Shown here: piece after piece, positions 1-64,000 of the stretch | Layout of the letters: each line of letters starts with the position of its first letter | How positions within the stretch are numbered: position 1 is the stretch's first letter | Source of the DNA: Ruminococcus sp. | Lineage (GTDB): Bacteria > Bacillota > Clostridia > Oscillospirales > Ruminococcaceae | Length of the DNA: 64,000 nt | Direction of reading: 5' to 3' | Assembly: GCA_021200415.1 (NCBI GenBank) | Contig: JAJQGO010000019.1 | Location: forward strand, 124,001 to 188,000 | The notes under the pieces: generated by a model | Database searches by the model: none | Told to the model about the DNA's origin: nothing | What the model saw: the letters and a program-made list of their open reading frames with translations, nothing else | Program-made: the position numbers and the translations under genes

Positions 1-246
1 GACGGGAAGTGGCACTACGCCGCAATTTCCGAAGGGTTTATGGAGGTTATGCCGGATTTCGCCATAATTCTTGCGGATTACTGTGAGCTGCCGGAGGAAA
101 TTGACGTTAAGCGTGCCGAGGAGGCAAAAAAGCGTGCCGAGGAGAAGCTCCGCCACAAGCAGAGCATTATGGAGTATTATCACACTCAGGCTGCGCTGAA
201 CAAGGCAATGAACAGATTAAAGGTATCGCAGAAGCATTTTAAATAA
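1..246 (+). CDS. atpC: ATP synthase epsilon subunit, C-terminal part (cut by window edge)
   Basis: The reading frame is open from base 1 and gives 81 residues before the stop. The start lies outside the window. It contains the end of the beta-sandwich (WHYAAISEGFMEV) and a charged helical hairpin (KRAEEAKKRAEEKL, then a second helix to the C terminus), the two-part layout of F1 epsilon. In F1Fo ATP synthase this subunit sits on the central stalk, couples gamma rotation to the c-ring and can inhibit ATP hydrolysis. A hairpin terminator follows within 10 bases, as expected for the last gene of an atp operon. Assignment rests on this C-terminal part only. Confidence 0.85.
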   Translation, partial: DGKWHYAAISEGFMEVMPDFAIILADYCELPEEIDVKRAEEAKKRAEEKLRHKQSIMEYYHTQAALNKAMNRLKVSQKHFK

Positions 247-253
247 GATTAAC

Positions 254-283
254 AAAAAAGCACGCCATATGGCGTGCTTTTTC
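254..283. terminator. Intrinsic terminator between atpC and a convergent lipoprotein gene
   Basis: A 7-bp stem (GCACGCC/GGCGTGC) with an ATAT loop is flanked by six A on the left and five T on the right. It can work in both directions and separates two convergent genes. Confidence 0.85.
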
Positions 284-300
284 TATTATGATATGATATA

Positions 301-966
301 TTATTGCTTTGTAAGCTCAAGAGTGCTGCCGGAATTTTCAGTAAGTGTGAGCGTATCTCCGTCAATTTCGTATTCACAGATTGCGTCCTCTTCGGATTCA
401 AATTCAAAGAATTCAACACCCTCGCCTGTGAATTCTACCGTTTCTCCGTCAGCCTTGTATTCGCAGATTTGCAGATTCAGATAAAGCAGCTCACCGTCTA
501 TAGTCATTGTGAAATCCGCGTCAATCTCGCTGAATGTTGACGTAAGCTCGTCATAGAGGTCGCCGCCGACAAGTGTATATTCGCCGTCAATTGAATCCTC
601 ATCAGCGTCGCCGATTCTTTCAACCTCGAGAAGAAGCATTTCCTCATCTGCGCCGTCGTCCTCATCCATAGTAACGCTGAGAGTTGTACCGTCGTATTCC
701 GAATCGAAGGTCACTGTGGAAACTATAAAGTTCTGATCCTCATCGAAATACATGATAGACGAATAGTCAGCTGAAAGCACGACTGTATTGTCCTCCTCAA
801 AGCAGAAGCTGCCGCCCAGATCCTCGTTATACCATCTGCCGATAAGGGCTTCATCTATGTCACTGGATTTGCTTTCGGATTCGCTGTCAGTTTTTCCGTC
901 TCCGCAGCCTGTCATTGCTGCAGCCAATGCTGTACAGGAAAGTAAAATTGCAAGAAGCTTTTTCAT
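301..966 (-). CDS. Acidic lipoprotein, lipocalin-like fold suspected
   Basis: 221 residues. The N terminus is a lipoprotein signal peptide (MKKLLAILLSC, hydrophobic core, lipobox MTGC with Cys21), so the mature protein should be lipid-anchored on the outer face of the membrane. A Ser/Glu-rich spacer follows, then a strongly acidic domain starting GRWYNEDLGG and rich in alternating short strands (CFEEDNTVVL, GTTLSVTMDEDD, GDTLTLTE). This resembles the small beta-barrel proteins found in many Clostridia, but I do not recognise a named family. A GGAGG sits 7 bases before the ATG. Its signal peptide is almost identical to that of the lipoprotein at 44374-45003. Confidence 0.75.
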   Translation of the reverse strand: MKKLLAILLSCTALAAAMTGCGDGKTDSESESKSSDIDEALIGRWYNEDLGGSFCFEEDNTVVLSADYSSIMYFDEDQNFIVSTVTFDSEYDGTTLSVTMDEDDGADEEMLLLEVERIGDADEDSIDGEYTLVGGDLYDELTSTFSEIDADFTMTIDGELLYLNLQICEYKADGETVEFTGEGVEFFEFESEEDAICEYEIDGDTLTLTENSGSTLELTKQ

Positions 967-1030
967 ATGTATCCTCCATAAATTCTATTCTGTGGCTCGC
1001 CGTAGAAACTTACGCGTTCAGAAATTTTCA

Positions 1031-1415
1031 TTGAGCGATATCAAATATGCCACCTAAGCAGATAAAGCGCGCGAAGCAAGCGTAAACGTGATACGCCCAC
1101 AGCGGCTCGCTGCTATAATTATATCACGGCAATTTGAATTTTACAATGATTTTTCTCTTTATTCCATAATTTTTATATGTTTGACTATTTAAATAATACC
1201 TGATGACGTTTTATTTGTCTATTTTCAACATTCTAAGCAGATTAAGCTCGCAAAGCAAGAGTATATGTGAAACGGCAGCGGCAGCGGCTCGCTGTTGAGG
1301 AAATCGCCGGTCTTAAAATCTCTGCTGAGCGATAGCAAATATGCCGCCTAAGCAGATTAAGCGCGCGAAGCAAGCGTAAACGTGATACGCCCGCAGTGGC
1401 TCACTGCCGCAAAAT
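1031..1415. repeat. Three imperfect copies of a structured intergenic repeat
   Basis: Copies lie at about 1031-1117, 1231-1298 and 1323-1415. They share the core CTAAGCAGATTAAGC, GCGAAGCAAGCG and a 3' hairpin. In copies one and two the hairpin is CAGCG-GCT-CGCTG. In copy three it is CAGTG-GCT-CACTG, a compensatory change on both arms. Copies one and three also share GCGT-aaacgtgat-ACGC. No open reading frame with a ribosome binding site occurs here. The 598-base gap 967-1565 otherwise holds only AT-rich sequence and the inverted repeat near 1485. Confidence 0.75.
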
Positions 1416-1474
1416 GCTGTATTTCAACAGCAAAAATTGTGCAGATATACAAAATTGAAAATAATTTTTTTCTT

Positions 1475-1496
1475 ATTCAACGTCTGAGCGTTGAAT
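1475..1496. promoter_or_regulatory. 8-bp inverted repeat upstream of the phage-like cluster
   Basis: ATTCAACG and CGTTGAAT are separated by six bases (TCTGAG), with no T-run after them. It lies about 70 bases before the first phage-like gene. It could be an operator or a transcript hairpin. Function is unknown. Confidence 0.4.
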
Positions 1497-1565
1497 TTGA
1501 CCTCTTTTCAGCCCTCTTATGAACGGTGCTTATCCGTCATGGACTACTGAAAGGAGGTTTTATTT

Positions 1566-2054
1566 ATGCCTGATTCAAATCTTAAACAAAAACGAAAAGC
1601 ATTTTGCTGCAGCTATGTGCTGCTGGGAAATGTGGAGGAGGCTGCGGTAAGAGCAGGCTTCAGCAGAGAATGCGCCCTTTCCGAAGGAGTCGCGTGTCTT
1701 GAATCCGCCGAGTGTAGGAGGCTTATTGCAAAGCTCAGAAATACTCTCGCGGACAGCGGAAATGTTATCTCAGGTCTGAAGCGACTTGCCTTCGGAAGCT
1801 GTACCGATGCGGTTTACCTTGTCTTCGCCGACGAGCTCCCACCTTCAAGCGTTATTTCAAATCTCGATCTGTTTAACGTGTCCGAGATAAAACGTGTGAA
1901 GGGCGGCGGAGTTGAGGTTAAGCTGTTCGACAGACAGAAGGCGCTGGAAAAGCTTTTTGAGTTCGAGAATACCTGTTCCGACCGCGGAAGCGCTGAAAGC
2001 CTTATTGAAGCGCTCACTAAAAATTCGGAGGAGGCAGGCTCTGTTGAGAATTAG
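1566..2054 (+). CDS. terS: Phage-type terminase small subunit
   Basis: 162 residues. The N terminus (KQKRKAFCCSYVLLGNVEEAAVRAGFS) has the helix-turn-helix pattern of Terminase_2-type small subunits, which bind phage DNA and recruit the large subunit for packaging. The middle part (FDRQKALEKLFEF) fits the oligomerisation helices of the family. Start ATG 1566 follows AAAGGAGG by 8 bases. It overlaps the large subunit by 11 bases, as in phage packaging operons. It is the first gene of a nine-gene same-strand cluster. The family assignment rests on the N-terminal pattern and on position. Confidence 0.75.
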   Translation: MPDSNLKQKRKAFCCSYVLLGNVEEAAVRAGFSRECALSEGVACLESAECRRLIAKLRNTLADSGNVISGLKRLAFGSCTDAVYLVFADELPPSSVISNLDLFNVSEIKRVKGGGVEVKLFDRQKALEKLFEFENTCSDRGSAESLIEALTKNSEEAGSVEN

Positions 2055-3294
2055 CTCTTTTTCCGAAAAGCAAAAAACCGCCATTAGCTGGTGGTCACGT
2101 CCCGCATATGCAGGCTATGACGCTGTCATCTGCGATGGAGCTGTCAGAAGCGGCAAGACGCTTTCCATGTCCTTGGGATTTGTTTTCTGGGCATCCGGTT
2201 CATTCAGCGGAGGCACGTTCGCCATGTGCGGCAAAACAATCACCTCTCTCCGCAGAAATGTTGTAACGCCGCTGCTTGATATGCTGCGAGGAATCGGCTT
2301 CACCTGCTGCGAAAGGGTAAGCGGAAATTATGTGGATATAACACTTCTCGGCAGAACGAATCGCTTTTATCTTTTCGGCGGCAAGGACGAAGGCTCTGCT
2401 TCTCTTATTCAGGGAATCACTCTTTCGGGAGTTTTTCTCGATGAGGTTGCGCTTATGCCGCGTTCCTTTGTGGAGCAGGCTCTTGCAAGATGCTCGGTCA
2501 GCGGCTCTAAGATGTGGTTCAACTGCAATCCCGATAATCCCTCTCACTGGTTTTACACGGAGTGGATAAAAAAGGCTGAGGAAAAACACGCCCTTTATCT
2601 CCACTTCACAATGGACGATAATCCTTCTCTTTCGGAAAAGCTGAAAAACCGCTATAAGCGGCTCTATTCCGGAAGCTTCTACGACCGCTTTGTTCTCGGT
2701 AAATGGACTGCCTCGGAGGGCGTCGTTTATCCTATGTTCAGCAGAGAGCGGCATACCTACAGCGGCGATGTGAGCTGTGAAAGATATGTTATTTCCTGCG
2801 ATTACGGAACTGTAAATCCGTCGTCATTCGGTCTGTGGGGCTTTTCGGAGGGAAAGTGGCTGCGTATACGTGAGTATTATTATTCCTCGAAGAGAGAGGG
2901 CATATCACGCACCGATGAGGAGCATTATCAGGCTCTTGAGGAGCTTGCGGGAACGCTGAAAATCGAAAAGGTTATTGTTGATCCGTCTGCGGCAAGTTTT
3001 ATTGAATGCATACGCAGACATAAGCGGTTCAGAGTTGTTAAGGCGCGCAACGATGTTATTACGGGCATAAGGAACGTCAGCGTTGCGCTGAAGCAGGATA
3101 AGCTGCTGATTAACGAATCGTGCAGGGATATTATTCGGGAATTTTCCCTTTATCGCTGGAATGAAAAATCCGCAGGCGATTTTCCGATAAAGGAAAACGA
3201 CCACGCAATGGACGATATGCGGTATTTCGTTTCGGAGATGCTTGCCGATAATGAGGCTGATGAATTCTTTGCGGTTTCGGTCGCAAGGGATTGA
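2044..3294 (+). CDS. terL: Phage-type terminase large subunit (Terminase_3/PBSX type)
   Basis: 416 residues from TTG 2044, which has GGAGGAGG about 8 bases upstream. An in-frame ATG at 1912 has no ribosome binding site and would overlap terS by 143 bases. The N-terminal ATPase has a Walker A variant (GAVRSGKTLS, near residue 40) and a Walker B (GVFLDEVALM). The C-terminal RNase H-like nuclease shows the expected acidic residues (CDYGT, VDPSAASF, DHAMDDMRYF). The enzyme packages and cuts DNA into a prohead. All catalytic motifs are intact, so the gene does not look decayed. Confidence 0.9.
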   Translation: MRISSFSEKQKTAISWWSRPAYAGYDAVICDGAVRSGKTLSMSLGFVFWASGSFSGGTFAMCGKTITSLRRNVVTPLLDMLRGIGFTCCERVSGNYVDITLLGRTNRFYLFGGKDEGSASLIQGITLSGVFLDEVALMPRSFVEQALARCSVSGSKMWFNCNPDNPSHWFYTEWIKKAEEKHALYLHFTMDDNPSLSEKLKNRYKRLYSGSFYDRFVLGKWTASEGVVYPMFSRERHTYSGDVSCERYVISCDYGTVNPSSFGLWGFSEGKWLRIREYYYSSKREGISRTDEEHYQALEELAGTLKIEKVIVDPSAASFIECIRRHKRFRVVKARNDVITGIRNVSVALKQDKLLINESCRDIIREFSLYRWNEKSAGDFPIKENDHAMDDMRYFVSEMLADNEADEFFAVSVARD

Positions 3295-3327
3295 CGCACC
3301 GTTCAGAATCACTTATAAGGAGGAAAA

Positions 3328-4491
3328 ATGAAACTGTTCAAAAAAAAGGAAAAATCCGCTGTGCAGATTGCTCCGGAGCTTTGTTCGGCTCAGAGATACA
3401 CTGAAGGGGATTTACGCCTGCCGCCTGCAATCGAGCCGTTTGAAAAGGAGCTGTACGACAGACTGAGATTTGCTGTTCCTGTAATAGATGCGGCTTTGAT
3501 GAAAATCGTCAGGCTTACGGGCGGCTTCAACGTCATCTGCTCGGACGAGCGATTTCAGGAGGAGCTTGACCTCTTTCTGGAAAATGTTCCGGTGGGACTT
3601 ACCGGAAAATCCTTGGGGGATTTTGTTGACAACTATCTCGACAGTCTGCTCACATACGGCAGCGCGGTGGGTGAAATTGTAATCGACAGCCGTGAAAACT
3701 GCATTGCCGGACTTTTTAACGGAGATATTTCGGCTGTCAATATTGTTTCGGGGGCTGATCCGCTTACACGTTCATATACAATGCGCGGTAAAAACGGCAG
3801 TCTCAGACCTGTTATTCATCCGGAGAGAATCCTGTACTCGACTCTTACGGGAGGACGCTCTCTTCTGAGAGGTCTGCCGGCGCTCAGCAGCATTCTGCTT
3901 CGCATTTATCAGTGCATAGGTCAGAATTTCGACCGTGCAGGCAATGTCCGCTATGCGGTCACATATAAGCCCTCCAAGGACAGCGGTGAGGCTGCGTATT
4001 CCCGCGAAAGGGCAATGCAGATTGCCAAGGAGTGGTCGGACGGTATGAATTCCGCAAAATACGGTCAGGTTAAGGATTTTGTTGCCGTAGGCGATATTGA
4101 TATTAAGGTAATCGGCGCTGAAAATCAGCTTTTCGATACCGAAATTCCTGTGCGTCAGCTTCTGGAGCAGATTGTGGCGAAGCTTTCGATTCCGCCCTTT
4201 CTGCTGGGACTCAATTGGTCATCCACGGAGAGAATGTCTTCCCAGCAGGCGGATATTCTCACCTCGGAGCTGGAGTATTACAGACGTATTCTTACTCCCG
4301 TTATACGTGATGTGGGAAACGCTTATCTCTGTTCAAGAGGAGCTGACGCGGTATGCCGTGTGGAGTGGGAAAACATAAATCTTCAGGACGAATCCGCGCT
4401 TGCGGAGGCACGTCTGAAAAACGCTCAGGCAAGGGAAATTGAACTCAGGCTTGAGGAAATTGAAAAGAAAAATATTTTGGAGGTATATTGA
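3328..4491 (+). CDS. Phage-type portal protein
   Basis: 387 residues. The sequence resembles phage portals: a lead-in of helices (LYDRLRFAVPVIDAALMKIVRLTGG), a segment LLTYGSAVGEIVID, and a C-terminal ERMSSQQADILTSELEYYRRIL helix followed by a charged coiled tail. Portals form a 12-mer ring at one capsid vertex, dock the terminase and pass DNA. Start ATG 3328 follows AAGGAGG. The end overlaps the RBS region of the capsid gene. Position after terL supports the call. The exact portal subfamily is not clear to me. Confidence 0.85.
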   Translation: MKLFKKKEKSAVQIAPELCSAQRYTEGDLRLPPAIEPFEKELYDRLRFAVPVIDAALMKIVRLTGGFNVICSDERFQEELDLFLENVPVGLTGKSLGDFVDNYLDSLLTYGSAVGEIVIDSRENCIAGLFNGDISAVNIVSGADPLTRSYTMRGKNGSLRPVIHPERILYSTLTGGRSLLRGLPALSSILLRIYQCIGQNFDRAGNVRYAVTYKPSKDSGEAAYSRERAMQIAKEWSDGMNSAKYGQVKDFVAVGDIDIKVIGAENQLFDTEIPVRQLLEQIVAKLSIPPFLLGLNWSSTERMSSQQADILTSELEYYRRILTPVIRDVGNAYLCSRGADAVCRVEWENINLQDESALAEARLKNAQAREIELRLEEIEKKNILEVY

Positions 4492-4493
4492 TT

Positions 4494-5453
4494 ATGTATA
4501 ACGATATTAAGCTTGAAAAGGGACTTTACAATCTTAGCGAAAAAAGCTTTACAGCAGCTCTCGAGGAGCTTGACCCGACAGCGAATTACTGCGGAACGCC
4601 TCTTGAAAATCTTGATGCCTATGAGCGTCAGCTCAAGAGATTCAACATCAGAATTTCAGGTAAGGAATGCGACCGTGTTGAGAAATTCTTTACCTCAACT
4701 GAAACAGCTGTTCTTTTTCCGGAATTTGTTTCAAGATGCATAAAAAAGGGCTTTGATGAAACGATTCTTTCATCTGTATGCGCCGCAAAAACAGTCTGCG
4801 GCTGCGGTCAGTATTTAGGCTGCGTTCTCGATGATTCGGCAGATTACACTACCGCGGATGAGGCAGCTGTTCTGCCGTCGGCAACGGTGAGAGAAAGCAC
4901 ATCAGCTACAGTTCTTGCGAAGTATGGCAGACTTGTAAGCGCATCATATGAGGCTATCCGCCAGCAGCGTCTTGATGTTTTCGGCGTTATGCTCAGAAGC
5001 ATTGGCGTAAAGCTTGCCGCATCAGTTACCAAAAAGGCGGTTGAGGTTCTTGCTGCCGACGCAGAGGAAATTACGGCTGCTTCTCTTACATATGCGGATC
5101 TTGCCAAGCTTTACGGCGAATTTGACTGCTTTAGCATGAATGCGCTTATTGCATCTCCCGAAGCGGCTTCAACGATTGTCGCAATGGAGGAGGTTGCCGA
5201 GCTTTCAGCTGACAGCGCGGGAAGAATTGTGCTTCCCTTTGGCGCGGAGCTTATTAAAACGTCAGCTGCGGAGGATAACACTATCATTGGTATTGATAAG
5301 GATTTTGCCCTTGAATTTATCACAAGCTCCGATCTTATTATGGAAACGGACAAGATGATTGACCGTCAGCTTGATCAGATTACGGTTTCGATTACCTGTG
5401 GATTCAGAAAGATTACTCCCGATGCCGTTAAGGTGCTTAAAATAACCGAATAA
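4494..5453 (+). CDS. Phage-type major capsid protein, HK97-like
   Basis: 319 residues from ATG 4494, 10 bases after GGAGG. A TTG at 4488 would leave too little spacing. The segment AYERQLKRFNIRISG...VEKFFTST...VLFPEFVSRCI near residues 45-85 and the C-terminal half (SMNALIASPEAASTIV, then IIGIDKDFALEFI) fit HK97-fold capsid proteins of clostridial phages. It would form the icosahedral shell. There is no long N-terminal scaffold-like delta domain. The gene precedes the putative protease, opposite to the usual protease-then-capsid order. Confidence 0.75.
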   Translation: MYNDIKLEKGLYNLSEKSFTAALEELDPTANYCGTPLENLDAYERQLKRFNIRISGKECDRVEKFFTSTETAVLFPEFVSRCIKKGFDETILSSVCAAKTVCGCGQYLGCVLDDSADYTTADEAAVLPSATVRESTSATVLAKYGRLVSASYEAIRQQRLDVFGVMLRSIGVKLAASVTKKAVEVLAADAEEITAASLTYADLAKLYGEFDCFSMNALIASPEAASTIVAMEEVAELSADSAGRIVLPFGAELIKTSAAEDNTIIGIDKDFALEFITSSDLIMETDKMIDRQLDQITVSITCGFRKITPDAVKVLKITE

Positions 5454-5460
5454 AATGTCA

Positions 5461-5479
5461 GGACGCCGCTAAGGCGTCC
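5461..5479 (+). promoter_or_regulatory. Hairpin between capsid and protease genes
   Basis: GGACGCC and GGCGTCC form a 7-bp stem with a five-base loop. No T-run follows, so it is more likely a message-stability or processing element than a terminator. It could lower expression of downstream genes relative to the capsid gene. Confidence 0.5.
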
Positions 5480-5533
5480 GTGCATTATAACGCACAGCGC
5501 TACAGGTGCGGAGCTGACTTGAAGGAGGAAACT

Positions 5534-6385
5534 ATGGATAACGAACAGCTTGAAAAAATAAATAAATTTACTCGTAGAGAGCTTACGGCTGACGATGTTT
5601 ATGTTTTCAGCGTGATTCTTTGCGATAACGATATTGACAGGGACGGCGAGTGCTTTTCGGACGATGCCCTTGAGGAGCTGAAAAAGCTTTTTGTGGGCAA
5701 AACGGGAATTTCCGATCACAACGCAAGCTCGTCGAACCAGAACGCCAGAATTTTTGATACGGAGGTTGTCACGGATAATACACGCACCACAAAATACGGC
5801 AGCGTCTACAAATATCTTAAAGGCTCGGTTTATATGGTCAGAACTGATGAAAACAAGAGCCTTATTGCCGAAATTGACGGCGGAATCAAAAAGGAGGTCA
5901 GCATTTCATGTACCGCCGCACAGCGGATATGCTCCGTATGCGGCTGCGACAAAAGCAAAACAGCCTGCGCCCACGTCAAGGGGAAAATATATAACGGCAA
6001 GCAGAGCTATACGATTCTCAGGAACATTACCGATGCCTATGAATGGAGCTTTGTGGCTGTTCCTGCACAGGTCAACGCAGGCGTGACAAAGAAATTTTCA
6101 TCAGATGGGGATTTCACCTCAAAGGGCGTTTCCGCCGATGTTGATGAAATTGAGGCTGCCGCAGCGGAGCTTCGCCGTGACATACGCAGGCTTGCTTTCT
6201 TTGCGGGAGGAAAATCCGCTGCCGATACGGCATCGCTTATGGCGGAAAAAATGAATACCCGACAGCTTATTGCGCTGAAAAAATCCTTTGAAAACAAAAG
6301 CTCCGGCAGCCGCTTCGGAGTTGAGGTTCAGCTTGCGGCGGAGAATGATGCGGAGACTGAGAATGCGGATTTTTCCATGAAATAG
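5534..6385 (+). CDS. Putative prohead protease with cysteine-rich insert
   Basis: 283 residues from ATG 5534, which follows AAGGAGG by 7 bases. An upstream ATG at 5480 lacks a ribosome binding site. The core (FSVILCDNDIDRDGECFSDDALEELKKLFVGKTGISDHN, later KKEVSISC and AYEWSFVAVPAQVNAGV) resembles clostridial phage prohead protease/maturation proteins. His in SDHN and Ser in EVSIS are plausible catalytic residues. An insert CSVCGCDKSKTACAHVKGK could bind zinc. The C terminus (about residues 200-283) is helical and may act as internal scaffold. It would process or assemble the capsid made from the gene before it. Protease function is inferred. Confidence 0.6.
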   Translation: MDNEQLEKINKFTRRELTADDVYVFSVILCDNDIDRDGECFSDDALEELKKLFVGKTGISDHNASSSNQNARIFDTEVVTDNTRTTKYGSVYKYLKGSVYMVRTDENKSLIAEIDGGIKKEVSISCTAAQRICSVCGCDKSKTACAHVKGKIYNGKQSYTILRNITDAYEWSFVAVPAQVNAGVTKKFSSDGDFTSKGVSADVDEIEAAAAELRRDIRRLAFFAGGKSAADTASLMAEKMNTRQLIALKKSFENKSSGSRFGVEVQLAAENDAETENADFSMK

Positions 6386-6398
6386 GAGGTGACGGAAA

Positions 6399-6779
6399 AT
6401 GAATATTGAAACGGTTAAATCTATCTTTCAGCTTATTTCGGGTGAGGAGGATACGGAAACGTATCTTCCGTTTATTGAGCTTGCGGTTCTCGAAACGGAA
6501 AAAATGCTTACGGATGGAGCGGATACGGAGGACGCACGTCTTGATTTCCTTTGCGCGGCTATTGCGAATTTTCGCCTTCAGCAGGCTAATTCCGCAAGGG
6601 ACAGATCGGAATCCGTTTACGCGGGAAGGCTTGTATCCTCGTCGGACAGCGGCAGCGCTCTTGAATTTGCCGAAAAGCTGCTTCTGGATTACATGAATCT
6701 CTGCGAGGATCTGATTGATTCACGCACGTTTGTGTTTATGAGCTTCGGCTCGGAGGGGAGGTTGATTGAAAATGCTTAA
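6399..6779 (+). CDS. Phage head-tail connector-like protein
   Basis: 126 residues, mainly helical and acidic (YLPFIELAVLETEKML, then LDFLCAAIANFRLQQA). Size, helix content and position right after capsid genes match the adaptor proteins (YqbG/gp6 type) that bind under the portal. Start ATG 6399 has AGGAGGTGACG upstream. It overlaps the next gene by 8 bases. Sequence similarity by eye is modest, so the role rests mostly on gene order. Confidence 0.55.
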   Translation: MNIETVKSIFQLISGEEDTETYLPFIELAVLETEKMLTDGADTEDARLDFLCAAIANFRLQQANSARDRSESVYAGRLVSSSDSGSALEFAEKLLLDYMNLCEDLIDSRTFVFMSFGSEGRLIENA

Positions 6780-7182
6780 AGCAATTCTCGAAAAAATTGA
6801 ACAGGAGCTGGAAAACAACGGCGTAGAGAGGATTTATACAGCCTTTGACTACATCTCCATAGAGAAAAAGGGAAAGGAAATTTTTACGGTTATCGGCATT
6901 GACAGCTTTGAAAGCTCCGCACCGATTTATTCGGAATCCGTAATTTATCTGCCCTTTAAGGCGGAGGCTGCGGTTTCTCTTGTTGCTCCTGAAAGCTTTA
7001 CAATGGCGGAGCTGTACGATTACTTTGACGGCAGTATTCTTCCTGCCCTGATGAATATGACGAGCCTCACCTGTTCGCTCAGAGATCTCACCATGAAAAA
7101 CGACACGAACATCAACAGGCTGGTACTCAAGGTTAAATTTTCGGTTACGGGCATAACACGTCTTGAAAGGAGCAGCTCATGA
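6772..7182 (+). CDS. Tail-terminator-like phage protein
   Basis: 136 residues from ATG 6772, 10 bases after GGGGAGG (a TTG at 6766 is too close). The fold looks mixed alpha/beta with an N-terminal helix (LKAILEKIEQELENNGVERIY) and many strands. In PBSX-like phages a gene of this size after the connector encodes the YqbJ/XkdJ tail terminator. Function is inferred from order and length. The stop overlaps the next start (ATGA). Confidence 0.45.
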   Translation: MLKAILEKIEQELENNGVERIYTAFDYISIEKKGKEIFTVIGIDSFESSAPIYSESVIYLPFKAEAAVSLVAPESFTMAELYDYFDGSILPALMNMTSLTCSLRDLTMKNDTNINRLVLKVKFSVTGITRLERSSS

Positions 7183-7586
7183 GCAGTTCGACAGAGGTAT
7201 CTCTCAAGGAATCATATCCTGTCCGCATTGGCGCGCTTTTGATGTACTGTGAGCATTTCAAGGCAGTCGGAACAAAAAATCTTGCCGAGAAAACAACGGT
7301 AAGCGGCGATACGTTTTTCTCCAACATGAATAAGAGAGCGTTGAAAATTACCTTTGAGGGCAGAATTTATGACGAATATTTTCCTCTCAGAATGCTGCTT
7401 TATACGGATTCCTTTATGAACGGGGACGGCAAATGCACAGTGGATTACAGGGGGATTACCTTTACCGAATGCCGTGTACAGACATTTACTGTCGAGGATA
7501 AGGGGGAGGATTACATTCACGCCTCCATAACGCTTGTAACTGCCGAAAATACGACTCAGAGCGAGGAGGAAACAGATGGAGGTTAA
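7179..7586 (+). CDS. Tail-tube-like phage protein
   Basis: 135 residues with beta-rich content (ALKITFEGRIYDEYFPLRMLLYTDSF, YRGITFTECRVQTFTVEDKGEDYIHASITLVT). Its size and position before the hub-like protein fit a small tail tube protein such as XkdM or a tube initiator. I do not recognise a precise family. ATG 7179 overlaps the previous stop, which suggests translational coupling. Confidence 0.4.
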   Translation: MSSSTEVSLKESYPVRIGALLMYCEHFKAVGTKNLAEKTTVSGDTFFSNMNKRALKITFEGRIYDEYFPLRMLLYTDSFMNGDGKCTVDYRGITFTECRVQTFTVEDKGEDYIHASITLVTAENTTQSEEETDGG

Positions 7587-8511
7587 AATTGCGGTAAAGC
7601 GCATGACAGGAGCTGTTTTTGAGGAAACAAAAATAATATCCTTTACCTTTGTCAAGGATGCCTATATCCCCTACACATCTGTAACTGCCCGAATCTATGC
7701 CGAAGAGGAGGATTATATGTCCGTTGCGGAGATTTTTCTCTATGTGGGGGATTATCTTGTTCATCACGGACTGGTTGATACCCTTGAGGTAACGGAAACA
7801 AACGGCGTGAAAATAGCCACTCTTGCGTCAAGGGGATTTACCTCGCTTCTTTGTCAGAATCAGATTGAGCCGGGAATGATTACGGGAATTTCCATAAACG
7901 ATCTCATGGACAGCTATTATGACCTGCCGTACGTCACCCACGAGGACAACTCCGATCAAAGCGGATATATTTATGTGAAAAGCAATTCCTCCATGTGGGA
8001 TGGCGTTGTTAATCTTTCATACAAGCTCAATAAAATATATCCCTATATTCGCGGAACGAACTGCGTAAGAATAACTGCCGAATCAGATCCGTCGGTTTTT
8101 TCATATGACGAATCGCAGCTGACGGAATCGGGACTGGCTTACAATTTCAAGCGAATGATAAGCAATTTCAACATGGCGGATATAAGCGGAGAATACGGCA
8201 GCTATACATTGGAGGATACGGTAGTCACGAACAGGAAAATTGTGCGTCATAAGGTTTTTGAGCTTGACAGGCAGTTTCTCAGCGATCCGCAGGAGGCGCT
8301 GAATTACCGTGACAAATACGCAAACCGTGGGCATTTCAGATATTTTTGCAGATATTCGGGCTATAGCGGCGAGGACTTGTGCGATATGGTAAGCTTCGGC
8401 TATGCGCAGAATAAGCGTATCAGCAGAATTGAAATAATCGGGGACAGCACGGGAGTCGATACGGAGCTTAGCGTTTACTATGATGGCTTCTATTCGGGAG
8501 GAACGCTTTAG
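7576..8511 (+). CDS. Tail hub-like protein (XkdQ / late control D-like)
   Basis: 311 residues. An N-terminal beta domain (SFTFVKDAYIPYTSVTARIY) is followed by a middle domain with ISINDLMDSYYDLPY and a C-terminal domain ending SRIEIIGDSTGVDTELSVYYDG. This matches the three-part layout and length of XkdQ/gpD-type hub proteins of contractile tails (about 325 residues in PBSX). It overlaps the previous gene by 11 bases and has GAGGAGG upstream. It is the last gene of the cluster, and no sheath, tape measure, baseplate wedge or fibre gene follows. The hub assignment is tentative. Confidence 0.5.
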   Translation: MEVKIAVKRMTGAVFEETKIISFTFVKDAYIPYTSVTARIYAEEEDYMSVAEIFLYVGDYLVHHGLVDTLEVTETNGVKIATLASRGFTSLLCQNQIEPGMITGISINDLMDSYYDLPYVTHEDNSDQSGYIYVKSNSSMWDGVVNLSYKLNKIYPYIRGTNCVRITAESDPSVFSYDESQLTESGLAYNFKRMISNFNMADISGEYGSYTLEDTVVTNRKIVRHKVFELDRQFLSDPQEALNYRDKYANRGHFRYFCRYSGYSGEDLCDMVSFGYAQNKRISRIEIIGDSTGVDTELSVYYDGFYSGGTL

Positions 8512-8574
8512 GGATACAATCATATAATAATTATGAGAAATAAATTTCTTGCAGAAAAAGCATGGGAGAATGCC

Positions 8575-8811
8575 ATGAAAAAAATATATACATTGAATTC
8601 CCTGCATGAAGGGGAAAAATGCCGTGTCAAGGAACTGCTGATCGACGGAAAAATGCGCAGCCGTCTGAGCGATCTTGGTCTGATTGAGGGAACAAGCGTT
8701 GCGTGTCTGCAAAAAAGCTCGTCCGGCGATCCGACGGCGTATCTCATAAGAGGAGCTGTCATTGCTCTCAGGAACGAGGATTCCTCAAGAGTCATCGTTC
8801 AGCCAATTTAA
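8575..8811 (+). CDS. feoA: Stand-alone FeoA domain protein
   Basis: 78 residues from ATG 8575 (GGGAG 6 bases upstream). An in-frame ATG at 8533 would add 14 residues but has no ribosome binding site. The protein has the SH3-like FeoA pattern: LHEGEKCRVKELL, MRSRLSDLGLIEGTSVAC, SSGDPTAYLIRGAVIALR. FeoA partners the FeoB ferrous iron transporter, but no feoB is within reach. Lone FeoA proteins may be regulators or part of a distant system. It sits 64 bases after the phage-like cluster and is probably host DNA marking its right border. Confidence 0.85.
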   Translation: MKKIYTLNSLHEGEKCRVKELLIDGKMRSRLSDLGLIEGTSVACLQKSSSGDPTAYLIRGAVIALRNEDSSRVIVQPI

Positions 8812-8823
8812 AAGGGCAAAATA

Positions 8824-8854
8824 GGGCGGAGGATTACATATCCTCCGCCCTTTT
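8824..8854. terminator. Bidirectional terminator between feoA and glmU
   Basis: An 11-bp perfect stem (GGGCGGAGGAT/ATCCTCCGCCC) with a 5-base loop is followed by TTTT on the + side. It closes the + strand cluster and the convergent glmU gene. Confidence 0.85.
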
Positions 8855-8866
8855 AGCTGTGTGTAT

Positions 8867-10240
8867 TTATTTAAGCTTTGATTTCAGCTTTCTCAGGGAA
8901 TATCCCTCATTGACCTTCATAACGCCTCTGTCAATGGCAAGGGCATAATCGGGAACGTCATGTGTTACGGTAGTTCCGGCAGCCGTATATACAGCCTTGC
9001 CCAGCTTGACGGGAGCAATTAGATTCGTGTTGCAGCCGATGAAGCAGTTATCGCCGATTACGCAGCGGCTTTTGACAATGCCGTCGTAGTTGACTGTAAC
9101 CGTTCCGCAGCCGAAGTTTACCTTTTTGCCTACATCGCTGTCGCCCACGTAGGTGAGATGAGCAACGGCTGTTTTCTCACCGATTGTGGAGTTCTTGATT
9201 TCAACGAAGTCGCCGATTTTAACGCCGCTTTTGATGTGGCTGTTGGGGCGGATATGAACCCAAGGACCGATTTTAACGCCACTGTCGATTTCGGATTCGT
9301 AAGCCTGAACGTAGTTGAGCTTTACCTCATCGCCCAGCTTGCAGTCCTCGATAACGCAGTTAGGGCCGATTGTGCAGTTTTTGCCGATAACAGTACCGCT
9401 GCGGAGGATAGTTCCCGACAGGATTTCCGTTCCCTCGCCGATTTTAACGCTGCGTTCGATGGTGATTCCGTCAAGGCAGGTAAATTCCACGCCGTTTTCG
9501 AGGTGCTTGTTTATGACTGCCATGCGTGCATACGTGTTAAGCTCCAGAAGATCCTTACGGTCGTTAGCGCCCTTGATAATATCGGGATTCTCGGATTTAT
9601 AAGCTCCTGCATTCCTGCCCTCCGAAAGGGCAATTGCGATTGTATCTGTCAGATAATACTCCTTCTGGGCGTTGGTGCATTCCAGCTTGCCCAGAAGCTC
9701 AATGAGGTCGGCAGTCCTGAACCAATAAGCTCCGGAATTAACCTCATGGATGCTTCGCTGCTCAGCTGTCGCGTCCTTTTCCTCAACAATTGCGCTTATG
9801 CCGTTTTCGTTTCTGATAATTCTGCCGTATCCCGTAGGATTGTCCAGCTCAGCGGTAATAACGGTAACGGCATTTTTCTGCTGCTTGTGAATTACGAGGG
9901 ATTCCTTAATTGCCGTAGGATCGATAAAGGGAGCGTCTCCGCAGAGAACGAGAGTGCTGCCGTCGGTATCCTTTTCAAGAAAGGGAACAGCCTGCATAAC
10001 GGCATGACCTGTTCCGAGGCGTTCAGCCTGCAAAACCGTAGAATATCTTCCGTTGAGGTACTCGTCTATCATTTCTCCCTTGTAGCCCTTGACTACGCAT
10101 ATATCGGAAAGACCCGATTCCTCACAGGCGGAAATAACCCATTCAAGCATAGGCTCGCCGAGAACCTTGAAAAGCGGCTTCGGAATATCAGCCTTCATGC
10201 GCTTGCCCTGACCTCCCGCGAGAATTACAACCTTATTCAT
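8867..10240 (-). CDS. glmU: Bifunctional GlcNAc-1-P uridyltransferase / GlcN-1-P acetyltransferase
   Basis: 457 residues, the normal length. Residues 1-230 form the pyrophosphorylase domain with the signature LAGGQGKRMKADIPKPL (residues 7-23) and GTGHAVMQA. From about residue 250 there are hexapeptide repeats of a left-handed beta helix (VKIGEGTEILSG, KIGPWVHIRPNS, TAVAHLTYVGDSDVGKKVNFG), the acetyltransferase. It makes UDP-GlcNAc for peptidoglycan and teichoic acids in the cytosol. GGAGG lies 12 bases before the ATG. It stands alone between a terminator and the divergent ppdK. A large antisense ORF here is not real. Confidence 0.96.
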   Translation of the reverse strand: MNKVVILAGGQGKRMKADIPKPLFKVLGEPMLEWVISACEESGLSDICVVKGYKGEMIDEYLNGRYSTVLQAERLGTGHAVMQAVPFLEKDTDGSTLVLCGDAPFIDPTAIKESLVIHKQQKNAVTVITAELDNPTGYGRIIRNENGISAIVEEKDATAEQRSIHEVNSGAYWFRTADLIELLGKLECTNAQKEYYLTDTIAIALSEGRNAGAYKSENPDIIKGANDRKDLLELNTYARMAVINKHLENGVEFTCLDGITIERSVKIGEGTEILSGTILRSGTVIGKNCTIGPNCVIEDCKLGDEVKLNYVQAYESEIDSGVKIGPWVHIRPNSHIKSGVKIGDFVEIKNSTIGEKTAVAHLTYVGDSDVGKKVNFGCGTVTVNYDGIVKSRCVIGDNCFIGCNTNLIAPVKLGKAVYTAAGTTVTHDVPDYALAIDRGVMKVNEGYSLRKLKSKLK

Positions 10241-10299
10241 TTTTTAATATGCCTCCAATAAAATTTATTTGAAATCATTTGAAATCAAAAAAATAACAT

Positions 10300-10333
10300 A
10301 GGCAGCAGCGTCCGGAGAACGGATGTTCTGCCT
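10300..10333. repeat. Short inverted repeat in the glmU leader, possibly a degenerate MITE
   Basis: AGGCAG at the left and CTGCCT at the right enclose an inner TCCG-gagaa-CGGA stem. On the minus strand it is followed by ATGTTATTTTTTT, so it could attenuate glmU transcription. The ends (TAGGCAGCAGCG) resemble the termini of the MITE at 21957-22137. The rest of the gap 10241-10581 holds AT-rich promoter DNA. Confidence 0.45.
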
Positions 10334-10505
10334 AAATTGCCTGCATCTGCCAATGCAAATACCTAATCTCTATTATTACAAACTTTAACAATAAATGCAA
10401 GCGGTTTTTGCGCGATTTTTTCAAAATCGCAAATTTTTGTGTAATGTGCTACAAAAATATAACTCTTTTTTTTTCATAATTTATATGGTAATTCCTTCTG
10501 AAATA

Positions 10506-10514
10506 TGTTATAAT
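10506..10514 (+). promoter_or_regulatory. Extended -10 promoter of ppdK
   Basis: TG at 10506-10507, one base, then TATAAT at 10509-10514 forms an extended -10 element. No good -35 is visible. It is 67 bases before the ppdK start. Confidence 0.55.
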
Positions 10515-10581
10515 ATGTATAAGTCCGGAGGGGTAAGCTTTTATCTGATTCCGGAGAGTAATAAATTGGAGGTAAACACCA

Positions 10582-13206
10582 ATGGCAAATAAGTATTGTT
10601 ACCTTTTCTCAGAAGGTAATGCCGACATGAGAGAGCTTCTTGGCGGTAAGGGCGCAAACCTCGCTGAGATGACAAACATCGGTCTTCCTGTACCACAGGG
10701 CTTCACAATCACAACTGAGGCTTGTACACAGTACTACGAGGACGGCGGTATCAGCGATGAAATCATGGCTGAAATCAACGAGTACATCGTTAAGATGGAG
10801 GAAATCACAGGCAAGAAGTTCGGTGACAAGGAGAATCCTCTCCTCGTTTCTGTTCGTTCAGGTGCGCGCGCATCAATGCCCGGCATGATGGATACAATCC
10901 TTAATCTCGGTCTTAATGAAACTGTTGTTGAAACAATCGCTGAAAAGTCCAACAATCCGAGATGGGCTTGGGACTGCTACAGAAGATTTATTCAGATGTA
11001 TTCCGACGTTGTTATGGAAGTCGGCAAAAAGTATTTCGAAGAGCTTATTGACAAGATGAAGGCTGACAGAGGCGTTCAGCAGGACGTTGAGCTTACAGCT
11101 GACGACCTGAAGGAGCTTGCTAATCAGTTCAAGGCACAGTATAAGGAAAAAATCGGCAGCGATTTCCCTGACGACCCCAAGGAGCAGCTTATCGGCGCAA
11201 TCAAGGCTGTTTTCCGTTCATGGGACAACCCCAGAGCTAATGTATACAGACGTGACAACGATATTCCTTTCTCATGGGGTACTGCTGTAAACGTACAGTC
11301 AATGGCATTCGGCAATATGGGCGATGACTGCGGTACAGGCGTTGCATTTACACGTGACCCTGCTACAGGCGAAAAGAAGCTCATGGGCGAATTCCTTACA
11401 AACGCACAGGGCGAGGACGTAGTTGCAGGTGTTCGTACACCTATGCCTATCGCTGAAATGGAAGAGAAGTTCCCGGAGGCTTATAAGAAGTTCGTAGAGG
11501 TTTGCCAGATTCTTGAGGATCGCTACCACGATATGCAGGACATGGAGTTCACTGTTGAAAACGGTAAGCTTTTCATGCTCCAGTGCCGTAACGGTAAGAG
11601 AACTGCTCAGGCTGCACTTAAAATTGCTTGTGACCTCGTTGAAGAGGGAATGAAGACAGAGCAGGAAGCTGTTGCAATGATTGATCCGAGAAACCTCGAT
11701 ACTCTCCTTCACCCACAGTTTGACGCTAAGGCACTCAAGGCTTCAACACCTATGGGCAAGGGCCTCGGCGCTTCACCGGGAGCTGCCTGCGGTAAGATTG
11801 TATTTACTGCTGACGATGCTGCTGAGTGGGCTGCAAAGGGCGAAAAGGTTGTTCTCGTTCGTCTTGAAACATCACCTGAGGATATTACAGGTATGAAGGC
11901 TGCACAGGGTATACTTACTGTCCGCGGCGGTATGACATCTCACGCTGCTGTTGTTGCACGTGGTATGGGTACCTGCTGTGTATCAGGCTGCGGCGACATC
12001 AAGATGGATGAAGCTAACAAGAAGTTTGAGCTTGGCGGAAAGACATTCGTTGAGGGCGACTACATCTCAATCGACGGTTCAACAGGAAACATCTATGATG
12101 GAATTATTCCTACTGTTGACGCTCAGATTGCAGGCGAATTCGGCACAATTATGGGCTGGGCTGACAAGTACAGAACAATGAAGGTAAGAACAAATGCTGA
12201 TACTCCCGCTGACGCTAAGAAGGCAAGAGAGCTTGGAGCTGAAGGTATCGGTCTTTGCCGTACAGAGCATATGTTCTTTGAACCCGACAGAATCGCTGCA
12301 TTCCGTGAAATGATCTGCTCCGATACAGTTGAGGAGAGAGAAGCTGCTCTCGCTAAGATTGAACCTATGCAGCAGAGCGACTTTGAGGCTCTCTATGAGG
12401 CTCTTGAAGGCTGCCCCGTAACAATCAGATTCCTTGATCCTCCTCTTCACGAATTCGTTCCTACAGAGGAAGATGACATCAAGGCTCTTGCTGACGCACA
12501 GGGCAAGTCTGTTGAGGATATTAAGGCTATTATCGCTTCACTTCACGAGTTCAACCCGATGATGGGTCACAGAGGCTGCCGTCTTGCAGTAACATATCCT
12601 GAAATTGCAAGAATGCAGACAAGAGCTGTCATTAAGGCTGCTATCAATGTCAAGAACGCTCATCCCGACTGGAATGTTGCTCCCGAGATTATGATTCCTC
12701 TCGTTGGAGATGTTAAGGAGCTTAAGTTCGTCAAGAAGGTTGTTGTTGAAACTGCTGACGCTGTTATTGCTGAAGCTGGTACAGATATCAAGTACGAGGT
12801 TGGTACAATGATTGAAATCCCGAGAGCTGCTCTTACAGCTGACGAGATTGCTGCTAATGCTGACTTCTTCTGCTTCGGTACAAACGACCTTACACAGATG
12901 ACATACGGCTTCTCAAGAGACGACGCAGGAAAGTTCCTCAACGCTTACTATGATACAAAGATTTTTGAGAACGATCCTTTTGCTAAGCTCGATCAGGACG
13001 GCGTAGGCAAGCTCATGGAAATGGCTATCAAGCTTGGTAAGCCTGTAAATCCGAAGCTTCACTGCGGTATCTGCGGCGAGCATGGCGGCGATCCTTCATC
13101 AGTTGAGTTCTGCCACAAGATTGGCCTTGACTATGTATCATGCTCACCGTTCCGTGTTCCGATTGCAAGACTTGCCGCTGCACAGGCTGCAATCAAAGAG
13201 CAGTAA
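10582..13206 (+). CDS. ppdK: Pyruvate, phosphate dikinase
   Basis: 874 residues, the usual length. The N-terminal ATP-grasp domain (GGKGANLAEMTNIGLPVPQGFTITTE, residues 17-42), the swivelling phosphohistidine domain (GGMTSHAAVVARGMGTCCVSG, near residue 455) and the C-terminal PEP/pyruvate barrel (LHCGICGEHGGDPSSVEFCH) are all present. It interconverts pyruvate, ATP and Pi with PEP, AMP and PPi in the cytosol. In many anaerobic Clostridia it partly replaces pyruvate kinase. GGAGG precedes ATG by 8 bases. Codon use is that of a highly expressed gene (AAG, GCT and ACA favoured). It is monocistronic, with a strong terminator. Confidence 0.97.
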   Translation: MANKYCYLFSEGNADMRELLGGKGANLAEMTNIGLPVPQGFTITTEACTQYYEDGGISDEIMAEINEYIVKMEEITGKKFGDKENPLLVSVRSGARASMPGMMDTILNLGLNETVVETIAEKSNNPRWAWDCYRRFIQMYSDVVMEVGKKYFEELIDKMKADRGVQQDVELTADDLKELANQFKAQYKEKIGSDFPDDPKEQLIGAIKAVFRSWDNPRANVYRRDNDIPFSWGTAVNVQSMAFGNMGDDCGTGVAFTRDPATGEKKLMGEFLTNAQGEDVVAGVRTPMPIAEMEEKFPEAYKKFVEVCQILEDRYHDMQDMEFTVENGKLFMLQCRNGKRTAQAALKIACDLVEEGMKTEQEAVAMIDPRNLDTLLHPQFDAKALKASTPMGKGLGASPGAACGKIVFTADDAAEWAAKGEKVVLVRLETSPEDITGMKAAQGILTVRGGMTSHAAVVARGMGTCCVSGCGDIKMDEANKKFELGGKTFVEGDYISIDGSTGNIYDGIIPTVDAQIAGEFGTIMGWADKYRTMKVRTNADTPADAKKARELGAEGIGLCRTEHMFFEPDRIAAFREMICSDTVEEREAALAKIEPMQQSDFEALYEALEGCPVTIRFLDPPLHEFVPTEEDDIKALADAQGKSVEDIKAIIASLHEFNPMMGHRGCRLAVTYPEIARMQTRAVIKAAINVKNAHPDWNVAPEIMIPLVGDVKELKFVKKVVVETADAVIAEAGTDIKYEVGTMIEIPRAALTADEIAANADFFCFGTNDLTQMTYGFSRDDAGKFLNAYYDTKIFENDPFAKLDQDGVGKLMEMAIKLGKPVNPKLHCGICGEHGGDPSSVEFCHKIGLDYVSCSPFRVPIARLAAAQAAIKEQ

Positions 13207-13279
13207 GAGCTTGCTGCAATTGCAAATAAGTAAGATTTAATACACGCTGTTTGAACTGCACTCAATAGCGAATAAATCA

Positions 13280-13311
13280 GACCTTGCAGGATTTTCCTGC
13301 AAGGTCTTTTG
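13280..13311 (+). terminator. Terminator of ppdK
   Basis: An 11-bp stem (GACCTTGCAGG/CCTGCAAGGTC) with an ATTTT loop is followed by TTTT. Confidence 0.85.
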
Positions 13312-13353
13312 CTTAATATGTTTTGGCAAAATTATTTGATATATTCGGTTTAG

Positions 13354-13845
13354 CTACTCCTCAATAACAAGCACATCAAATTTTTCAGAGGCGGCGGTAT
13401 ATAAATCCTCCTCCTGTTCCGCGTCCTGACAGTCGGCGAGATTTTCCTCGATGTATTCGTAAGCCTTCGGGTAATTTTCTCCGATTATTGTTACAGTTTC
13501 GAAAAACTTACCTGAAAATTCCTTTATACTCAGCTCGTGATATTTAAACATATAATCATTTTCACCGTTTATGAGCTTGCGATAATCAATTTTGTGAACC
13601 TCATTATTGTCGTTGCACTGAAACGCCATACGACCGGCAAATCCGACATAGCTCAGACGTTTGTTCCTTTCCAAAGCAATAATATCCGAGCCGTTGCTTT
13701 CTGTCGGTTTATTTTTTCCGAAGCGGAAGCCCTCGTTTTCGGCGTCCTGCAAAAATTTTTTGCAAATTTCGTCGCTGTCAAGGTAAATGTAGACCTTTCC
13801 TGTGAATCCGTTTCTCAGTTCAGTTAATGTTATTGTGTTTTTCAT
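13354..13845 (-). CDS. Uncharacterised protein under an S-box-like riboswitch
   Basis: 163 residues, with no family I recognise. It starts MKNTITLTELRNGFTGKVYIYLDSDEICKKFLQDAENEGF and ends with a very acidic stretch (DCQDAEQEEDLYTAASEKFDVLVIEE). There is no signal peptide or membrane segment, so it should be cytosolic. A mixed alpha/beta fold with an RRM- or ACT-like size is possible but not shown. CGGAGG lies 9 bases before ATG 13845. The leader carries a SAM-type riboswitch with a terminator, so expression should rise when S-adenosylmethionine is low. That suggests a link to methionine or methylation, but the sequence itself does not reveal the job. Confidence 0.75.
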   Translation of the reverse strand: MKNTITLTELRNGFTGKVYIYLDSDEICKKFLQDAENEGFRFGKNKPTESNGSDIIALERNKRLSYVGFAGRMAFQCNDNNEVHKIDYRKLINGENDYMFKYHELSIKEFSGKFFETVTIIGENYPKAYEYIEENLADCQDAEQEEDLYTAASEKFDVLVIEE

Positions 13846-13886
13846 TTTATATTACCTCCGATATATTTGAACTATCCAGAGGGCAA

Positions 13887-14018
13887 AGAAAAAATCCCAT
13901 CGTTATCGACAGGATTACCAAAAGCTTTATTGCGTCCTATCGGTCAAGCATTAGCACCTTACCGGCTGGCAGGTTGCTGTGCGGTCATAGGGCTTGCTCC
14001 CTCGCGCACTCTTGATAG
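13887..14018 (-). promoter_or_regulatory. S-box family (SAM) riboswitch lacking P4, with expression platform
   Basis: Aptamer 14018-13937 read on the minus strand: P1 arms CTATC/GATAG; AAGAG; a P2 with TGCG/CGCA and the kink-turn-like GAGGGA...CCCTATGA; GCAACC; P3 ACCT/AGGT; GGTGCTAA. These match the SAM-I core. The P2 loop CAAGC can pair with GCTTG after P3, the usual pseudoknot. P4 is missing, because the pseudoknot strand runs straight into P1. This resembles SAM-I/IV or SAM-IV types. A terminator (AATCCTGTCG-ATAA-CGATGGGATT then TTTTC, 13915-13887) follows. CGATAGGA of P1 can pair with TCCTGTCG of the terminator as antiterminator, so binding should switch the gene off. Confidence 0.85.
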
Positions 14019-14029
14019 TCTATGCATAT

Positions 14030-14058
14030 ATAATATCACACTTTTTTAGATATGTCAA
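14030..14058 (-). promoter_or_regulatory. Promoter of the riboswitch-controlled gene
   Basis: On the minus strand, TTGACA (14058-14053), a 17-base spacer and TATTAT (14035-14030). Transcription would start just before the aptamer P1 stem. Confidence 0.8.
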
Positions 14059-14092
14059 GAGGCTTTGCGAAAATTTTCCGAAAATCTGTTAT

Positions 14093-14138
14093 GTGATAGA
14101 ATTTTCACAAAACTATCACCATTTTTTTTTTTTTTTTT
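14093..14138 (+). terminator. Terminator-like hairpin with a 17-T run
   Basis: GTGATAG and CTATCAC form a 7-bp stem with a 13-base loop, followed after CA by 17 consecutive T (14122-14138). No + strand gene lies upstream, so its purpose is unclear. It may block read-through toward the gene at 14251. A weak promoter may follow (TTGTCA, 16 bases, TAATAT at about 14137-14164). Confidence 0.55.
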
Positions 14139-14250
14139 GTCACAATTGGGGTGTAGAATAATATCATACAAGGTCGATTTGTGCAGAGTGCGCAAATAAA
14201 CCGGATAAAATTTAATGAGAACGGCAAAGGCTGTTCGGAATGGGGTACAT

Positions 14251-14772
14251 ATGAAAGATAAAGTAACTTGTCGGGCGAAAATTGAAACAAATTTCGATCA
14301 CAAAAAGAAAGTAATCTCAAATTCGTTTATCGTTATAGCAATTGTAGCATTTATTAATTTAAGTGCTTGTACATTAAATGATACCTTGCGAGAAGTGCCG
14401 GAAAGTATAGGTTTGAAATTAACCGGTACTTATTGTGGATTATTTATCATCTTATTCCTTTTATTGCGTTTTTTAGATGTCTTAAATTACATTGCTTCAT
14501 GTTGCTCATTTACTCTCGAAGAGGGACAAATCATAGGACAGAAAAAAATCCTTTTCATCGAGAGAAGCTTGCAGATCCCAATCGATCATTTAGATAATAT
14601 CGTGATTTCTTATGGTATATGGGACAGATTATTCGGCGGCAAGACGATTCTGATTCGCTCATGCAGTGGTCGTATCAAATTCCACTACGTCCAGAATGCT
14701 GAAGATTTCGCCACTGCTGTCATGGAAAAAATTGAAGAATCCAAGAAAAAAGAACTCATTGAAAAAATGTAA
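14251..14772 (+). CDS. Two-TM membrane protein with a bacterial PH-like domain
   Basis: 173 residues from ATG 14251 (GGGG 5 bases upstream). An in-frame ATG at 14215 lacks a ribosome binding site. Two membrane segments are visible (SFIVIAIVAFINLSACTL and LTGTYCGLFIILFLLLRFLDVL). They are followed by SFTLEEGQIIGQKKILFIERSLQIPIDHLDNIVISYG, which looks like the first strands of a YdbT/bPH2 domain, and a lysine-rich tail. Codon use is visibly more AT-rich than its neighbours (many TTA, ATT and AAA), suggesting recent acquisition. It has its own terminator. Function is unknown. Confidence 0.7.
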   Translation: MKDKVTCRAKIETNFDHKKKVISNSFIVIAIVAFINLSACTLNDTLREVPESIGLKLTGTYCGLFIILFLLLRFLDVLNYIASCCSFTLEEGQIIGQKKILFIERSLQIPIDHLDNIVISYGIWDRLFGGKTILIRSCSGRIKFHYVQNAEDFATAVMEKIEESKKKELIEKM

Positions 14773-14778
14773 AATTAT

Positions 14779-14803
14779 CCCCGTTCAATTGGACGGGGTT
14801 TTT
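14779..14803 (+). terminator. Terminator of the PH-like gene
   Basis: CCCCGT/ACGGGG stem with an 8-base loop, then TTTTT. Confidence 0.8.
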
Positions 14804-14814
14804 CTCCCCCAAAA

Positions 14815-14844
14815 AAAGAACTGACCCAAACGGATCAGTTCTTT
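14815..14844. terminator. Terminator of cellobiose phosphorylase (works both ways)
   Basis: AAAGAACTGA/TCAGTTCTTT stem with a 10-base loop. It is flanked by A and T runs that give a T-run on the minus strand after the phosphorylase gene. Confidence 0.8.
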
Positions 14845-14860
14845 ATTTTTATGCTTGTAA

Positions 14861-17314
14861 TCAGCCCATTACAACTTCAACCTCGTGAACGCCGTCAGCC
14901 GAAGCAGGAATAACATTTCCGTCAACAGCCTTGCCGTCAACCGTCATGCTCTTGACACCCTTGCAAATGTGGTCGGGATTCTTGACTGTGATGTTGTAAA
15001 CTGCGCCGCGGAACTTTCTCGTAGCCGTGAAGCCGTCCCACTCGTGAGGAATTGACGGGTCAACCTTAAGTCCGTCCCAGTCAGCGGCAATGCCGAGAAT
15101 ATACTGTGAAACAGCAACAAAGTTCCATGCAGCCGTACCCGTAAGCCATGAGTTCTTAGCCTCGCCGTGTCTTTTAGCGTCCTTGCCGGCTATCATCTGT
15201 GCGTAAACGTAAGGCTCAGTTCTGTGGAGGTCAGAATACTTCTCCTCTCTGTAAGCGGGAGCAATCTTCGAGTAATACTCAAATGCCTTGTCGCCGCGTC
15301 CTGCGTAAGCCTCAGCGCAGATAATCCATGCGTTGTTGTGGCAGAAGATTCCTGCGTTTTCCTTATAGCCGCCGGGATATGTTGAAATTTCGCCGTATTC
15401 GGGATAATATTTTGTAAATGCGGGATTATTAAGTACAAGTCCATGCTCGGAGTTCAGATACTTATCAACGCTGTCGAGAGCCTTAATATCAGCTCCAACA
15501 TCCTTGCCGACCTCTGACATAACCATAAATCCCTGCGGTTCGATGAAGATTTTGCCCTCTTCGCATTCCTTTGAACCCATTTTTCTTCCGAGGTCGTCAT
15601 AAGCACGGATAAACCATTCGCCGTCGAAGCCGTACTTCATGATATTGTCCTTCATCTTGTCGATTTCAGCCTGTGCCTTAGCAGCGCCCTCTGTGTCGCC
15701 CACGTGCTTGCAAAGCTCAACATACGAAGGGCCTGCGTAGGTGAAAAGTCCTGCAACCATAAGTGACTCGGCAACCTTTGAATACTTGTCGTCGCCGTAC
15801 TTCGGTGAGGTTGATGTCTGGAAGGATTCGCCCGGCTCATACGACCAGCAGCTCAGGTTAATACAGTCGTTCCAGTCAGCTCTCATAGCGAGAGGAAGTC
15901 CGTGAGGGCCTACATTATCGCAAACGTGATAGAAGCTCTGTTTAAGGTGGTGCATCATGGACTGCGCCTTGCTCTCATCGTTGTCGTAGGGAACCTTTTC
16001 ATCGAGGATACCGTAATCTCCGGATTCCTTGATATAAGCCGCAACGGAGAGAATCATCCACAGCGGATCGTCTGAGAAGTCGCCGCCGATTTCGTCATTT
16101 CCCTTTTTGGTAAGAGGCTGATACTGATGATAGCAGCCGCCGTCCTCAAACTGTGTTGAAGCGAGGTCGATAAGACGTTCTCTTGCTCTGTCGGGAATCT
16201 GATGAACGAAGCCGAGAAGATCCTGATTTGAGTCACGGAAGCCCATGCCTCTGCCTATACCGCTTTCAAAGTATGAAGCGGAACGCGACATATTGAATGT
16301 AACCATACACTGATACTGATTCCAGATATTTACCATGCGGTTCATCTTGTCGTCAGGAGTATTGACATTGTACTTGGAGAGAAGATCGTCCCACATCTTC
16401 TTGTTTGCGTCAAAGGCAGCCTGAACCTTTTCAACTGTGTTGAACTGTTCAATCATAGCATAAGCCTTGGACTTATTCATTGAGCCATCAGCGTTGAATT
16501 TCTCATCAACGGGATTTTCAACATATCCGAGAATGAAGATGAGATCGCGGCTTTCGCCCGGCTCGAGAGTAATATTTATTGAATGAGAAGCAATAGGCGA
16601 CCAGCCATCAGCATCGGTATTTGTTGATTTTCCGGCAACAACAGCCTGCGGATTCTCAAAGCCGTTGTAGAGTCCCATAAATGCTTCCTTATCTGCGTCA
16701 TATCCGTCAATTTCAGCATTTACCGTATAGAAAGCGAAGTGGTTGCGTCTTTCCTTGTATTCGGTCTTGTGGAAGAGCGTAGAGCCTTCAACCTCAACCT
16801 CGCCTGTATTGAAGTTTCTCTGGAAGTTGGTGGAATCGTCCTGAGCGTTCCAGAGGCACCATTCGATGAACGAGAAGAGAGTGAAGCTCTTCTTCTGTGA
16901 GCCTGTATTTTTAAGTGTAACCTGCTGAATTTCGCCCCAGTAATTCTGCGGAACGAAGAATGTCACGTCAGCGGAAATACCGTCCTTTGCTCCGTGAATT
17001 TTGGTATATCCCATACCGTGGCGGCACTCGTACTCATCAAGGTCAGCCTTGACAGGTGCCCAGCCGGGTGACCAGATGCTGCCGTTATCGTTTATGTAGA
17101 AATAGCGGCCGCCCATATCCACGGGGATATTGTTGTAACGGTAACGTGTAATACGTCTGAGACGTGCGTCCTTAAAGAAGTGATAACCGCCCGCCGTATT
17201 TGAAATCAGCGAGAAGAAATCCTGTGTTCCGAGGTAATTTATCCACGGATAGGGGGTTTTAGGGGAATTGATAACATATTCCTTATTGGCGTCGTCAAAA
17301 AATCCGAACTTCAT
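14861..17314 (-). CDS. cbp: Cellobiose phosphorylase, GH94
   Basis: 817 residues from ATG 17314, where GGAG is 7 bases upstream. The ATG at 17320 touches the GGAG and is too close. The start [15 protein letters not shown] is typical of GH94 cellobiose phosphorylases. The N-terminal beta-sandwich holds [21 protein letters not shown]. The (alpha/alpha)6 barrel holds [13 protein letters not shown] and RADWNDC with the general-acid Asp (near residue 485). It splits cellobiose with phosphate into glucose 1-phosphate and glucose in the cytosol, saving ATP. It has its own promoter and a possible LacI-type operator. Related cellodextrin or laminaribiose phosphorylases are less likely given the length and motifs. 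Confidence 0.93.
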
Positions 17315-17390
17315 AATCATACTCCTTTTTTATTTTACGTATAAAAGCGGAACACACCGCAATTGAAGATATGCGTCATAATCATTGAAT

Positions 17391-17433
17391 AAACGCTTGC
17401 GCTTATTATATCATATTTTGCAAATTATTACAA
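17391..17433 (-). promoter_or_regulatory. Promoter and LacI-like operator of cellobiose phosphorylase
   Basis: On the minus strand: TTGTAA (17433-17428), a 17-base spacer, TATAAT (17410-17405), then AAGCGCAAGCGTTT (17404-17391). The latter is an imperfect palindrome (10 of 14 positions symmetrical) with the CG-rich look of LacI-family sites. Its place just after the -10 suits a repressor. The regulator is not in the window. Confidence 0.6.
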
Positions 17434-17503
17434 TAGATTGAAGAAAAATTGCTGTGTATTATTTTTTTGCGTTTTTTTGTGCAACATCACGAAATCAGAG
17501 CAA

Positions 17504-18511
17504 TCAGAGCTTCGTAAAGAAGTGCTGATGCGCTGTAAAGGACTCGGCAGGCTTGATTTCACGGTAGCCTGTTACATCATCCGAAAGGGAGAGATTCGGC
17601 GCGTTAATCATAGCTGTCATAGGCTCGGGGCAGAAATAGCCGTTGAAGCCGCGGTCGTTCCAGATAATCCAGAAGCCGTATTCCTCCGAAACCTCGTAGC
17701 AGATTTTCTTTCCGCTTGCAATATCCTCAGCGATAACGCCGTGGAATTTTTCATGGTCAAGCTCGGTATATTCGCCGAAGTACATATCGTTTGATATATC
17801 CTGAAGTACGGGGCACTTGTTGCCTGTCTTGTATTCCAGATCGTACATATTCAGGGATCTCAGACGCTCAGTCGGGAGGCATCTGCTGTTAAGCTCGCAC
17901 TTCTTGCCCACAGGCACTGTCAGGCGTATATCGCCCTCCTTTGCTCCGTCCACGAAGGGGGAATTGATTGTAGTGTGGGTGGCAAGGGAAATGGGCATCA
18001 TTTTATCGGAGCAGTTGGTAAATTTAACTGTCTGCTCAAGTCCGTAGCGTGAGAGGGTGAAGGTATACTCCGCAGTGAATCTGACAGGGAGATACTCGAA
18101 GAACTCGTCCTTCTCGTCATAGACATAGCGTGTTTTCACCCATGCACAGTTGTCGTCAGCCTTATGCTCCACAACCTCATGAACTCTTTTGTGGAGAAAG
18201 CCGTGAATATGGTTGCTATAGGGGGCTTTTTCGTTTACGGGAAGATGATATACCGCATCGGAGGTTTTAAGCACACCGTCGGCAAAACGATTCGGGAGAT
18301 AGAGCGTCGGGAGTCCCCATACCTCGGCGGACTGCCTGATGTTTTCGGCTGTGTTGCTGTCCTTGAAGCGGAAGAACTCAATGCTGTTTTTGTTATCCCT
18401 CAGACGGATAACATTTGAGCCTATCTCATAGGCAACAAGAGCCTCGTAGCCGCCTGCGGAGAGCTTAACGCAGGTTGTGCCGTTAAAGTTGATCAATTGT
18501 GTACTGTTCAT
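17504..18511 (-). CDS. Aldose 1-epimerase family protein
   Basis: 335 residues. The galactose mutarotase-like beta-sandwich is suggested by WGLPTLYLPNRFADG, HIHGFLHKRVHEV (His pair in the position of the catalytic His), TFTLSRYGLEQTVKFTN, ISLATHTTINSPF and a C-terminal FCPEPMTAMINAPN, where a Glu is expected as base. Such enzymes interconvert alpha and beta anomers of hexoses, but many paralogues act on other sugars or hexose 6-phosphates. It follows the HD protein by two bases and is the last gene of the citrate synthase operon. It sits next to cellobiose phosphorylase, whose product glucose 1-phosphate is the alpha anomer. Confidence 0.8.
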   Translation of the reverse strand: MNSTQLINFNGTTCVKLSAGGYEALVAYEIGSNVIRLRDNKNSIEFFRFKDSNTAENIRQSAEVWGLPTLYLPNRFADGVLKTSDAVYHLPVNEKAPYSNHIHGFLHKRVHEVVEHKADDNCAWVKTRYVYDEKDEFFEYLPVRFTAEYTFTLSRYGLEQTVKFTNCSDKMMPISLATHTTINSPFVDGAKEGDIRLTVPVGKKCELNSRCLPTERLRSLNMYDLEYKTGNKCPVLQDISNDMYFGEYTELDHEKFHGVIAEDIASGKKICYEVSEEYGFWIIWNDRGFNGYFCPEPMTAMINAPNLSLSDDVTGYREIKPAESFTAHQHFFTKL

Positions 18512-18513
18512 AT

Positions 18514-19029
18514 TTATAACTTCCTTTCGGTTAAACTAAACATAGTTCTGCAAATTCTTCTGCCGGTGGGTGTTGCGAAGATTTTATCGTAGGCGGATTT
18601 TATTGCAGCCTCCGAAGCGTTGTCCTCATAGAGATTTACAAGAAAATCCGCTTCAATCAGTATCCGGCAGTCGGTATCTGTTATGTTATTATAGGTATGA
18701 TGCCGCCCGACGAGATATGAAGCTCTTTTCGTCGTTTTTTCGGGGAATCCGAGACTGCGCAGCATTTTCTCCGCGCATTCCGGCCCGAGCTGCTCCTGTA
18801 TTTTCCCGTCATTGCGCGAATACAGCTCCTCCCCCGGCTTTATGCCTATATCGTGGACATAAGCCGCAGCCTCGAGGGTGAAAAGCTCCTCCGCATCGAG
18901 ATTTTCATTCATACCGATTAGTCTTGCGAAGCTATGAACCTTGACAAAATGCTGTACACGTTTAGGGTCGCCGGCAAACCATTCAATCATTGCCGAAAAA
19001 AGCATATCAAGCAGTCTATCATAATCCAT
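18514..19029 (-). CDS. HD-domain phosphohydrolase
   Basis: 171 residues. Motifs of the HD superfamily occur in order: KRVQHFVKVHSFARLIG (first His), AAYVHDIG (the HD pair, near residue 59), GRHHTYNNI and ILIEADFLVNLYED (the last Asp). Single-domain proteins of this kind hydrolyse nucleotides or similar phosphates. The substrate cannot be read from the sequence. It lies 4 bases after citrate synthase and 2 before the epimerase gene, so the three are probably co-transcribed. Confidence 0.85.
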   Translation of the reverse strand: MDYDRLLDMLFSAMIEWFAGDPKRVQHFVKVHSFARLIGMNENLDAEELFTLEAAAYVHDIGIKPGEELYSRNDGKIQEQLGPECAEKMLRSLGFPEKTTKRASYLVGRHHTYNNITDTDCRILIEADFLVNLYEDNASEAAIKSAYDKIFATPTGRRICRTMFSLTERKL

Positions 19030-19033
19030 AAAA

Positions 19034-20404
19034 TCAATCCATTCTGTTTTCCATATCGGTATATTGTCTTAAAGGCGAAACAGCCTTGTAAGCGGGTCTG
19101 ATAATTTTATTTGAATTTATAAGCTCCTCAATTCTGTGTGCCGACCAGCCTGCAATACGTGCCGTAGCGAAAATCGGAGTAAACAGCTCATCCGGTATGC
19201 CAAGCATTCTGTAAACGAAACCGCTGTAGAAATCCACGTTTGCGCAAACGCCCTTGTAAATGCGGCGCTCTTCGGAAATAACCTCAGGAGCGAGCTTTTC
19301 CACCAGCGAGTAGAGGGCAAATTCATCCTCCCTGCCCTTTTCGGCGGAGAGCATCTCAACAAACCGCTTGAACACCTTAGCACGCGGATCGGAGGTTGAA
19401 TAAACGGCGTGACCCATTCCGTATATCAGACCTGCATGGTCGAAGGCCTCCTTGTGGAGGAGCTTCATGAGATAATTTTTTACCTCGTCCTCGTCCTTCC
19501 AATCGCTGACCTGTTTTTTCAGATCATCAAACATCAGAGCAACCTTAATATTTGCGCCGCCGTGCTTCGGACCTTTGAGAGAGCCGAGAGCTGCGGCAAT
19601 TGCCGAATAGGTATCCGTGCCCGAGGATGAAACAACGTGTACGGTAAATGTGGAGTTGTTTCCGCCGCCATGCTCAGCATGAAGAACAAGAGCAAGGTCG
19701 AGGATTCTTGCCTCAAGCTCAGTATATTTGCTGTCGGGGCGGAGCATATAGAGAATATTTTCAGCTATGGAGAGATCGTGCTGGGGCTTGTGGATAAACA
19801 GACTTTCGCCGTTTTTGGAATAATTATAAGCCTGATAGCCGTAAACCGAAATCACGGGGAACAGCGTAATAAGCTCAATGCACTGACGCAGAACATTGGG
19901 AATCGAAATATTATTCGCGTCATCGTCGTAGGAATAGAGTGCGAGAACGCTCTTGGCAAGAGTGTTCATCATATTGTCGCTTGGCGATTTCATAATAACG
20001 TCACGTGTAAAGGAGGGCGGAAGCGTTCTGAAATCCGCAAGGAGCGTTTTGAATTCCGCAAGCTCCTCCGCCGAGGGCATATCGCCAAAGAGGAGAAGAT
20101 AGATGGTTTCCTCAAAGCCGAAGCGTTTTTCTCTTACGAATCCCGCAACAATATCTTCAACGTCAATGCCCCTGTAATAGAGCTTTCCGTCGCCGCGGTT
20201 CTGGACGCCGTCGCTGCTTTCGATAACCTTGATTGTACTTATGTTTGTAAGACCTGCAACAACGCCGCTGCCGTTAATATCACGCAGACCTCTTTTAACG
20301 TCGTATTTCGAATAAAGCTCAGGATCTATCTTATATCCTTCGAGGGATTTATCCGCGAGCCTCTGTACCTCCGGTGTAACCTTGGAAAACTTGTAATCTG
20401 ACAT
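19034..20404 (-). CDS. gltA: Citrate synthase (Si type)
   Basis: 456 residues. Active-site signatures are present: LHAEHGGGNNSTF, GPKHGGANIKV, GMGHAVYSTSDPRAKV and NVDFYSGFVYRMLG, which supply the two catalytic His and the Asp. It condenses oxaloacetate with acetyl-CoA to citrate. The sequence is Si-type, not the Re-citrate synthase of some Clostridia. The length and the extra N-terminal 50 residues suit the citrate synthase/methylcitrate synthase group of Firmicutes. With KorABCD in the window it supports an oxidative half TCA cycle leading to glutamate. AGAAGGAT lies before the ATG, and three 18-bp-spaced direct repeats lie upstream. Confidence 0.93.
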   Translation of the reverse strand: MSDYKFSKVTPEVQRLADKSLEGYKIDPELYSKYDVKRGLRDINGSGVVAGLTNISTIKVIESSDGVQNRGDGKLYYRGIDVEDIVAGFVREKRFGFEETIYLLLFGDMPSAEELAEFKTLLADFRTLPPSFTRDVIMKSPSDNMMNTLAKSVLALYSYDDDANNISIPNVLRQCIELITLFPVISVYGYQAYNYSKNGESLFIHKPQHDLSIAENILYMLRPDSKYTELEARILDLALVLHAEHGGGNNSTFTVHVVSSSGTDTYSAIAAALGSLKGPKHGGANIKVALMFDDLKKQVSDWKDEDEVKNYLMKLLHKEAFDHAGLIYGMGHAVYSTSDPRAKVFKRFVEMLSAEKGREDEFALYSLVEKLAPEVISEERRIYKGVCANVDFYSGFVYRMLGIPDELFTPIFATARIAGWSAHRIEELINSNKIIRPAYKAVSPLRQYTDMENRMD

Positions 20405-20483
20405 TTTTCATCCTTCTTTCTCTGATTTTTTGACAAATAGTGCTTTTAAAACAATTCTTAAACGAATTGCCCCAGAAATGAAC

Positions 20484-20526
20484 AATCCCTGAAGATGAAT
20501 AATTCCCTAAAAATCGGATAATCCCT
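20484..20526 (-). promoter_or_regulatory. Three direct repeats at exact 18-bp spacing upstream of gltA
   Basis: AATCCCT, ATTCCCT and AATCCCT occur with their CCCT at 20487, 20505 and 20523. The following bases are also alike (GAAGAT, AAAAAT, AAAGTA). On the gltA strand they read AGGGATT. Such phased repeats are typical of an operator or activator site. The remainder of 20405-20705 is AT-rich spacer holding the divergent promoter at 20622-20650. Confidence 0.5.
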
Positions 20527-20621
20527 AAAGTATAACTACATAAAATCTATTATACACTATTTCACTAAACTTGTCAAGCAATAATTAACAAAATTATGCA
20601 GTTCCCCTAAAAATATTCTTC

Positions 20622-20650
20622 TTGCAAAAATGCGGAGTCTATGGTAAAAT
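20622..20650 (+). promoter_or_regulatory. Promoter of the SPFH gene
   Basis: TTGCAA (20622-20627), a 17-base spacer, TAAAAT (20645-20650). The SPFH start is 56 bases downstream, after CGGAGG. Confidence 0.65.
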
Positions 20651-20705
20651 AATATCAGACCATGTGTTACGGTCGATTATAAAAAAATTTCGGAGGTGCT
20701 CGCAA

Positions 20706-21956
20706 ATGGGTTTAATTAAAGCAGCAGCAGGCGCAATCAGCGGATCTCTCGCAGATTCATGGCTTGAATTTATTGAAGCAGACTCAATGGGTCCTACTAC
20801 AGCAATGGTAAGAGGAGTTCAGGTAGAAAACAGAAAAGGCAGCAACAGAAGGGGTTCGGCAAATTACGTGTCAAACGGCTCTAAAATCGTTGTCGGACAA
20901 AATCAGATGATGATTCTCGTTGACGGCGGAAGAATCGCGGATTACTGCGCAGAGCCGGGATATTATGAGGTTCTTTTTTCATCCGCTCCCTCAATGTTCA
21001 ACGGCGAATTCAAGGACTCCCTGAAGGATACATGGAATCGTTTCAAGTTCGGAGGTCAGCCCTCTACCAAGCAGGAGGTTTACTTCATAAATCTTCAGGA
21101 AATCAAGGGCATCAGATTCGGCACGAGAAATGCCCTCAATTACTTTGATAATTTTTACAATGCGGAGCTGAATGTCCGCTGCCACGGTACATATTCCGTG
21201 AAAATTACAGATCCCCTTAAATTCTTTCAGGAGGCTTGCCCCAGAAACGCAAGCAGACTCGATCTCAACAACTGCGGCGAGCAGTATCTTCTTGAGTTCA
21301 CACAGGCTCTCCAGACGTCAATTGCGCAGATGTCCGTTGACGGCAAGAGAATTTCCCATCTGAACGCTGAAACAGCTGCTCTTGCGAAATATCTCTCAAC
21401 AGCTCTCGATGAGCAGTGGACGGAGCTTCGCGGTATGGAGATATGCTCCGTTGCCCTTGCGCCGATTGCTTACGACGAAGAAAGCCAGAAGCTCATAAAT
21501 ATGCGTAATCAGGGCGCTATGCTGGGCGATGCGTCAGTACGTGAGGGCTACGTTCAGGGCGCTCTTGCAAGAGGTCTTGAAGCGGCAGGTTCGAATACGG
21601 CAGGTGCAGGTCAGGCATTCATGGCAATGGGAATGGGTATGCAGGGCACAGGCGGATTCATGCAGACAGCTTCAGCCACAAACGCTCAGCAGATGCAGGC
21701 TGCACGGACACAGCAGGAAAACGGCTGGAAATGCTCGTGCGGACAGGTAAATACAGGCAATTTCTGTCAGAGCTGCGGCAGCAAAAAGCCGGCTCCGGCA
21801 GGCTCATGGGACTGCTCATGCGGTCAGAAGGGCAATACGGGCAATTTCTGTCAGGCTTGCGGAAGCAAGAAGCCTTCCTCCGAATGGACCTGTTCATGCG
21901 GAACAGTAAATAACGGAAACTTCTGTCAGACCTGCGGCAGCAAGAAGCCCCTGTAA
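20706..21956 (+). CDS. SPFH-domain protein with three C-terminal zinc ribbons (YdjI-like)
   Basis: 416 residues from ATG 20706 (CGGAGG 11 bases upstream). Residues 1-290 match the YdjI/virion-core-like SPFH family: LIKAAAGAISGSLADSWLEFI, NGSKIVVGQNQMMILVDGGRI, EVYFINLQEIKGIRFGT, LNVRCHGTYSVKITDP. A Gly/Met/Ala-rich linker (AFMAMGMGMQGTGGF) leads to three CxC...CxxC zinc ribbons of the type WKCSCG...FCQSCGSKKP. In Bacillus subtilis YdjI works with YdjG and YdjH to anchor PspA in the membrane stress response. Relatives of both partners follow here. No pspA is in the window. Confidence 0.85.
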   Translation: MGLIKAAAGAISGSLADSWLEFIEADSMGPTTAMVRGVQVENRKGSNRRGSANYVSNGSKIVVGQNQMMILVDGGRIADYCAEPGYYEVLFSSAPSMFNGEFKDSLKDTWNRFKFGGQPSTKQEVYFINLQEIKGIRFGTRNALNYFDNFYNAELNVRCHGTYSVKITDPLKFFQEACPRNASRLDLNNCGEQYLLEFTQALQTSIAQMSVDGKRISHLNAETAALAKYLSTALDEQWTELRGMEICSVALAPIAYDEESQKLINMRNQGAMLGDASVREGYVQGALARGLEAAGSNTAGAGQAFMAMGMGMQGTGGFMQTASATNAQQMQAARTQQENGWKCSCGQVNTGNFCQSCGSKKPAPAGSWDCSCGQKGNTGNFCQACGSKKPSSEWTCSCGTVNNGNFCQTCGSKKPL

Positions 21957-22137
21957 TTAAGGCAGCACCGCACAAAGCACGCCTAACGGCTTTGCCGCAC
22001 ATCTGCTTTTATATTTCCCGTCATCTTGCACAAAAACTCCTTGCCATACACAAAGTATGCCTGCGTCGCTTTTATACAATCTGACGAAAAATCTATTGGC
22101 GCATCTGTACGACAATCTTTGTGCGGTGTTGCCTTAA
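21957..22137. mobile_element. 181-bp MITE with 21-bp terminal inverted repeats
   Basis: The left end TTAAGGCAGCACCGCACAAA and the right end, read in reverse complement TTAAGGCAACACCGCACAAA, match except for one base, and the match runs one base further. There is no transposase. It begins directly after the stop codon of the SPFH gene and ends 53 bases before the next gene, so it lies inside the operon. TTAA at both ends may be the target duplication. Related ends occur at 36365-36463 and, singly, at 61396-61416. Confidence 0.85.
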
Positions 22138-22147
22138 AATCCACTGG

Positions 22148-22161
22148 ACGTGCGCGCACGT
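22148..22161. promoter_or_regulatory. 14-bp perfect GC-rich palindrome
   Basis: ACGTGCGCGCACGT reads the same on both strands. It lies between the MITE and the zinc-ribbon gene. It may be a protein site or chance. Confidence 0.3.
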
Positions 22162-22190
22162 TCCGCTTTATGATAGGAGTGAAATGATTC

Positions 22191-23249
22191 TTGGAGGCTG
22201 TACAATATAAATGCCCTAACTGCGGCGGCGAGCTGCAGTTCAAACCCGATAAGCAGGCTTTTGGCTGCGATTTCTGCCTCAGCACCTTTACCGAAGCCGA
22301 AATCAAGGAGGTCTGCGAAAAAGCGGAAAACAGCATTCCCGACCCGAATGAGCAGAAGCAGCAGGATGACTTTGCGGCGCATACGATGCTGTATCACTGC
22401 GGCAGCTGCGGAGCTGAAATCATCACCGACGACAATCAGACTGCAACCTTTTGCTACTATTGCCATGAGCCGGTTATACTTGCGGGACGTATGTCGGGGG
22501 ACTTCAAGCCGAATAAGGTTATCGGCTTTCGACTTACCCGTGAGGACGCCCTAAGTGCCTTCAAAAAATGGTGCAAAAAGCGTATATTCCTCCCGAAATC
22601 CTTCAATACCGATGAGCAGCTTGAAAAAATGACAGGTCTGTACGTACCCTTCTGGGTTGCCGACTGTGATGTGAAGGCTGATTATTCGGGTATCGGCAAA
22701 AAGGTTCGCAGCTGGGTTTCAGGTAACTACAGATATACGGAAACAAGAGAATACAAAATAATCCGCCGTGCTGATATTCTCGCAAGCGGAATCCCTGCCG
22801 ACGGCGAAAGCAAGATTGATGATCTTCTCATGGAATCAATCGAGCCTTTTGATTACACACAGGCTAAGGACTTTTCAATGTCGTATCTCAGCGGATTTCT
22901 TGCGGATAAATATGACGTGGATAAGGCAGGTGTTTTTCCGCGTATAAAGAATCGTGCCTCGCAGGCGGCAAAAATCACCATAAACAACAGCATCGGCGGA
23001 TATACCTCTGTTGTGCCCCAAAGTGAGAGCTACCGTGTAATGGATACGAAGTGGCAGTATATGCTGCTGCCCGTGTGGTTCATGACCTATAAGCACAACG
23101 GCGAAATATATTCCTTTGCCATAAACGGTCAGACGGGAAAGCTTGCGGGAACTCCTCCCCTTGACAAGCTGAAGCTCGGATTGTTCAGTCTGGGAATCGG
23201 CATAATAGCGGCTGTCATAATCGGACTGATTGCGGGAGGTATGCTATGA
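22191..23249 (+). CDS. Zinc-ribbon membrane protein (YdjG-like)
   Basis: 352 residues from TTG 22191, the only usable start because the frame is closed by TGA at 22185. GGAG lies 10 bases upstream. Two TFIIB-type zinc ribbons come first (YKCPNCGGELQF...FGCDFCLSTF; YHCGSCGAEII...TFCYYCHEPV). A soluble beta domain follows (KMTGLYVPFWVADCDVKADYSGIGKKV, WQYMLLPVWFMTYKHNG), then a C-terminal membrane helix (LFSLGIGIIAAVIIGLIAGGM). This is the layout of B. subtilis YdjG. It overlaps the TPM gene by ATGA, so both are translated together. Likely part of a membrane-stress complex. Confidence 0.8.
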   Translation: MEAVQYKCPNCGGELQFKPDKQAFGCDFCLSTFTEAEIKEVCEKAENSIPDPNEQKQQDDFAAHTMLYHCGSCGAEIITDDNQTATFCYYCHEPVILAGRMSGDFKPNKVIGFRLTREDALSAFKKWCKKRIFLPKSFNTDEQLEKMTGLYVPFWVADCDVKADYSGIGKKVRSWVSGNYRYTETREYKIIRRADILASGIPADGESKIDDLLMESIEPFDYTQAKDFSMSYLSGFLADKYDVDKAGVFPRIKNRASQAAKITINNSIGGYTSVVPQSESYRVMDTKWQYMLLPVWFMTYKHNGEIYSFAINGQTGKLAGTPPLDKLKLGLFSLGIGIIAAVIIGLIAGGML

Positions 23250-24166
23250 TGAAAAAAATCACGGCTCTTGCGGCAGCTTTCCTCGCGAGCATGACGATTC
23301 TTTCCTGTGGAGCGTTCGGTGCTTCGGCGGCAGGAGATAATACTGCGGCAGGCTTTGACGGCGATACCTCCAATTGCGGCGTATACGATGACAAGGGACT
23401 TTTTACCGATGATGAAATTGACGAGCTTGACGAGCTTGTAGCCGAAACCTCGGAGGAGCTTGAGCTGTACATAGCTATTTACCTGAGCGATACGGCATAT
23501 TCTGAATCACGGACGGAGAGCTTTTCCGATGAGGCTTATGAGGAGCTTTTCGGTGCGGATTCCGACGGAGTGTTCTACTATATGGATTTGTCGGAGCAGT
23601 ATTCGGCATATGATTACATATCCACAAGCGGCAAGGCGATACTTCTCTATGACGACAATCTGGACGCAATGTATAATGAAATTTTTGCGTCACTTCCGGC
23701 TTCGGGAGAAGCTATTACGGCAGATGAAATATCGGGCGGCATCAAGAAGATCTGCCGGACTCTTGAATCCTACAACAGGGATCTCGACAGCGGCGATTAC
23801 AAGTACATTGAATATAACGACACCTACGTTTACTATAAGAACGGGGAAACGGTTGTTTCTACATCGAAGCCCACTTCAATGGTAATGAAAAATGCCCTTA
23901 TGATTGGCATTCCCGCAGGATTGATTATAGGTCTGCTGTTTTATTTCATAACGAGAAGCCATTATAAATTCAAGAAAAGCCTTAGTCCCTCAGCCTACGT
24001 ATCACATGAAAAGTCCAGATTCATTCAGCGGGACGATATATTCATACGTACCTACACAACGAAAATGAGAATAAATAATGACGGTCCCCATGGCGGCGGA
24101 GGTTCTCATGGAGGAGGTTTTCATGGCGGCGGCGGCTCACATGGAGGCGGCGGCGGACACAGGTAA
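23246..24166 (+). CDS. TPM-domain membrane protein with Gly/His-rich tail (YdjH-like)
   Basis: 306 residues. A signal peptide (KKITALAAAFLASMTILSCGAFGASAA) precedes a TPM domain (VYDDKGLFTDDEIDELDELV...LELYIAIYLSDTAYS, then GVFYYMDLSEQYSAYDYISTSGKAILLYDD). A membrane helix follows (ALMIGIPAGLIIGLLFYFI), and a cytosolic tail ends in repeats of GGGSHGGGFHGGGGSHGG. The layout matches YdjH of the PspA-YdjGHI system. The His-rich tail may bind metal. The gene starts at the overlapping ATGA and ends the operon, before a terminator. Confidence 0.82.
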   Translation: MMKKITALAAAFLASMTILSCGAFGASAAGDNTAAGFDGDTSNCGVYDDKGLFTDDEIDELDELVAETSEELELYIAIYLSDTAYSESRTESFSDEAYEELFGADSDGVFYYMDLSEQYSAYDYISTSGKAILLYDDNLDAMYNEIFASLPASGEAITADEISGGIKKICRTLESYNRDLDSGDYKYIEYNDTYVYYKNGETVVSTSKPTSMVMKNALMIGIPAGLIIGLLFYFITRSHYKFKKSLSPSAYVSHEKSRFIQRDDIFIRTYTTKMRINNDGPHGGGGSHGGGFHGGGGSHGGGGGHR

Positions 24167-24174
24167 AAATTAAA

Positions 24175-24204
24175 GCCTTCCGATTTATTTCGGGAGGCTT
24201 TTTT
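24175..24204. terminator. Terminator between the TPM gene and korC
   Basis: GCCTTCCG/CGGGAGGC stem (one G-T pair), loop ATTTATTT, then TTTTTT. T-rich flanks on both strands suit convergent genes. Confidence 0.8.
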
Positions 24205-24218
24205 GCGTGTGTTTATAT

Positions 24219-24749
24219 TTAATTATTCATGCCAAGCTCAATTGCCTTGAAGTTGTTGGCAATGAGATGTGCCTTTGACGGAGGTACAACCTTTTCGATT
24301 GCGGCTTTCATTGTATCGAGAGTGAAAAGCTGTGTTTCCTTTATGAGCTTTCCGAGAAGAATAATATTCGAGCCGCCCTTGAGTCCGTTATCATCCGCAA
24401 GCTGAGAGGATGGTATAAAGAAGCAGTCAATATCCGTTCTGTCGCATTCGGAATCAATAAGAGTGCTGTCAACGAACACCTTTCCGTTTGGTTTAACGAC
24501 GTTGATGAACTTGTCGTAGGAGGGCTGATTCATAGCAATGAGAATATCGGGAGCAACTACAAGGGGAGAGCCGATGGGCTTATCCGAGATGCAGACGGAG
24601 CAGTTGCAGGTTCCGCCTCTCATTTCAGGACCGTAGGAGGGGAGCCATGAAAGCTCCTTTGAATCCATAAGACCGCAGTATGCAAGGATTTTTCCGGCAA
24701 AGAGGATACCCTGTCCTCCGAAGCCCGCAAGAAGAATTTCAGTAGTCAT
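24219..24749 (-). CDS. korC: 2-oxoacid:ferredoxin oxidoreductase, gamma subunit
   Basis: 176 residues. The N terminus EILLAGFGGQGILFAGKILAYCGL is the gamma-domain signature, followed by LSWLPSYGPEMRGGTCNCSVCIS and PDILIAMNQPSYDKF. In the four-subunit enzymes the gamma chain packs on the catalytic core. It is the last gene of korD-korA-korB-korC and shares one base with korB. The substrate is probably 2-oxoglutarate, given the citrate synthase in the same region, but a 2-oxoisovalerate enzyme (Vor) has the same make-up. Confidence 0.92.
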   Translation of the reverse strand: MTTEILLAGFGGQGILFAGKILAYCGLMDSKELSWLPSYGPEMRGGTCNCSVCISDKPIGSPLVVAPDILIAMNQPSYDKFINVVKPNGKVFVDSTLIDSECDRTDIDCFFIPSSQLADDNGLKGGSNIILLGKLIKETQLFTLDTMKAAIEKVVPPSKAHLIANNFKAIELGMNN

Positions 24750-25507
24750 TACTTATTTCCCTCCTCATTAGCTGTAATGTCCTTGTAAACGCCAAGGGGG
24801 TAATACGGAATCATTTCGTCCTGAAGCCTTTTTATAGCTTCAATCGGAGTCATTCCCCAGTTTGTGGGACAGGTTGAGAGAACCTCAATAATGGAGAAGC
24901 CTCTGCCTGCCTTCTGATTCTCGAACGCCTTGCGTATAGCCTTTTTAGCCTCACGTATATGAGGTACGCTGTCAACTGCAACACGCTGCGCAAGAGCAGT
25001 TCCGGTAAGCGTCGAGAGCATTTCGCATACGCGCACAGGATAGCCTGCAAGCTCCGGATCACGTCCATAGGGCGTTGTCTGTGTAACCTGACCGGGGATT
25101 GTCGTAGGCGCCATCTGACCGCCTGTCATGCCGTAAATTGTGTTATTGATGAAGATAACGACGATATTTTCGCCTCTTGTGGCACTGTGGACAGTTTCGC
25201 AGGTGCCGATTGCCGCAAGGTCGCCGTCGCCCTGATATGTAAACACGTACTTGTCCGGATTGGTTCTTTTTACACCTGTAGCAACAGCCGGCGCTCTTCC
25301 GTGAGGAGCTTCAATCATATCGCAGTTGAAGTAATCATAAGCCATAACGGAGCAGCCGACAGGGCAGATGCCGATGGTATCGCCCTCGATACCCATTTCA
25401 TCTATGACCTCACAGACGAGTCTGTGGACGATACCGTGAGTACAGCCGGGGCAGTAGTGAGTTGAAACGTCAATAAGCGATTTTGGTCTTTCAAAAACAA
25501 CAGCCAT
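24749..25507 (-). CDS. korB: 2-oxoacid:ferredoxin oxidoreductase, beta subunit (TPP-binding)
   Basis: 252 residues. CPGCTHGIVHRLVCEV near the N terminus and GDGDLAAIGTCETVHSATRG...VVIFINNTIYGMTGGQMAPTT (residues about 95-135) form the thiamine diphosphate/Mg site. There are no extra cluster-binding Cys beyond CPGC and the nearby Cys, as expected when clusters sit in KorD. With KorA it carries out oxidative decarboxylation of a 2-oxoacid to acyl-CoA, reducing ferredoxin. It shares one base with each neighbour, so translation is probably coupled. Confidence 0.93.
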   Translation of the reverse strand: MAVVFERPKSLIDVSTHYCPGCTHGIVHRLVCEVIDEMGIEGDTIGICPVGCSVMAYDYFNCDMIEAPHGRAPAVATGVKRTNPDKYVFTYQGDGDLAAIGTCETVHSATRGENIVVIFINNTIYGMTGGQMAPTTIPGQVTQTTPYGRDPELAGYPVRVCEMLSTLTGTALAQRVAVDSVPHIREAKKAIRKAFENQKAGRGFSIIEVLSTCPTNWGMTPIEAIKRLQDEMIPYYPLGVYKDITANEEGNK

Positions 25508-26571
25508 TACTTAGCACCTCCTAATTTTTTTATCTGCTCCAGCACCTCGGCAGGAGTAGGAATAATACCGCCTGTTCTGCCGAAGAAGTGTACAGGCTTC
25601 GAGCAGTTTATCGCAAGCTTTACATCGTCAATCATCTGACCCATTGACATTTCCACATCAAGGAGAACAGAAGCCGATTCGGCAGCCTTGTTGAGTTCAT
25701 TGACGGGGAACGGCCAGAGAGTTTTCGGGCGGAACATACCTGCCTTTATGCCAAGCTCTCTTGCGGAATTGACAGCAGATTTTACAACTCTTGCCGTTGC
25801 GCCGTAAGCGCAGAGGAGTATGTCGCAGTCGTCAGTGAGGTAAAGCTCAGCGTCCGTTTCGTTTGCCTTGACAATTTCATATCTCTTAAAGCGTTCAACG
25901 ACAGTTTTTTCAAGTCCGTCAGGCTGGAGGTAGAGCGAATTGATTATATGATGCTCACGCTTGAATTTATGACCGTCGGCAGCCCATGAGCTTTTATCGT
26001 AGGTGTTGGGAGTGATTTCGGGGAAGGTAACAGGCTCCATCATCTGACCGAGCAGACCGTCGGCAAGAATCATAGCGGGCATTCTGTATTTATCGGCTGT
26101 ATCGAAAGCCTTTGTGACCATATCAACCATTTCCTGAACGGAGGAGGGAGCAAAGACAAGGATATGGAAATCGCCGTGACCCATAGCTCGTGTAGCCTGC
26201 CAGTAGTCAGCCTGTGACGGCTGGATTCCGCCAAGTCCGGGGCCGCCGCGCTGAACGTTGATAATAAGCGCAGGAACATCCGATCCTGCCAGATAGGAGA
26301 TGCCCTCAGCCTTCAGTGAAACGCCGGGTGAGGACGAGGATGTCATAGCTCTCACGCCTGTGGAGGCAGCGCCGAGAACCATGTTTATTGCGGCAATTTC
26401 AGACTCAGCCTGCAGGAAAACGCCTCCTGCCTTATGCATACGCTTTGCCATGTAAGCGGCAAGCTCAGTCTGCGGTGTAATCGGGTAGCCGAAGAAGCAC
26501 TTACAGCCTGCGCGAATAGCAGCCTCAGCGAGAGCCTCGTTACCCTTCATAAGATTTCTTTCCAAAGCCAA
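25507..26571 (-). CDS. korA: 2-oxoacid:ferredoxin oxidoreductase, alpha subunit
   Basis: 354 residues. The pyrimidine-binding domain shows GNEALAEAAIRAGCKCFFGYPITPQTELAAYMAKR (residues 10-44), SSSSPGVSLKAEGISYLAG and NVQRGGPGLGGIQPSQADYWQ, all typical of the KorA/VorA group. The C-terminal transketolase-like domain includes LLCAYGATARVVKSAVN and MFRPKTLWPFP. It binds the 2-oxoacid together with TPP held by KorB. AAAGGAGCTG lies before ATG 26571. Confidence 0.93.
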   Translation of the reverse strand: MALERNLMKGNEALAEAAIRAGCKCFFGYPITPQTELAAYMAKRMHKAGGVFLQAESEIAAINMVLGAASTGVRAMTSSSSPGVSLKAEGISYLAGSDVPALIINVQRGGPGLGGIQPSQADYWQATRAMGHGDFHILVFAPSSVQEMVDMVTKAFDTADKYRMPAMILADGLLGQMMEPVTFPEITPNTYDKSSWAADGHKFKREHHIINSLYLQPDGLEKTVVERFKRYEIVKANETDAELYLTDDCDILLCAYGATARVVKSAVNSARELGIKAGMFRPKTLWPFPVNELNKAAESASVLLDVEMSMGQMIDDVKLAINCSKPVHFFGRTGGIIPTPAEVLEQIKKLGGAK

Positions 26572-26595
26572 ACAGCTCCTTTCAAACTAACTTAA

Positions 26596-26802
26596 TCATT
26601 TTTCAACAACGATAGCGCAGTCCGGACACATTATTCCGCACATTGCGCAGCCAATACAGACAGATTCATCGGTACAAACAGCGTAGAAATATCCCTTTTT
26701 GTTGCGTTTTTCCTTTTGCAGGGAAACAATTTTTTTAGGGCACGCCGTAGTGCAAAGTCCGCAGCCCTTGCAGCGTTCGGTAATAACCGTCATTTTAGCC
26801 AT
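26596..26802 (-). CDS. korD: 2-oxoacid:ferredoxin oxidoreductase, delta subunit (2x[4Fe-4S])
   Basis: 68 residues from ATG 26802, 8 bases after AAAGGAG. The frame is open 14 codons further up, but that start has no ribosome binding site. Two ferredoxin motifs, CKGCGLCTTACP and CIGCAMCGIMCP, each supply four Cys for a [4Fe-4S] cluster that carries electrons from the TPP site to ferredoxin. It leads the korDABC group, 24 bases before korA. Confidence 0.93.
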   Translation of the reverse strand: MAKMTVITERCKGCGLCTTACPKKIVSLQKEKRNKKGYFYAVCTDESVCIGCAMCGIMCPDCAIVVEK

Positions 26803-26909
26803 AAAAACAGCTCCTTTCAATACAATTAGGGCGATACCGCGCATTTCAGCACGGCGATTTATATTGTCAAAACAGCAAATGCAGTCCGACTTGCAATTTT
26901 AGAGTGTGC

Positions 26910-27578
26910 CTACTCCTCCTTCTCCCAGAGAGGCTTGACATACACCTTAACGGGGAAAATTTTTTTATTATCCGGCATTTTTTCGGCAAACTCCTCGGGG
27001 CAGGCTGTAAACAGCAGCGGCAGACCTGATTTTTCACAGACCTCAGCGGCAAATTCCGCGGATTCCGCAACAATTTCGGGAGTCGTTTCGCAGCCGAGAT
27101 TCGTATTGTTGACCACAGCCGTATGCTTCAGTCTTGCGGCTGCTTCTATTTCGTACATGAGGGCAAGAGCCTCGTCAGCGGTTGTCGTAAGATAGCGTCT
27201 TTGGTTAATGACGTAAATCATTTCAAGCTCGCTGCCATAGGCTGAAAGCGCCTCCGCATAGCGTCCGAGGGCGAAGGCTCCCGCGTCATCTCCGCCGACG
27301 TCAATAATGAGGCGGTCCTCCGATGCGGCAATCTGTTCCAAATCGAACTGGAGGGAGGGAATATTGAGATTACTGTTTGCGAAATCCGGAGCTATGAGCT
27401 TTATGTCGGATTTATGAAAAAGCCGGCTGAAATCCGCCGTTCTGAAGTAAGGATTAACTATATCAAGATCGACAACAGACACAGACCTGCCCTTGCCGGC
27501 TTCGCTGACAGCGAGATTCACCGCAAGGTTAGTTTTTCCGCTTCCATAGTGACCTGTAATAATTGTAATTTTTTTCAT
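26910..27578 (-). CDS. MinD/ParA-like P-loop ATPase upstream of korDABC
   Basis: 222 residues from ATG 27578 (GAAGGAG 8 bases upstream). The P-loop GHYGSGKTNLAVNLA (residues 8-22) is followed by VSVVDLDIVNPYFRTADFSRLF and RLIIDVGGDDAGAFALGRYA, the SIMIBI-class ATPase pattern. Proteins of this type often sit beside 2-oxoacid:ferredoxin oxidoreductase genes. The exact role is not settled, and a part in cluster or enzyme assembly is one idea. It is 107 bases upstream of korD and probably in the same transcript. Confidence 0.8.
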   Translation of the reverse strand: MKKITIITGHYGSGKTNLAVNLAVSEAGKGRSVSVVDLDIVNPYFRTADFSRLFHKSDIKLIAPDFANSNLNIPSLQFDLEQIAASEDRLIIDVGGDDAGAFALGRYAEALSAYGSELEMIYVINQRRYLTTTADEALALMYEIEAAARLKHTAVVNNTNLGCETTPEIVAESAEFAAEVCEKSGLPLLFTACPEEFAEKMPDNKKIFPVKVYVKPLWEKEE

Positions 27579-27620
27579 TGAGTTCTCCTTCTGTGCCTGA
27601 GTGCAGCACCGACACATATT

Positions 27621-27648
27621 ATTATACCACATTCAAATAAAAAAGCAA
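27621..27648 (-). promoter_or_regulatory. Promoter of the ATPase-korDABC operon
   Basis: On the minus strand, TTGCTT (27648-27643), a 16-base spacer, TATAAT (27626-27621), 43 bases before the ATPase start. Confidence 0.6.
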
Positions 27649-27724
27649 GAACAAAATGAATAAATTGCGGTTGTATATTTTTTGGTACGGTATGCAAATT
27701 GCCGATTTTACGGGGATTTATGCG

Positions 27725-27752
27725 AAAAAAACCTGCCGCATAGTGCGGCAGG
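27725..27752 (-). terminator. Terminator of the fatty acid operon
   Basis: CCTGCCGC/GCGGCAGG stem, five-base loop. On the minus strand it is followed by seven T. It lies directly after acpP. Confidence 0.88.
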
Positions 27753-27766
27753 CATTTGCGTGATAA

Positions 27767-28003
27767 TTATTCAGCGTCTGAGTTTTTTTCGATGTAAGCA
27801 ACAATGTCGTTGACAGTCTTGATTTCATCTGCTGCTTCGTCAGGAATAGACATATCGAACTCATCCTCGATTGCTGTGATAAGCTCAACAATATCAAGTG
27901 AATCAGCACCGAGATCGTCCTGAATGCTTGCTTCCATAGTTACAGTGTCAGCTTCAACTCCGAGCTGATCAATAATAATGTCCTTAACCTTGTCAAAAAT
28001 CAT
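27767..28003 (-). CDS. acpP: Acyl carrier protein
   Basis: 78 residues from ATG 28003, 7 bases after GGAGG. The longer frame starting at 28087 would add unrelated residues. The four-helix ACP pattern is clear, with the phosphopantetheine Ser in [13 protein letters not shown] (near residue 37) and many acidic residues. It carries growing acyl chains as thioesters for all Fab enzymes in the cluster. It is the last gene of the operon. In many Clostridia acpP instead sits near fabH/fabD. Confidence 0.95.
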
Positions 28004-28070
28004 GAGATTTTCCTCCATTTTCTTTCTTTTATTATATAATAACGGCACAAGCCGGTATTCACAAACGGTA

Positions 28071-28877
28071 TCATTCCGAGAACTCACCGATTTTTCTAAA
28101 TTTAGTATAACGTTCTTTCAGCAAAACGTCAATATCTTTTTTGCATTTTTCCGGAATAATATGTGACAAATATTCTTTAATATTTTCGGATATTTTGTCT
28201 AAGTCGTTATGTGCGCCCCCAAGAGGCTCTTCAATTATGGATTCGGCAACTCCAAGGGAAACAAGATCCTCCGCAGTTATTTTCATGATGTTGCAGGCTT
28301 CCTCCTCACGGGAAGCGTCCTTCCAGAGGATACTTGCGAAGCCACGGGGCGAAATTACGGAATAAACGGCATTTTCGAGCATTGCAAGCTCATCGCAGAC
28401 GCCGAGAGCAAGCGCGCCTCCGCTGCCGCCCTCTCCCAGAACAATGGAAACTATGGGCGTTCTCAGAGTCATGAAATCGGCGATATTGCGTGCGATTGCT
28501 TCGCCCTGACCACGCTCCTCCGCGGCAATTCCGCAGAAGGCTCCGGGAGTATCAATAAAGCAGATAACAGGTCTGTGGAATTTTTCAGCCTGTTTTGCAA
28601 GCCGGAGAGCCTTGCGGTAGCCTTCGGGGTGGGGCATAGCGAAATTGCACTTTTTATTCTCGTTTATATCCCTTCCCTTGACCTCGGCAATAACAGTAAC
28701 CGGTCTGCCGTCAAGACGCGCAACGCCTCCGATAACAGCTCCGTCGTCGCCATAGAGTCTGTCGCCGTGCATTTCATAGAAATCCGTAAACACGAGGGGA
28801 ATATAATCTCTTATAGTCGGACGGTTTTTGTGACGAATAAGCTCAAGTCTTTCATAAGCAGTTCTGTAATTTTCCAT
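28071..28877 (-). CDS. accA: Acetyl-CoA carboxylase, carboxyltransferase alpha subunit
   Basis: 268 residues from ATG 28877, after AGGAGGTGCGGC. Shorter than the E. coli protein (319) because the N-terminal helical extension is reduced. Crotonase-like core motifs are present: [66 protein letters not shown] and [13 protein letters not shown]. With AccD it moves the carboxyl group from carboxybiotin to acetyl-CoA, giving malonyl-CoA. It sits 10 bases after accD. Confidence 0.95.
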
Positions 28878-28887
28878 GCCGCACCTC

Positions 28888-29730
28888 CTACTCGGTATAT
28901 CCATGAAGCTTCAGAAGATGAGAAAGCGTACTCCTCATTTTTCTGCGTTCCACAATCATATCAACAAATCCCTTTTCCTGCATGAATTCGGCAAGCTGAA
29001 AATCATCGGGCAGACGCTGCTTGATAGTCCCCTCAATAACTCTTCTTCCTGCGAATCCCACAAGAATTTTAGGCTCGGCAATAATAATATCACCAAGTGA
29101 AGCGAAGCTTGCGGTTACGCCGCCTGTGGTCGGGTCTGTGAGAACGGTAATATAAAGTCCGCCGTTGTCGCTGTGGAGCTTGACTGCGCCGGAGGTTTTA
29201 GCCATCTGCATAAGCGAAACGATACCCTCCTGCATACGCGCTCCTCCCGAAGCGGTAAACATTATGACAGGCAGATTTTTTTCCTGCGCCCGTTCAAAGG
29301 CACGGGCAATTTTCTCGCCGACAACGCTTCCCATCGAAGCCATCATGAAGCGTGAATCCATAACGCCCAGAACAACGGACGAGCCTTTGATTTTAGCTTC
29401 TCCTGTAACGATAGCGTCCCTGAGTCCCGTTGAATCACGCAGCTCAGCCTGTTTTTCCTCATAATCGGGGAAATCTATGGGATTGCAGCTTATCATATCG
29501 GCGTCATATTCCACAAAGCTGTCCTTATCGGCAGTTATGGCAATACGCGCTCTTGCGGAGAGTCTGCCGTGGTAATTGCATTCAGGGCATACCCTGTTAA
29601 GCTCCTCGTACCTGCCGAGGGGCACCTGACTCTGACATCTCGGGCATTTGAACACCTGATTTTCGGGAGCTGCCTTGTCGTCATCGTCATTGAAACGTTT
29701 TCTTACAACATTAAAAAAATCTTCAAGCAT
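28888..29730 (-). CDS. accD: Acetyl-CoA carboxylase, carboxyltransferase beta subunit
   Basis: 280 residues. An N-terminal zinc ribbon (FKCPRC...NRVCPECNYHGRLSARARI, residues 27-63) precedes the crotonase fold with GLRDAIVTGEAKIKG, VMDSRFMMASMGSVVGEKI, TASGGARMQEGIVSLMQMAKTS and a GFAGRRVIEGTIKQRLP segment. It pairs with AccA. Length and motifs are normal. It lies 15 bases after accC. Confidence 0.95.
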   Translation of the reverse strand: MLEDFFNVVRKRFNDDDDKAAPENQVFKCPRCQSQVPLGRYEELNRVCPECNYHGRLSARARIAITADKDSFVEYDADMISCNPIDFPDYEEKQAELRDSTGLRDAIVTGEAKIKGSSVVLGVMDSRFMMASMGSVVGEKIARAFERAQEKNLPVIMFTASGGARMQEGIVSLMQMAKTSGAVKLHSDNGGLYITVLTDPTTGGVTASFASLGDIIIAEPKILVGFAGRRVIEGTIKQRLPDDFQLAEFMQEKGFVDMIVERRKMRSTLSHLLKLHGYTE

Positions 29731-29745
29731 CTATTTCACCGCAAT

Positions 29746-31113
29746 TCATTTTTTCTTATGTGTTTTCTTACGTGCTTCCATGTATCTGTTCAGGAAGCCG
29801 TTGTCGTAGCTTCCGCTTTTGAATTCAGGGAGCTTAATCAGCTCAAGCTGAAAATCAATATTCGTATCGACGCCCTCAACGATAAATTCGGAAAGCGCCC
29901 ATCTCATTTTCATAATAGCCTCATTACGGTCAGCGCCGTGTGCTATGAGCTTGCTTATCATGGAATCATAGTAGGGGGTAATGGTGTATCCCTGATAAAC
30001 AGCGCTGTCAATACGTATTCCCGGGCCGCCCGGAGTATAGAGGGATTCTATAGTGCCCGGTGACGGACGGAAGTCAAGCTCAGGATTTTCAGCGTTTATG
30101 CGGCACTCGATTGCATGGCCGTTAAGACGTACATCCTCCTGTTTTATTTCAAGCTCCATGCCTGCCGCAACCTTAATCTGCGCCTTGACAAGATCGAAGC
30201 CTGTAACCTCCTCGGTTATGGGATGCTCAACCTGTATACGTGTATTCATTTCCATGAAGTAGAAATTTCTGTCGTCGTCCACGAGAAACTCGATAGTGCC
30301 TGCGTTATAGTAGCCGCACTCCCGGGCAGCCGTAACAGCCGCCTGACCCATTTTTTTCCGAAGCTCCCCGCTTACGACAGGACTGGGGCATTCCTCAAGA
30401 ACCTTCTGATTACGCCGCTGCATTGAGCAGTCACGCTCGCCGAGATAAACGTAATTCCCGAATCTGTCAGCTATAATCTGTATTTCAACGTGGTGGGGAT
30501 TCACAAGAAGCTTTTCGATATAGACGGAATCATCGCCAAAGAAGCTTTTTGCCTCCTGCTGAGCCGCAGTTATCTGGGATTCAAGCTCCTCCGCCCTGTC
30601 GACACGTCTTATGCCTCTGCCGCCGCCCCCTGCCGAAGCCTTTACAAGGACGGGGTAGCCTGCCCTATCGGCGAATTTCCTTGCCTCGTCAAGCGATTTA
30701 ACAGCACCCTCCGTGCCGGGGATAACGGGAACTCCTGCCGCCTTCATGGTTTCCTTTGCGGCAGCCTTATCGCCAAGCATTTCAATGGACTTATAGGACG
30801 GCCCGATAAAAATCAGTCCGTTTTCCTCACAGAGCTTAGCAAATTCCGCATTTTCGGACAGGAAGCCGAATCCGGGGTGAATAGCCTGTGAGCCTGTATT
30901 TATAGCCGCCTGAATAATGGCGTTCATGTTCAGGTAGCTGTCCTTTGTTGCGGGAGGGCCAATGCAGACGGCCTCATCGGCAATCTGCGCATGGAGGGAA
31001 TTCCTGTCGGCAGTTGAATAGACAGCCACACAGCGCACGCCAAGCTCACGGCAGGCTCTTATGATACGAACAGCTATTTCGCCTCTGTTGGCAATCAAGA
31101 TTTTTCTGAACAT
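29746..31113 (-). CDS. accC: Biotin carboxylase
   Basis: 455 residues, the usual size. The N-terminal domain starts FRKILIANRGEIAVRIIRACRELG. The ATP-grasp domain has KASAGGGGRGIRRV (glycine loop, near residue 160), HVEIQIIADRFGNYVYLGERDCSMQRRNQKV and MEMNTRIQVEHPITEEVTG with the catalytic Glu and Arg. The C terminus ends in a Lys-rich tail. It carboxylates the biotin on AccB using ATP and bicarbonate. It follows fabZ by 3 bases. Confidence 0.96.
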   Translation of the reverse strand: MFRKILIANRGEIAVRIIRACRELGVRCVAVYSTADRNSLHAQIADEAVCIGPPATKDSYLNMNAIIQAAINTGSQAIHPGFGFLSENAEFAKLCEENGLIFIGPSYKSIEMLGDKAAAKETMKAAGVPVIPGTEGAVKSLDEARKFADRAGYPVLVKASAGGGGRGIRRVDRAEELESQITAAQQEAKSFFGDDSVYIEKLLVNPHHVEIQIIADRFGNYVYLGERDCSMQRRNQKVLEECPSPVVSGELRKKMGQAAVTAARECGYYNAGTIEFLVDDDRNFYFMEMNTRIQVEHPITEEVTGFDLVKAQIKVAAGMELEIKQEDVRLNGHAIECRINAENPELDFRPSPGTIESLYTPGGPGIRIDSAVYQGYTITPYYDSMISKLIAHGADRNEAIMKMRWALSEFIVEGVDTNIDFQLELIKLPEFKSGSYDNGFLNRYMEARKKTHKKK

Positions 31114-31116
31114 TTT

Positions 31117-31569
31117 TTATTCACCCTTATTGCCGTCTGTAACCACAAAGGTAATCTCGCAGGAAACTGCTCTTTTGCCATCAACAGACGCAACAGCCTT
31201 GCCCGTTCCGACAGGGCCTCTCTGCTTGATCATTTCAACCTCAAGGTCGAGAACATCTCCCGGAAGAACCTGTCTGCGGAACTTAGCCTTGTCGATTCCG
31301 CCGAAAAGACCGATCTTGCCCTTGAATTCAGGCTTTGAGAGCATACAAACAGCTCCTGCCTGCGCAAGCATTTCAATCATGAGAACGCCCGGAGTTACAG
31401 GGTATCCCGGGAAGTGACCCTTGAACCAGAAATCGTCCTCTTTAATATATTTTCTTGCCTTTATTCTGACTCCCACTTCCATTTCAAGAACCTCATCAAT
31501 GAGGAGAAACGGATCTCTGTGGGGGATAATTTCCATTATCTGTTCCTTATTCATAAGTATTTCTGACAT
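31117..31569 (-). CDS. fabZ: 3-hydroxyacyl-ACP dehydratase
   Basis: 150 residues with the hot-dog fold motifs IPHRDPFLLIDEV and FKGHFPGYPVTPGVLMIEMLAQAGAV. The latter holds the catalytic His and Glu. It removes water from 3-hydroxyacyl-ACP. There is no fabA/fabN isomerase in the window. It lies between accB and accC, an order common in Firmicutes fab clusters. Confidence 0.95.
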   Translation of the reverse strand: MSEILMNKEQIMEIIPHRDPFLLIDEVLEMEVGVRIKARKYIKEDDFWFKGHFPGYPVTPGVLMIEMLAQAGAVCMLSKPEFKGKIGLFGGIDKAKFRRQVLPGDVLDLEVEMIKQRGPVGTGKAVASVDGKRAVSCEITFVVTDGNKGE

Positions 31570-31611
31570 TTTATGTGCCTCCGTTCTAAAATTTCAGGTT
31601 ATGCCGCAAGC

Positions 31612-32130
31612 CTATTCTATAATCATGATGGGCTGGTCGTATTCCACCGTTTGACCGTTATTCACGAGGATTTTTTTAACTGTTCCGTCGAAATCCGACT
31701 GAACCTCATTCATGAGCTTCATGGATTCGATTATCATGATAACGTCGCCCTTTTTCACTGTATCGCCGACCTTGACAAAGGGAGCCTTATCCGGCGAGGG
31801 AGCGGAGTAGTATGTTCCCACGATGGGGGCTTTTACGACGTTTCCGCTGATTTTTTCCTCCTTGACTGCCGGAGCAGCTGCCTCGGGGGCAGGAGCAAAA
31901 GAGTTCATGGGAGCGTTCATTGGAGGGGGTGACATAGGCGGCATATGGGGCGGCATATCAGGCGGCATATGGTGAGGCGGCGGAGGACATTTTCTCTTAG
32001 CCTCGATTATAATTTCGCTGTCGCCGTTTTTTATTTTAATTCTTTCGAGCTTATTTTTATCGAGAGTTTCCGCAAGGGATTCAATATCCTCAAGCGTCAG
32101 ATTGCAGGCTATCGTTTTATTATCTGCCAT
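31612..32130 (-). CDS. accB: Biotin carboxyl carrier protein
   Basis: 172 residues. The N-terminal helix region (LTLEDIESLAETLDKNKLERIKIKNGDSEIIIEA) is joined to the biotinyl domain by an unusual Pro/Met/His linker (PPPPHHMPPDMPPHMPP, about residues 50-75) and a Pro/Ala stretch. The biotinyl domain has IIESMKLMNEVQSDFDG. The Lys of ESMKL is the biotin site, where most homologues read EAMKM. It carries carboxybiotin between AccC and AccA/AccD. GGAGG lies 7 bases before the ATG. Confidence 0.93.
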   Translation of the reverse strand: MADNKTIACNLTLEDIESLAETLDKNKLERIKIKNGDSEIIIEAKRKCPPPPHHMPPDMPPHMPPMSPPPMNAPMNSFAPAPEAAAPAVKEEKISGNVVKAPIVGTYYSAPSPDKAPFVKVGDTVKKGDVIMIIESMKLMNEVQSDFDGTVKKILVNNGQTVEYDQPIMIIE

Positions 32131-32142
32131 TTTCTGTTCCTC

Positions 32143-33399
32143 CTATTCTGAAATCTTCTTGAAACAGAGGGTAGCGTTATGACCGCCGAAGCCGAGAGAG
32201 TTGGACAGGGCAGCCTTAACCTCCTGATGAATATTGCCCTCAACGCAGTAATTCAGGTCGCACTCCTCATCGGGAACTTTATATCCCACTGTTTTATGTA
32301 TAATGCTCTCCTGAATCGACTTGGCCGTAACAATGGCTTCAATAGCTCCTGCCGCGCCGAGAAGATGACCCGTCATGGACTTCGTTGAATTTATCTTTAC
32401 GCTGTAAGCCGCATCGCCGAGAGCGTTTTTGATTGCTGTTGTTTCGTATTTATCGTTAAGACCTGTAGATGTTCCGTGAGCGTTGATGTAGTCAATATCC
32501 TCCGGATTAAGACCTGCCTCACGGATAGCGAGAGTCATGCCCATTCCTGCCGCCTCGCCCGTAGGTGACGGAGATGTCATATGGTAAGCATCGCAGGTTG
32601 CGCCGTAGCCCGCGATTTCGCAGTAAATCTTAGCTCCTCTTGCCTTAGCGTGTTCATACTCCTCGAGAACGAGAACACCGCTGCCCTCGCCCAGAACAAA
32701 GCCGCTTCTCTCCTTATCAAAGGGAATCGAAGCTCTTTCGAGGTCGCCCGATTTGGTAAGAGCCTTCATGTTGGCAAATCCGCCGTATGTGAACTCAACA
32801 TTTGTGCTTTCAGTTCCTCCCGCAAGGCAAACGTCAAGATAGCCGTCCTTGATTTTGCGGAAAGCCTCTCCGAGAGCGTGAGTTCCCGAAGCACAGGCGG
32901 TTGTGACGTCATAGTTTGCGCCCTTGAAGCCTGTTTTCATGGAAATTGTACCTGCCGCCATATTGCATATCATCATGGGAATGTAGAAAACGGAAATTCT
33001 GCCCGGGCCTTTTTCCAGATACTTGCTGTACTCCGAAAGAGTGAGGTCGATTCCGCCGATTCCGCAGCCGACAATAACGCCTGCCCTGAACGGGTCTATA
33101 TCCTCAAAGCTCGTGCCTGCGTCCTCCATTGCCTCATGAGCTGCCACAACGGCATATTTTGTAAAGACGTTCATACGCTTGGCTTCCTTTTTATCGAAGC
33201 AGCCCTTGACATCGTAGTAAGCGGATTCGTCAAAATCTCTGACAATTCCCGCAATTTTAACGCCTGTGCGTTCCGTATCAAATTTATCTATAAATGAGAA
33301 GCCGATTTTATTTTCCTTAATGCCGTTCCAGAATTTCTCAACGCCCGTGCCAAGCGGAGTAACGGCTCCCATTCCTGTAATAACAACTCTTCTGCTCAT
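32143..33399 (-). CDS. fabF: 3-oxoacyl-ACP synthase II
   Basis: 418 residues from ATG 33399 (AAAGGAT 6 bases upstream). The frame extends 13 codons above this without a good site. Thiolase-fold residues are complete: Cys in TACASGTHALGEAF, His in NAHGTSTGLNDKYE and His in KSMTGHLLGAAGAIEA. It elongates acyl-ACP with malonyl-ACP and helps set membrane fluidity. It precedes accB by 12 bases. Confidence 0.95.
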   Translation of the reverse strand: MSRRVVITGMGAVTPLGTGVEKFWNGIKENKIGFSFIDKFDTERTGVKIAGIVRDFDESAYYDVKGCFDKKEAKRMNVFTKYAVVAAHEAMEDAGTSFEDIDPFRAGVIVGCGIGGIDLTLSEYSKYLEKGPGRISVFYIPMMICNMAAGTISMKTGFKGANYDVTTACASGTHALGEAFRKIKDGYLDVCLAGGTESTNVEFTYGGFANMKALTKSGDLERASIPFDKERSGFVLGEGSGVLVLEEYEHAKARGAKIYCEIAGYGATCDAYHMTSPSPTGEAAGMGMTLAIREAGLNPEDIDYINAHGTSTGLNDKYETTAIKNALGDAAYSVKINSTKSMTGHLLGAAGAIEAIVTAKSIQESIIHKTVGYKVPDEECDLNYCVEGNIHQEVKAALSNSLGFGGHNATLCFKKISE

Positions 33400-33450
33400 A
33401 TAAAATCCTTTCGTTTCAACTTTGTGGTGCAGCGGCATAAACCGCGCCTG

Positions 33451-34191
33451 TTACATAGACAATCCGCCTGAGATTTCAATTACCTGACCTGTAACGTAGG
33501 AGGCGTCATCGGAAGCCAGAAACGATACAACAGAAGCGATCTCCTCCGGCTCGCCGTATCTTTTGAGAGCAACCTGTTCCAGCATTTTAGCCTTCAGCTC
33601 ATCAGAAAGAACGTCGGTCATGGGGGTGTGGATAAATCCGGGAGCGACGGCATTGCAGGTAATATTTCGTGAACCGAATTCCTTTGCGACAGTTTTTGTC
33701 ATGCCGATTATTGCAGCCTTTGAAGCGGAGTAGTTCACCTGACCGGGATTTCCGTAAAGTCCTGCAACGGAGGAAACATTGATAATATGTCCGTGCTTCT
33801 GACGCATCATAACGGAGCAGACATTTTTCATCATATTGAAAACGCTTTTCTGATTTACCGCGATAACAGCGTCATAATTCTCCTCGCTCATTCTTGCCAT
33901 AAGACCGTCCTTGGTGATTCCCGCATTGTTCACAAGCACGTCAATTGTGCCGAATTCAGCCTTAACAGCCTTCACCATTGCCTCGCACTGGTCATATTTT
34001 GAAACGTCGGCAGCAAAGCATACTGCCTTGACTCCGAGAGCCTCGCATTCCCTGGCAACCTCGGCAGCCTTAGCCTGATCGCTCTCGCTGGGGAAGTGGT
34101 TGACGGCAATATCGAAGCCGTCCTTTGCAAGTCTTTTTGCTATACACGCGCCGATACCCTGTGACGCACCTGTTATAATTGCTGTAGCCAT
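33451..34191 (-). CDS. fabG: 3-oxoacyl-ACP reductase
   Basis: 246 residues, short-chain dehydrogenase. The NADP loop GASQGIGACIAKRLA is at the N terminus. NNAGITKDGL, the Ser in NVSSVAGLYGNPGQ and the YSASKAAIIGM pair give the catalytic Ser-Tyr-Lys. It reduces 3-oxoacyl-ACP in each elongation cycle. The SDR family is large, but the position in the fab operon makes FabG clear. A 146-base spacer follows fabK, and no gene is seen in it. Confidence 0.95.
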   Translation of the reverse strand: MATAIITGASQGIGACIAKRLAKDGFDIAVNHFPSESDQAKAAEVARECEALGVKAVCFAADVSKYDQCEAMVKAVKAEFGTIDVLVNNAGITKDGLMARMSEENYDAVIAVNQKSVFNMMKNVCSVMMRQKHGHIINVSSVAGLYGNPGQVNYSASKAAIIGMTKTVAKEFGSRNITCNAVAPGFIHTPMTDVLSDELKAKMLEQVALKRYGEPEEIASVVSFLASDDASYVTGQVIEISGGLSM

Positions 34192-34337
34192 TACTATTTT
34201 CCTCCTGATCTGGGGAGCATGAGCGAATATGATATAATATGTACCTCTCCGTAAGCGTCATGCCCGTTTATGCTGCGGCAGAATAGAATCCGCCTCTGTT
34301 TTCGTGTATTATCATCATCGCAAGCGCGTCCGCAGAA

Positions 34338-35264
34338 TTATCTGCAAAGCAGCTTATCAGCCTGTGACATAATTTCCTCAATAATATCCTTGCAGGGTTT
34401 AACCTCGTCTACCATGCCTGCGATAGCTCCGCAGAGGAACGAGCCTTCGTCAAGATTTCCGTCCTGAACAGCCTTTCTGAGCGAGCCGAGAGTAATTTCC
34501 TCGAATTCCTCAGGTGAAAGTGAGCCGCTCTTTTCGCCGTTTGCAAGCATTTTTGAGAACTTTGTCTTTACGTTTCTGCACGGATGACCTGTATATCTTC
34601 CCGTAACAACGCTGTCGGTGTCCTTTGCCTTGACAACAAGCTCCTTGTACGTCGGGTGAATCTGACATTCCTCAGAAGCGAGAAAACGTGTGCCAATCTG
34701 AACGCCCTCCGCACCCAGCATAAACGAAGCGGCAACGCCTCTTCCGTCGGCAATACCGCCGGCTGCGATTACAGGAATGGAAACTGCGTCAACGACCTGC
34801 GGAACGAGACACATTGTGGTGATTTCGCCGATGTGTCCGCCTGATTCCGTACCCTCCGCAACAACAGCGTCAGCTCCTGCCTTTTCCATTCTCCTTGCGA
34901 GAGCGACTGACGGAATTACAGGGATTACCTTGATTCCTGCGTCCTTCCATGCGGAAATATACTTTCCGGGGTTTCCTGCGCCTGTTGTAACAACAGCAAC
35001 CTTTTCATCAATAACAAGCTGAGCGAGATCCTCCGTATTGGGGCTCATGAGCATAATATTTACGCCGAATGGCTTGTCAGTTGCCTCCTTACAGGCACGA
35101 ATCTGATCTCTCAGGTAATCAATCGGAGCAGAACCGCCTGCAATAATACCGATTCCGCCTGCGTTTGAAACTGCCGAAGCGAGCTTATACTCGGCAACCC
35201 ATGCCATGCCGCCCTGAATGAGTGGGTATTCGCATCCTAAAAGCTCTGTAATTCTTGTTTTCAT
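34338..35264 (-). CDS. fabK: FMN-dependent enoyl-ACP reductase II
   Basis: 308 residues, TIM-barrel flavoprotein of the nitronate monooxygenase/FabK family: PLIQGGMAWVAEYKLASAVSNAGGIGIIAGG at the start, EGTESGGHIGEITTMCLVPQVVD, and AAGGIADGRGVAASFMLGAEGVQIGTRFLAS for the phosphate-binding loop. It performs the last reduction in elongation. No fabI or fabL is seen in the window, so this is probably the main enoyl reductase here. It lies between fabH and fabG. Confidence 0.93.
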   Translation of the reverse strand: MKTRITELLGCEYPLIQGGMAWVAEYKLASAVSNAGGIGIIAGGSAPIDYLRDQIRACKEATDKPFGVNIMLMSPNTEDLAQLVIDEKVAVVTTGAGNPGKYISAWKDAGIKVIPVIPSVALARRMEKAGADAVVAEGTESGGHIGEITTMCLVPQVVDAVSIPVIAAGGIADGRGVAASFMLGAEGVQIGTRFLASEECQIHPTYKELVVKAKDTDSVVTGRYTGHPCRNVKTKFSKMLANGEKSGSLSPEEFEEITLGSLRKAVQDGNLDEGSFLCGAIAGMVDEVKPCKDIIEEIMSQADKLLCR

Positions 35265-35304
35265 AAATTTTTCTCCTTTAACTTTTTTTATTTATATATT
35301 TCAA

Positions 35305-36291
35305 TCAATATTCCATAACAATTCCGCCGTAGGTAAGACCTGCGCCGAATCCGATAAGAGCAAGCTTCATGCCCTTTTTGATTACGCCGTTTTCGACAGC
35401 CTCGTTCATGGCAAGGGGAATCGAAGCGCTGGAGGTATTGCCGAAGTGGTCAAGAGCCACGATAAATTTATCCATTGAAACGCCAAGCTTCTTAGCTGCG
35501 GATTCGATGATTCTGAGGTTAGCCTGATGAGGAATAAAGTAATCTATATCGTCCTTTGTTATTCCAACCTTTCCTGCGGCAATTTCAAACGCCTTCGGGA
35601 GAGCGTGAGTTGCGAATTTATAGACCTCCTTGCCGTTCTGGTAGAGCTGATGGAGGGGCTTTTCGGGGAATCCGCTGTCAAAGTCGCTTTCGGTTGCAAC
35701 CTCGGGAGCTACATTAAGGCTTCTTGCGAAAAGCATTCTTGCTCCGCTTCCGTCTGAGCCGAGATGTGAGGAGAAGAGCTTGTCGCTTTTTTCCACGATT
35801 GCCGCAGCCGCGCCGTCACCGAAGAGAATACAGGTTGTTCTGTCCTTGAAATCGAGGAATCGTGAGAGAGCCTCATTTGTAACAACGAGTACGTATTTCA
35901 GGGAATCGTCCGTTTCGAGGAAGCGTCTTGCCGTATCGAGAGCGTATACGAATCCCGAGCAAGCCGCGTTAAGGTCGAAGGCAGCGGCATTATGAGCGCC
36001 AATTTCATACTGAATAACGCTTGCCATACTCGGAGTGAGAAAATCCGGAGTAATCGAACAGGAGATAACAAGTCCAATATCATCAGGGTCAACGCCCGTT
36101 CTCTCAATAGCCTGAAGAGAAGCCTGCTTGCCCATGTACCATGTAGGCTCCCAGCCCGCCATACGGCGCTCCACGATGCCTGTTCTTGTTCTGATCCATT
36201 CATCATTTGTTTCAACGAACCTCTTAAAATCGTCGTTCGTCAGCTTTTGTTCGGGCACATAGCTGCCCATTCCAAGAATGTTAATACCCAT
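35305..36291 (-). CDS. fabH: 3-oxoacyl-ACP synthase III
   Basis: 328 residues. Catalytic Cys in NAACSGFVYALD (near residue 112), His in FIPHQANLRIIESAAKKLG and Asn in ALDHFGNTSSASIPLAM are all present. The C terminus GAGLTYGGIVMEY is typical. It starts synthesis by joining an acyl-CoA primer to malonyl-ACP. It is the first gene of the minus-strand operon, with AAGGAG before the ATG, and divergent from fabD. Confidence 0.95.
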   Translation of the reverse strand: MGINILGMGSYVPEQKLTNDDFKRFVETNDEWIRTRTGIVERRMAGWEPTWYMGKQASLQAIERTGVDPDDIGLVISCSITPDFLTPSMASVIQYEIGAHNAAAFDLNAACSGFVYALDTARRFLETDDSLKYVLVVTNEALSRFLDFKDRTTCILFGDGAAAAIVEKSDKLFSSHLGSDGSGARMLFARSLNVAPEVATESDFDSGFPEKPLHQLYQNGKEVYKFATHALPKAFEIAAGKVGITKDDIDYFIPHQANLRIIESAAKKLGVSMDKFIVALDHFGNTSSASIPLAMNEAVENGVIKKGMKLALIGFGAGLTYGGIVMEY

Positions 36292-36364
36292 TTAATGAAC
36301 TCCTTCAAGAAATATTTATCGGAATATGGTTGTAAATCCGCTTGATTTATGGTATATTATAATA

Positions 36365-36463
36365 TAAAGGCAGCACCGCACAGGGCGGGAATTGCCTGCC
36401 TGACAAACAGGCAGCGGCTTTTATGCGTATACACGCAGCAGCCCTTGTGCAGTATTACCATAA
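36365..36463. mobile_element. Short degenerate MITE between fabH and fabD
   Basis: The left end TAAAGGCAGCACCGCACAGG and the right end (reverse complement TTATGGTAATACTGCACAAG) are related to the MITE at 21957-22137. The inside is different and holds a hairpin CTGCCTG-ACAAA-CAGGCAG. The element lies 73 bases before fabH and 200 before fabD, so it may touch both promoters. The remainder of the gap 36292-36664 is AT-rich. Confidence 0.65.
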
Positions 36464-36620
36464 TGTGCATAATAGCAGCGTAATTTTAACAAGTAAAAAA
36501 AGTCTCACTACTCTATTGTAAATCATTTCCGAATTTTTTGCAATCAAATCCGGACACTTTGGAACGCCAAAATAAAAATATCGTCTATTTGCACAAAAAC
36601 CCACTTAATTTTTCTATGTC

Positions 36621-36639
36621 TTAGTCAATAATTTGCTAA
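36621..36639. promoter_or_regulatory. Possible operator upstream of fabD
   Basis: TTAGTCAATAATTTGCTAA is an imperfect palindrome (arms TTAGTCAA and TTTGCTAA) 26 bases before the fabD start. A lipid-synthesis regulator such as FapR or FabT would be expected to act here, but the sequence is not a clear match to either consensus. Confidence 0.3.
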
Positions 36640-36664
36640 TACTAAACGAAAGGAAGTACATATT

Positions 36665-37576
36665 ATGACAATTTCACTATTTTCGGGACAAGGCTCACAG
36701 TATACCGGCATGGGCAGGGAGGTTGCCGAATCCGACAGCTCCCTTATGAAGATTCTTGAAACAGGCTCGGATATTCTCGGACGCGATCTCAAAGCAATCT
36801 GCTTCGACAGCCCCTTGGAGGAGCTTTCACGCACAATCAGCGCTCAGCCGGCAATTATGGCTGTATCTCTCATGTGCCTTGGCTCGGCAGTGTCAAAGGG
36901 CTATACCTATGACGGCGTCGCAGGTCACTCACTCGGCGAATATGCGGCAATGCAGGCTTCGGGAATGATTTCTCTCGAGGACGCATTCCGCCTCATCAAG
37001 GCAAGATCCGAGGCAATGGACGAGGCTGCGCGCTCACAGAAGGGAGCAATGGCTGCAATCATGAAAATCGCTCCCGAAAAGGTTGCGGAGGTTTGCGACA
37101 GCGCAAAGGAATACGCCGCAGCCGTAAACTACAATTCACCTATGCAGACAGTCGTTGCGGGAACTCCTGAGGGCATTGCCGAGGTAAGTGCAGTTTTTTC
37201 GGAGATGGGAGCAAGAGTCGTAGCTCTCAATGTTGCAGGAGCATTCCATTCGAAGCTTATGCAGAACGCTGCTGAAAAATTTTACGAAACGGCAAAAACA
37301 ATTACATTCAAATCGCCCGATGTGAAGTATTATTCAAATGTCACAGGCGGAGAGCTGACGGATTTCTCGGATATGGCGGAGCTTCTCGCAAAGCATATCG
37401 TATCGCCTGTACGCTTCACCTCGGAGCTTGCGGCAATGAGGGACGCAGGAGCTGACAAATTCGTTGAATTCGGCCCCGGCAAAACGCTTACGGGACTTGT
37501 TAAGAAAACTCTCAGCGGCGTGAAGGCAACAAATGCGGAGAATCTTACCACAATCGAGGGAGCTGTGGCTTTATGA
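36665..37576 (+). CDS. fabD: Malonyl-CoA:ACP transacylase
   Basis: 303 residues. FSGQGSQYTGMGREVAESD at the start, nucleophile Ser in VAGHSLGEYAAMQASG (near residue 90), Arg in FRLIKARSEAMDEAA and His in VAGAFHSKLMQNAAEKF form the active site. It loads malonyl groups on ACP. It is separated from the other fab genes and on the other strand. AAAGGAAG lies before ATG 36665. It overlaps aroE by ATGA, so a lipid gene and a shikimate gene share one transcript. Confidence 0.95.
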   Translation: MTISLFSGQGSQYTGMGREVAESDSSLMKILETGSDILGRDLKAICFDSPLEELSRTISAQPAIMAVSLMCLGSAVSKGYTYDGVAGHSLGEYAAMQASGMISLEDAFRLIKARSEAMDEAARSQKGAMAAIMKIAPEKVAEVCDSAKEYAAAVNYNSPMQTVVAGTPEGIAEVSAVFSEMGARVVALNVAGAFHSKLMQNAAEKFYETAKTITFKSPDVKYYSNVTGGELTDFSDMAELLAKHIVSPVRFTSELAAMRDAGADKFVEFGPGKTLTGLVKKTLSGVKATNAENLTTIEGAVAL

Positions 37577-38403
37577 AAAAATATGCCCTGATAGGTCATC
37601 CGCTGGGGCATTCCATGTCGCCGCTCATACACTACAGATTATTCGGTCTGAGCGGCTGTAAGGAGTGCGTTTACGAGCTGACGGATATTCTGCCCGAGGA
37701 GCTTGAAGATAAGCTTGATTACCTGAAAAGCCTTGAGGGCTTCAACATAACGATTCCCCATAAGACTGCCGTAATTCCCCTTCTTGACGAGCTTGCCGAC
37801 AGCGCGCGCCGCTATAACGCTGTGAACTGCGTGAAAAACGACGGCGGCAGACTTGTGGGATATAACACGGACTGCGACGGATTTCTCAGATCCGTTGAGG
37901 AATTTCCTCTTGACGGCAGCGTTCTGCTTCTCGGCTGCGGAGGTGCAGGAAGAATGATGGGAATCGAGGCTGCCCGCAGAGGAGCGTCACTGACAATTGC
38001 AGTGCGGCAAAGCTCCGTGAAAAAGGCGCAGATACTTATGGCGGAGATTCTGGACAAATGCAGCGCCCCCATAAAAATCATCGACATAGGCAATATAGAC
38101 GGCAAATATGATGTGCTGCTCAACTCAACGCCTGTGGGAATGTTCCCGAACGTGAATGATTGCCCCGTCAGCGACAGGGTTATCGAAAGCTGCGGATACT
38201 TCTTTGACGCTGTTTATAATCCCACAGATACTGTTCTCATACAAAGGGCGAGGGCAATGGGCAAAACAGCTGTCGGGGGAGCCGCAATGCTCGTGTATCA
38301 GGCGGTAAAGGCACACGAAATATGGGACGGGAATTTTTATACCTCCCAACAGGCGGAGGCTATAATTTCAGAAACGGAAAACGCCGTAAATGCCATGCAG
38401 TAG
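37573..38403 (+). CDS. aroE: Shikimate dehydrogenase
   Basis: 276 residues. The substrate domain has GHPLGHSMSPLIHY and FNITIPHKTAVIPLLDEL with the catalytic Lys and Asp. The NADP domain has LLGCGGAGRMMGIEAARRG and later NSTPVGMFPN and GGAAMLVYQAVKAHEIW. It reduces 3-dehydroshikimate to shikimate. The next gene, aroK, uses that product. Start ATG 37573 overlaps the fabD stop. Confidence 0.94.
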   Translation: MKKYALIGHPLGHSMSPLIHYRLFGLSGCKECVYELTDILPEELEDKLDYLKSLEGFNITIPHKTAVIPLLDELADSARRYNAVNCVKNDGGRLVGYNTDCDGFLRSVEEFPLDGSVLLLGCGGAGRMMGIEAARRGASLTIAVRQSSVKKAQILMAEILDKCSAPIKIIDIGNIDGKYDVLLNSTPVGMFPNVNDCPVSDRVIESCGYFFDAVYNPTDTVLIQRARAMGKTAVGGAAMLVYQAVKAHEIWDGNFYTSQQAEAIISETENAVNAMQ

Positions 38404-38441
38404 CGGATTTCCCGAATACTGCAATAACAAGGAGTATTATT

Positions 38442-38942
38442 ATGACCATTTTTCTATGCGGCTTTATGGGCTGCGGAAAAACAACTGCCGGTAAAATTGT
38501 TGCAAAAAAGCTCGGCTGCGGATACGCGGACACGGATGAGCTTATTGTGCGCAGGGAAAAAATGACCATACCGGAAATTTTCGCTCAAAAGGGTGAGCCG
38601 TATTTTCGTCAGGCGGAGGCCGAGGTTGTGAAGAGCCTTTGCGGAAAAAACATGGTTGTTTCCTGCGGCGGAGGAGCAATGCTCAACAGCGAAACTGCCG
38701 CCGCTGCCGCAGATGGAGGAATTATAGTCTATCTGCAAACGTCCTTCGAAACCTGCTATAACCGCATCAGGAACGATAAGAATCGTCCCATTGTACAAGC
38801 CTCAACACGTGAGCAGCTCCGTGAACGCTACAAAAGCAGACACGAAATCTACAAAAAAAATTCGTCAGTAACAGTCAGCTGCAACGGAACTCCTGCAGCA
38901 AACGCAAAGGCGGTTATAGCCGCTGTGAAAGGATATAAATAA
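38442..38942 (+). CDS. aroK: Shikimate kinase
   Basis: 166 residues from ATG 38442, 7 bases after AAGGAG. The P-loop is GFMGCGKTTAGKIVAKKLG. DTDELIVRREKMTIPEIF and the GGGAML loop (CGGGAMLNSE) bind shikimate. The lid region is NRPIVQASTREQLRERYKSR. It phosphorylates shikimate at O3. It lies 38 bases after aroE. Confidence 0.93.
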   Translation: MTIFLCGFMGCGKTTAGKIVAKKLGCGYADTDELIVRREKMTIPEIFAQKGEPYFRQAEAEVVKSLCGKNMVVSCGGGAMLNSETAAAAADGGIIVYLQTSFETCYNRIRNDKNRPIVQASTREQLRERYKSRHEIYKKNSSVTVSCNGTPAANAKAVIAAVKGYK

Positions 38943-38943
38943 A

Positions 38944-40107
38944 ATGTTAATCTACAACGCTGAAATCCACACTATGGACTCCGCAGGGGCTGTAATAAAA
39001 AACGGCTGGATTGAAATAGGCGGCGGCATCATAAAAGGCATCGGTGAGGGGGCCCCCGAGCATATCTTAGGGGACAGCATTGACGCTTCGGGGAAAAGCA
39101 TTTATCCCGGATTTATTGACGCTCATACTCATCTCGGCATAATCGAAAACGGCATAGACTTCGAGGGGGACGACTGCAATGAGGCTACAGATCCCTTTAC
39201 TCCGCAGATGAGGGCAATTGACGGAATCAACCCCTTCGACCGTTCCTTTGAGGAGGCGAGAAAGCGTGGAATCACAGCCGTCGCGTCAAGCCCCGGCAGC
39301 GCAAATGCCTGCGGAGGAGAAATCTGCGCAATAAAAACTAACGGCAAATGTGTTGACGATATGCTTATAAAGATATGCGGAGTGAAATTCGCACTTGGGG
39401 AGAATCCCAAAAACGTCTACAACGGCAAGGACGAAACGCCCATAACCCGAATGGCAATTGCCGCCCTCATTCGTGAGGGACTTTATAAGGCTCGTCGCTA
39501 TAATCACGATACGGACAGCTATCTTTCAGACGGAGAGGAATATGATCCTCCGGAATACGATATAAAATGCGAATCACTGCTGCCGCTTATCGAAAGACGT
39601 CAGAAGGCGTTTTTCCACTGCCATCGGGCAGACGACATATGCACAGCAATCAGAATCGCAAAGGAATTTTCCCTTGACGCGGTAATAATTCATGCAACCG
39701 AGGGCTGGAAAATCGCGGATATTCTCGCAAGGGAGGATATTCCCGTAATATGCGGACCTATAATCTGCGACCGCTGCAAGCCGGAAATGAAGGGACTTGA
39801 GCTGAAAAACGCCGCTGTCCTGAATAATAACGGCGTGAAGATTTCAATCTGCACCGACCACCCTGTAGTTCCCGTTCAGTATCTTCCCCTTTCGGCTCAG
39901 GCTGCCGTTAAAGGCGGACTCGGAGCTGAAGACGCTTTGCGTGCGGTTACAATAAGCGCTGCGGAAATTCTCGGAATAGATGATGTCACAGGCAGCATTG
40001 AAATCGGAAAAAGCGCGGATCTCCAGCTTTACGAAAAAAATGAAAATCCGCTGGACATCATGACTGAGCCTTCTCTTGTCATGATTGACGGAGCAATCTG
40101 CGGATAA
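38944..40107 (+). CDS. Amidohydrolase (imidazolonepropionase-like)
   Basis: 387 residues. A composite metal-dependent hydrolase: an N-terminal beta domain (AEIHTMDSAGAVIKNGWIEIGGG), the metal motif GFIDAHTHLGIIENG, then FFHCHRADDI, VIIHATEGWKIAD and ICTDHPVVPVQYL, with the final Asp in TDHP. The C terminus (GIDDVTGSIEIGKSADLQLYEKN) is typical. Related enzymes open cyclic amides, but the substrate here is unknown. It starts one base after aroK ends and is probably co-transcribed with it. Confidence 0.82.
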   Translation: MLIYNAEIHTMDSAGAVIKNGWIEIGGGIIKGIGEGAPEHILGDSIDASGKSIYPGFIDAHTHLGIIENGIDFEGDDCNEATDPFTPQMRAIDGINPFDRSFEEARKRGITAVASSPGSANACGGEICAIKTNGKCVDDMLIKICGVKFALGENPKNVYNGKDETPITRMAIAALIREGLYKARRYNHDTDSYLSDGEEYDPPEYDIKCESLLPLIERRQKAFFHCHRADDICTAIRIAKEFSLDAVIIHATEGWKIADILAREDIPVICGPIICDRCKPEMKGLELKNAAVLNNNGVKISICTDHPVVPVQYLPLSAQAAVKGGLGAEDALRAVTISAAEILGIDDVTGSIEIGKSADLQLYEKNENPLDIMTEPSLVMIDGAICG

Positions 40108-40126
40108 GCTGAAACAGGTGATTAAA

Positions 40127-41356
40127 ATGAAAAAGCTCCTATCCCTTTTTACCGCGTTTTCAATGGCGGCAATAGCAATTCACGGCTTTACCCCCGCAAG
40201 GGCAAGTGCCGCATCATATACTGTCGGCAGCTATACTCTGACATACACGGTCAGCGGCACGACAGCCGCTGTAACCGACTGCTCCGGCAGCGGAACATCT
40301 CTTGAAATTCCCGAAACCATAGGCAGCTATACCGTAACCTCAGTTTCATCAAACGCCTTTGCCGAGCTTTCGGGACTTACAGATGTCACCATACCCGACA
40401 GCGTTGTTTCCATAGGCGAATACTCGTTCTGGAACTGCGCTGCCCTGACAAGCGTCAGCATAGGCAGCGGAACGGCGGAAATCGGCTCATATGCCTTTTC
40501 AGCCTGCCCAAGACTTGCCTCAATTTCCGTCAGCTCCTCCAACAGCACATATACATCGGTCAGCGGAATGCTCTACAGCAAGGACGAAACCTCCCTCATC
40601 TGCTACGCGGGTGGAAATACAGCTGTACTGCCCGAAAATACCCTGACAATCGGCAAGGCTGCCTTTTTCGGCAACACGACTCTTGAATCCGTTACACTTC
40701 CCTCGAGCCTGACATCCATAGGTGACTACGCCTTTTCGGGCTGCTTCACTCTCGGGAAAATTTCCATACCCATTTCCGTTACGTCAATTGGAAAGGGCTG
40801 TTTTATGAGCTGCACCTCCCTGACGCAGGCTGTTCTCGGGGCAGGACTTGATGAAATCCCCGAGGAATGCTTCAGCAGCTGCACTGCCCTTGAAACCCTG
40901 AATATTCCGACCTCAATTGAAGCAATAGGCGATTCGGCATTCTATGGCTGCCATAAAATCACGGGACTTTATATTCCCTCAACAGTTTTAAGCCTTGGTG
41001 AGTATTCAATCGGAATACGCTACAATATCCGAAGCGGAAAAAATGAACCCATAAGCGGATTCTATATAAGCGGAGATACAGGCTCAGCTGCCGAAAAATA
41101 TGCCAGATCAAACGGCATTGATTTTCTGGATTTCAGCAGCATTCCCTACGGGGACACGGACGGCAGCGGAAATGTTGACGCAATTGACGCTTCAATGGTT
41201 CTTGCGGAGTATGCCCGAACCGCAACAAGCGGTGCCTCTGAATTCACGTTCTATCAGACGACTGTCAGTGACTTTAACGGCGATAGCATTATAGATGCCG
41301 TAGACGCGTCACTTATACTTTCCTATTACGCAAAAAATGCTGTCAGCGGAGGGTAA
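40127..41356 (+). CDS. Secreted leucine-rich-repeat protein with type I dockerin
   Basis: 409 residues from ATG 40127 (a frame start at 40085 overlaps the previous gene and has no ribosome binding site). A signal peptide (LLSLFTAFSMAAIAIHGFTPARASA) is followed by BspA-type LRR_5 repeats (LTDVTIPDSVVSIGEYSFWNC, SLTSIGDYAFSGC, TSIEAIGDSAFYGC). A C-terminal dockerin has two calcium loops: DTDGSGNVDAIDASMVLAEYA and DFNGDSIIDAVDASLILSYYA. Dockerins bind cohesins, so the protein is probably attached to a cellulosome or cell-surface scaffold. It may serve in binding instead of catalysis. It overlaps nothing and lies 19 bases after the amidohydrolase gene. Confidence 0.9.
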   Translation: MKKLLSLFTAFSMAAIAIHGFTPARASAASYTVGSYTLTYTVSGTTAAVTDCSGSGTSLEIPETIGSYTVTSVSSNAFAELSGLTDVTIPDSVVSIGEYSFWNCAALTSVSIGSGTAEIGSYAFSACPRLASISVSSSNSTYTSVSGMLYSKDETSLICYAGGNTAVLPENTLTIGKAAFFGNTTLESVTLPSSLTSIGDYAFSGCFTLGKISIPISVTSIGKGCFMSCTSLTQAVLGAGLDEIPEECFSSCTALETLNIPTSIEAIGDSAFYGCHKITGLYIPSTVLSLGEYSIGIRYNIRSGKNEPISGFYISGDTGSAAEKYARSNGIDFLDFSSIPYGDTDGSGNVDAIDASMVLAEYARTATSGASEFTFYQTTVSDFNGDSIIDAVDASLILSYYAKNAVSGG

Positions 41357-41429
41357 TATATTGGTCGATTTCCCTAAAACTCGACAAAATTATACTCATA
41401 AATTCTATATTCAGGACAATTTTTATCTA

Positions 41430-41458
41430 TTGACATAATTTGTGAAAAAGAGTATTAT
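41430..41458 (+). promoter_or_regulatory. Promoter of guaB
   Basis: TTGACA (41430-41435), a 17-base spacer, TATTAT (41453-41458). Close to consensus, 71 bases before the start codon. Confidence 0.85.
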
Positions 41459-41463
41459 AAAAA

Positions 41464-41507
41464 GTAATAAACTCTTGGCTTTACTGCTGAGGCTGCCGTT
41501 TTATTAC
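41464..41507 (+). promoter_or_regulatory. Hairpin at the 5' end of the guaB message
   Basis: GTAATAAA and TTTATTAC form an 8-bp stem around 28 bases that contain GGC...GCC. It begins at the expected transcription start. It is too small for a known purine riboswitch. It could stabilise the message or act in attenuation. Confidence 0.45.
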
Positions 41508-41516
41508 GTTTGTTAA

Positions 41517-43001
<1,485 letters not shown>

Positions 43002-43007
43002 CATCAC

Positions 43008-43118
43008 GGTTATATCCGCTTAGCGGTAAAATATAACGGGCGCTCATATGCCGCCCGAAACGCATATGAAAGCGAGTTCGAGACCTTCCTCGCACAGGCA
43101 GAAGCCTGAAATCAAAAC
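43008..43118 (+). promoter_or_regulatory. Pseudoknotted leader of queT, likely a preQ1-III riboswitch
   Basis: Stem GTTATAT/ATATAAC (43010-43037) holds an inner CCGC-TTA-GCGG. Then CGGGCG (43037-43042) pairs with CGCCCG (43052-43057). The loop of this second stem (TCATATGC, 43044-43051) is fully complementary to GCATATGA (43062-43069), giving an 8-bp hairpin-loop pseudoknot. A GCGAG/CTCGC stem (43072-43092) and CAGGC-AGAA-GCCTG follow. The queT RBS starts at 43121. A large pseudoknot in front of queT in Ruminococcaceae is what is known for preQ1-III. The exact class was not checked against a model. Confidence 0.65.
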
Positions 43119-43135
43119 TAAAGGAGAAATTGAAT

Positions 43136-43633
43136 ATGAGAAACAATAAGGTACTGTTCATCGCACAGGGAGCTATAATTGCGGCTCTCTATGTGGCACT
43201 CACACACGTTTCAAACCTCGCAGGGCTTGCCAGCGGAGTCATTCAGATACGCTTATCCGAAGCGCTTACGATACTTCCGGTATTTACGCCGGCAGCCATC
43301 CCCGGATTGTTTATCGGCTGTCTGCTGTCAAATCTGACGACAGGCTGTATTCCGTGGGACATCTTCGGAGGAAGTATGGCAACTCTTCTCGGAGCAATCG
43401 GTACATATCTGCTCAGGAAGTATCCCTACACAGGTTCGATTCCGCCCGTTGTCACCAATACGGTAATAGTTCCGTTCGTGCTTGCTTACGCATATCAGTT
43501 TGAGGGAACAATACCTTATTTCATGCTCACTGTAGGCATAGGAGAGATTATCTGCTGCGGAGTTCTTGGAACTCTTCTCATGGCAGCTCTCAGAAAGCAG
43601 AAAAATCTTATCAGGTGGGCAACTTTCAGATAA
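43136..43633 (+). CDS. queT: QueT-family queuosine precursor transporter
   Basis: 165 residues from ATG 43136, 9 bases after AAGGAG (the TTG at 43130 is too close). About five or six membrane segments are seen (FIAQGAIIAALYVALTHVS, LPVFTPAAIPGLFIGCLLSNL, SMATLLGAIGTYLL, VVTNTVIVPFVLAYAY, LTVGIGEIICCGVLGTLLMAAL). QIRLSEALTILPVF is the family signature. These proteins are S-components of ECF transporters, taking up preQ1 or queuine-type precursors. The leader structure supports that role. Confidence 0.88.
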   Translation: MRNNKVLFIAQGAIIAALYVALTHVSNLAGLASGVIQIRLSEALTILPVFTPAAIPGLFIGCLLSNLTTGCIPWDIFGGSMATLLGAIGTYLLRKYPYTGSIPPVVTNTVIVPFVLAYAYQFEGTIPYFMLTVGIGEIICCGVLGTLLMAALRKQKNLIRWATFR

Positions 43634-43649
43634 ACAGATAAGCAGAAAA

Positions 43650-43680
43650 ATCCCCGATACACGTTGTATCGGGGATTTCT
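43650..43680. terminator. Bidirectional terminator between queT and a lipoprotein operon
   Basis: 11-bp stem (ATCCCCGATAC/GTATCGGGGAT) with a 5-base loop, A-run on the left and T-rich sequence on the right. Confidence 0.85.
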
Positions 43681-43687
43681 GTATTTT

Positions 43688-44359
43688 TTAGAGAATATAA
43701 ATTTCGCCGTCAATAGTATAAATATAAAGCGTGGAATCAGTACCTGTTGAGGTTGAGAGCATATACTCTCCGTCCTCGCCCACGATATTATACTGCAAAT
43801 CAAATGTGACGAGCTTTCTTGAGGTGATTTTATCGGAAACAGGATCATCGGTCAGCTCATCAAGGGCATCGTCAACAGAAGAGAAGGTTTCCTCAGCATC
43901 ATCGCTGTCGTCCGTTATGCAGTCCTCTACAGAAATGTAATCGAACTCAAACTCGTAGCCGATATAATTATCTTTGATATTATCATGAACACTTGTAATG
44001 TATTCATCTATATCAGCTGCGCCGCTTTGCTGATAAATGCTTTCAAGGGAGGGCGGATAGAAGGTTGCCGAAAGAAGATCGCCGTCGCAGTCATTGAGAG
44101 CCGCAACATAATCGGCAAGCTTTATTGCCTCGTCCTCCGTAATGAATCGGTTATCGTACTCAATAGAGACCTTTACATCCTCGTTAAGCGACGTTTTAAG
44201 CTGCGTAATGGTTGCGCCGTAGTCCATATCCTCCTGAGCGAGGCTTACGACCTCATCGGCAGCATCGGAATATTCGTTCTCGTCACTGCATCCTGCCGCG
44301 TTCATTAAAAACAGTCCGCCCATAAGAGCTGCCGCTGCTTTTTTAGCAAAACATTTCAT
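43688..44359 (-). CDS. Lipoprotein of unknown function (third after typA)
   Basis: 223 residues. Signal peptide KCFAKKAAAALMGGLFLMNAAGC with lipobox Cys near residue 24. The mature part is acidic (Asp/Glu/Ser-rich) and contains ITEDEAIKLADYVAALNDCDGDLLSATFYPPSLESIYQQ. I recognise no family. It lies 14 bases after the previous lipoprotein gene, and a terminator follows, so it ends the typA transcript. Confidence 0.75.
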   Translation of the reverse strand: MKCFAKKAAAALMGGLFLMNAAGCSDENEYSDAADEVVSLAQEDMDYGATITQLKTSLNEDVKVSIEYDNRFITEDEAIKLADYVAALNDCDGDLLSATFYPPSLESIYQQSGAADIDEYITSVHDNIKDNYIGYEFEFDYISVEDCITDDSDDAEETFSSVDDALDELTDDPVSDKITSRKLVTFDLQYNIVGEDGEYMLSTSTGTDSTLYIYTIDGEIYIL

Positions 44360-44373
44360 TTAAATTACCTCCG

Positions 44374-45003
44374 TCAGCCGAAAGTATAGAACGCTCCGTC
44401 CTTTTCGGCAAAAACAATTTCAAATTCGCTGATAAGCAGGGTTTCCTCACCGTCTGCCTCAGCCATAACATAGAAAGTCACATCATGGATAGCGTCGCAC
44501 CCATTCTTTACGGTTTCATAGAAATCCGTTTCAAAGATTTCGCCCAGTGATGTGAGATAATCCTCAGATCCGTCCTCCTCGGGCAGCTCAGCTTTAATGC
44601 GGGTCACTGTGAATTCTCCCCCTGCATTTGTTTCAAGGCTGCTGCACTGATTCTCAAAGGAGGTTTCCAGATCATAGCCATAATCGGCTTCAAGGAACTC
44701 ATTCATTTCTGTTATATATTCAGAATATAGACATTCTGCGTATGAATCGTAATCATGCTGTGAAAATGAGATGAAATATTTTTCAAGGGCAGCCATCAGC
44801 TCATCGGGAATATCCTCAGAATCATAGTACAGCTTTGTTCCAAGCTCGCTGTATGTATATTCGCCAAGATCAGCCTCATCGGCATCTGTCGTGACCTGAC
44901 TGCCTTCGCTTTCCACGGAGGAGTCGCTGTTGTCGTCAGAACAGCCTGTCATTGCAGCAGCCATAGCTGTGCAGGAGAGAAGTATTGCAAGCAGCTTTTT
45001 CAT
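44374..45003 (-). CDS. Lipoprotein of unknown function (second after typA)
   Basis: 209 residues. The first 21 residues differ at one position only from those of the lipoprotein at 301-966 and end in the lipobox MTGC. The mature part has a Ser/Asp-rich spacer and then helices ELMAALEKYFISFSQHDYDSYAECLYSEYITEMNEFL, with two further Cys. It may be NTF2-like in size, but this is a guess. It lies 17 bases after the LRR lipoprotein gene. Confidence 0.75.
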   Translation of the reverse strand: MKKLLAILLSCTAMAAAMTGCSDDNSDSSVESEGSQVTTDADEADLGEYTYSELGTKLYYDSEDIPDELMAALEKYFISFSQHDYDSYAECLYSEYITEMNEFLEADYGYDLETSFENQCSSLETNAGGEFTVTRIKAELPEEDGSEDYLTSLGEIFETDFYETVKNGCDAIHDVTFYVMAEADGEETLLISEFEIVFAEKDGAFYTFG

Positions 45004-45020
45004 ATCAGTTCACCTCATTA

Positions 45021-45680
45021 TTACGCCAATCCCGCGCTTTCAAGCCATCCGTCGGGAGCGTAGATTGTAAGATTGGGCAGATCCTCGAGGCCCCAGTTCT
45101 CGTAGGCGAGATTGGGGTTTTCGATTGTAAGGGATGTCAGGGATTCACAAGCGGTAAAGGCTTCCTCCGTAACATATATAACGCTTGCGGGAATAGTTAT
45201 TTCTGTGAGGCTTGTACACGCAACAAACGCTCCTCTGTCGATTCCCACAACAGATTCGGGAATATTTATGCTCTGGAGTGAGGAGCAGTCCATGAACGCT
45301 CCCTCTCCGATAACGGTAACGGTATCCGGAAGAGTTACGCTTGTAATATCGTATTCGGCTTCAAAGGCATATGCTCCGATTTTCAAAACGGCAGCGCCTC
45401 CGATTTCCGACGGCACTTCAACCTGAGGGGAATCGCCGAGATAGCCTGTAATTACCGAATAGCCGTCTGTAACCTCGTATTCAAACTCGTCCTCGGACTG
45501 AATATCGTGAACTGCGTCGGTAGGCTTTTCCTCATCGACCGTTGTTTCCTCGGCAGCCTCCGTGCTTTCGGTGATTTCAGCAGCCGTATCCACCGTGGAG
45601 CTTTCGGTAGAGCCGACTTCGCTGCAGGCTGTAATGGACATAGCGGCAATAAGGGCGGAAAGTAAAATAAGCTTTTTCAT
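45021..45680 (-). CDS. Lipoprotein with BspA-type leucine-rich repeats (first after typA)
   Basis: 219 residues. Signal peptide with lipobox ITAC (Cys19), a long Ser/Thr/Glu spacer (residues 20-65) and then four LRR_5 repeats such as ITSVTLPDTVTVIGEGAFMDC and LTEITIPASVIYVTEEAFTAC. Such repeats bind proteins or glycans at the surface. No dockerin or sortase motif. GGAGG lies 7 bases before ATG. Gap to typA is 17 bases. Confidence 0.85.
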   Translation of the reverse strand: MKKLILLSALIAAMSITACSEVGSTESSTVDTAAEITESTEAAEETTVDEEKPTDAVHDIQSEDEFEYEVTDGYSVITGYLGDSPQVEVPSEIGGAAVLKIGAYAFEAEYDITSVTLPDTVTVIGEGAFMDCSSLQSINIPESVVGIDRGAFVACTSLTEITIPASVIYVTEEAFTACESLTSLTIENPNLAYENWGLEDLPNLTIYAPDGWLESAGLA

Positions 45681-45697
45681 AAAGCACCTCCAAAAAA

Positions 45698-47515
45698 CTA
45701 TTTTGCTCTGTTTTTTGCTCTCTGGGTATTGCTGAGAATTCTTTTTCTGATTCGGAGCGATTCCGGAGTAACCTCCAGCAGCTCATCGTCCGCGAGAAAT
45801 TCCAGACAATCCTCAAGGCTGAGGATTCTTGGCGGAACAAGTCTGAGGGCATCGTCACTTCCGCTTGCACGGGTATTTGTCAGATGCTTTCTCTTGCAGA
45901 CATTTACCACGAGATCATCTGTTTTAGGCGATGCTCCCACTACCATTCCCTCATAGACGGGAGTTCCGGCAGGGATAAAGAGCTGACCGCGCTCCTGAGC
46001 GTTATAAAGACCGTAGGTAACGGCTTCGCCCGTTTCAAAGGAAACAAGAGAGCCTGTGTTTCTGCGTTCAATATCGCCCTTATATCTTTCATATCCCTCA
46101 AAAACGTGGCTCATAATGCCCTCGCCCTTTGTATCGGTAAGAAATTCACTCTTATATCCGAAAAGACCTCTTGCGGGGATAAGAAATTCAATACGCATAC
46201 GGCTGCCCTGCGGATGCATTTCCACAAGCTCGCCCTTACGTGAACCCATTTTCTCCATGACCGATCCTACGCAGTCCTCCGGAACGTCAATAACAAGACG
46301 CTCAATAGGCTCAAGCTTTCTGCCGTTTTCATCGGCTTTAAAGAGAACTCTCGGAGTTGAAACAGCAAGCTCATATCCCTCACGGCGCATATTTTCGATA
46401 AGGATTGACAAATGCATTTCGCCGCGTCCCGCAACTCTGAACGAGTCGGTGGAATCGGTTTCCTCAACACGAAGTGAAACATCTCTGAGCAGCTCACGGA
46501 AAAGTCTTTCGCGGAGCTGACGTGACGTAACGAACTTGCCCTCTCTTCCTGCGAAGGGGCTGTCGTTGACCGAGAAAGTCATCTCAACGGTAGGCTCGCT
46601 GATTTTCACGAAGGGGAGTGCCTCGGGAGCTTCAACGGCGCAGATTGTATCGCCGATTGTGATATTTTCAATGCCGCTTATCCAGACAATATCGCCCACA
46701 GTTGCCTCCTGAACGGGAACACGGTTAAGTCCCTGAATCTGGAGAAGTGAAACGATTTTCGAATTGTAATTCTTTTTAGAGCCTGTATAATCACAGACAG
46801 TAACCTGCTGATTCACCTTAACTGAGCCTCTTTCGATTCTGCCGATACCGATTCTGCCCACATATTCATTATAATCAATTGAGGAAATGAGCATCTGCAA
46901 GGGTTCGGATTCATTGCCCTTAGGCGGCTCGATGTAGTTGACGATGGTATCAAACAGGGGCTTCAGGTCAGTACCCGTTTCATACTGGCTGAGAGAAGCC
47001 GTACCACTTCTTCCCGAGCAGAAAAGTATGGGACTTTCCAGCTGCTCCTCGCTTGCGTCAAGGTCAAGGAGAAGCTCCAGAACCTCATCGCCGATTTCAT
47101 CAAGACGGGCGTCGGGACGGTCGATTTTATTTACGACAACGATAATTTTATGTCCCATTTCGAGTGCCTTTGAAAGAACGAAGCGTGTCTGAGGCATAGG
47201 TCCCTCGGCAGCGTCCACAAGGAGCAGAACGCCGTCCACCATTTTAAGGACACGCTCCACCTCTCCGCCGAAGTCGGCGTGCCCGGGGGTATCAATAATA
47301 TTGATTTTTATATCATTATAGCATACGGAGGTATTTTTTGCAAGTATAGTTATACCTCTTTCACGCTCGATGTCATTAGAATCCATAACACGCTCAGCGA
47401 CATTCTGATTTTCCCTGAACGCGCCGCCCTGCTTGAGCATTTCGTCAACAAGAGTAGTTTTGCCGTGGTCAACGTGGGCAATAATGGCGATATTTCTTAA
47501 ATCTTCTCTTATCAT
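45698..47515 (-). CDS. typA: Ribosome-binding GTPase TypA/BipA
   Basis: 605 residues. G-domain motifs: [50 protein letters not shown]. Domain II and the EF-G-like domains follow ([24 protein letters not shown]), and the C-terminal BipA-specific domain ends [12 protein letters not shown]. It helps 50S subunit assembly at low temperature or stress. GGAGG is upstream of the ATG. Three lipoprotein genes follow closely on the same strand. Confidence 0.96.
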
Positions 47516-47626
47516 AGTGATTCCTCCTGAAATCAGACATAAAATTCAGCATTTCTGCTGCAAATATTATAATTTTCTGCACAATAGCGGCGCATTTTAA
47601 TGCAAAGAGCCTTTTTTTTCGGACAT

Positions 47627-47654
47627 AAAAAAGCCCTTGCAGGAATATGCAAGG
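47627..47654 (-). terminator. Second terminator after the tRNA genes
   Basis: CCTTGC/GCAAGG stem with an 8-base loop. On the minus strand it is followed by GC and six T. Lies upstream of typA. Confidence 0.65.
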
Positions 47655-47701
47655 TACTAAGATGTCCTGAAGCTCAGCCGCGTATGCAAGCCCCTTAAAC
47701 T

Positions 47702-47734
47702 AAAAAATCCGCTTAACTCGAATGTAAAAAGCGG
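47702..47734 (-). terminator. Terminator of the tRNA group
   Basis: CCGCTT/AAGCGG stem on the minus strand, then six T. It is 31 bases after tRNA-Tyr. Confidence 0.7.
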
Positions 47735-47764
47735 AACTGAAAGTGAAATCATATAAAGAAAATC

Positions 47765-47850
47765 TGGTGGGAGAGGATGGATTCGGACCATCGAAGCTGA
47801 AAAGCAACAGATTTACAGTCTGCCCCCTTTGGCCACTCGGGAACTCTCCC
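47765..47850 (-). tRNA. tRNA-Tyr (GTA)
   Basis: Read on the minus strand the 7-bp acceptor arms (GGGAGAG/CTCTCCC) close an 86-base class II tRNA with a long variable arm. The anticodon loop CTGTAAA gives GTA. The 3' CCA is encoded. Confidence 0.95.
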
Positions 47851-47889
47851 ATACTGATTTTCATAAGCATCTATTGACAAGCAATAGAA

Positions 47890-47965
47890 TGGAGCTGGTG
47901 GACGGACTCGAACCCCCGACCTGCTGATTACAAATCAGCTGCTCTACCAACTGAGCTACACCAGC
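47890..47965 (-). tRNA. tRNA-Thr (TGT)
   Basis: 76 bases with encoded CCA. Acceptor GCTGGTG/CACCAGC, D arm GTAGCTCAGTTGGTAGAGC, anticodon loop TTTGTAA giving TGT, T arm GGTTCGAGTCC. Confidence 0.96.
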
Positions 47966-48049
47966 GCTAACTGCTTATTTATTGTATCACATCCGCAGCC
48001 GTTTGTCAAGCGTTTTTTTGAAAAAATTTCGAAATTTTTTGAAAAAAGC

Positions 48050-48126
48050 TGGTCGAGGCGACAGGACTCGAACCTGCGGCATCTTGGTCCCAAACCAAGC
48101 ACTCTACCAAACTGAGCTACGCCTCG
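48050..48126 (-). tRNA. tRNA-Pro (TGG)
   Basis: 77 bases with encoded CCA. Acceptor CGAGGCG/CGCCTCG, D arm GTAGCTCAGTTTGGTAGAG, anticodon loop TTTGGGA giving TGG, T arm AGGTTCGAGTCCT. First of the three tRNA genes in the direction of transcription. Confidence 0.96.
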
Positions 48127-48269
48127 TTTGAGCTTTGATGTGAGCCGCCCTTAACAGACAGCTTTTATATTATACACACAATCCGACAAAAAGTCAAGGG
48201 GAATTTTATCAAATCGTCGTTTATCACAAATAATCCGCAAAAAGCAAGCCCATATATGACAAATAATAC

Positions 48270-48300
48270 AAAAATCCCGAATCCATTGCGGATTCGGGAT
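48270..48300 (-). terminator. Terminator of the ABC exporter operon
   Basis: Perfect 11-bp stem (ATCCCGAATCC/GGATTCGGGAT) with a 5-base loop and a T-run on the minus strand. Confidence 0.85.
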
Positions 48301-48328
48301 AAGAAAATATATATTATATTTAAATGTA

Positions 48329-50173
48329 TCAGGAAGCCTTCTCGAACTGACTGTTGTACAGATCGGCATAGAATCCCTTTTTAGCGAGAAGCTCCTCATG
48401 ATTTCCGCTTTCGATAATATCGCCGTCCTTCATAACAAGAATAAGATCGGAATTTTTAATTGTTGAAAGACGATGAGCAATAACGAAGGAGGTTCTTCCA
48501 ACGGTAAGCTTATCCATAGCCTCCTGAATAACCGCCTCGGTTCTCGTATCAACGGAGCTTGTCGCCTCATCGAGAATGAGAAGGGGAGCGTTTTCAACCA
48601 TGGCACGGGCAATTGTAATAAGCTGCTTCTGACCTGCCGAAAGATTTGCCTTGTCGTCCAGAACTGTATCGTAGCCCTTGGGCAGCGTGCGGATGAAGTG
48701 GTCTATTCCTACAGCCTTGCACGCCTTGACAACCTCTTCATCGGAAACATCCTTCTTGCTGTAGACGATGTTTTCACGGACAGTTCCCTCAAAGAGCCAT
48801 GTATCCTGAAGCACCATGCAGAAGAGATCGTGAACATTTTTCCTTGTCAGATCGCTTGTGGGAACTCCGTCAATGAGAATCTCGCCGCTGTTAAGCTCGT
48901 AGAACCGCATGAGAAGATTTACCATAGTCGTTTTTCCTGCACCGGTAGGGCCAACAATCGCTATCTTCTGACCTGCCTTTGCATGAGCCGAGAAGTTGTT
49001 TATAATAGTCTTTTCAGGCAGGTATCCGAAGTTTACGTTTCTGAATTCGACATCGCCCTTGACATTCTCAAGTACAGCTGTCTTTGAGCTTTCATCGCTC
49101 ATTTCCTCTTCTCCGAGGAATTCAAAAACACGCTCCGAAGCTGCTGCTGCTGACTGAAGGCTTGTTGCAGCTTGAGCTATCTGTGAAAGGGGACTTGTGA
49201 AAAGTCGGATATATACCATAAACGCAACGATAACGCCAAAGGATATATTTCCATTCATTACAAGAGCTGCGCCTACAACGCAAACGGCAACGTATCCGAA
49301 ATTGCCTATGAAGCTCATTATAGGCATCATAAGTCCCGAGAGGAACTGTGATCTCCATGCGCTGTTGTAGAGCTTGTTGTTTATCTCCTCAAACTTTTCT
49401 CCCGCACCCTTCATTGCGTTGCTGACCTTGACCACGTTGTGTCCGGAATAGATTTCCTCAATGTGACCATTGACACGTCCAAGCTCACGCTGCTGCTGTG
49501 CGAAGTATTTCTGTGAATGGGACATTATAAGCATCATGAACAGGAATCCTATAATAGTGGTGAGGACTGCCGTTACTGCCATAATCGCGTTTGTGATAAA
49601 CATCATCAGCAGCGAGCCAAGGAACATAGTAGTTGCCGTAACTACGCTGACAATGCTCTGGTTCAGGGACTGACCTATCATATCCACGTCGTTTGTAACA
49701 CGGCTGAGGACGTCGCCGTAGCTTGTTTTGTTGAAGTAGCTAAGGGGAATATTGTTTATCTTATGTGAGATGTCATTTCTCAGATTGCGTGAAATTCTCT
49801 GTGTGACGGTGGACATTATGAAGCCCTGTATATAGTTGAAAACGAATCCGAGAACATAAAGCACAACAAGGAATATGGCAATGCTTGTTACCTCGTCCGT
49901 ATCAACACCATCGGGGGACATAAAGCCCTCCTGAATAATATCCGTAATATCCTGAAGTCTGTTCGGGCCAATAAGCGAGAAAATCGTACCTGCAATTGCA
50001 AGGACAAGAGCTGTTATAATATACGGCAGATAGCCCTTGCTGTATCCCAGCAGATTAATCATAGAGCCTTTGAAATTTTTTGCCTTTTCGCCGCCCTGCA
50101 TTCTTCCGCCGGGGCCTCTTCCTCCGGGACCTCTTCCGGTTGGTCTTTCGTTAGTAGTGCTATTACTGCTCAT
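48329..50173 (-). CDS. ABC exporter half-transporter with intact ATPase site
   Basis: 614 residues. A Gly/Arg/Pro-rich N-terminal tail (GRGPGGRGPGGRMQGG) precedes six membrane helices (about residues 55-330) and an ATPase domain: Walker A VGPTGAGKTTMVNLL, signature LSAGQKQL (unusual, LSGGQ is usual), Walker B LLILDEATSSVD with catalytic Glu, and IAHRLST. It pairs with the preceding gene, overlapping it by 11 bases. Such heterodimers export drugs or lipids. The substrate is unknown. It is controlled together with marR. Confidence 0.9.
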   Translation of the reverse strand: MSSNSTTNERPTGRGPGGRGPGGRMQGGEKAKNFKGSMINLLGYSKGYLPYIITALVLAIAGTIFSLIGPNRLQDITDIIQEGFMSPDGVDTDEVTSIAIFLVVLYVLGFVFNYIQGFIMSTVTQRISRNLRNDISHKINNIPLSYFNKTSYGDVLSRVTNDVDMIGQSLNQSIVSVVTATTMFLGSLLMMFITNAIMAVTAVLTTIIGFLFMMLIMSHSQKYFAQQQRELGRVNGHIEEIYSGHNVVKVSNAMKGAGEKFEEINNKLYNSAWRSQFLSGLMMPIMSFIGNFGYVAVCVVGAALVMNGNISFGVIVAFMVYIRLFTSPLSQIAQAATSLQSAAAASERVFEFLGEEEMSDESSKTAVLENVKGDVEFRNVNFGYLPEKTIINNFSAHAKAGQKIAIVGPTGAGKTTMVNLLMRFYELNSGEILIDGVPTSDLTRKNVHDLFCMVLQDTWLFEGTVRENIVYSKKDVSDEEVVKACKAVGIDHFIRTLPKGYDTVLDDKANLSAGQKQLITIARAMVENAPLLILDEATSSVDTRTEAVIQEAMDKLTVGRTSFVIAHRLSTIKNSDLILVMKDGDIIESGNHEELLAKKGFYADLYNSQFEKAS

Positions 50174-51932
50174 TCTCCAATTCCTCCTTTGACAGCTGTG
50201 ACAGAGCGATCTGACGGTAAATATCGCAGTTTTTCATAAGCTCATCATGAGTTCCCATTCCTGCCATTTTACCTTCGTCAAGAACTATAATTCTGTCGGC
50301 ATCCTTAATTGTTCCGATACGCTGAGCAACGATAAGAGTTGTAACATCCTTCGTTTCCTTTTTGAGGGCTGTTCTCAGCACACGGTCTGTTTTGTAGTCG
50401 AGAGCCGAGAACGAATCATCGAAAATAAGTATCTCCGGCTTGCGGTAAACTGCTCTTGCGATAGAAAGCCTCTGCTTCTGACCGCCGGATATATTTGTAC
50501 CGCCCTGTGCAATGGGAGCGTCATACGTTCCGGGCATTTTTTCGACAAATTCCGTTCCCTGTGCAATATCAAGAGATTTTTTAACCTCATCGAGGCTGAA
50601 TTCGGGATTGCCTGCGCTTTCACCGTAGGATACGTTTGATGCGACAGTTCCGCTGAACATAACAGCCTTCTGAGAAACATATCCCAGCTTATTGTTAAGG
50701 GATTCAAGCTTGTAATCCTTTACGTTTACTCCGTCCACAAGGACTTCGCCGTCTGTAGCGTCATAGAATCTCGGAATAAGATTTACCAGCGTGCTTTTGC
50801 CGCTTCCGGTTGAACCGATAAACGCAACAGTTTCGCCCTTTTTCGCTGTGAAGCTGATATTCTCCAGAACATTTTCAACTGCGTCGGGATAGTGGAAACT
50901 TACGTTTCTGAATTCAACGCAGCCTGAATCCTTGGGAGCTGTTTCCGTTACATCGCCTTCAACGATATTAGGCGTTGTATCGAGAACCTCATTGATACGC
51001 TTTGCGGATACAGAAGCTCTTGGGAGCATTATAAAAATCATTGCGAGCATTACAAATGACATAATCACCTGTACCGCATATGATGAAAATACTACCATAT
51101 CCGAGAAAACGCCGAGCTTATCCATTGATTCGGCATCATTTATAAGATATGCGCCTATCCAGTAGATGACGAGTGAAATTCCGCTCATAACAAGGTTCAT
51201 GCTTGGTGACATAAGCGCCATAAAGCGGAATGCGAATGTGTTTGTCCTGGTAAGCTCATCGTTTGCCTTATTGAACTTATCCTCCTGATAATCCTCCGCA
51301 TTGTATGCGCGGACAACCCTTATACCTGTAAGATTTTCTCTTGTGACACGGTTCAGATTATCTGTAAGGTACTGAACCTTTCTGAAGCGAGGCATTGCAA
51401 AGATAAGCACAATGCCTATTACAGCTATGAGGAATACAACTGCTCCGCCTGTTGCGGCAGTCCACTGCCAGCCCTTGCCGAGAATTTTGCATATTGCCCA
51501 GACTGCCATAATCGGAGCCTTTACCATAGCCTGAAGTCCCATAGCGATAAACATCTGAATCTGCGTTATATCGTTTGTGGAACGTGTAATAAGGCTTGCC
51601 GTGGAAAAATTATTTATCTCCTCCATTGAGAAGTTGCCCACCTTGTTGAACATCTTTGAACGCAGTCTGCTTGAGAAGCCTGCGGCAACACGAGCTGCAA
51701 AGAATCCAACGGCAAAGGCGGATACAAGGCTTCCGAGAGCGCACGCAAGCATTTTTCCTCCCGCAATCCAGACATCCGACATTTCGCTGCCATCTGTCTG
51801 AACAAGCTGTGTTATCTCTGACATATAGTCCGGCAGCTTGAGGTCAAGCCAGACCTGAACTACAATAAATACTACACTGAGCAGAACAAATTGGATTTCC
51901 TTTCTTCTCATATACTTGAAAATCTTTATCAT
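50163..51932 (-). CDS. ABC exporter half-transporter with degenerate ATPase site
   Basis: 589 residues. Six membrane helices (residues about 15-310), then Walker A IGSTGSGKSTLVNLIPRF, a canonical signature ISGGQKQRLSIARAV and Walker B ILIFDDSFSALD. The residue after the Walker B Asp is Asp instead of Glu, the mark of the degenerate site known from heterodimeric exporters such as TM287/288 and BmrCD. The first 20 residues (MIKIFKYMRRKEIQFVLLSV) are normal for the family. It lies 20 bases after marR. Confidence 0.92.
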   Translation of the reverse strand: MIKIFKYMRRKEIQFVLLSVVFIVVQVWLDLKLPDYMSEITQLVQTDGSEMSDVWIAGGKMLACALGSLVSAFAVGFFAARVAAGFSSRLRSKMFNKVGNFSMEEINNFSTASLITRSTNDITQIQMFIAMGLQAMVKAPIMAVWAICKILGKGWQWTAATGGAVVFLIAVIGIVLIFAMPRFRKVQYLTDNLNRVTRENLTGIRVVRAYNAEDYQEDKFNKANDELTRTNTFAFRFMALMSPSMNLVMSGISLVIYWIGAYLINDAESMDKLGVFSDMVVFSSYAVQVIMSFVMLAMIFIMLPRASVSAKRINEVLDTTPNIVEGDVTETAPKDSGCVEFRNVSFHYPDAVENVLENISFTAKKGETVAFIGSTGSGKSTLVNLIPRFYDATDGEVLVDGVNVKDYKLESLNNKLGYVSQKAVMFSGTVASNVSYGESAGNPEFSLDEVKKSLDIAQGTEFVEKMPGTYDAPIAQGGTNISGGQKQRLSIARAVYRKPEILIFDDSFSALDYKTDRVLRTALKKETKDVTTLIVAQRIGTIKDADRIIVLDEGKMAGMGTHDELMKNCDIYRQIALSQLSKEELENEQ

Positions 51933-51952
51933 AATATCTCTCCTTTATCTGT

Positions 51953-52393
51953 TTATCTGCTGTCTGTAAGATTCATTTTCATTTTCCCCAATGTACTAAA
52001 AAAGCTGTTCAGCTCCTCCTCCGGTATATTGGCTGTGAATTTCTTGAACACATTATTAAGAGCGTTTTCATAATAATCGCTGATTTTCAGCGACTTCTCC
52101 GTCAAAGAAATTTTTTTCAGCCGTGAGTCATATACGGAAGGGGAGCGTATAACGAATCCCTGTTCCTCAAGAATTTTAAGACTTCTCGATACCGTGGACG
52201 CTCTCAGCATAAATGCCTCTTCCAAGTCCTTTTGATATATATCCTTATCCCGATTCTGGAATAAATATACAATGAACTTTGCGTTGGGCATTGTCAGCAT
52301 ATTCATGCCGCATTTTTCACCGCTTGCATCCATTTCTCTTTTCATCAGATTCATAAAAGTGAAAATTTCAAATCTCGTAGATTTATAATCCAT
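51953..52393 (-). CDS. MarR-family regulator of the ABC exporter
   Basis: 146 residues. Winged-helix core: YLFQNRDKDIYQKDLEEAFMLRASTVSRSLKILEEQGFVIRSPSVYDSRLKKISLTEKS, which holds the recognition helix and the wing Asp-Ser-Arg. Flanking helices serve dimerisation. GGAGG lies before the ATG. Two matching palindromes upstream suggest that it represses its own operon. The inducer is unknown. Confidence 0.9.
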   Translation of the reverse strand: MDYKSTRFEIFTFMNLMKREMDASGEKCGMNMLTMPNAKFIVYLFQNRDKDIYQKDLEEAFMLRASTVSRSLKILEEQGFVIRSPSVYDSRLKKISLTEKSLKISDYYENALNNVFKKFTANIPEEELNSFFSTLGKMKMNLTDSR

Positions 52394-52415
52394 AGCATCT
52401 GCACCTCCATTTCAA

Positions 52416-52457
52416 TTAGAATTCTAACAGTTAAACATTTGAAAGTTAGACTTCTAA
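52416..52457 (-). promoter_or_regulatory. Two MarR-type operators, 30 bp apart
   Basis: TTAGAATTCTAA (52416-52427, perfect palindrome) and TTAGACTTCTAA (52446-52457, one mismatch). The centres are 30 bp apart, about three helical turns. They lie between the promoter and the marR start. Confidence 0.75.
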
Positions 52458-52473
52458 ATATTCTGTGAAACGA

Positions 52474-52502
52474 ATTATATCACATCTGCATAAAAATGTC
52501 AA
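52474..52502 (-). promoter_or_regulatory. Promoter of the marR-ABC operon
   Basis: On the minus strand, TTGACA (52502-52497), a 17-base spacer, TATAAT (52479-52474): a consensus match. Confidence 0.85.
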
Positions 52503-52563
52503 GTGAAAATTGTGTGAAATTACTTGCATAAATGAAACTGTCGTTTCCATCGGTTAACAGCTA

Positions 52564-52592
52564 TTGATTATTCGCGGAAAATGGGTTATAAT
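52564..52592 (+). promoter_or_regulatory. Promoter of rnhA-nifS-nifU
   Basis: TTGATT (52564-52569), a 17-base spacer, TATAAT (52587-52592). The rnhA start follows after about 20 bases. Confidence 0.75.
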
Positions 52593-52612
52593 AACAAAAA
52601 CACTATTCAGGG

Positions 52613-53062
52613 GTGAAGCGTATCAAAACTGTGGAAATTTTTACCGATGGGGCTTGCAGCGGCAATCCCGGGCCGGGCGGATATGGTGTGGTTCTGCGCT
52701 TCGGCAGCACCGAAAAGGAGCTGTCGGGAGGAGCTGCCAATACTACCAACAACCGCATGGAGCTTCTCGGCGTAATTACAGGTCTGTCCGCATTAAAAGA
52801 GCCTTGCCGCGTGATTCTCACTACCGACAGCAAATATGTTGTCGACAGCGTAACTAAGGGCTGGGTTTACAGCTGGAGGAAAAACGGCTGGATTAAATCG
52901 GACAAAAAGCCTGCCCTCAACGTCGATCTGTGGGAAAAGCTTCTGCCGCTTCTTGAAGTCCATGACGTTCAGTTTAACTGGGTCAGGGGACACGCAGGTC
53001 ATCCCGAAAACGAACGCTGCGACCGCCTTGCCGTGGAGCAGCGTGACAGATATTCCAAATAA
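52613..53062 (+). CDS. rnhA: Ribonuclease HI
   Basis: 149 residues from GTG 52613. A GTG at 52631 is a second option with better RBS spacing. The DEDD residues are clear: Asp in [17 protein letters not shown], Glu in NRMELLGVI, Asp in [12 protein letters not shown], Asp in [28 protein letters not shown] is the basic protrusion. It cuts RNA in RNA-DNA hybrids. It lies 15 bases before nifS. Confidence 0.93.
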
Positions 53063-53077
53063 CGGAGGCGTTTCAAA

Positions 53078-54268
53078 ATGGAAAAAAGATTTATTTATGC
53101 GGATAATGCCGCTACTACACAGGTTTCCGAAGAGGTTCTGGAGTCTATGCTCCCGTACTTCCGCAGCGAATACGGAAACGCGTCAAGCATCTATAAGCTG
53201 GGACGTGACGCACAGCGAACCATCGAAAACGCAAGAGAAAAGGTTGCAAAGGCACTTGGTGCTGACGCAAACGAAATCTACTTTACAAGCTGCGGCTCGG
53301 AATCAGATAACTGGGCAATAAAGGGCGTCTGCGACAAGCTCTCCGCCAAGGGCAAAAAGCACATTGTAACCTCAGTTTTCGAGCATCACGCTATACTCCA
53401 CACCTGCAAATACATGGAGGAGCATGGCTTCGAGGTAACATATGTTCCTGTAGACAGCAAGGGACTTATAAATCCGGAGGACGTGAGAAACGCCATTCGT
53501 GATGACACGGCTATCGTATCAATCATGTTCGCCAACAACGAAATAGGAACTATACAGCCTATTGAGGAAATCGCCGCAATATGCAAGGAAAAGAAGGTTA
53601 TTTTCCACACCGATGCCGTACAGGCTGTCGGTCATGTTGAAATCGACGTCCACAAAATGGGAATAGATCTTCTCTCGCTTTCGGGACATAAGATTCACGC
53701 TCAGAAGGGTATCGGCGCACTTTACATCAGAAAGGGACTTTCTCTCCCGAATTTTCTTCATGGCGGCGCACAGGAACGCAATAAACGTGCCGGCACGGAA
53801 AATGTTCCCGCAATAGTCGGACTTGGCACGGCTATGGAAATTGCTTGCTCCGATATTGAGAAAAAGGCTGAAATAGTTACCGCAAGGAGAAACCGCCTCA
53901 TTGACGGAATCCTGAAGCTTCCGCATACACGCCTGAACGGCGACAGAGATAAAAGACTTCCCGGAAATCTCAACATTTCCATTGAAGGCGTTGAGGGCGA
54001 ATCACTTCTCCTCATGCTGGATATGTACGGCATATGCGCATCATCGGGTTCAGCCTGCACGTCAGGTTCACTCGATCCGTCACACGTTCTGCTTGCTCTC
54101 GGACTCAAGCACGAGGTCGCTCACGGTTCACTTCGTCTTTCGATTGACGAAAACACATCAGATGAGGACGTTGACTATATTCTTGAGGTTGTCCCGAAGG
54201 TAGTTGAGCGTCTGCGTGATATGTCCCCTCTCTGGGAACGCATACAAAACGGCGAAAGCATTGATTGA
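53078..54268 (+). CDS. nifS: Cysteine desulfurase
   Basis: 396 residues. PLP enzyme: [17 protein letters not shown] at the start, PLP Lys in [21 protein letters not shown] (near residue 205), and active-site Cys in [21 protein letters not shown] (near residue 325), in the loop form typical of IscS/NifS group I enzymes. It takes sulfur from Cys for Fe-S clusters. It is followed by its scaffold partner after 32 bases. GGAGG lies before ATG 53078. Confidence 0.95.
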
Positions 54269-54300
54269 TACACATAAAATAACGCAAAGGAGATTTTAAT

Positions 54301-54723
54301 ATGTTATACAGTGAAAAGGTACTCGACCATTTCTCAAATCCGAGAAATGTAGGCGAAATTGAGGACGCTGACGGAGTTGGAGAGGTCGGCAACGCAAAAT
54401 GCGGCGATATTATGAAAATGTACATTAAGGTTGACAACGGTGTTATTACTGATGTAAAGTTTAAGACCTTCGGCTGCGGAGCTGCTGTCGCAACCTCATC
54501 AATGGCAACAGAGCTTATCAAGGGCAAGCCGATCGAGGAGGCACTCAAGCTCACGAACAAGGCTGTAGTTGAAGCTCTTGACGGACTTCCGGCAGTTAAG
54601 CTTCACTGTTCTGTGCTTGCGGAGCAGGCTATAAAGGCGGCTCTTTCCGATTACTACACACGTCAGGGAATCGATCCGCTGCCTATTATCGGCGAAATCG
54701 GCGACTGCGAGCATTGCCACTGA
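54301..54723 (+). CDS. nifU: NifU/IscU-type Fe-S scaffold protein
   Basis: 140 residues. Scaffold Cys in NAKCGDIMKM, FGCGAAVATSSMATELIKG and LHCSVLAEQAIKAAL. Asp in CGD is the usual cluster-release residue. The C terminus CEHCH adds two Cys. It receives sulfur from NifS and hands clusters to apo-proteins. Start ATG 54301 has AAAGGAG upstream. Confidence 0.94.
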   Translation: MLYSEKVLDHFSNPRNVGEIEDADGVGEVGNAKCGDIMKMYIKVDNGVITDVKFKTFGCGAAVATSSMATELIKGKPIEEALKLTNKAVVEALDGLPAVKLHCSVLAEQAIKAALSDYYTRQGIDPLPIIGEIGDCEHCH

Positions 54724-54740
54724 TAATCAAAAATCTAATG

Positions 54741-54768
54741 CCCACGGAGAAATCCGTGGGTTTTTTTC
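54741..54768 (+). terminator. Terminator of nifU
   Basis: CCCACGG/CCGTGGG stem with a 6-base loop and seven T. Confidence 0.88.
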
Positions 54769-54780
54769 TGCTTTTCATCC

Positions 54781-54835
54781 TTAACACGGATTTAACATTG
54801 GCGTGATTTCAGATTTAATACGGCGCTGATATAAT
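54781..54835 (+). promoter_or_regulatory. Pho box and promoter of the pst operon
   Basis: TTAACA at 54781 and again at 54792, with weaker copies in the same 11-bp phase, ending with TTTAAT at 54814. This is the direct-repeat form of a Gram-positive PhoP site. The -10 TATAAT lies at 54830-54835, and there is no good -35, as in activator-dependent promoters. PhoP is encoded in the same operon. Confidence 0.8.
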
Positions 54836-54923
54836 AATACCATGCCGAAAAGGGCAAATTAGAGAAAGCACCGCACAGATATATGCGGCGAAACCTCAAT
54901 TAAAGGTTAAGGAGATTATTATT

Positions 54924-55775
54924 ATGAAAAAGTCAGTATCAATTCTTTTATGCTTAGCTGCTTGTACGGCAGCATTCACAGGCTGCGGAGACAGCTCAAG
55001 CGGCGCAATTACTGTTATCAGCCGTGAGGAAGGCTCGGGAACAAGAGGAGCTTTTGTTGAGCTTATGGGTATCCTTGAAACGGACGAGGACGGAAATGAA
55101 AAGGATCTGACAACAACATCGGCTGAAACATCGCAAAGCACATCTGTTGTTATTTCAACGGTTCAGGGCAATAAAAACGCAATCGGATATATTTCCCTCG
55201 GCTCGCTCAGCGATGACGTTAAGGCAGTCAAGGTTGACGGCGTTGAGGCTACTGTTGATAACGTAAAAAACGGCAGCTATAAAATCGCAAGACCATTCGT
55301 TATCTGTACGCAGGCTGAGGTAAGCGACGCTGCTCAGGATTTCATGAACTTTATTCTCAGCGACGATGGTCAGGCTATTATCGGCGAGGACTACATCAGT
55401 GTTTCCTCCGGAACATATACTCCCTCAGGGGCAAGCGGCAAGGTAACTGTTGCAGGCTCAACGTCCGTAGGCCCTGTTATGGAGCAGATTGCCGACGCAT
55501 ACATGGAGGAGAACCCGAACGTTACCGTTGAAATCCAGCAGACAGGTTCAGGTGCGGGAATCACAAGCACAATTGAGGGAGCCTGCGACATTGGAATGTC
55601 CTCACGTGAGCTTAAGCAGGAGGAAATCGACAAGGGTCTTACCGCAACACAGATTGCTATGGACGGCATTGCAGTTATCGTAAACAACGAAAATGAGGTT
55701 GACGATCTCACAAGCGAGCAGATCAGAAGCATCTACGTAGGCGAAATTACAGATTGGGATGAGATAAATGGCTAA
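54924..55775 (+). CDS. pstS: Phosphate-binding lipoprotein PstS, circularly permuted
   Basis: 283 residues. Lipobox FTGC (Cys21). Residues 28-150 (VISREEGSGTRGAFVEL, NAIGYISLGSLSD, ARPFVICTQ) correspond to the C-terminal half of ordinary PstS. Residues about 170-283 (VAGSTSVGPVMEQIADAYMEENP, TGSGAGITSTIEGACDIGMSSREL, AMDGIAVIVNNEN, GEITDWDEING) correspond to the N-terminal half. The order is therefore swapped, while the phosphate-binding segments GSTSV, GSG, SSR and GSGTR are all kept. It captures phosphate outside the cell for PstCAB. It overlaps pstC by 8 bases. Confidence 0.9.
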   Translation: MKKSVSILLCLAACTAAFTGCGDSSSGAITVISREEGSGTRGAFVELMGILETDEDGNEKDLTTTSAETSQSTSVVISTVQGNKNAIGYISLGSLSDDVKAVKVDGVEATVDNVKNGSYKIARPFVICTQAEVSDAAQDFMNFILSDDGQAIIGEDYISVSSGTYTPSGASGKVTVAGSTSVGPVMEQIADAYMEENPNVTVEIQQTGSGAGITSTIEGACDIGMSSRELKQEEIDKGLTATQIAMDGIAVIVNNENEVDDLTSEQIRSIYVGEITDWDEING

Positions 55776-56679
55776 CAGAAGTTCAGCAGCTTTAAAGGAA
55801 ACGGCACTCAGGGCAAAAGGCTCTTCGGCATCGGGATTCAAGGAAACAGCCATGAAGTTCTTGTTTCTCCTCTGTGCCCTTGTATCGGTTTTCTCGGTAA
55901 TTGTCATCTGCATTTTCCTTTTTTCCTCCGGAGTGCCTGCAATTGCTGAAATCGGCGTACTTGACTTTCTGACCGGTACGGACTGGCATCCCCTTGAGGG
56001 AGAATTCGGAATACTCCCCATGATTGTGGGAAGTCTTTACGTAACGGCAGGAGCTATTATAATCGGCGTTCCCATTGGAATCCTGTGCGCCGTGTTCATG
56101 GCAAGATACTGTCCGCCTAAGCTTCACAGAATTATCAAGCCTATGATAGATCTTCTTGCGGGAATCCCCTCAATCGTTTACGGATTTTTCGGACTCGTTG
56201 TAATCGTGCCCATAATGCAGAACGTCATCGGCGGCAGCGGCAAGGGAATTATCACATCCTCTATTCTTCTGGGAATTATGATTCTCCCGACAATTATCGG
56301 TCTTACGGAATCGGCAATCAACGCAGTCCCCGAGAGCTATTATGAGGGTGCCCTTGCGCTTGGAGCAACTCACGAAAGAAGCGTTTTCTGCGCAATGCTG
56401 CCTGCGGCAAAGTCAGGCATTCTGGCAGGCGTTATACTCGGAATCGGCAGAGCTGTCGGCGAAACGATGGCAGTTGTCATGGTTGCGGGAAATCAGGTAG
56501 AGCTTCCGTCAAGCATCACCTCCGGCGTAAGAACAATGACCGCAAACATCGTAATGGAAATGGGATACGCGGCAGAGGGACTTCACAGAGATTCGCTTAT
56601 TGCCACAGGCGTAGTGCTTTTCGTATTCGTACTTCTTATGAACCTTTCGTTCTCAATGCTGAAAAGGGGTGACAAATAA
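55768..56679 (+). CDS. pstC: Phosphate ABC transporter permease
   Basis: 303 residues, six membrane helices. GVPAIAEIGVLDFLTGTDWHPLEGEFGILPMIVGSLYVT is the typical PstC opening after the first helix. The EAA-like loop with ESYYEGALALGATHERSVFCAMLPAAKSG contacts PstB. A 38-residue Ala/Ser-rich start precedes the first helix. It forms the channel with PstA. Confidence 0.94.
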   Translation: MANRSSAALKETALRAKGSSASGFKETAMKFLFLLCALVSVFSVIVICIFLFSSGVPAIAEIGVLDFLTGTDWHPLEGEFGILPMIVGSLYVTAGAIIIGVPIGILCAVFMARYCPPKLHRIIKPMIDLLAGIPSIVYGFFGLVVIVPIMQNVIGGSGKGIITSSILLGIMILPTIIGLTESAINAVPESYYEGALALGATHERSVFCAMLPAAKSGILAGVILGIGRAVGETMAVVMVAGNQVELPSSITSGVRTMTANIVMEMGYAAEGLHRDSLIATGVVLFVFVLLMNLSFSMLKRGDK

Positions 56680-57593
56680 TGGCAGAAGCAGTAACGGCAG
56701 CTCCTCAGAATTACATAAACCGTCAGACAATGGCGCAGAAAATGAAAAGCTACAGGAGAAAGCCCGGCTCGTTTATCGTTATGCTTCTTGTAATGATTTC
56801 GGCGGTAATAACGGTCGGAAGTCTGTTTTTTCTGGTGGCGTACATATTAGTAAAGGGCGTGCCGAACATAACGCCGGAGCTTTTCTCATGGAAATATACT
56901 GCCGACAACGTATCAATGCTCCCCTCCTTAATCAATACGGTTATTCTGACAGTGCTGTCACTTCTGATAGCAGTGCCAATCGGAGTTTTCTCGGCTATAT
57001 ATCTTGTGGAGTACGCAAAGCGCGGCAGCAAGCTTGTTAAGGCAATACGTGTTACGGCGGAAACGCTTTCGGGTATTCCATCCATAGTTTACGGACTTTT
57101 CGGATTCCTTTGCTTCAATATTGCCTTTGGCTGGGGATATTCTCTTCTTGCAGGCGTATTCACGATTTCAATCATGATACTCCCCTTGATTCTCCGTTCA
57201 ACGGAGGAGGCTCTCATGGCAGTTCCTGATTCCTACAGAGAGGGCAGCTTCGGACTGGGCGCAGGAAAGCTCAGGACGGTATTCAAAATCGTACTTCCAA
57301 CGGCAGTCCCCGGAATACTTTCCGGTGTAATTCTCGCAATCGGACGAATTGTGGGAGAAAGCGCGGCATTGATTTTCACGGCAGGTACGTATGCGCAGGT
57401 TCCCGAAAATCTTTTCTCATCAACGAGAACGCTTTCAGTTCATATGTATTGTCTGCTCAGTGAGGGACTATACACAGATCAGGCATACGCAACGGCAGTT
57501 GTACTTTTGGTTCTTGTAATCGGAATCAATGCGCTTTCGGGGGCAATCGCAAAGAAATTCGCAGGAAACAGTGGCAGCAAAAAGGAGAAATGA
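56679..57593 (+). CDS. pstA: Phosphate ABC transporter permease
   Basis: 304 residues, six membrane helices. IPSIVYGLFGFLCFNIAFGWGYS and the coupling loop VPDSYREGSFGLGAGKLRTVFKIVLPTAVPGILSG are typical for PstA. It shares one base with pstC (TAATG). The C terminus is Lys-rich (GNSGSKKEK). Confidence 0.94.
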   Translation: MAEAVTAAPQNYINRQTMAQKMKSYRRKPGSFIVMLLVMISAVITVGSLFFLVAYILVKGVPNITPELFSWKYTADNVSMLPSLINTVILTVLSLLIAVPIGVFSAIYLVEYAKRGSKLVKAIRVTAETLSGIPSIVYGLFGFLCFNIAFGWGYSLLAGVFTISIMILPLILRSTEEALMAVPDSYREGSFGLGAGKLRTVFKIVLPTAVPGILSGVILAIGRIVGESAALIFTAGTYAQVPENLFSSTRTLSVHMYCLLSEGLYTDQAYATAVVLLVLVIGINALSGAIAKKFAGNSGSKKEK

Positions 57594-57599
57594 TTCAGC

Positions 57600-58349
57600 A
57601 TGAGTAAATTTTCGATTTCAGATGTTGATTTGTACTACGGTACATTTCACGCGCTGAAAAATATAAATCTTAATATTCCGGAACGTGAGATAACGGCATT
57701 TATCGGGCCGAGCGGCTGCGGAAAATCAACGCTTCTCAAATCGCTCAACAGAATGAACGACCTTGTCGAGGGCTGCAAAATCACGGGCAGCATCAAGCTT
57801 GACAACGAGGATATTTACGGCAGCATTGATATAAATCTTCTCAGAAAGCGTGTTGGAATGGTGTTCCAGAAGCCGAATCCGTTCCCCATGAGCATATATG
57901 ACAACATAGCCTTTGGTCCGAGAACACACGGCGTGCATTCAAAGGGAAAGCTTGACGACATCGTTGAAAAATCCCTCCGTGACGCCGCAATCTGGGACGA
58001 AACAAAAGACAGACTCAAAAAAAGCGCGTTGGGTATGTCGGGCGGTCAGCAGCAGCGACTTTGCATTGCAAGAGCGCTTGCCGTTCAGCCGGAGGTTCTG
58101 CTTATGGACGAACCAACCTCCGCCCTCGACCCGATTTCAACCTCTAAGATAGAAGACCTTGCAATTGAGCTGAAAAAGGATTATACTATAGTTATGGTAA
58201 CCCATAATATGCAGCAGGCAGCAAGAATTTCAGACAAAACAGCGTTTTTCCTTCTTGGAGAGGTCATTGAGTTTGACGATACCGAGAAGCTCTTTTCAAA
58301 GCCCTCCGATAAGCGGACGGAGGATTATATCACGGGAAGATTCGGTTAA
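57600..58349 (+). CDS. pstB: Phosphate ABC transporter ATPase
   Basis: 249 residues, the family length. Walker [23 protein letters not shown]-loop [20 protein letters not shown], signature [33 protein letters not shown] and switch His in [13 protein letters not shown]. It powers PstCA. It lies 6 bases after pstA. Confidence 0.97.
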
Positions 58350-58362
58350 GGAGGAAACGATT

Positions 58363-59034
58363 ATGAGGAATTTTTTTGACAGTCAGCTTGAGCAGCTTAA
58401 TCTTGAGCTGATTAACATGGGAGCGCTCTGCGAAAGCGCAATTGCCTCCGCAGTCACGGCTCTTTCCGAGCGCAATTTGCAGCTTGTGGAAAAAACGAAT
58501 CTCAAGGAAAGGGAAATCGACCGCAAGGAGCGCGATATAGAAAATCTCTGTCTGAAGCTTCTCCTGAAGCAGCAGCCTGTTGCAAGAGATCTCCGCACCA
58601 TTTCTTCAGCATTGAAGATGATTTCCGATATGGAGCGTATCGGCGATCAGGCAAGCGATATTGCTGAAATCGCACGCTTTGCGGGAGGACAGCCGGCAGA
58701 CCATGAAATTCATATACTCGATATGGCGGAAAAGGCATCCGATATGGTCACAACGGCAATAGATTCCTTCGTGAAAAAGGATCTCAGCCTTGCCCTTTCC
58801 GTAATCGGTCTTGATAACGGAGTTGACGAGCTTTTTGTAAAAGTCCGCAACGAGATTGTCGCAATGGTGAAGGAGGATAATACAAAGGGAGAACACGCAA
58901 TGGATCTTCTCATGATCGCGAAATATCTTGAGCGAATAGGAGATCACGCAGTTAATATCTCCGAATGGGTTGTCTATTCTATTACAGGCTCTCATAATGG
59001 AGAGGAGGAACAGCTAATTGATTTACCTTCTTGA
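58363..59034 (+). CDS. phoU: Phosphate signalling protein PhoU
   Basis: 223 residues from ATG 58363 (AAGGAGG upstream). Two three-helix PhoU repeats carry the metal-binding E/D motifs: KEREIDRKERDIENLCLKLLLKQQPVARDLRTISSALKMISDMERIGDQASDIAE, and a second near AMDLLMIAKYLERIGDHAVNISEWV. It links Pst transport to PhoR, repressing the regulon when phosphate is high. It overlaps phoP by 17 bases. Confidence 0.95.
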   Translation: MRNFFDSQLEQLNLELINMGALCESAIASAVTALSERNLQLVEKTNLKEREIDRKERDIENLCLKLLLKQQPVARDLRTISSALKMISDMERIGDQASDIAEIARFAGGQPADHEIHILDMAEKASDMVTTAIDSFVKKDLSLALSVIGLDNGVDELFVKVRNEIVAMVKEDNTKGEHAMDLLMIAKYLERIGDHAVNISEWVVYSITGSHNGEEEQLIDLPS

Positions 59035-59701
59035 GGATGACGACAGCATCCGAAATTTTGTATTGTATGCGCTGAATAATTCCGGACTTGAGGCAGTCGG
59101 CTTTGACTGCCCCTCCGCATTCTGGAAAAAAATGAAGGACGGCGTTCCCGATTTGCTTTTGCTTGATATAATGCTCCCCGAAGAGGACGGCATATCAATT
59201 CTGAAAAAGCTCAGAGACAACAGAAAAACAATGAAGCTCCCCGTAATAATGCTTACGGCTAAGGATTCCGAGTATGACAAGGTTATTGGACTTGACAGCG
59301 GCGCAGACGATTATGTTGCGAAGCCATTCGGAACCATGGAGCTTATTTCCCGTATAAAGGCGCTTCTCAGGCGAACCTCCGCCGATACGGACAGAACCGA
59401 GGAATATACCGTCGGCGGATTATACGTATGCCCCTCCAGACATATAGTGCGGGCAAACGGCAGAAACGTCAGCCTGACCTATAAGGAATTTGAAATGCTG
59501 ACAATGCTTATAAAAAACGCGGGAACTGTTTTCTCACGTGATAAGCTTCTGCAAAAAATATGGGGATATGATTTTGACGGCGAAAGCCGCACAGTAGACG
59601 TACACATAAGAACTCTCCGTTCAAAACTTGGTGAATGCGGCGAGCTGATACAGACAGTCCGCGGAATCGGCTACAAGATCGGAGAAGACGAGGATGACTA
59701 A
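59018..59701 (+). CDS. phoP: Phosphate response regulator, OmpR family
   Basis: 227 residues from TTG 59018, 9 bases after GGAGG. The receiver domain has EDDD near residue 6, phospho-Asp in LLLLDIMLPEEDG (near residue 49), MLTAKD and VAKPFG. The winged-helix output domain has LTYKEFEMLTMLIKNAGTVFSRDKLLQKIWGYDFDGESRTVDVHIRTLRSKLG. The inferred target is the Pho box at 54781. It overlaps phoR by 8 bases. Confidence 0.93.
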   Translation: MIYLLEDDDSIRNFVLYALNNSGLEAVGFDCPSAFWKKMKDGVPDLLLLDIMLPEEDGISILKKLRDNRKTMKLPVIMLTAKDSEYDKVIGLDSGADDYVAKPFGTMELISRIKALLRRTSADTDRTEEYTVGGLYVCPSRHIVRANGRNVSLTYKEFEMLTMLIKNAGTVFSRDKLLQKIWGYDFDGESRTVDVHIRTLRSKLGECGELIQTVRGIGYKIGEDEDD

Positions 59702-61370
59702 ACGTATTTTCAAAAGCATTATCGCCGTATCCGTTGCGGCTGTAATTGTAACAATTGCTTTTATTACGGCATTCCTGAACAGCTATTTTACAAAGCGTGC
59801 CGCAAATGAGCTGCGCAATGAAGCAGAGCTGATAGTAAACGCCGTTGAGCTTAACGGCATGGATTATCTCGAAAGCGCGGATTTCAAAAATCTCCGCGCA
59901 ACATGGATTGCATCGGACGGAACAGTGCTTTTTGACTCACAGGCGGACGCCTCCGAAATGGAAAATCATTCCGACCGTGAGGAGGTAAAGGAAGCAATTG
60001 ATAATGGTACGGGAAGCGCCGAAAGATATTCCGAAACGCTTACGCAGAAAACATTATACTACGCACAGCGATTGGAAGACGGAACGGTCATAAGAGTATC
60101 GAGCGCACATCTCTCGGTCTGGGCACAGCTGATTGAAATGCTTCAGGCATTTGCCCTTATAGTGCTGGCAGTTATAGTTGCTTCGGGACTTCTTGCGTCA
60201 CAGCTGTCGAAGCGCATTGTGCTGCCCATAAATAAAATCAATCCGGATAATCCCGATATTGACGAGAGCTATTCCGAGCTGCAGCCTCTTTTGCATAAGC
60301 TGCGTGTGCAGAACAAGAAAATTACAAGGCAGATGAATCAGCTGCGCCGAAGCCGTGAGGAATTCAGCCTTATAACCGAAAATATGAGCGAGGGCATTAT
60401 AATTGCCGACAGGAATACGATAGTGCTTTCCTGCAATCCCGCATCCCTGAAGCTTCTCGGAGCTGATATGCCGGAGGAGCGTCAGAGCATTTACGCAATG
60501 AACCGTTCTGATGAGTTCCGCAGCTGTATTCAGGAGGCTGTCAAAGGAGGGCATTCGGACTGCATCCTTGAAAGCCGCAGCCGTGTTTGCAGAATCATAG
60601 CGAATCCGTCCTACAGCGGAGAGGAGCTGTCGGGAATAGTTGTGTTTATTCTTGACGTGACGGAGAAATATAATCTTGAGGAAATGCGGCGTGAATTCAC
60701 GTCAAATGTATCACATGAGCTGAAAACGCCTCTTACCGCTATTTACGGCATTGCCGATATGCTTGCGAACGGAATCGTAAAGGCGGAGGATGTGCAGAAA
60801 TTCGGCGAAAATATCAGAAGCGAGGCAGGACGGCTGATAATTCTCATAAACGATATTATTTCCCTTTCGAAGCTTGATGAGAATAATGTTCCGGAGGACG
60901 ACAGTGATATTGACCTGTACGACAATGCGCAGGACGTTATAAATCGGCTGTATTCCTACGCAGGCGAGAGAGGCATTACAATGAGCCTGACCGGAGAGCA
61001 TATAATCCTTCGGGGAAACGCCACAATAGTTGATGAAATAATATATAATCTCTGCGACAATGCCATAAAGTACAACAAGGAAAACGGCACAATAAAAATT
61101 GGCGTTGAGGAGAACGGCGGAAATGCCGTAATAACTGTTGAGGATACCGGAATCGGAATTGCGCAGGAGCATATTGAACGCATATTCGAGAGATTTTATC
61201 GTGTGGATAAAAGCCACTCCCGAAAAATCAAGGGCACAGGGCTTGGACTTTCCATTGTCAAGCACGGCGTAAAATATCACAACGGTACGATAAAATGCGA
61301 AAGCACGCCTGAATCGGGCACAAAATTTACGGTAAGCCTTCCGCTTCAAAAGGGCAAAAGGGACTCGTGA
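59694..61370 (+). CDS. phoR: Phosphate sensor histidine kinase
   Basis: 558 residues. First membrane helix ISVAAVIVTIAFITAFLN, an extracytosolic domain (residues 31-150), second helix ALIVLAVIVASGLLASQLS, and a PAS domain (LITENMSEGIIIADRNTIVLSCNPASLKLLGA). Then the dimerisation helix with phospho-His in FTSNVSHELKTPLTAIYG and the ATP domain: YNLCDNAIKYNKENG, VEDTGIGIAQEHIERIFERFYRVD, GTGLGLSIVKHGVKYH. It controls PhoP phosphorylation in answer to PstSCAB/PhoU. The stop codon lies in the loop of the operon terminator. Confidence 0.94.
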   Translation: MTKRIFKSIIAVSVAAVIVTIAFITAFLNSYFTKRAANELRNEAELIVNAVELNGMDYLESADFKNLRATWIASDGTVLFDSQADASEMENHSDREEVKEAIDNGTGSAERYSETLTQKTLYYAQRLEDGTVIRVSSAHLSVWAQLIEMLQAFALIVLAVIVASGLLASQLSKRIVLPINKINPDNPDIDESYSELQPLLHKLRVQNKKITRQMNQLRRSREEFSLITENMSEGIIIADRNTIVLSCNPASLKLLGADMPEERQSIYAMNRSDEFRSCIQEAVKGGHSDCILESRSRVCRIIANPSYSGEELSGIVVFILDVTEKYNLEEMRREFTSNVSHELKTPLTAIYGIADMLANGIVKAEDVQKFGENIRSEAGRLIILINDIISLSKLDENNVPEDDSDIDLYDNAQDVINRLYSYAGERGITMSLTGEHIILRGNATIVDEIIYNLCDNAIKYNKENGTIKIGVEENGGNAVITVEDTGIGIAQEHIERIFERFYRVDKSHSRKIKGTGLGLSIVKHGVKYHNGTIKCESTPESGTKFTVSLPLQKGKRDS

Positions 61371-61383
61371 GAGTCCTTTTTTT
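61359..61383 (+). terminator. Terminator of the pst-pho operon
   Basis: GGACTC-GTGA-GAGTCC then seven T. The phoR stop codon TGA is in the loop. Confidence 0.85.
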
Positions 61384-61417
61384 ATGCACAGCAATCCTTG
61401 TGCGATATTGCATTAAA
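61384..61417. repeat. Short MITE-like inverted repeat
   Basis: TTATGCA at the left and TGCATTAA at the right form the outer arms. The right part (CCTTGTGCGATATTGCATTAA) resembles the right end of the MITE at 21957-22137, while the middle is only a GCACA/TGTGC stem. It may be a deletion product or a solo end. Confidence 0.45.
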
Positions 61418-61502
61418 ATTCGTCAAATAAGCCAAATACAAGAACATTTGTTTGTTTAATATGCAGAAATTTCAAAATATGGTCGATTTTCAACAAAATC
61501 GC

Positions 61503-61531
61503 TTGCAAAGTATACAAAAATATTGTATAAT
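61503..61531 (+). promoter_or_regulatory. Promoter of the cas operon
   Basis: TTGCAA (61503-61508), a 17-base spacer, TATAAT (61526-61531), 62 bases before the cas3 start. Confidence 0.75.
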
Positions 61532-61593
61532 GATGACAATATAACTTTTTGTGAATGAAATCATATTATTCAAAATGAAAGAGGAACTGCATT

Positions 61594-64000
61594 GTGTATG
61601 AATCTATAGCTCACTTAACGCAGGTCAACGGCATATGCAAAAGGCAGACTGTCAGCGAGCATTGCCGCAGAACGGCTGAATATGCCGCAGCCTCGGCTGC
61701 CGGCGCGGGACTTGGCAATACGGCTTATCTTGCAGGCTTGCTGCACGATATGGGAAAGTGCAAGAGGGAATTTGACAGCTACATAACAAGCGCCTTTCAG
61801 GGCAATAACCCGAAGCGCGGTTCGGTAAACCATACCTTTGCAGGCGTGATTTTCCTCTTTGAGCGGTATCATTCAGGTGAGCATTACGCGAATATTACCT
61901 CTGAAATTCTTGCGTATGCTGTGGCTTCGCATCATGGGCTGATGGACGGCGTGAATCCGGAATCCGTCAGCGGCTACGCACATAGGGTGAATAAAAACCG
62001 TGACGAAATCTGCTATGACGAGTCACTGCGTAATTTCTTGGAGCAGTGCGCAGGATTGGACGAAATTGACGCTCTTTTCCGAAAATCAATGGATGAGGTC
62101 AAAATCTTTTTTGACGAGGCAAGGGCGTATATCGGCAGTCAGAATGCTATTGGTAAGAGCTGTAAATCTCCGACGCTGTATTTCTTCCTTGGAATGGCTG
62201 CGAGAGTCGTTCTTTCGGCTGTTATTGACGGTGACAGGCGTGATACGGCGGAATTTATTCAGGACGAAAAGCATGAATTTTTAAACGGAGATAAACAGTT
62301 CTGGCAGAGTCGGGCTGATTTTTTTGAGGAAAAATACAAGCGTGATATTCTTGATTCGGCAGACGATACGCCTATAAATCGTGTCAGGAGGGGAATTTCC
62401 GATAAGGCGAGGGCTTTTGCCTCATGCCCCGACGGCATCTACCGCATGACTGTTAAAACAGGTGCGGGAAAAACGCTGTCCTCCCTCCGTTTTAGTCTGA
62501 ACTGTGCCGCAATACATGAAAAGCGCAGGATATTTTTCATCATTCCGCTTCTCTCGATTCTCGAGCAGAACGCAGCTGTTATCAGGTCGTATATAGGCTG
62601 TGATGACGCTGTTCTTGAGCATCATTCCAACGTTGTGCGTGAGGATGAGAACAATTCGGGCGATGAGCCTGACAGCTATGAAATGCTTGCTGAGAGCTGG
62701 GACAGCCCTGTTATTCTGACAACTCTCGTTCAGCTTGCAAACGCTCTTTTTTCGGGAAAAACCACAGCTGTACGGCGTATGCGTTCCCTGTGCGGAAGTG
62801 TGATTGTCATTGATGAAATCCAGTCGCTGCCACGCAAAATGACATATATGTTCAATCTCGCTCTTGATTATCTCGCGCACTTCTGCGGCTGTACAATTGT
62901 GCTGTCCTCGGCTACGCAGCCATGCTTTGAGGAAATGGACTACCCGATGATTTTAGCTGAAAATCCCGATATTGTTGAGGAAACAGCTGAAATGCGGACG
63001 GTGTTTGCACGAACTGAAATTATAGACAAAAGCAGCGGATACGGCATGGATACGGACGAGCTTGCGGACTTCGCAATGGAAATAATCAATGATTGCTCAA
63101 GCCTTCTTGTAATCTGCAACACAAAGCGAAACGCACTGGAGCTTTATGAGCGTCTTGCCCTTTTGGGAAATGATAAATTCAGGCTTTATCACCTGTCAAC
63201 GAATATGTGTATGCAGCATCGTCGGGATGCTCTTGAAAATATAACAAATGACCTTGCCGCACGGGACGGACGCAGAGTTATATGCGTGTCTACGCAGCTT
63301 GTTGAGGCAGGTGTGGATTTTTCCTTTGAAAGCTGCATCAGAGTTAAAGCAGGGCTGGACAACATTGCTCAGGCGGCAGGAAGATGCAACCGCAGCGGCG
63401 AGTTTGGCAGGCTGTGCAAAGTGTATGTTGTTTCGCTGAAGGACGAGAATCTTACAAGACTTCCCGATATTGCCGCTTCGCAGGCGGCATATAATGAATT
63501 TGCCGCGGAATATGACAGTGACGTGCAGAAATACGGAGATATTTTTTCCGCAGAGAGTGTAGCACTGTTTTATCGCAGACTTATCAGCTCAGCTGACATC
63601 AGGCGGACCTTTGCGTATCCCACAAGGGATTCTCACGTAAATATGCTTGAAATGCTGTCGGATAATCGCACATACGTCAAGGGCTGCAAGGAGTCAGACA
63701 AAACAACTCTTCTGAATCAGGCATTCAGCACGGCAGGAAGGGAATTTTGCGTATTTGAGGACAATACGGCTGATGTGATTGTGCCGTATAACGATGAAGC
63801 AGAGGCTATCATATGCGAGCTGCTTGCGGACAGGACAAAATTCGACACGCACTATTTTCAGGAGCTGCTGAAGCGTGCGAAGCCGTATACTGTTTCGCTT
63901 TTTGAAAATCAGATACAAAACAACCGACATATATTTTATTCGGATAAGGACAAGCGATTCATTGCTGTCCACAAGGAATATTATGACATGAATACGGGAG
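61594..64000 (+). CDS. cas3: CRISPR-associated nuclease-helicase Cas3 (cut by window edge)
   Basis: Open frame of 802 codons from GTG 61594 (GAGG 9 bases upstream) to the window end, with no stop yet. HD nuclease domain: SEHC (His23), LLHDMGKCK (HD at 51-52), NHTFAG (His80), ASHHG (113-114). SF2 helicase: VKTGAGKTLSSL (Walker A, near 290), IDEIQSLPRK (motif II, near 408), LSSATQP (motif III, near 436), CVSTQLVEAGVDF and AQAAGRCNRSGE (motif VI, near 592). It unwinds and degrades DNA bound by Cascade in type I systems. The DEIQ box and the QAAGRCNR form suggest subtype I-C or I-B. The other cas genes and the array would lie to the right. Confidence 0.93.
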   Translation, partial: MYESIAHLTQVNGICKRQTVSEHCRRTAEYAAASAAGAGLGNTAYLAGLLHDMGKCKREFDSYITSAFQGNNPKRGSVNHTFAGVIFLFERYHSGEHYANITSEILAYAVASHHGLMDGVNPESVSGYAHRVNKNRDEICYDESLRNFLEQCAGLDEIDALFRKSMDEVKIFFDEARAYIGSQNAIGKSCKSPTLYFFLGMAARVVLSAVIDGDRRDTAEFIQDEKHEFLNGDKQFWQSRADFFEEKYKRDILDSADDTPINRVRRGISDKARAFASCPDGIYRMTVKTGAGKTLSSLRFSLNCAAIHEKRRIFFIIPLLSILEQNAAVIRSYIGCDDAVLEHHSNVVREDENNSGDEPDSYEMLAESWDSPVILTTLVQLANALFSGKTTAVRRMRSLCGSVIVIDEIQSLPRKMTYMFNLALDYLAHFCGCTIVLSSATQPCFEEMDYPMILAENPDIVEETAEMRTVFARTEIIDKSSGYGMDTDELADFAMEIINDCSSLLVICNTKRNALELYERLALLGNDKFRLYHLSTNMCMQHRRDALENITNDLAARDGRRVICVSTQLVEAGVDFSFESCIRVKAGLDNIAQAAGRCNRSGEFGRLCKVYVVSLKDENLTRLPDIAASQAAYNEFAAEYDSDVQKYGDIFSAESVALFYRRLISSADIRRTFAYPTRDSHVNMLEMLSDNRTYVKGCKESDKTTLLNQAFSTAGREFCVFEDNTADVIVPYNDEAEAIICELLADRTKFDTHYFQELLKRAKPYTVSLFENQIQNNRHIFYSDKDKRFIAVHKEYYDMNTG

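Follow-up and report, generated by a model that had tools for sequence, protein, structure and literature searches.

The window, a 64,000-nucleotide stretch of DNA from a Ruminococcus genome, contains nine phage-derived open reading frames at positions 1566-8511, all on the forward strand and all uninterrupted. An earlier note on this DNA had described nine intact packaging, capsid and tail-type genes here, and our family, fold and profile assignments agree with that description. The first gene encodes the terminase small subunit TerS (1566..2054, 162 aa), which matches Pfam Terminase_2 (PF03592, 5.7e-13) over residues 7-133 and retains its N-terminal part. It is followed by the terminase large subunit TerL (2044..3294), a member of the PBSX family according to NCBIfam TIGR01547 (5.6e-62; 210 bits with a cut-off of 105), by a portal protein of 387 aa (3328..4491; phrog_30703, 1.5e-134) and by the major capsid protein (4494..5453; Pfam Phage_capsid_4, PF25209, 3e-10; phrog_3922 major head protein, 3e-62). 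Gene 5 (5534..6385) is XkdF-like and probably encodes an S78-like prohead protease. It matches a family of unknown function (phrog_16951, 2.7e-93) and carries the motifs TGIxxH and GIKKEVSisC, whose His and Ser we take to be those of an S78-type protease; both residues are at least 95% conserved over 90 loci. Start codons were chosen by their ribosome-binding sites, the likely ones being TTG at 2044 for TerL, ATG at 4494 for the capsid protein and ATG at 5534 for the protease.

The last four genes encode a head-tail adaptor ("connector") and three tail-type proteins, for which family searches gave nothing above cut-off. The adaptor (6399..6779) was assigned from its position, and a homologue lies in the same place in 89 out of 92 loci. 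The XkdJ-like protein encoded next (6766..7182) has the gpU fold of a tail terminator, as its AlphaFold model (pLDDT 92.5) matches lambda gpU in Foldseek (2.3e-8). An AlphaFold model and Foldseek also point to a ring protein with the tail-tube fold (7179..7586), either a tube or a tube-initiator protein. The final gene encodes a hub protein of the XkdQ type (7576..8511), which hhalign aligned with XkdQ-position proteins (98%, 2.3e-13), one of them matching the phrog_177 baseplate hub; the hub profile had zero matches among the sequences of solved structures. Housekeeping genes flank the block, as the earlier note had proposed: family matches identified the C-terminus of ATP synthase epsilon (PF00401, 3.9e-19), FeoA (3.5e-17) and a GlmU-like protein with NTP-transferase and hexapeptide domains. 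Family searches at the locus covered the nine genes and some neighbours. When the open reading frames there were inspected by eye, none looked like a gene for an integrase, a repressor, lysis, a sheath or a tape measure; no fibre gene and no replication gene were seen at the locus either.

Retention, selection and descent in the genus

We found the hub gene in 117 out of 125 genomes of the genus, and in 67 out of 68 when considering high-quality genomes, with the block present as one copy per genome. The nine genes occur in identical order at 28 of 30 genus loci, which answers the question of whether relatives carry the same block, and the portal was recovered from 31 of 36 genus genomes (the window's own genome counted). 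A common genomic position was only partly upheld: feoA lies directly downstream at 12 of the 30 loci, whereas the others are flanked differently. Searching proteins with the hub brought up Ruminococcus sp. and R. flavefaciens; R. callidus did not appear among the top 120 matches (out of 313 in one search and 368 in the other), which has no bearing on that species. Intactness is not complete, with an interrupted TerL or portal frame at 4 of 92 loci (L041, L073, L120 and L124) and a single stop inside the match in 5 of 33 portal matches. Of 91 loci, at least 14 encode, as judged by eye, a TerS that lacks the N-terminal segment, a trait that counts in favour of the gene transfer agent reading given below. 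An iterated gene 5 profile drifted onto the capsid protein, and the resulting double assignments were discarded.

The complete catalytic motifs claimed for TerL are conserved across relatives, as what we take to be its ATPase and nuclease motifs are at least 97% conserved over 91 aligned loci. Selection, which had been argued from unbroken frames, is borne out by a median dN/dS of 0.058 for TerL, and dN/dS shows constraint to be strongest on the packaging genes. Inheritance of the block has been largely vertical. Compared with the host genes polC and rpoB, it gave a Mantel r of 0.80 (0 out of 2000 shuffles) with 14 of 23 splits in common, a congruence equal to or greater than that between the two host genes. 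This final run comprised 26 of 27 genomes, G015 having been left out because its rpoB is fragmentary and had spoiled the first run. With G015 included, polC and rpoB correlated with each other at r = -0.01 and together with the block at r = 0.30 (91 out of 2000 shuffles), and polC alone correlated with the block at r = 0.76 (0 out of 2000 shuffles). A third host marker, ppdK (r = 0.14 with the block over 17 genomes, 922 out of 5000 shuffles equal or higher), was set aside as uninformative at a mean difference of 7%, and polC and rpoB were used instead.

These observations bear on two readings of the block as something other than a host-inherited system. A recent prophage remnant retained by chance would explain phage-derived genes from which most phage functions are gone, as well as the few interrupted copies. 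The earlier note had reasoned that scattered, decaying remnants, or a full prophage as the usual neighbour, would refute its own interpretation. Instead, the block is widespread with a fixed gene order and a low dN/dS, and no prophage was found as its usual neighbour in stretches of up to 20 kb. Given retention across the genus, low dN/dS and a history congruent with the host, we rejected this reading as hardly credible. The other, also raised in the earlier note, is a satellite element that uses the tails of resident phages, which would fit head genes without a full tail and fibre and lysis genes located elsewhere (see below). However, the block is single-copy in 67 out of 68 high-quality genomes, shows no integrase or replication gene at the locus and descended with its host, and 59 of 60 genomes lack baseplate J, which a contractile helper, if there were one, should have. 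We consider a satellite very improbable and rejected it on these grounds.

A leader common to the block and to fibre/lysis operons

A conserved leader region (1437-1561) lies 5' of terS. It begins with a TTGTGCA-N3-ATACAAA element (1437..1453, forward strand), recognized by comparing the upstream regions of 46 loci and likely a promoter or operator, which recurs with variation 5' of terS at most genus loci. The putative structured leader that follows (model R1, 1460..1561, forward strand; alignment A3 and pair counts) consists of a U-tract, a hairpin H1 (1475-1482 with 1489-1496) and an anti-Shine-Dalgarno arm (1500-1511). In the predicted fold this arm can pair with 1547-1558, and therefore the terS ribosome-binding site can be hidden. 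The probability that the Shine-Dalgarno sequence is unpaired is 0.00 for the window's leader, and strong closure (<0.1 unpaired) is predicted for no more than 22 out of 40 leaders. The structure tested was our own proposal, derived from the predicted fold of the window's leader. Pair counts gave it an advantage over shuffled and slid controls both on A3 and on A6, an alignment that had been fitted to the leader model; RNAalifold returned zero consensus structure. The leader had no match in Rfam 15, at the gathering score or at E up to 1, and may be a previously undescribed RNA.

The window's own genome holds a second copy of the leader (G000:C2:24114-24202), 5' of stand-alone fibre, holin and endolysin genes. 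These are its only two leader matches at E 0.1 or better, and each precedes a phage operon. The separate operons encode a protein of about 80 aa together with candidates for a receptor-binding or fibre protein, a holin and an endolysin. Thus, the absence of phage genes that the earlier note had listed stands at the locus itself for integrase, repressor, lysis, sheath and tape-measure genes, but fibre and lysis candidates exist elsewhere under the same leader. The leader lies upstream at 28 of 30 loci of the fibre-operon family (21 out of 23 for those independent of its definition), compared to 1 of 59 control loci; of 15 genomes from other genera, one had a match.

Alternatively, the leader might be a dispersed repeat or a common promoter region rather than a joint regulator, an explanation that is compatible with a gene transfer agent (GTA). 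Three genomes (G007, G008 and G019) contain 49 extra matches, most of them at gene ends among the 33 examined; leader-like copies without a phage gene occur in three genomes, and some precede mobile-element-type genes. The RNAalifold result and the limited number of strongly closed leaders point the same way. Against this, both matches in the window's genome precede phage operons, the independent fibre loci carry the leader almost throughout, and control loci and the genomes outside the genus rarely do. We regard this explanation as doubtful, though worth keeping in view.

A proposed GTA-like system and its relatives

Because the block is retained nearly genus-wide and has a leader in common with attachment and lysis genes, a gene-swapping system is likelier than a dying virus. 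We propose that the block, known here from its genes, is the head-and-stub-tail operon of a GTA-like system that was domesticated before the genus Ruminococcus radiated (probability roughly 0.7). Like a GTA, it has packaging and head genes without adjoining replication, integration or immunity genes (the neighbours judged partly by eye), long vertical inheritance under purifying selection (with which ppdK disagreed), and candidate fibre and lysis operons at other chromosomal sites, its own genome included. The domesticated particle-forming system or GTA core suggested in the earlier note is thereby supported by genus-wide retention, gene order and selection. In such a system, TerS and TerL would fill a protease-matured capsid via the portal, and adaptor, terminator, tube-fold ring and hub would form a very short tail that lacks baseplate J as well as a sheath and a tape measure. 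Attachment and release would come from the separate fibre/lysis operons, which may well serve this particle. A common leader able to hide the ribosome-binding site suggests that head and fibre/lysis operons are switched on jointly in few cells, which would then burst and free particles that deliver short pieces of host DNA.

In the rumen and gut, Ruminococcus species are main degraders of fibre, and a core DNA-packaging system, if true, would equip the entire genus with an inbuilt means of exchanging genes. The leader would also be a sequence handle for locating scattered GTA-type parts, normally the hardest task. According to excerpts of PMC12946183 (2026), R. callidus in human stool packages chromosomal pieces of 4.6 kb by genes that are left unassigned; our block is a candidate gene set for this event, and among the papers listed in a literature search for a described Ruminococcus system, that one alone was on point. 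We tentatively suggest, at somewhat less than even odds, a single regulon of a stub-tailed core GTA head and fibre/holin/endolysin operons, in which a new leader RNA would close the first ribosome-binding site until release, as an explanation of the R. callidus packaging.

A conserved particle could also package DNA without delivering it, either killing relatives as PBSX-like particles do or being useful through release itself. The PBSX-family TerL, the absent baseplate J and the needle and tape measure not seen at the locus would fit this, and the same question is left open for FpGTA of Faecalibacterium in the excerpts of PMC12946183. Yet the sheath and baseplate that killing tails need are missing, constraint is strongest on the packaging genes, and receptor-binding operons are retained under the same leader. 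We consider packaging without delivery unlikely, a killing tail included.

The GTA-like reading invites comparison with known systems. PBSX of Bacillus subtilis has XkdF-, XkdJ- and XkdQ-type proteins in an order comparable to the block, and TerL tested as belonging to the PBSX family. In contrast to PBSX, the block has no sheath, LysM protein, tape measure or baseplate at the locus, and no contractile tail module adjoins its head genes as in PBSX-like prophages; it is inherited genus-wide, with lysis genes at other sites. RcGTA of Rhodobacter capsulatus, compared in organization, has host-inherited head genes, scattered helper operons and a small terminase subunit without a DNA-binding part, but its tail is of the siphovirus type with a tape measure, unlike the block. 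PBSX packages 13-kb pieces of host DNA (PMC7667829 and PMC12946183, both in excerpt). For FpGTA, the architecture described in the excerpts of PMC12946183 resembles ours: a head operon (TerS, TerL, portal and capsid) is split from a fibre/receptor-binding/holin/endolysin operon, a long tail is not visible there, and TerS is reported without its DNA-binding part, similar to those Ruminococcus TerS that lack the N-terminal segment. The block differs from FpGTA in its genus, its 7-kb nine-gene head operon, the baseplate J that was not found and the leader common to head and fibre operons. Homologous TerL, portal, protease and capsid proteins are encoded in Acetanaerobacterium elongatum (L118), of the same order, and, as judged by eye, on the faecal-sample scaffold MT835769 (L138). 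Both of these contractile relatives retain the sheath, and L118 additionally retains the LysM protein and baseplate J. Compared with them, the Ruminococcus block has lost all three, an apparent stepwise reduction of a contractile tail to a stub.

Conservation of the nine-gene block

The head-and-stub-tail block at 1566-8511 consists of nine open genes on one strand, tightly spaced or overlapping, with the ATP synthase epsilon C-terminus and a lipoprotein-like gene upstream and feoA and a glmU-like gene downstream. Family profiles identify TerS, TerL, portal and capsid within 1566-8511, and the last gene encodes an XkdQ-type hub. Two tail-side genes have no family match: the tail terminator (6766-7182) is assigned from a structure model (pLDDT 92.5) that matches lambda gpU best (2.3e-8), and the product of 7179-7586 has the tail-tube fold in its model (pLDDT 89.9). 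In gene 5, the His and Ser of the motifs TGIxxH and GIKKEVSisC, which we take to be the two catalytic residues of S78-type prohead proteases, are kept at ≥95% across 90 aligned loci.

The block is a core gene set of its host. The window's genome (2.35 Mb in 64 contigs) is from a genus that takes in Ruminococcus flavefaciens. Counting this genome, 31 of 36 members of the genus have the portal, as do 2 of 24 genomes belonging to other families. The hub is present in 117 of 125 genus genomes, and in 67 of the 68 high-quality ones; it is a single match in 114 genomes and two partial pieces on separate contigs in three (G087, G109, and G136). All nine genes occur in the same order in 28 of 30 fetched genus loci, the exceptions being L032, in which the capsid gene contains N, and L041, which stops short of the hub. 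No neighbor outside the block is common to most loci: feoA lies directly 3' of it in 12 of 30 genus loci, and the next commonest clusters occur in 11/33 and 10/33 loci. The TerL or portal frame is interrupted in 4 of 92 loci (L041, L073, L120, and L124), and 5 of 33 portal matches contain one internal stop.

We then considered selection, using pairwise dN/dS medians over genus loci and relatives outside the genus (pairs with dS 0.1-1; 30 to 71 pairs per gene). Medians for the head genes are 0.058 (TerL), 0.063 (portal), 0.109 (capsid), 0.154 (protease), and 0.190 (TerS), and for the tail-side genes 0.140 (adaptor), 0.172 (hub), 0.257 (terminator), and 0.271 (tube-fold); single pairs exceed 1 for the adaptor, terminator, tube-fold, and hub genes. 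Conservation is ≥97% across 91 loci for the Walker A, Walker B, and CNP motifs of TerL and for the three acidic motifs of its nuclease. Block distances follow those of the host markers polC and rpoB (r = 0.80, reached in 0 of 2000 shuffles; 26 genomes), and the block tree shares 14 of 23 splits with the polC and rpoB tree, compared to 9 shared between polC and rpoB. The first marker tried, ppdK, showed no agreement with the block (r = 0.14, a value reached in 922 of 5000 shuffles; 17 genomes). The block is a set of DNA-packaging genes that has been domesticated and is actively maintained; domestication was one possibility raised in the earlier note.

At least 14 of 91 loci, read by eye, encode a TerS without its N-terminal segment, which we take to be the DNA-binding part in this family. 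These comprise five loci (L071, L072, L092, L103, and L116) and a rabbit-sample clade of nine (L094, L095, L097-L100, L102, L105, and L123); the remainder of the block is present in them, and the losses were apparently several separate events. The window's TerS retains the segment. The TerS of the Faecalibacterium gene transfer agent is reported to lack an obvious DNA-binding domain (PMC12946183).

A structured leader shared with fiber and lysis operons

Before terS lies a conserved leader with the motif TTGTGCA-N3-ATACAAA (1437-1453), and a U-tract followed by a hairpin (1475-1496). An arm at 1500-1511 is able to base-pair with the stretch containing the ribosome-binding site (1547-1558). This site is predicted to be closed (unpaired probability <0.1) in 22 of 40 leaders and is more closed than the shuffled-sequence mean in 32 of 40. 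In the leader alignment, the structure beats 500 of 500 shuffles (paired cells, both-side changes, and covariation) and all slid versions; the structure of 28 leaders of other operons likewise beats shuffled and slid versions in an alignment that had been fitted to the model. Run by itself, RNAalifold predicted no structure for the leader, and Rfam gave no match to it. We infer a regulatory role for the leader.

A model built from block leaders only and run on 15 genus genomes recovered 15 of 15 block leaders, 14 of which belong to the model. Its only other match in the window's genome (G000:C2:24114-24202, E = 0.003) lies directly 5' of five genes, encoding an ~80-aa family protein, a 63-aa protein, a fiber-like protein (phrog_27373, 1.6e-5), a holin (PF05105, 1.2e-39), and an M23-LysM endolysin (7.3e-17). 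Since this operon is flanked, by eye, by an AraC-type regulator upstream and ABC transporters downstream, it is not a prophage. Overall, the leader precedes a fiber, receptor-binding or holin-lysin operon, with gene types partly read by eye, in 12 of 15 genomes (G000, G007, G008, G012, G013, G015, G019, G025, G026, G030, G031, and G034), the G013 match being weak (E = 0.05). A weaker match lies 5' of a holin in G002, and none was seen before such an operon in G011 and G028. At four loci (L271, L266, L268, and L267), a receptor-binding-like family with the motif M-EIYAxGKNIPTYxFGxLFVQGE lies 3' of the leader; L266 corresponds to phrog_25888, and three of the four have a second gene of the GTGxxxDPYII type.

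A profile of eight ~80-aa family proteins, all found via the leader, identified members in 46 of 70 genomes. A leader match lies upstream at 28 of the 30 returned loci, within ~60 bases at 27; at L346, it lies 5' of a holin gene standing first. Seven of the 30 loci are seeds of the profile, and among the 23 non-seed loci the leader is found at 21 and absent from L326 and L344. Leader matches occur at 7 of 30 holin loci. As controls, the 59 ppdK, polC, and rpoB loci scanned, out of 90 fetched, contained a single match (in G007), and a scan of 15 genomes from outside the genus also gave one (G053, E = 0.024).

Three genomes (G007, G008, and G019) contain 49 further leader-like matches (L247, L248, L260, L261, and L277-L313), which carry the hairpin and TTTCAGCCCCCTTATAGAAAG. 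Among the 33 inspected, three lie 5' of fiber operons, and the rest are mostly at gene 3' ends facing an opposite-strand gene. A few matches, by eye, lie 5' of replication or mobile-element genes (G002, G013, G019, G026, and G030). Given these positions, the leader may have been dispersed as a repeat element, or individual copies may be RNAs in their own right; the extra copies in G007, G008, and G019 could represent either a family of repeats or small free-standing RNAs.

Relatives, possible tail loss and packaging

An order-wide TerL search (E 1e-100) picked up strong relatives in 114 of 395 genomes, spread over 57 of 172 genera. Some genomes have a second copy, which suggests that a portion of these relatives are ordinary prophages. 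The relatives form a series that may show how the tail was lost; it was read mostly by eye, and some proteins were checked against families. Two members have contractile-tail gene sets: that of Acetanaerobacterium elongatum (L118) includes a sheath, a LysM protein, baseplate J and a protein in the tube position, and that of scaffold MT835769 (L138) a sheath, with tube and LysM protein assigned by position. The tube-to-LysM gap is 0.8 kb in L118 and 1.2 kb in L138, with no long same-strand frame in either, so a tape measure of usual length cannot fit. In L061 and L120, the sheath is missing and a baseplate J-like gene is retained, and in Clostridium methylpentosum (L117) the gene set stops at the hub, adjoined by a response-regulator gene. 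The Ruminococcus block is without sheath, LysM part, baseplate and spike, and its capsid and protease positions are exchanged relative to these relatives. Of 60 genus genomes, only that of the window has baseplate J; its genes lie apart from the block, on contigs C4 and C36 (L065 and L064), and probably belong to a separate contractile prophage.

None of 50,697 phage records matched the hub (E 0.01), and portal relatives in IMG/VR amount to 13 contigs, 12 of them <8 kb. Five human-faecal scaffolds deposited as Bacteriophage sp. carry related head genes (portal identity 44-50%), and host genes, by eye, adjoin the head genes in all four of those fetched. We assume that these scaffolds came from particle preparations, on which the records are silent; this would fit packaged chromosome.

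Borodovich et al., 2026, report that short and seemingly random pieces of chromosome are packaged; the pieces measure 4.6 kb in Ruminococcus callidus, and in Faecalibacterium and Gemmiger 8.4-8.9 kb (PMC12946183). By their account, packaging genes were sought in four genomes, R. callidus not among them, and an operon was assigned only in Faecalibacterium (PMC12946183). On these sizes, the 7-kb head operon would not fit whole into a 4.6-kb particle, which is what one would expect of a gene transfer agent. In the most likely reading, the block encodes a stub-tailed gene transfer agent whose regulon is linked by the leader.

Three faecal-sample scaffolds deposited as phage (L139, L140, and L141) carry variant blocks adjoining host genes; in L139, rpoA and rpsD lie, by eye, beside a block that ends after the terminator-position gene. 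The block-bearing genome G028 has a second, more distant TerL (53%) on contig C10, with a holin of the fiber/holin/endolysin operon type ~16 kb off on the same contig; this region is probably a real prophage. Finally, the window contains an ordinary SAM riboswitch (RF00162, 55.9 bits) at 13934-14021 on the minus strand.
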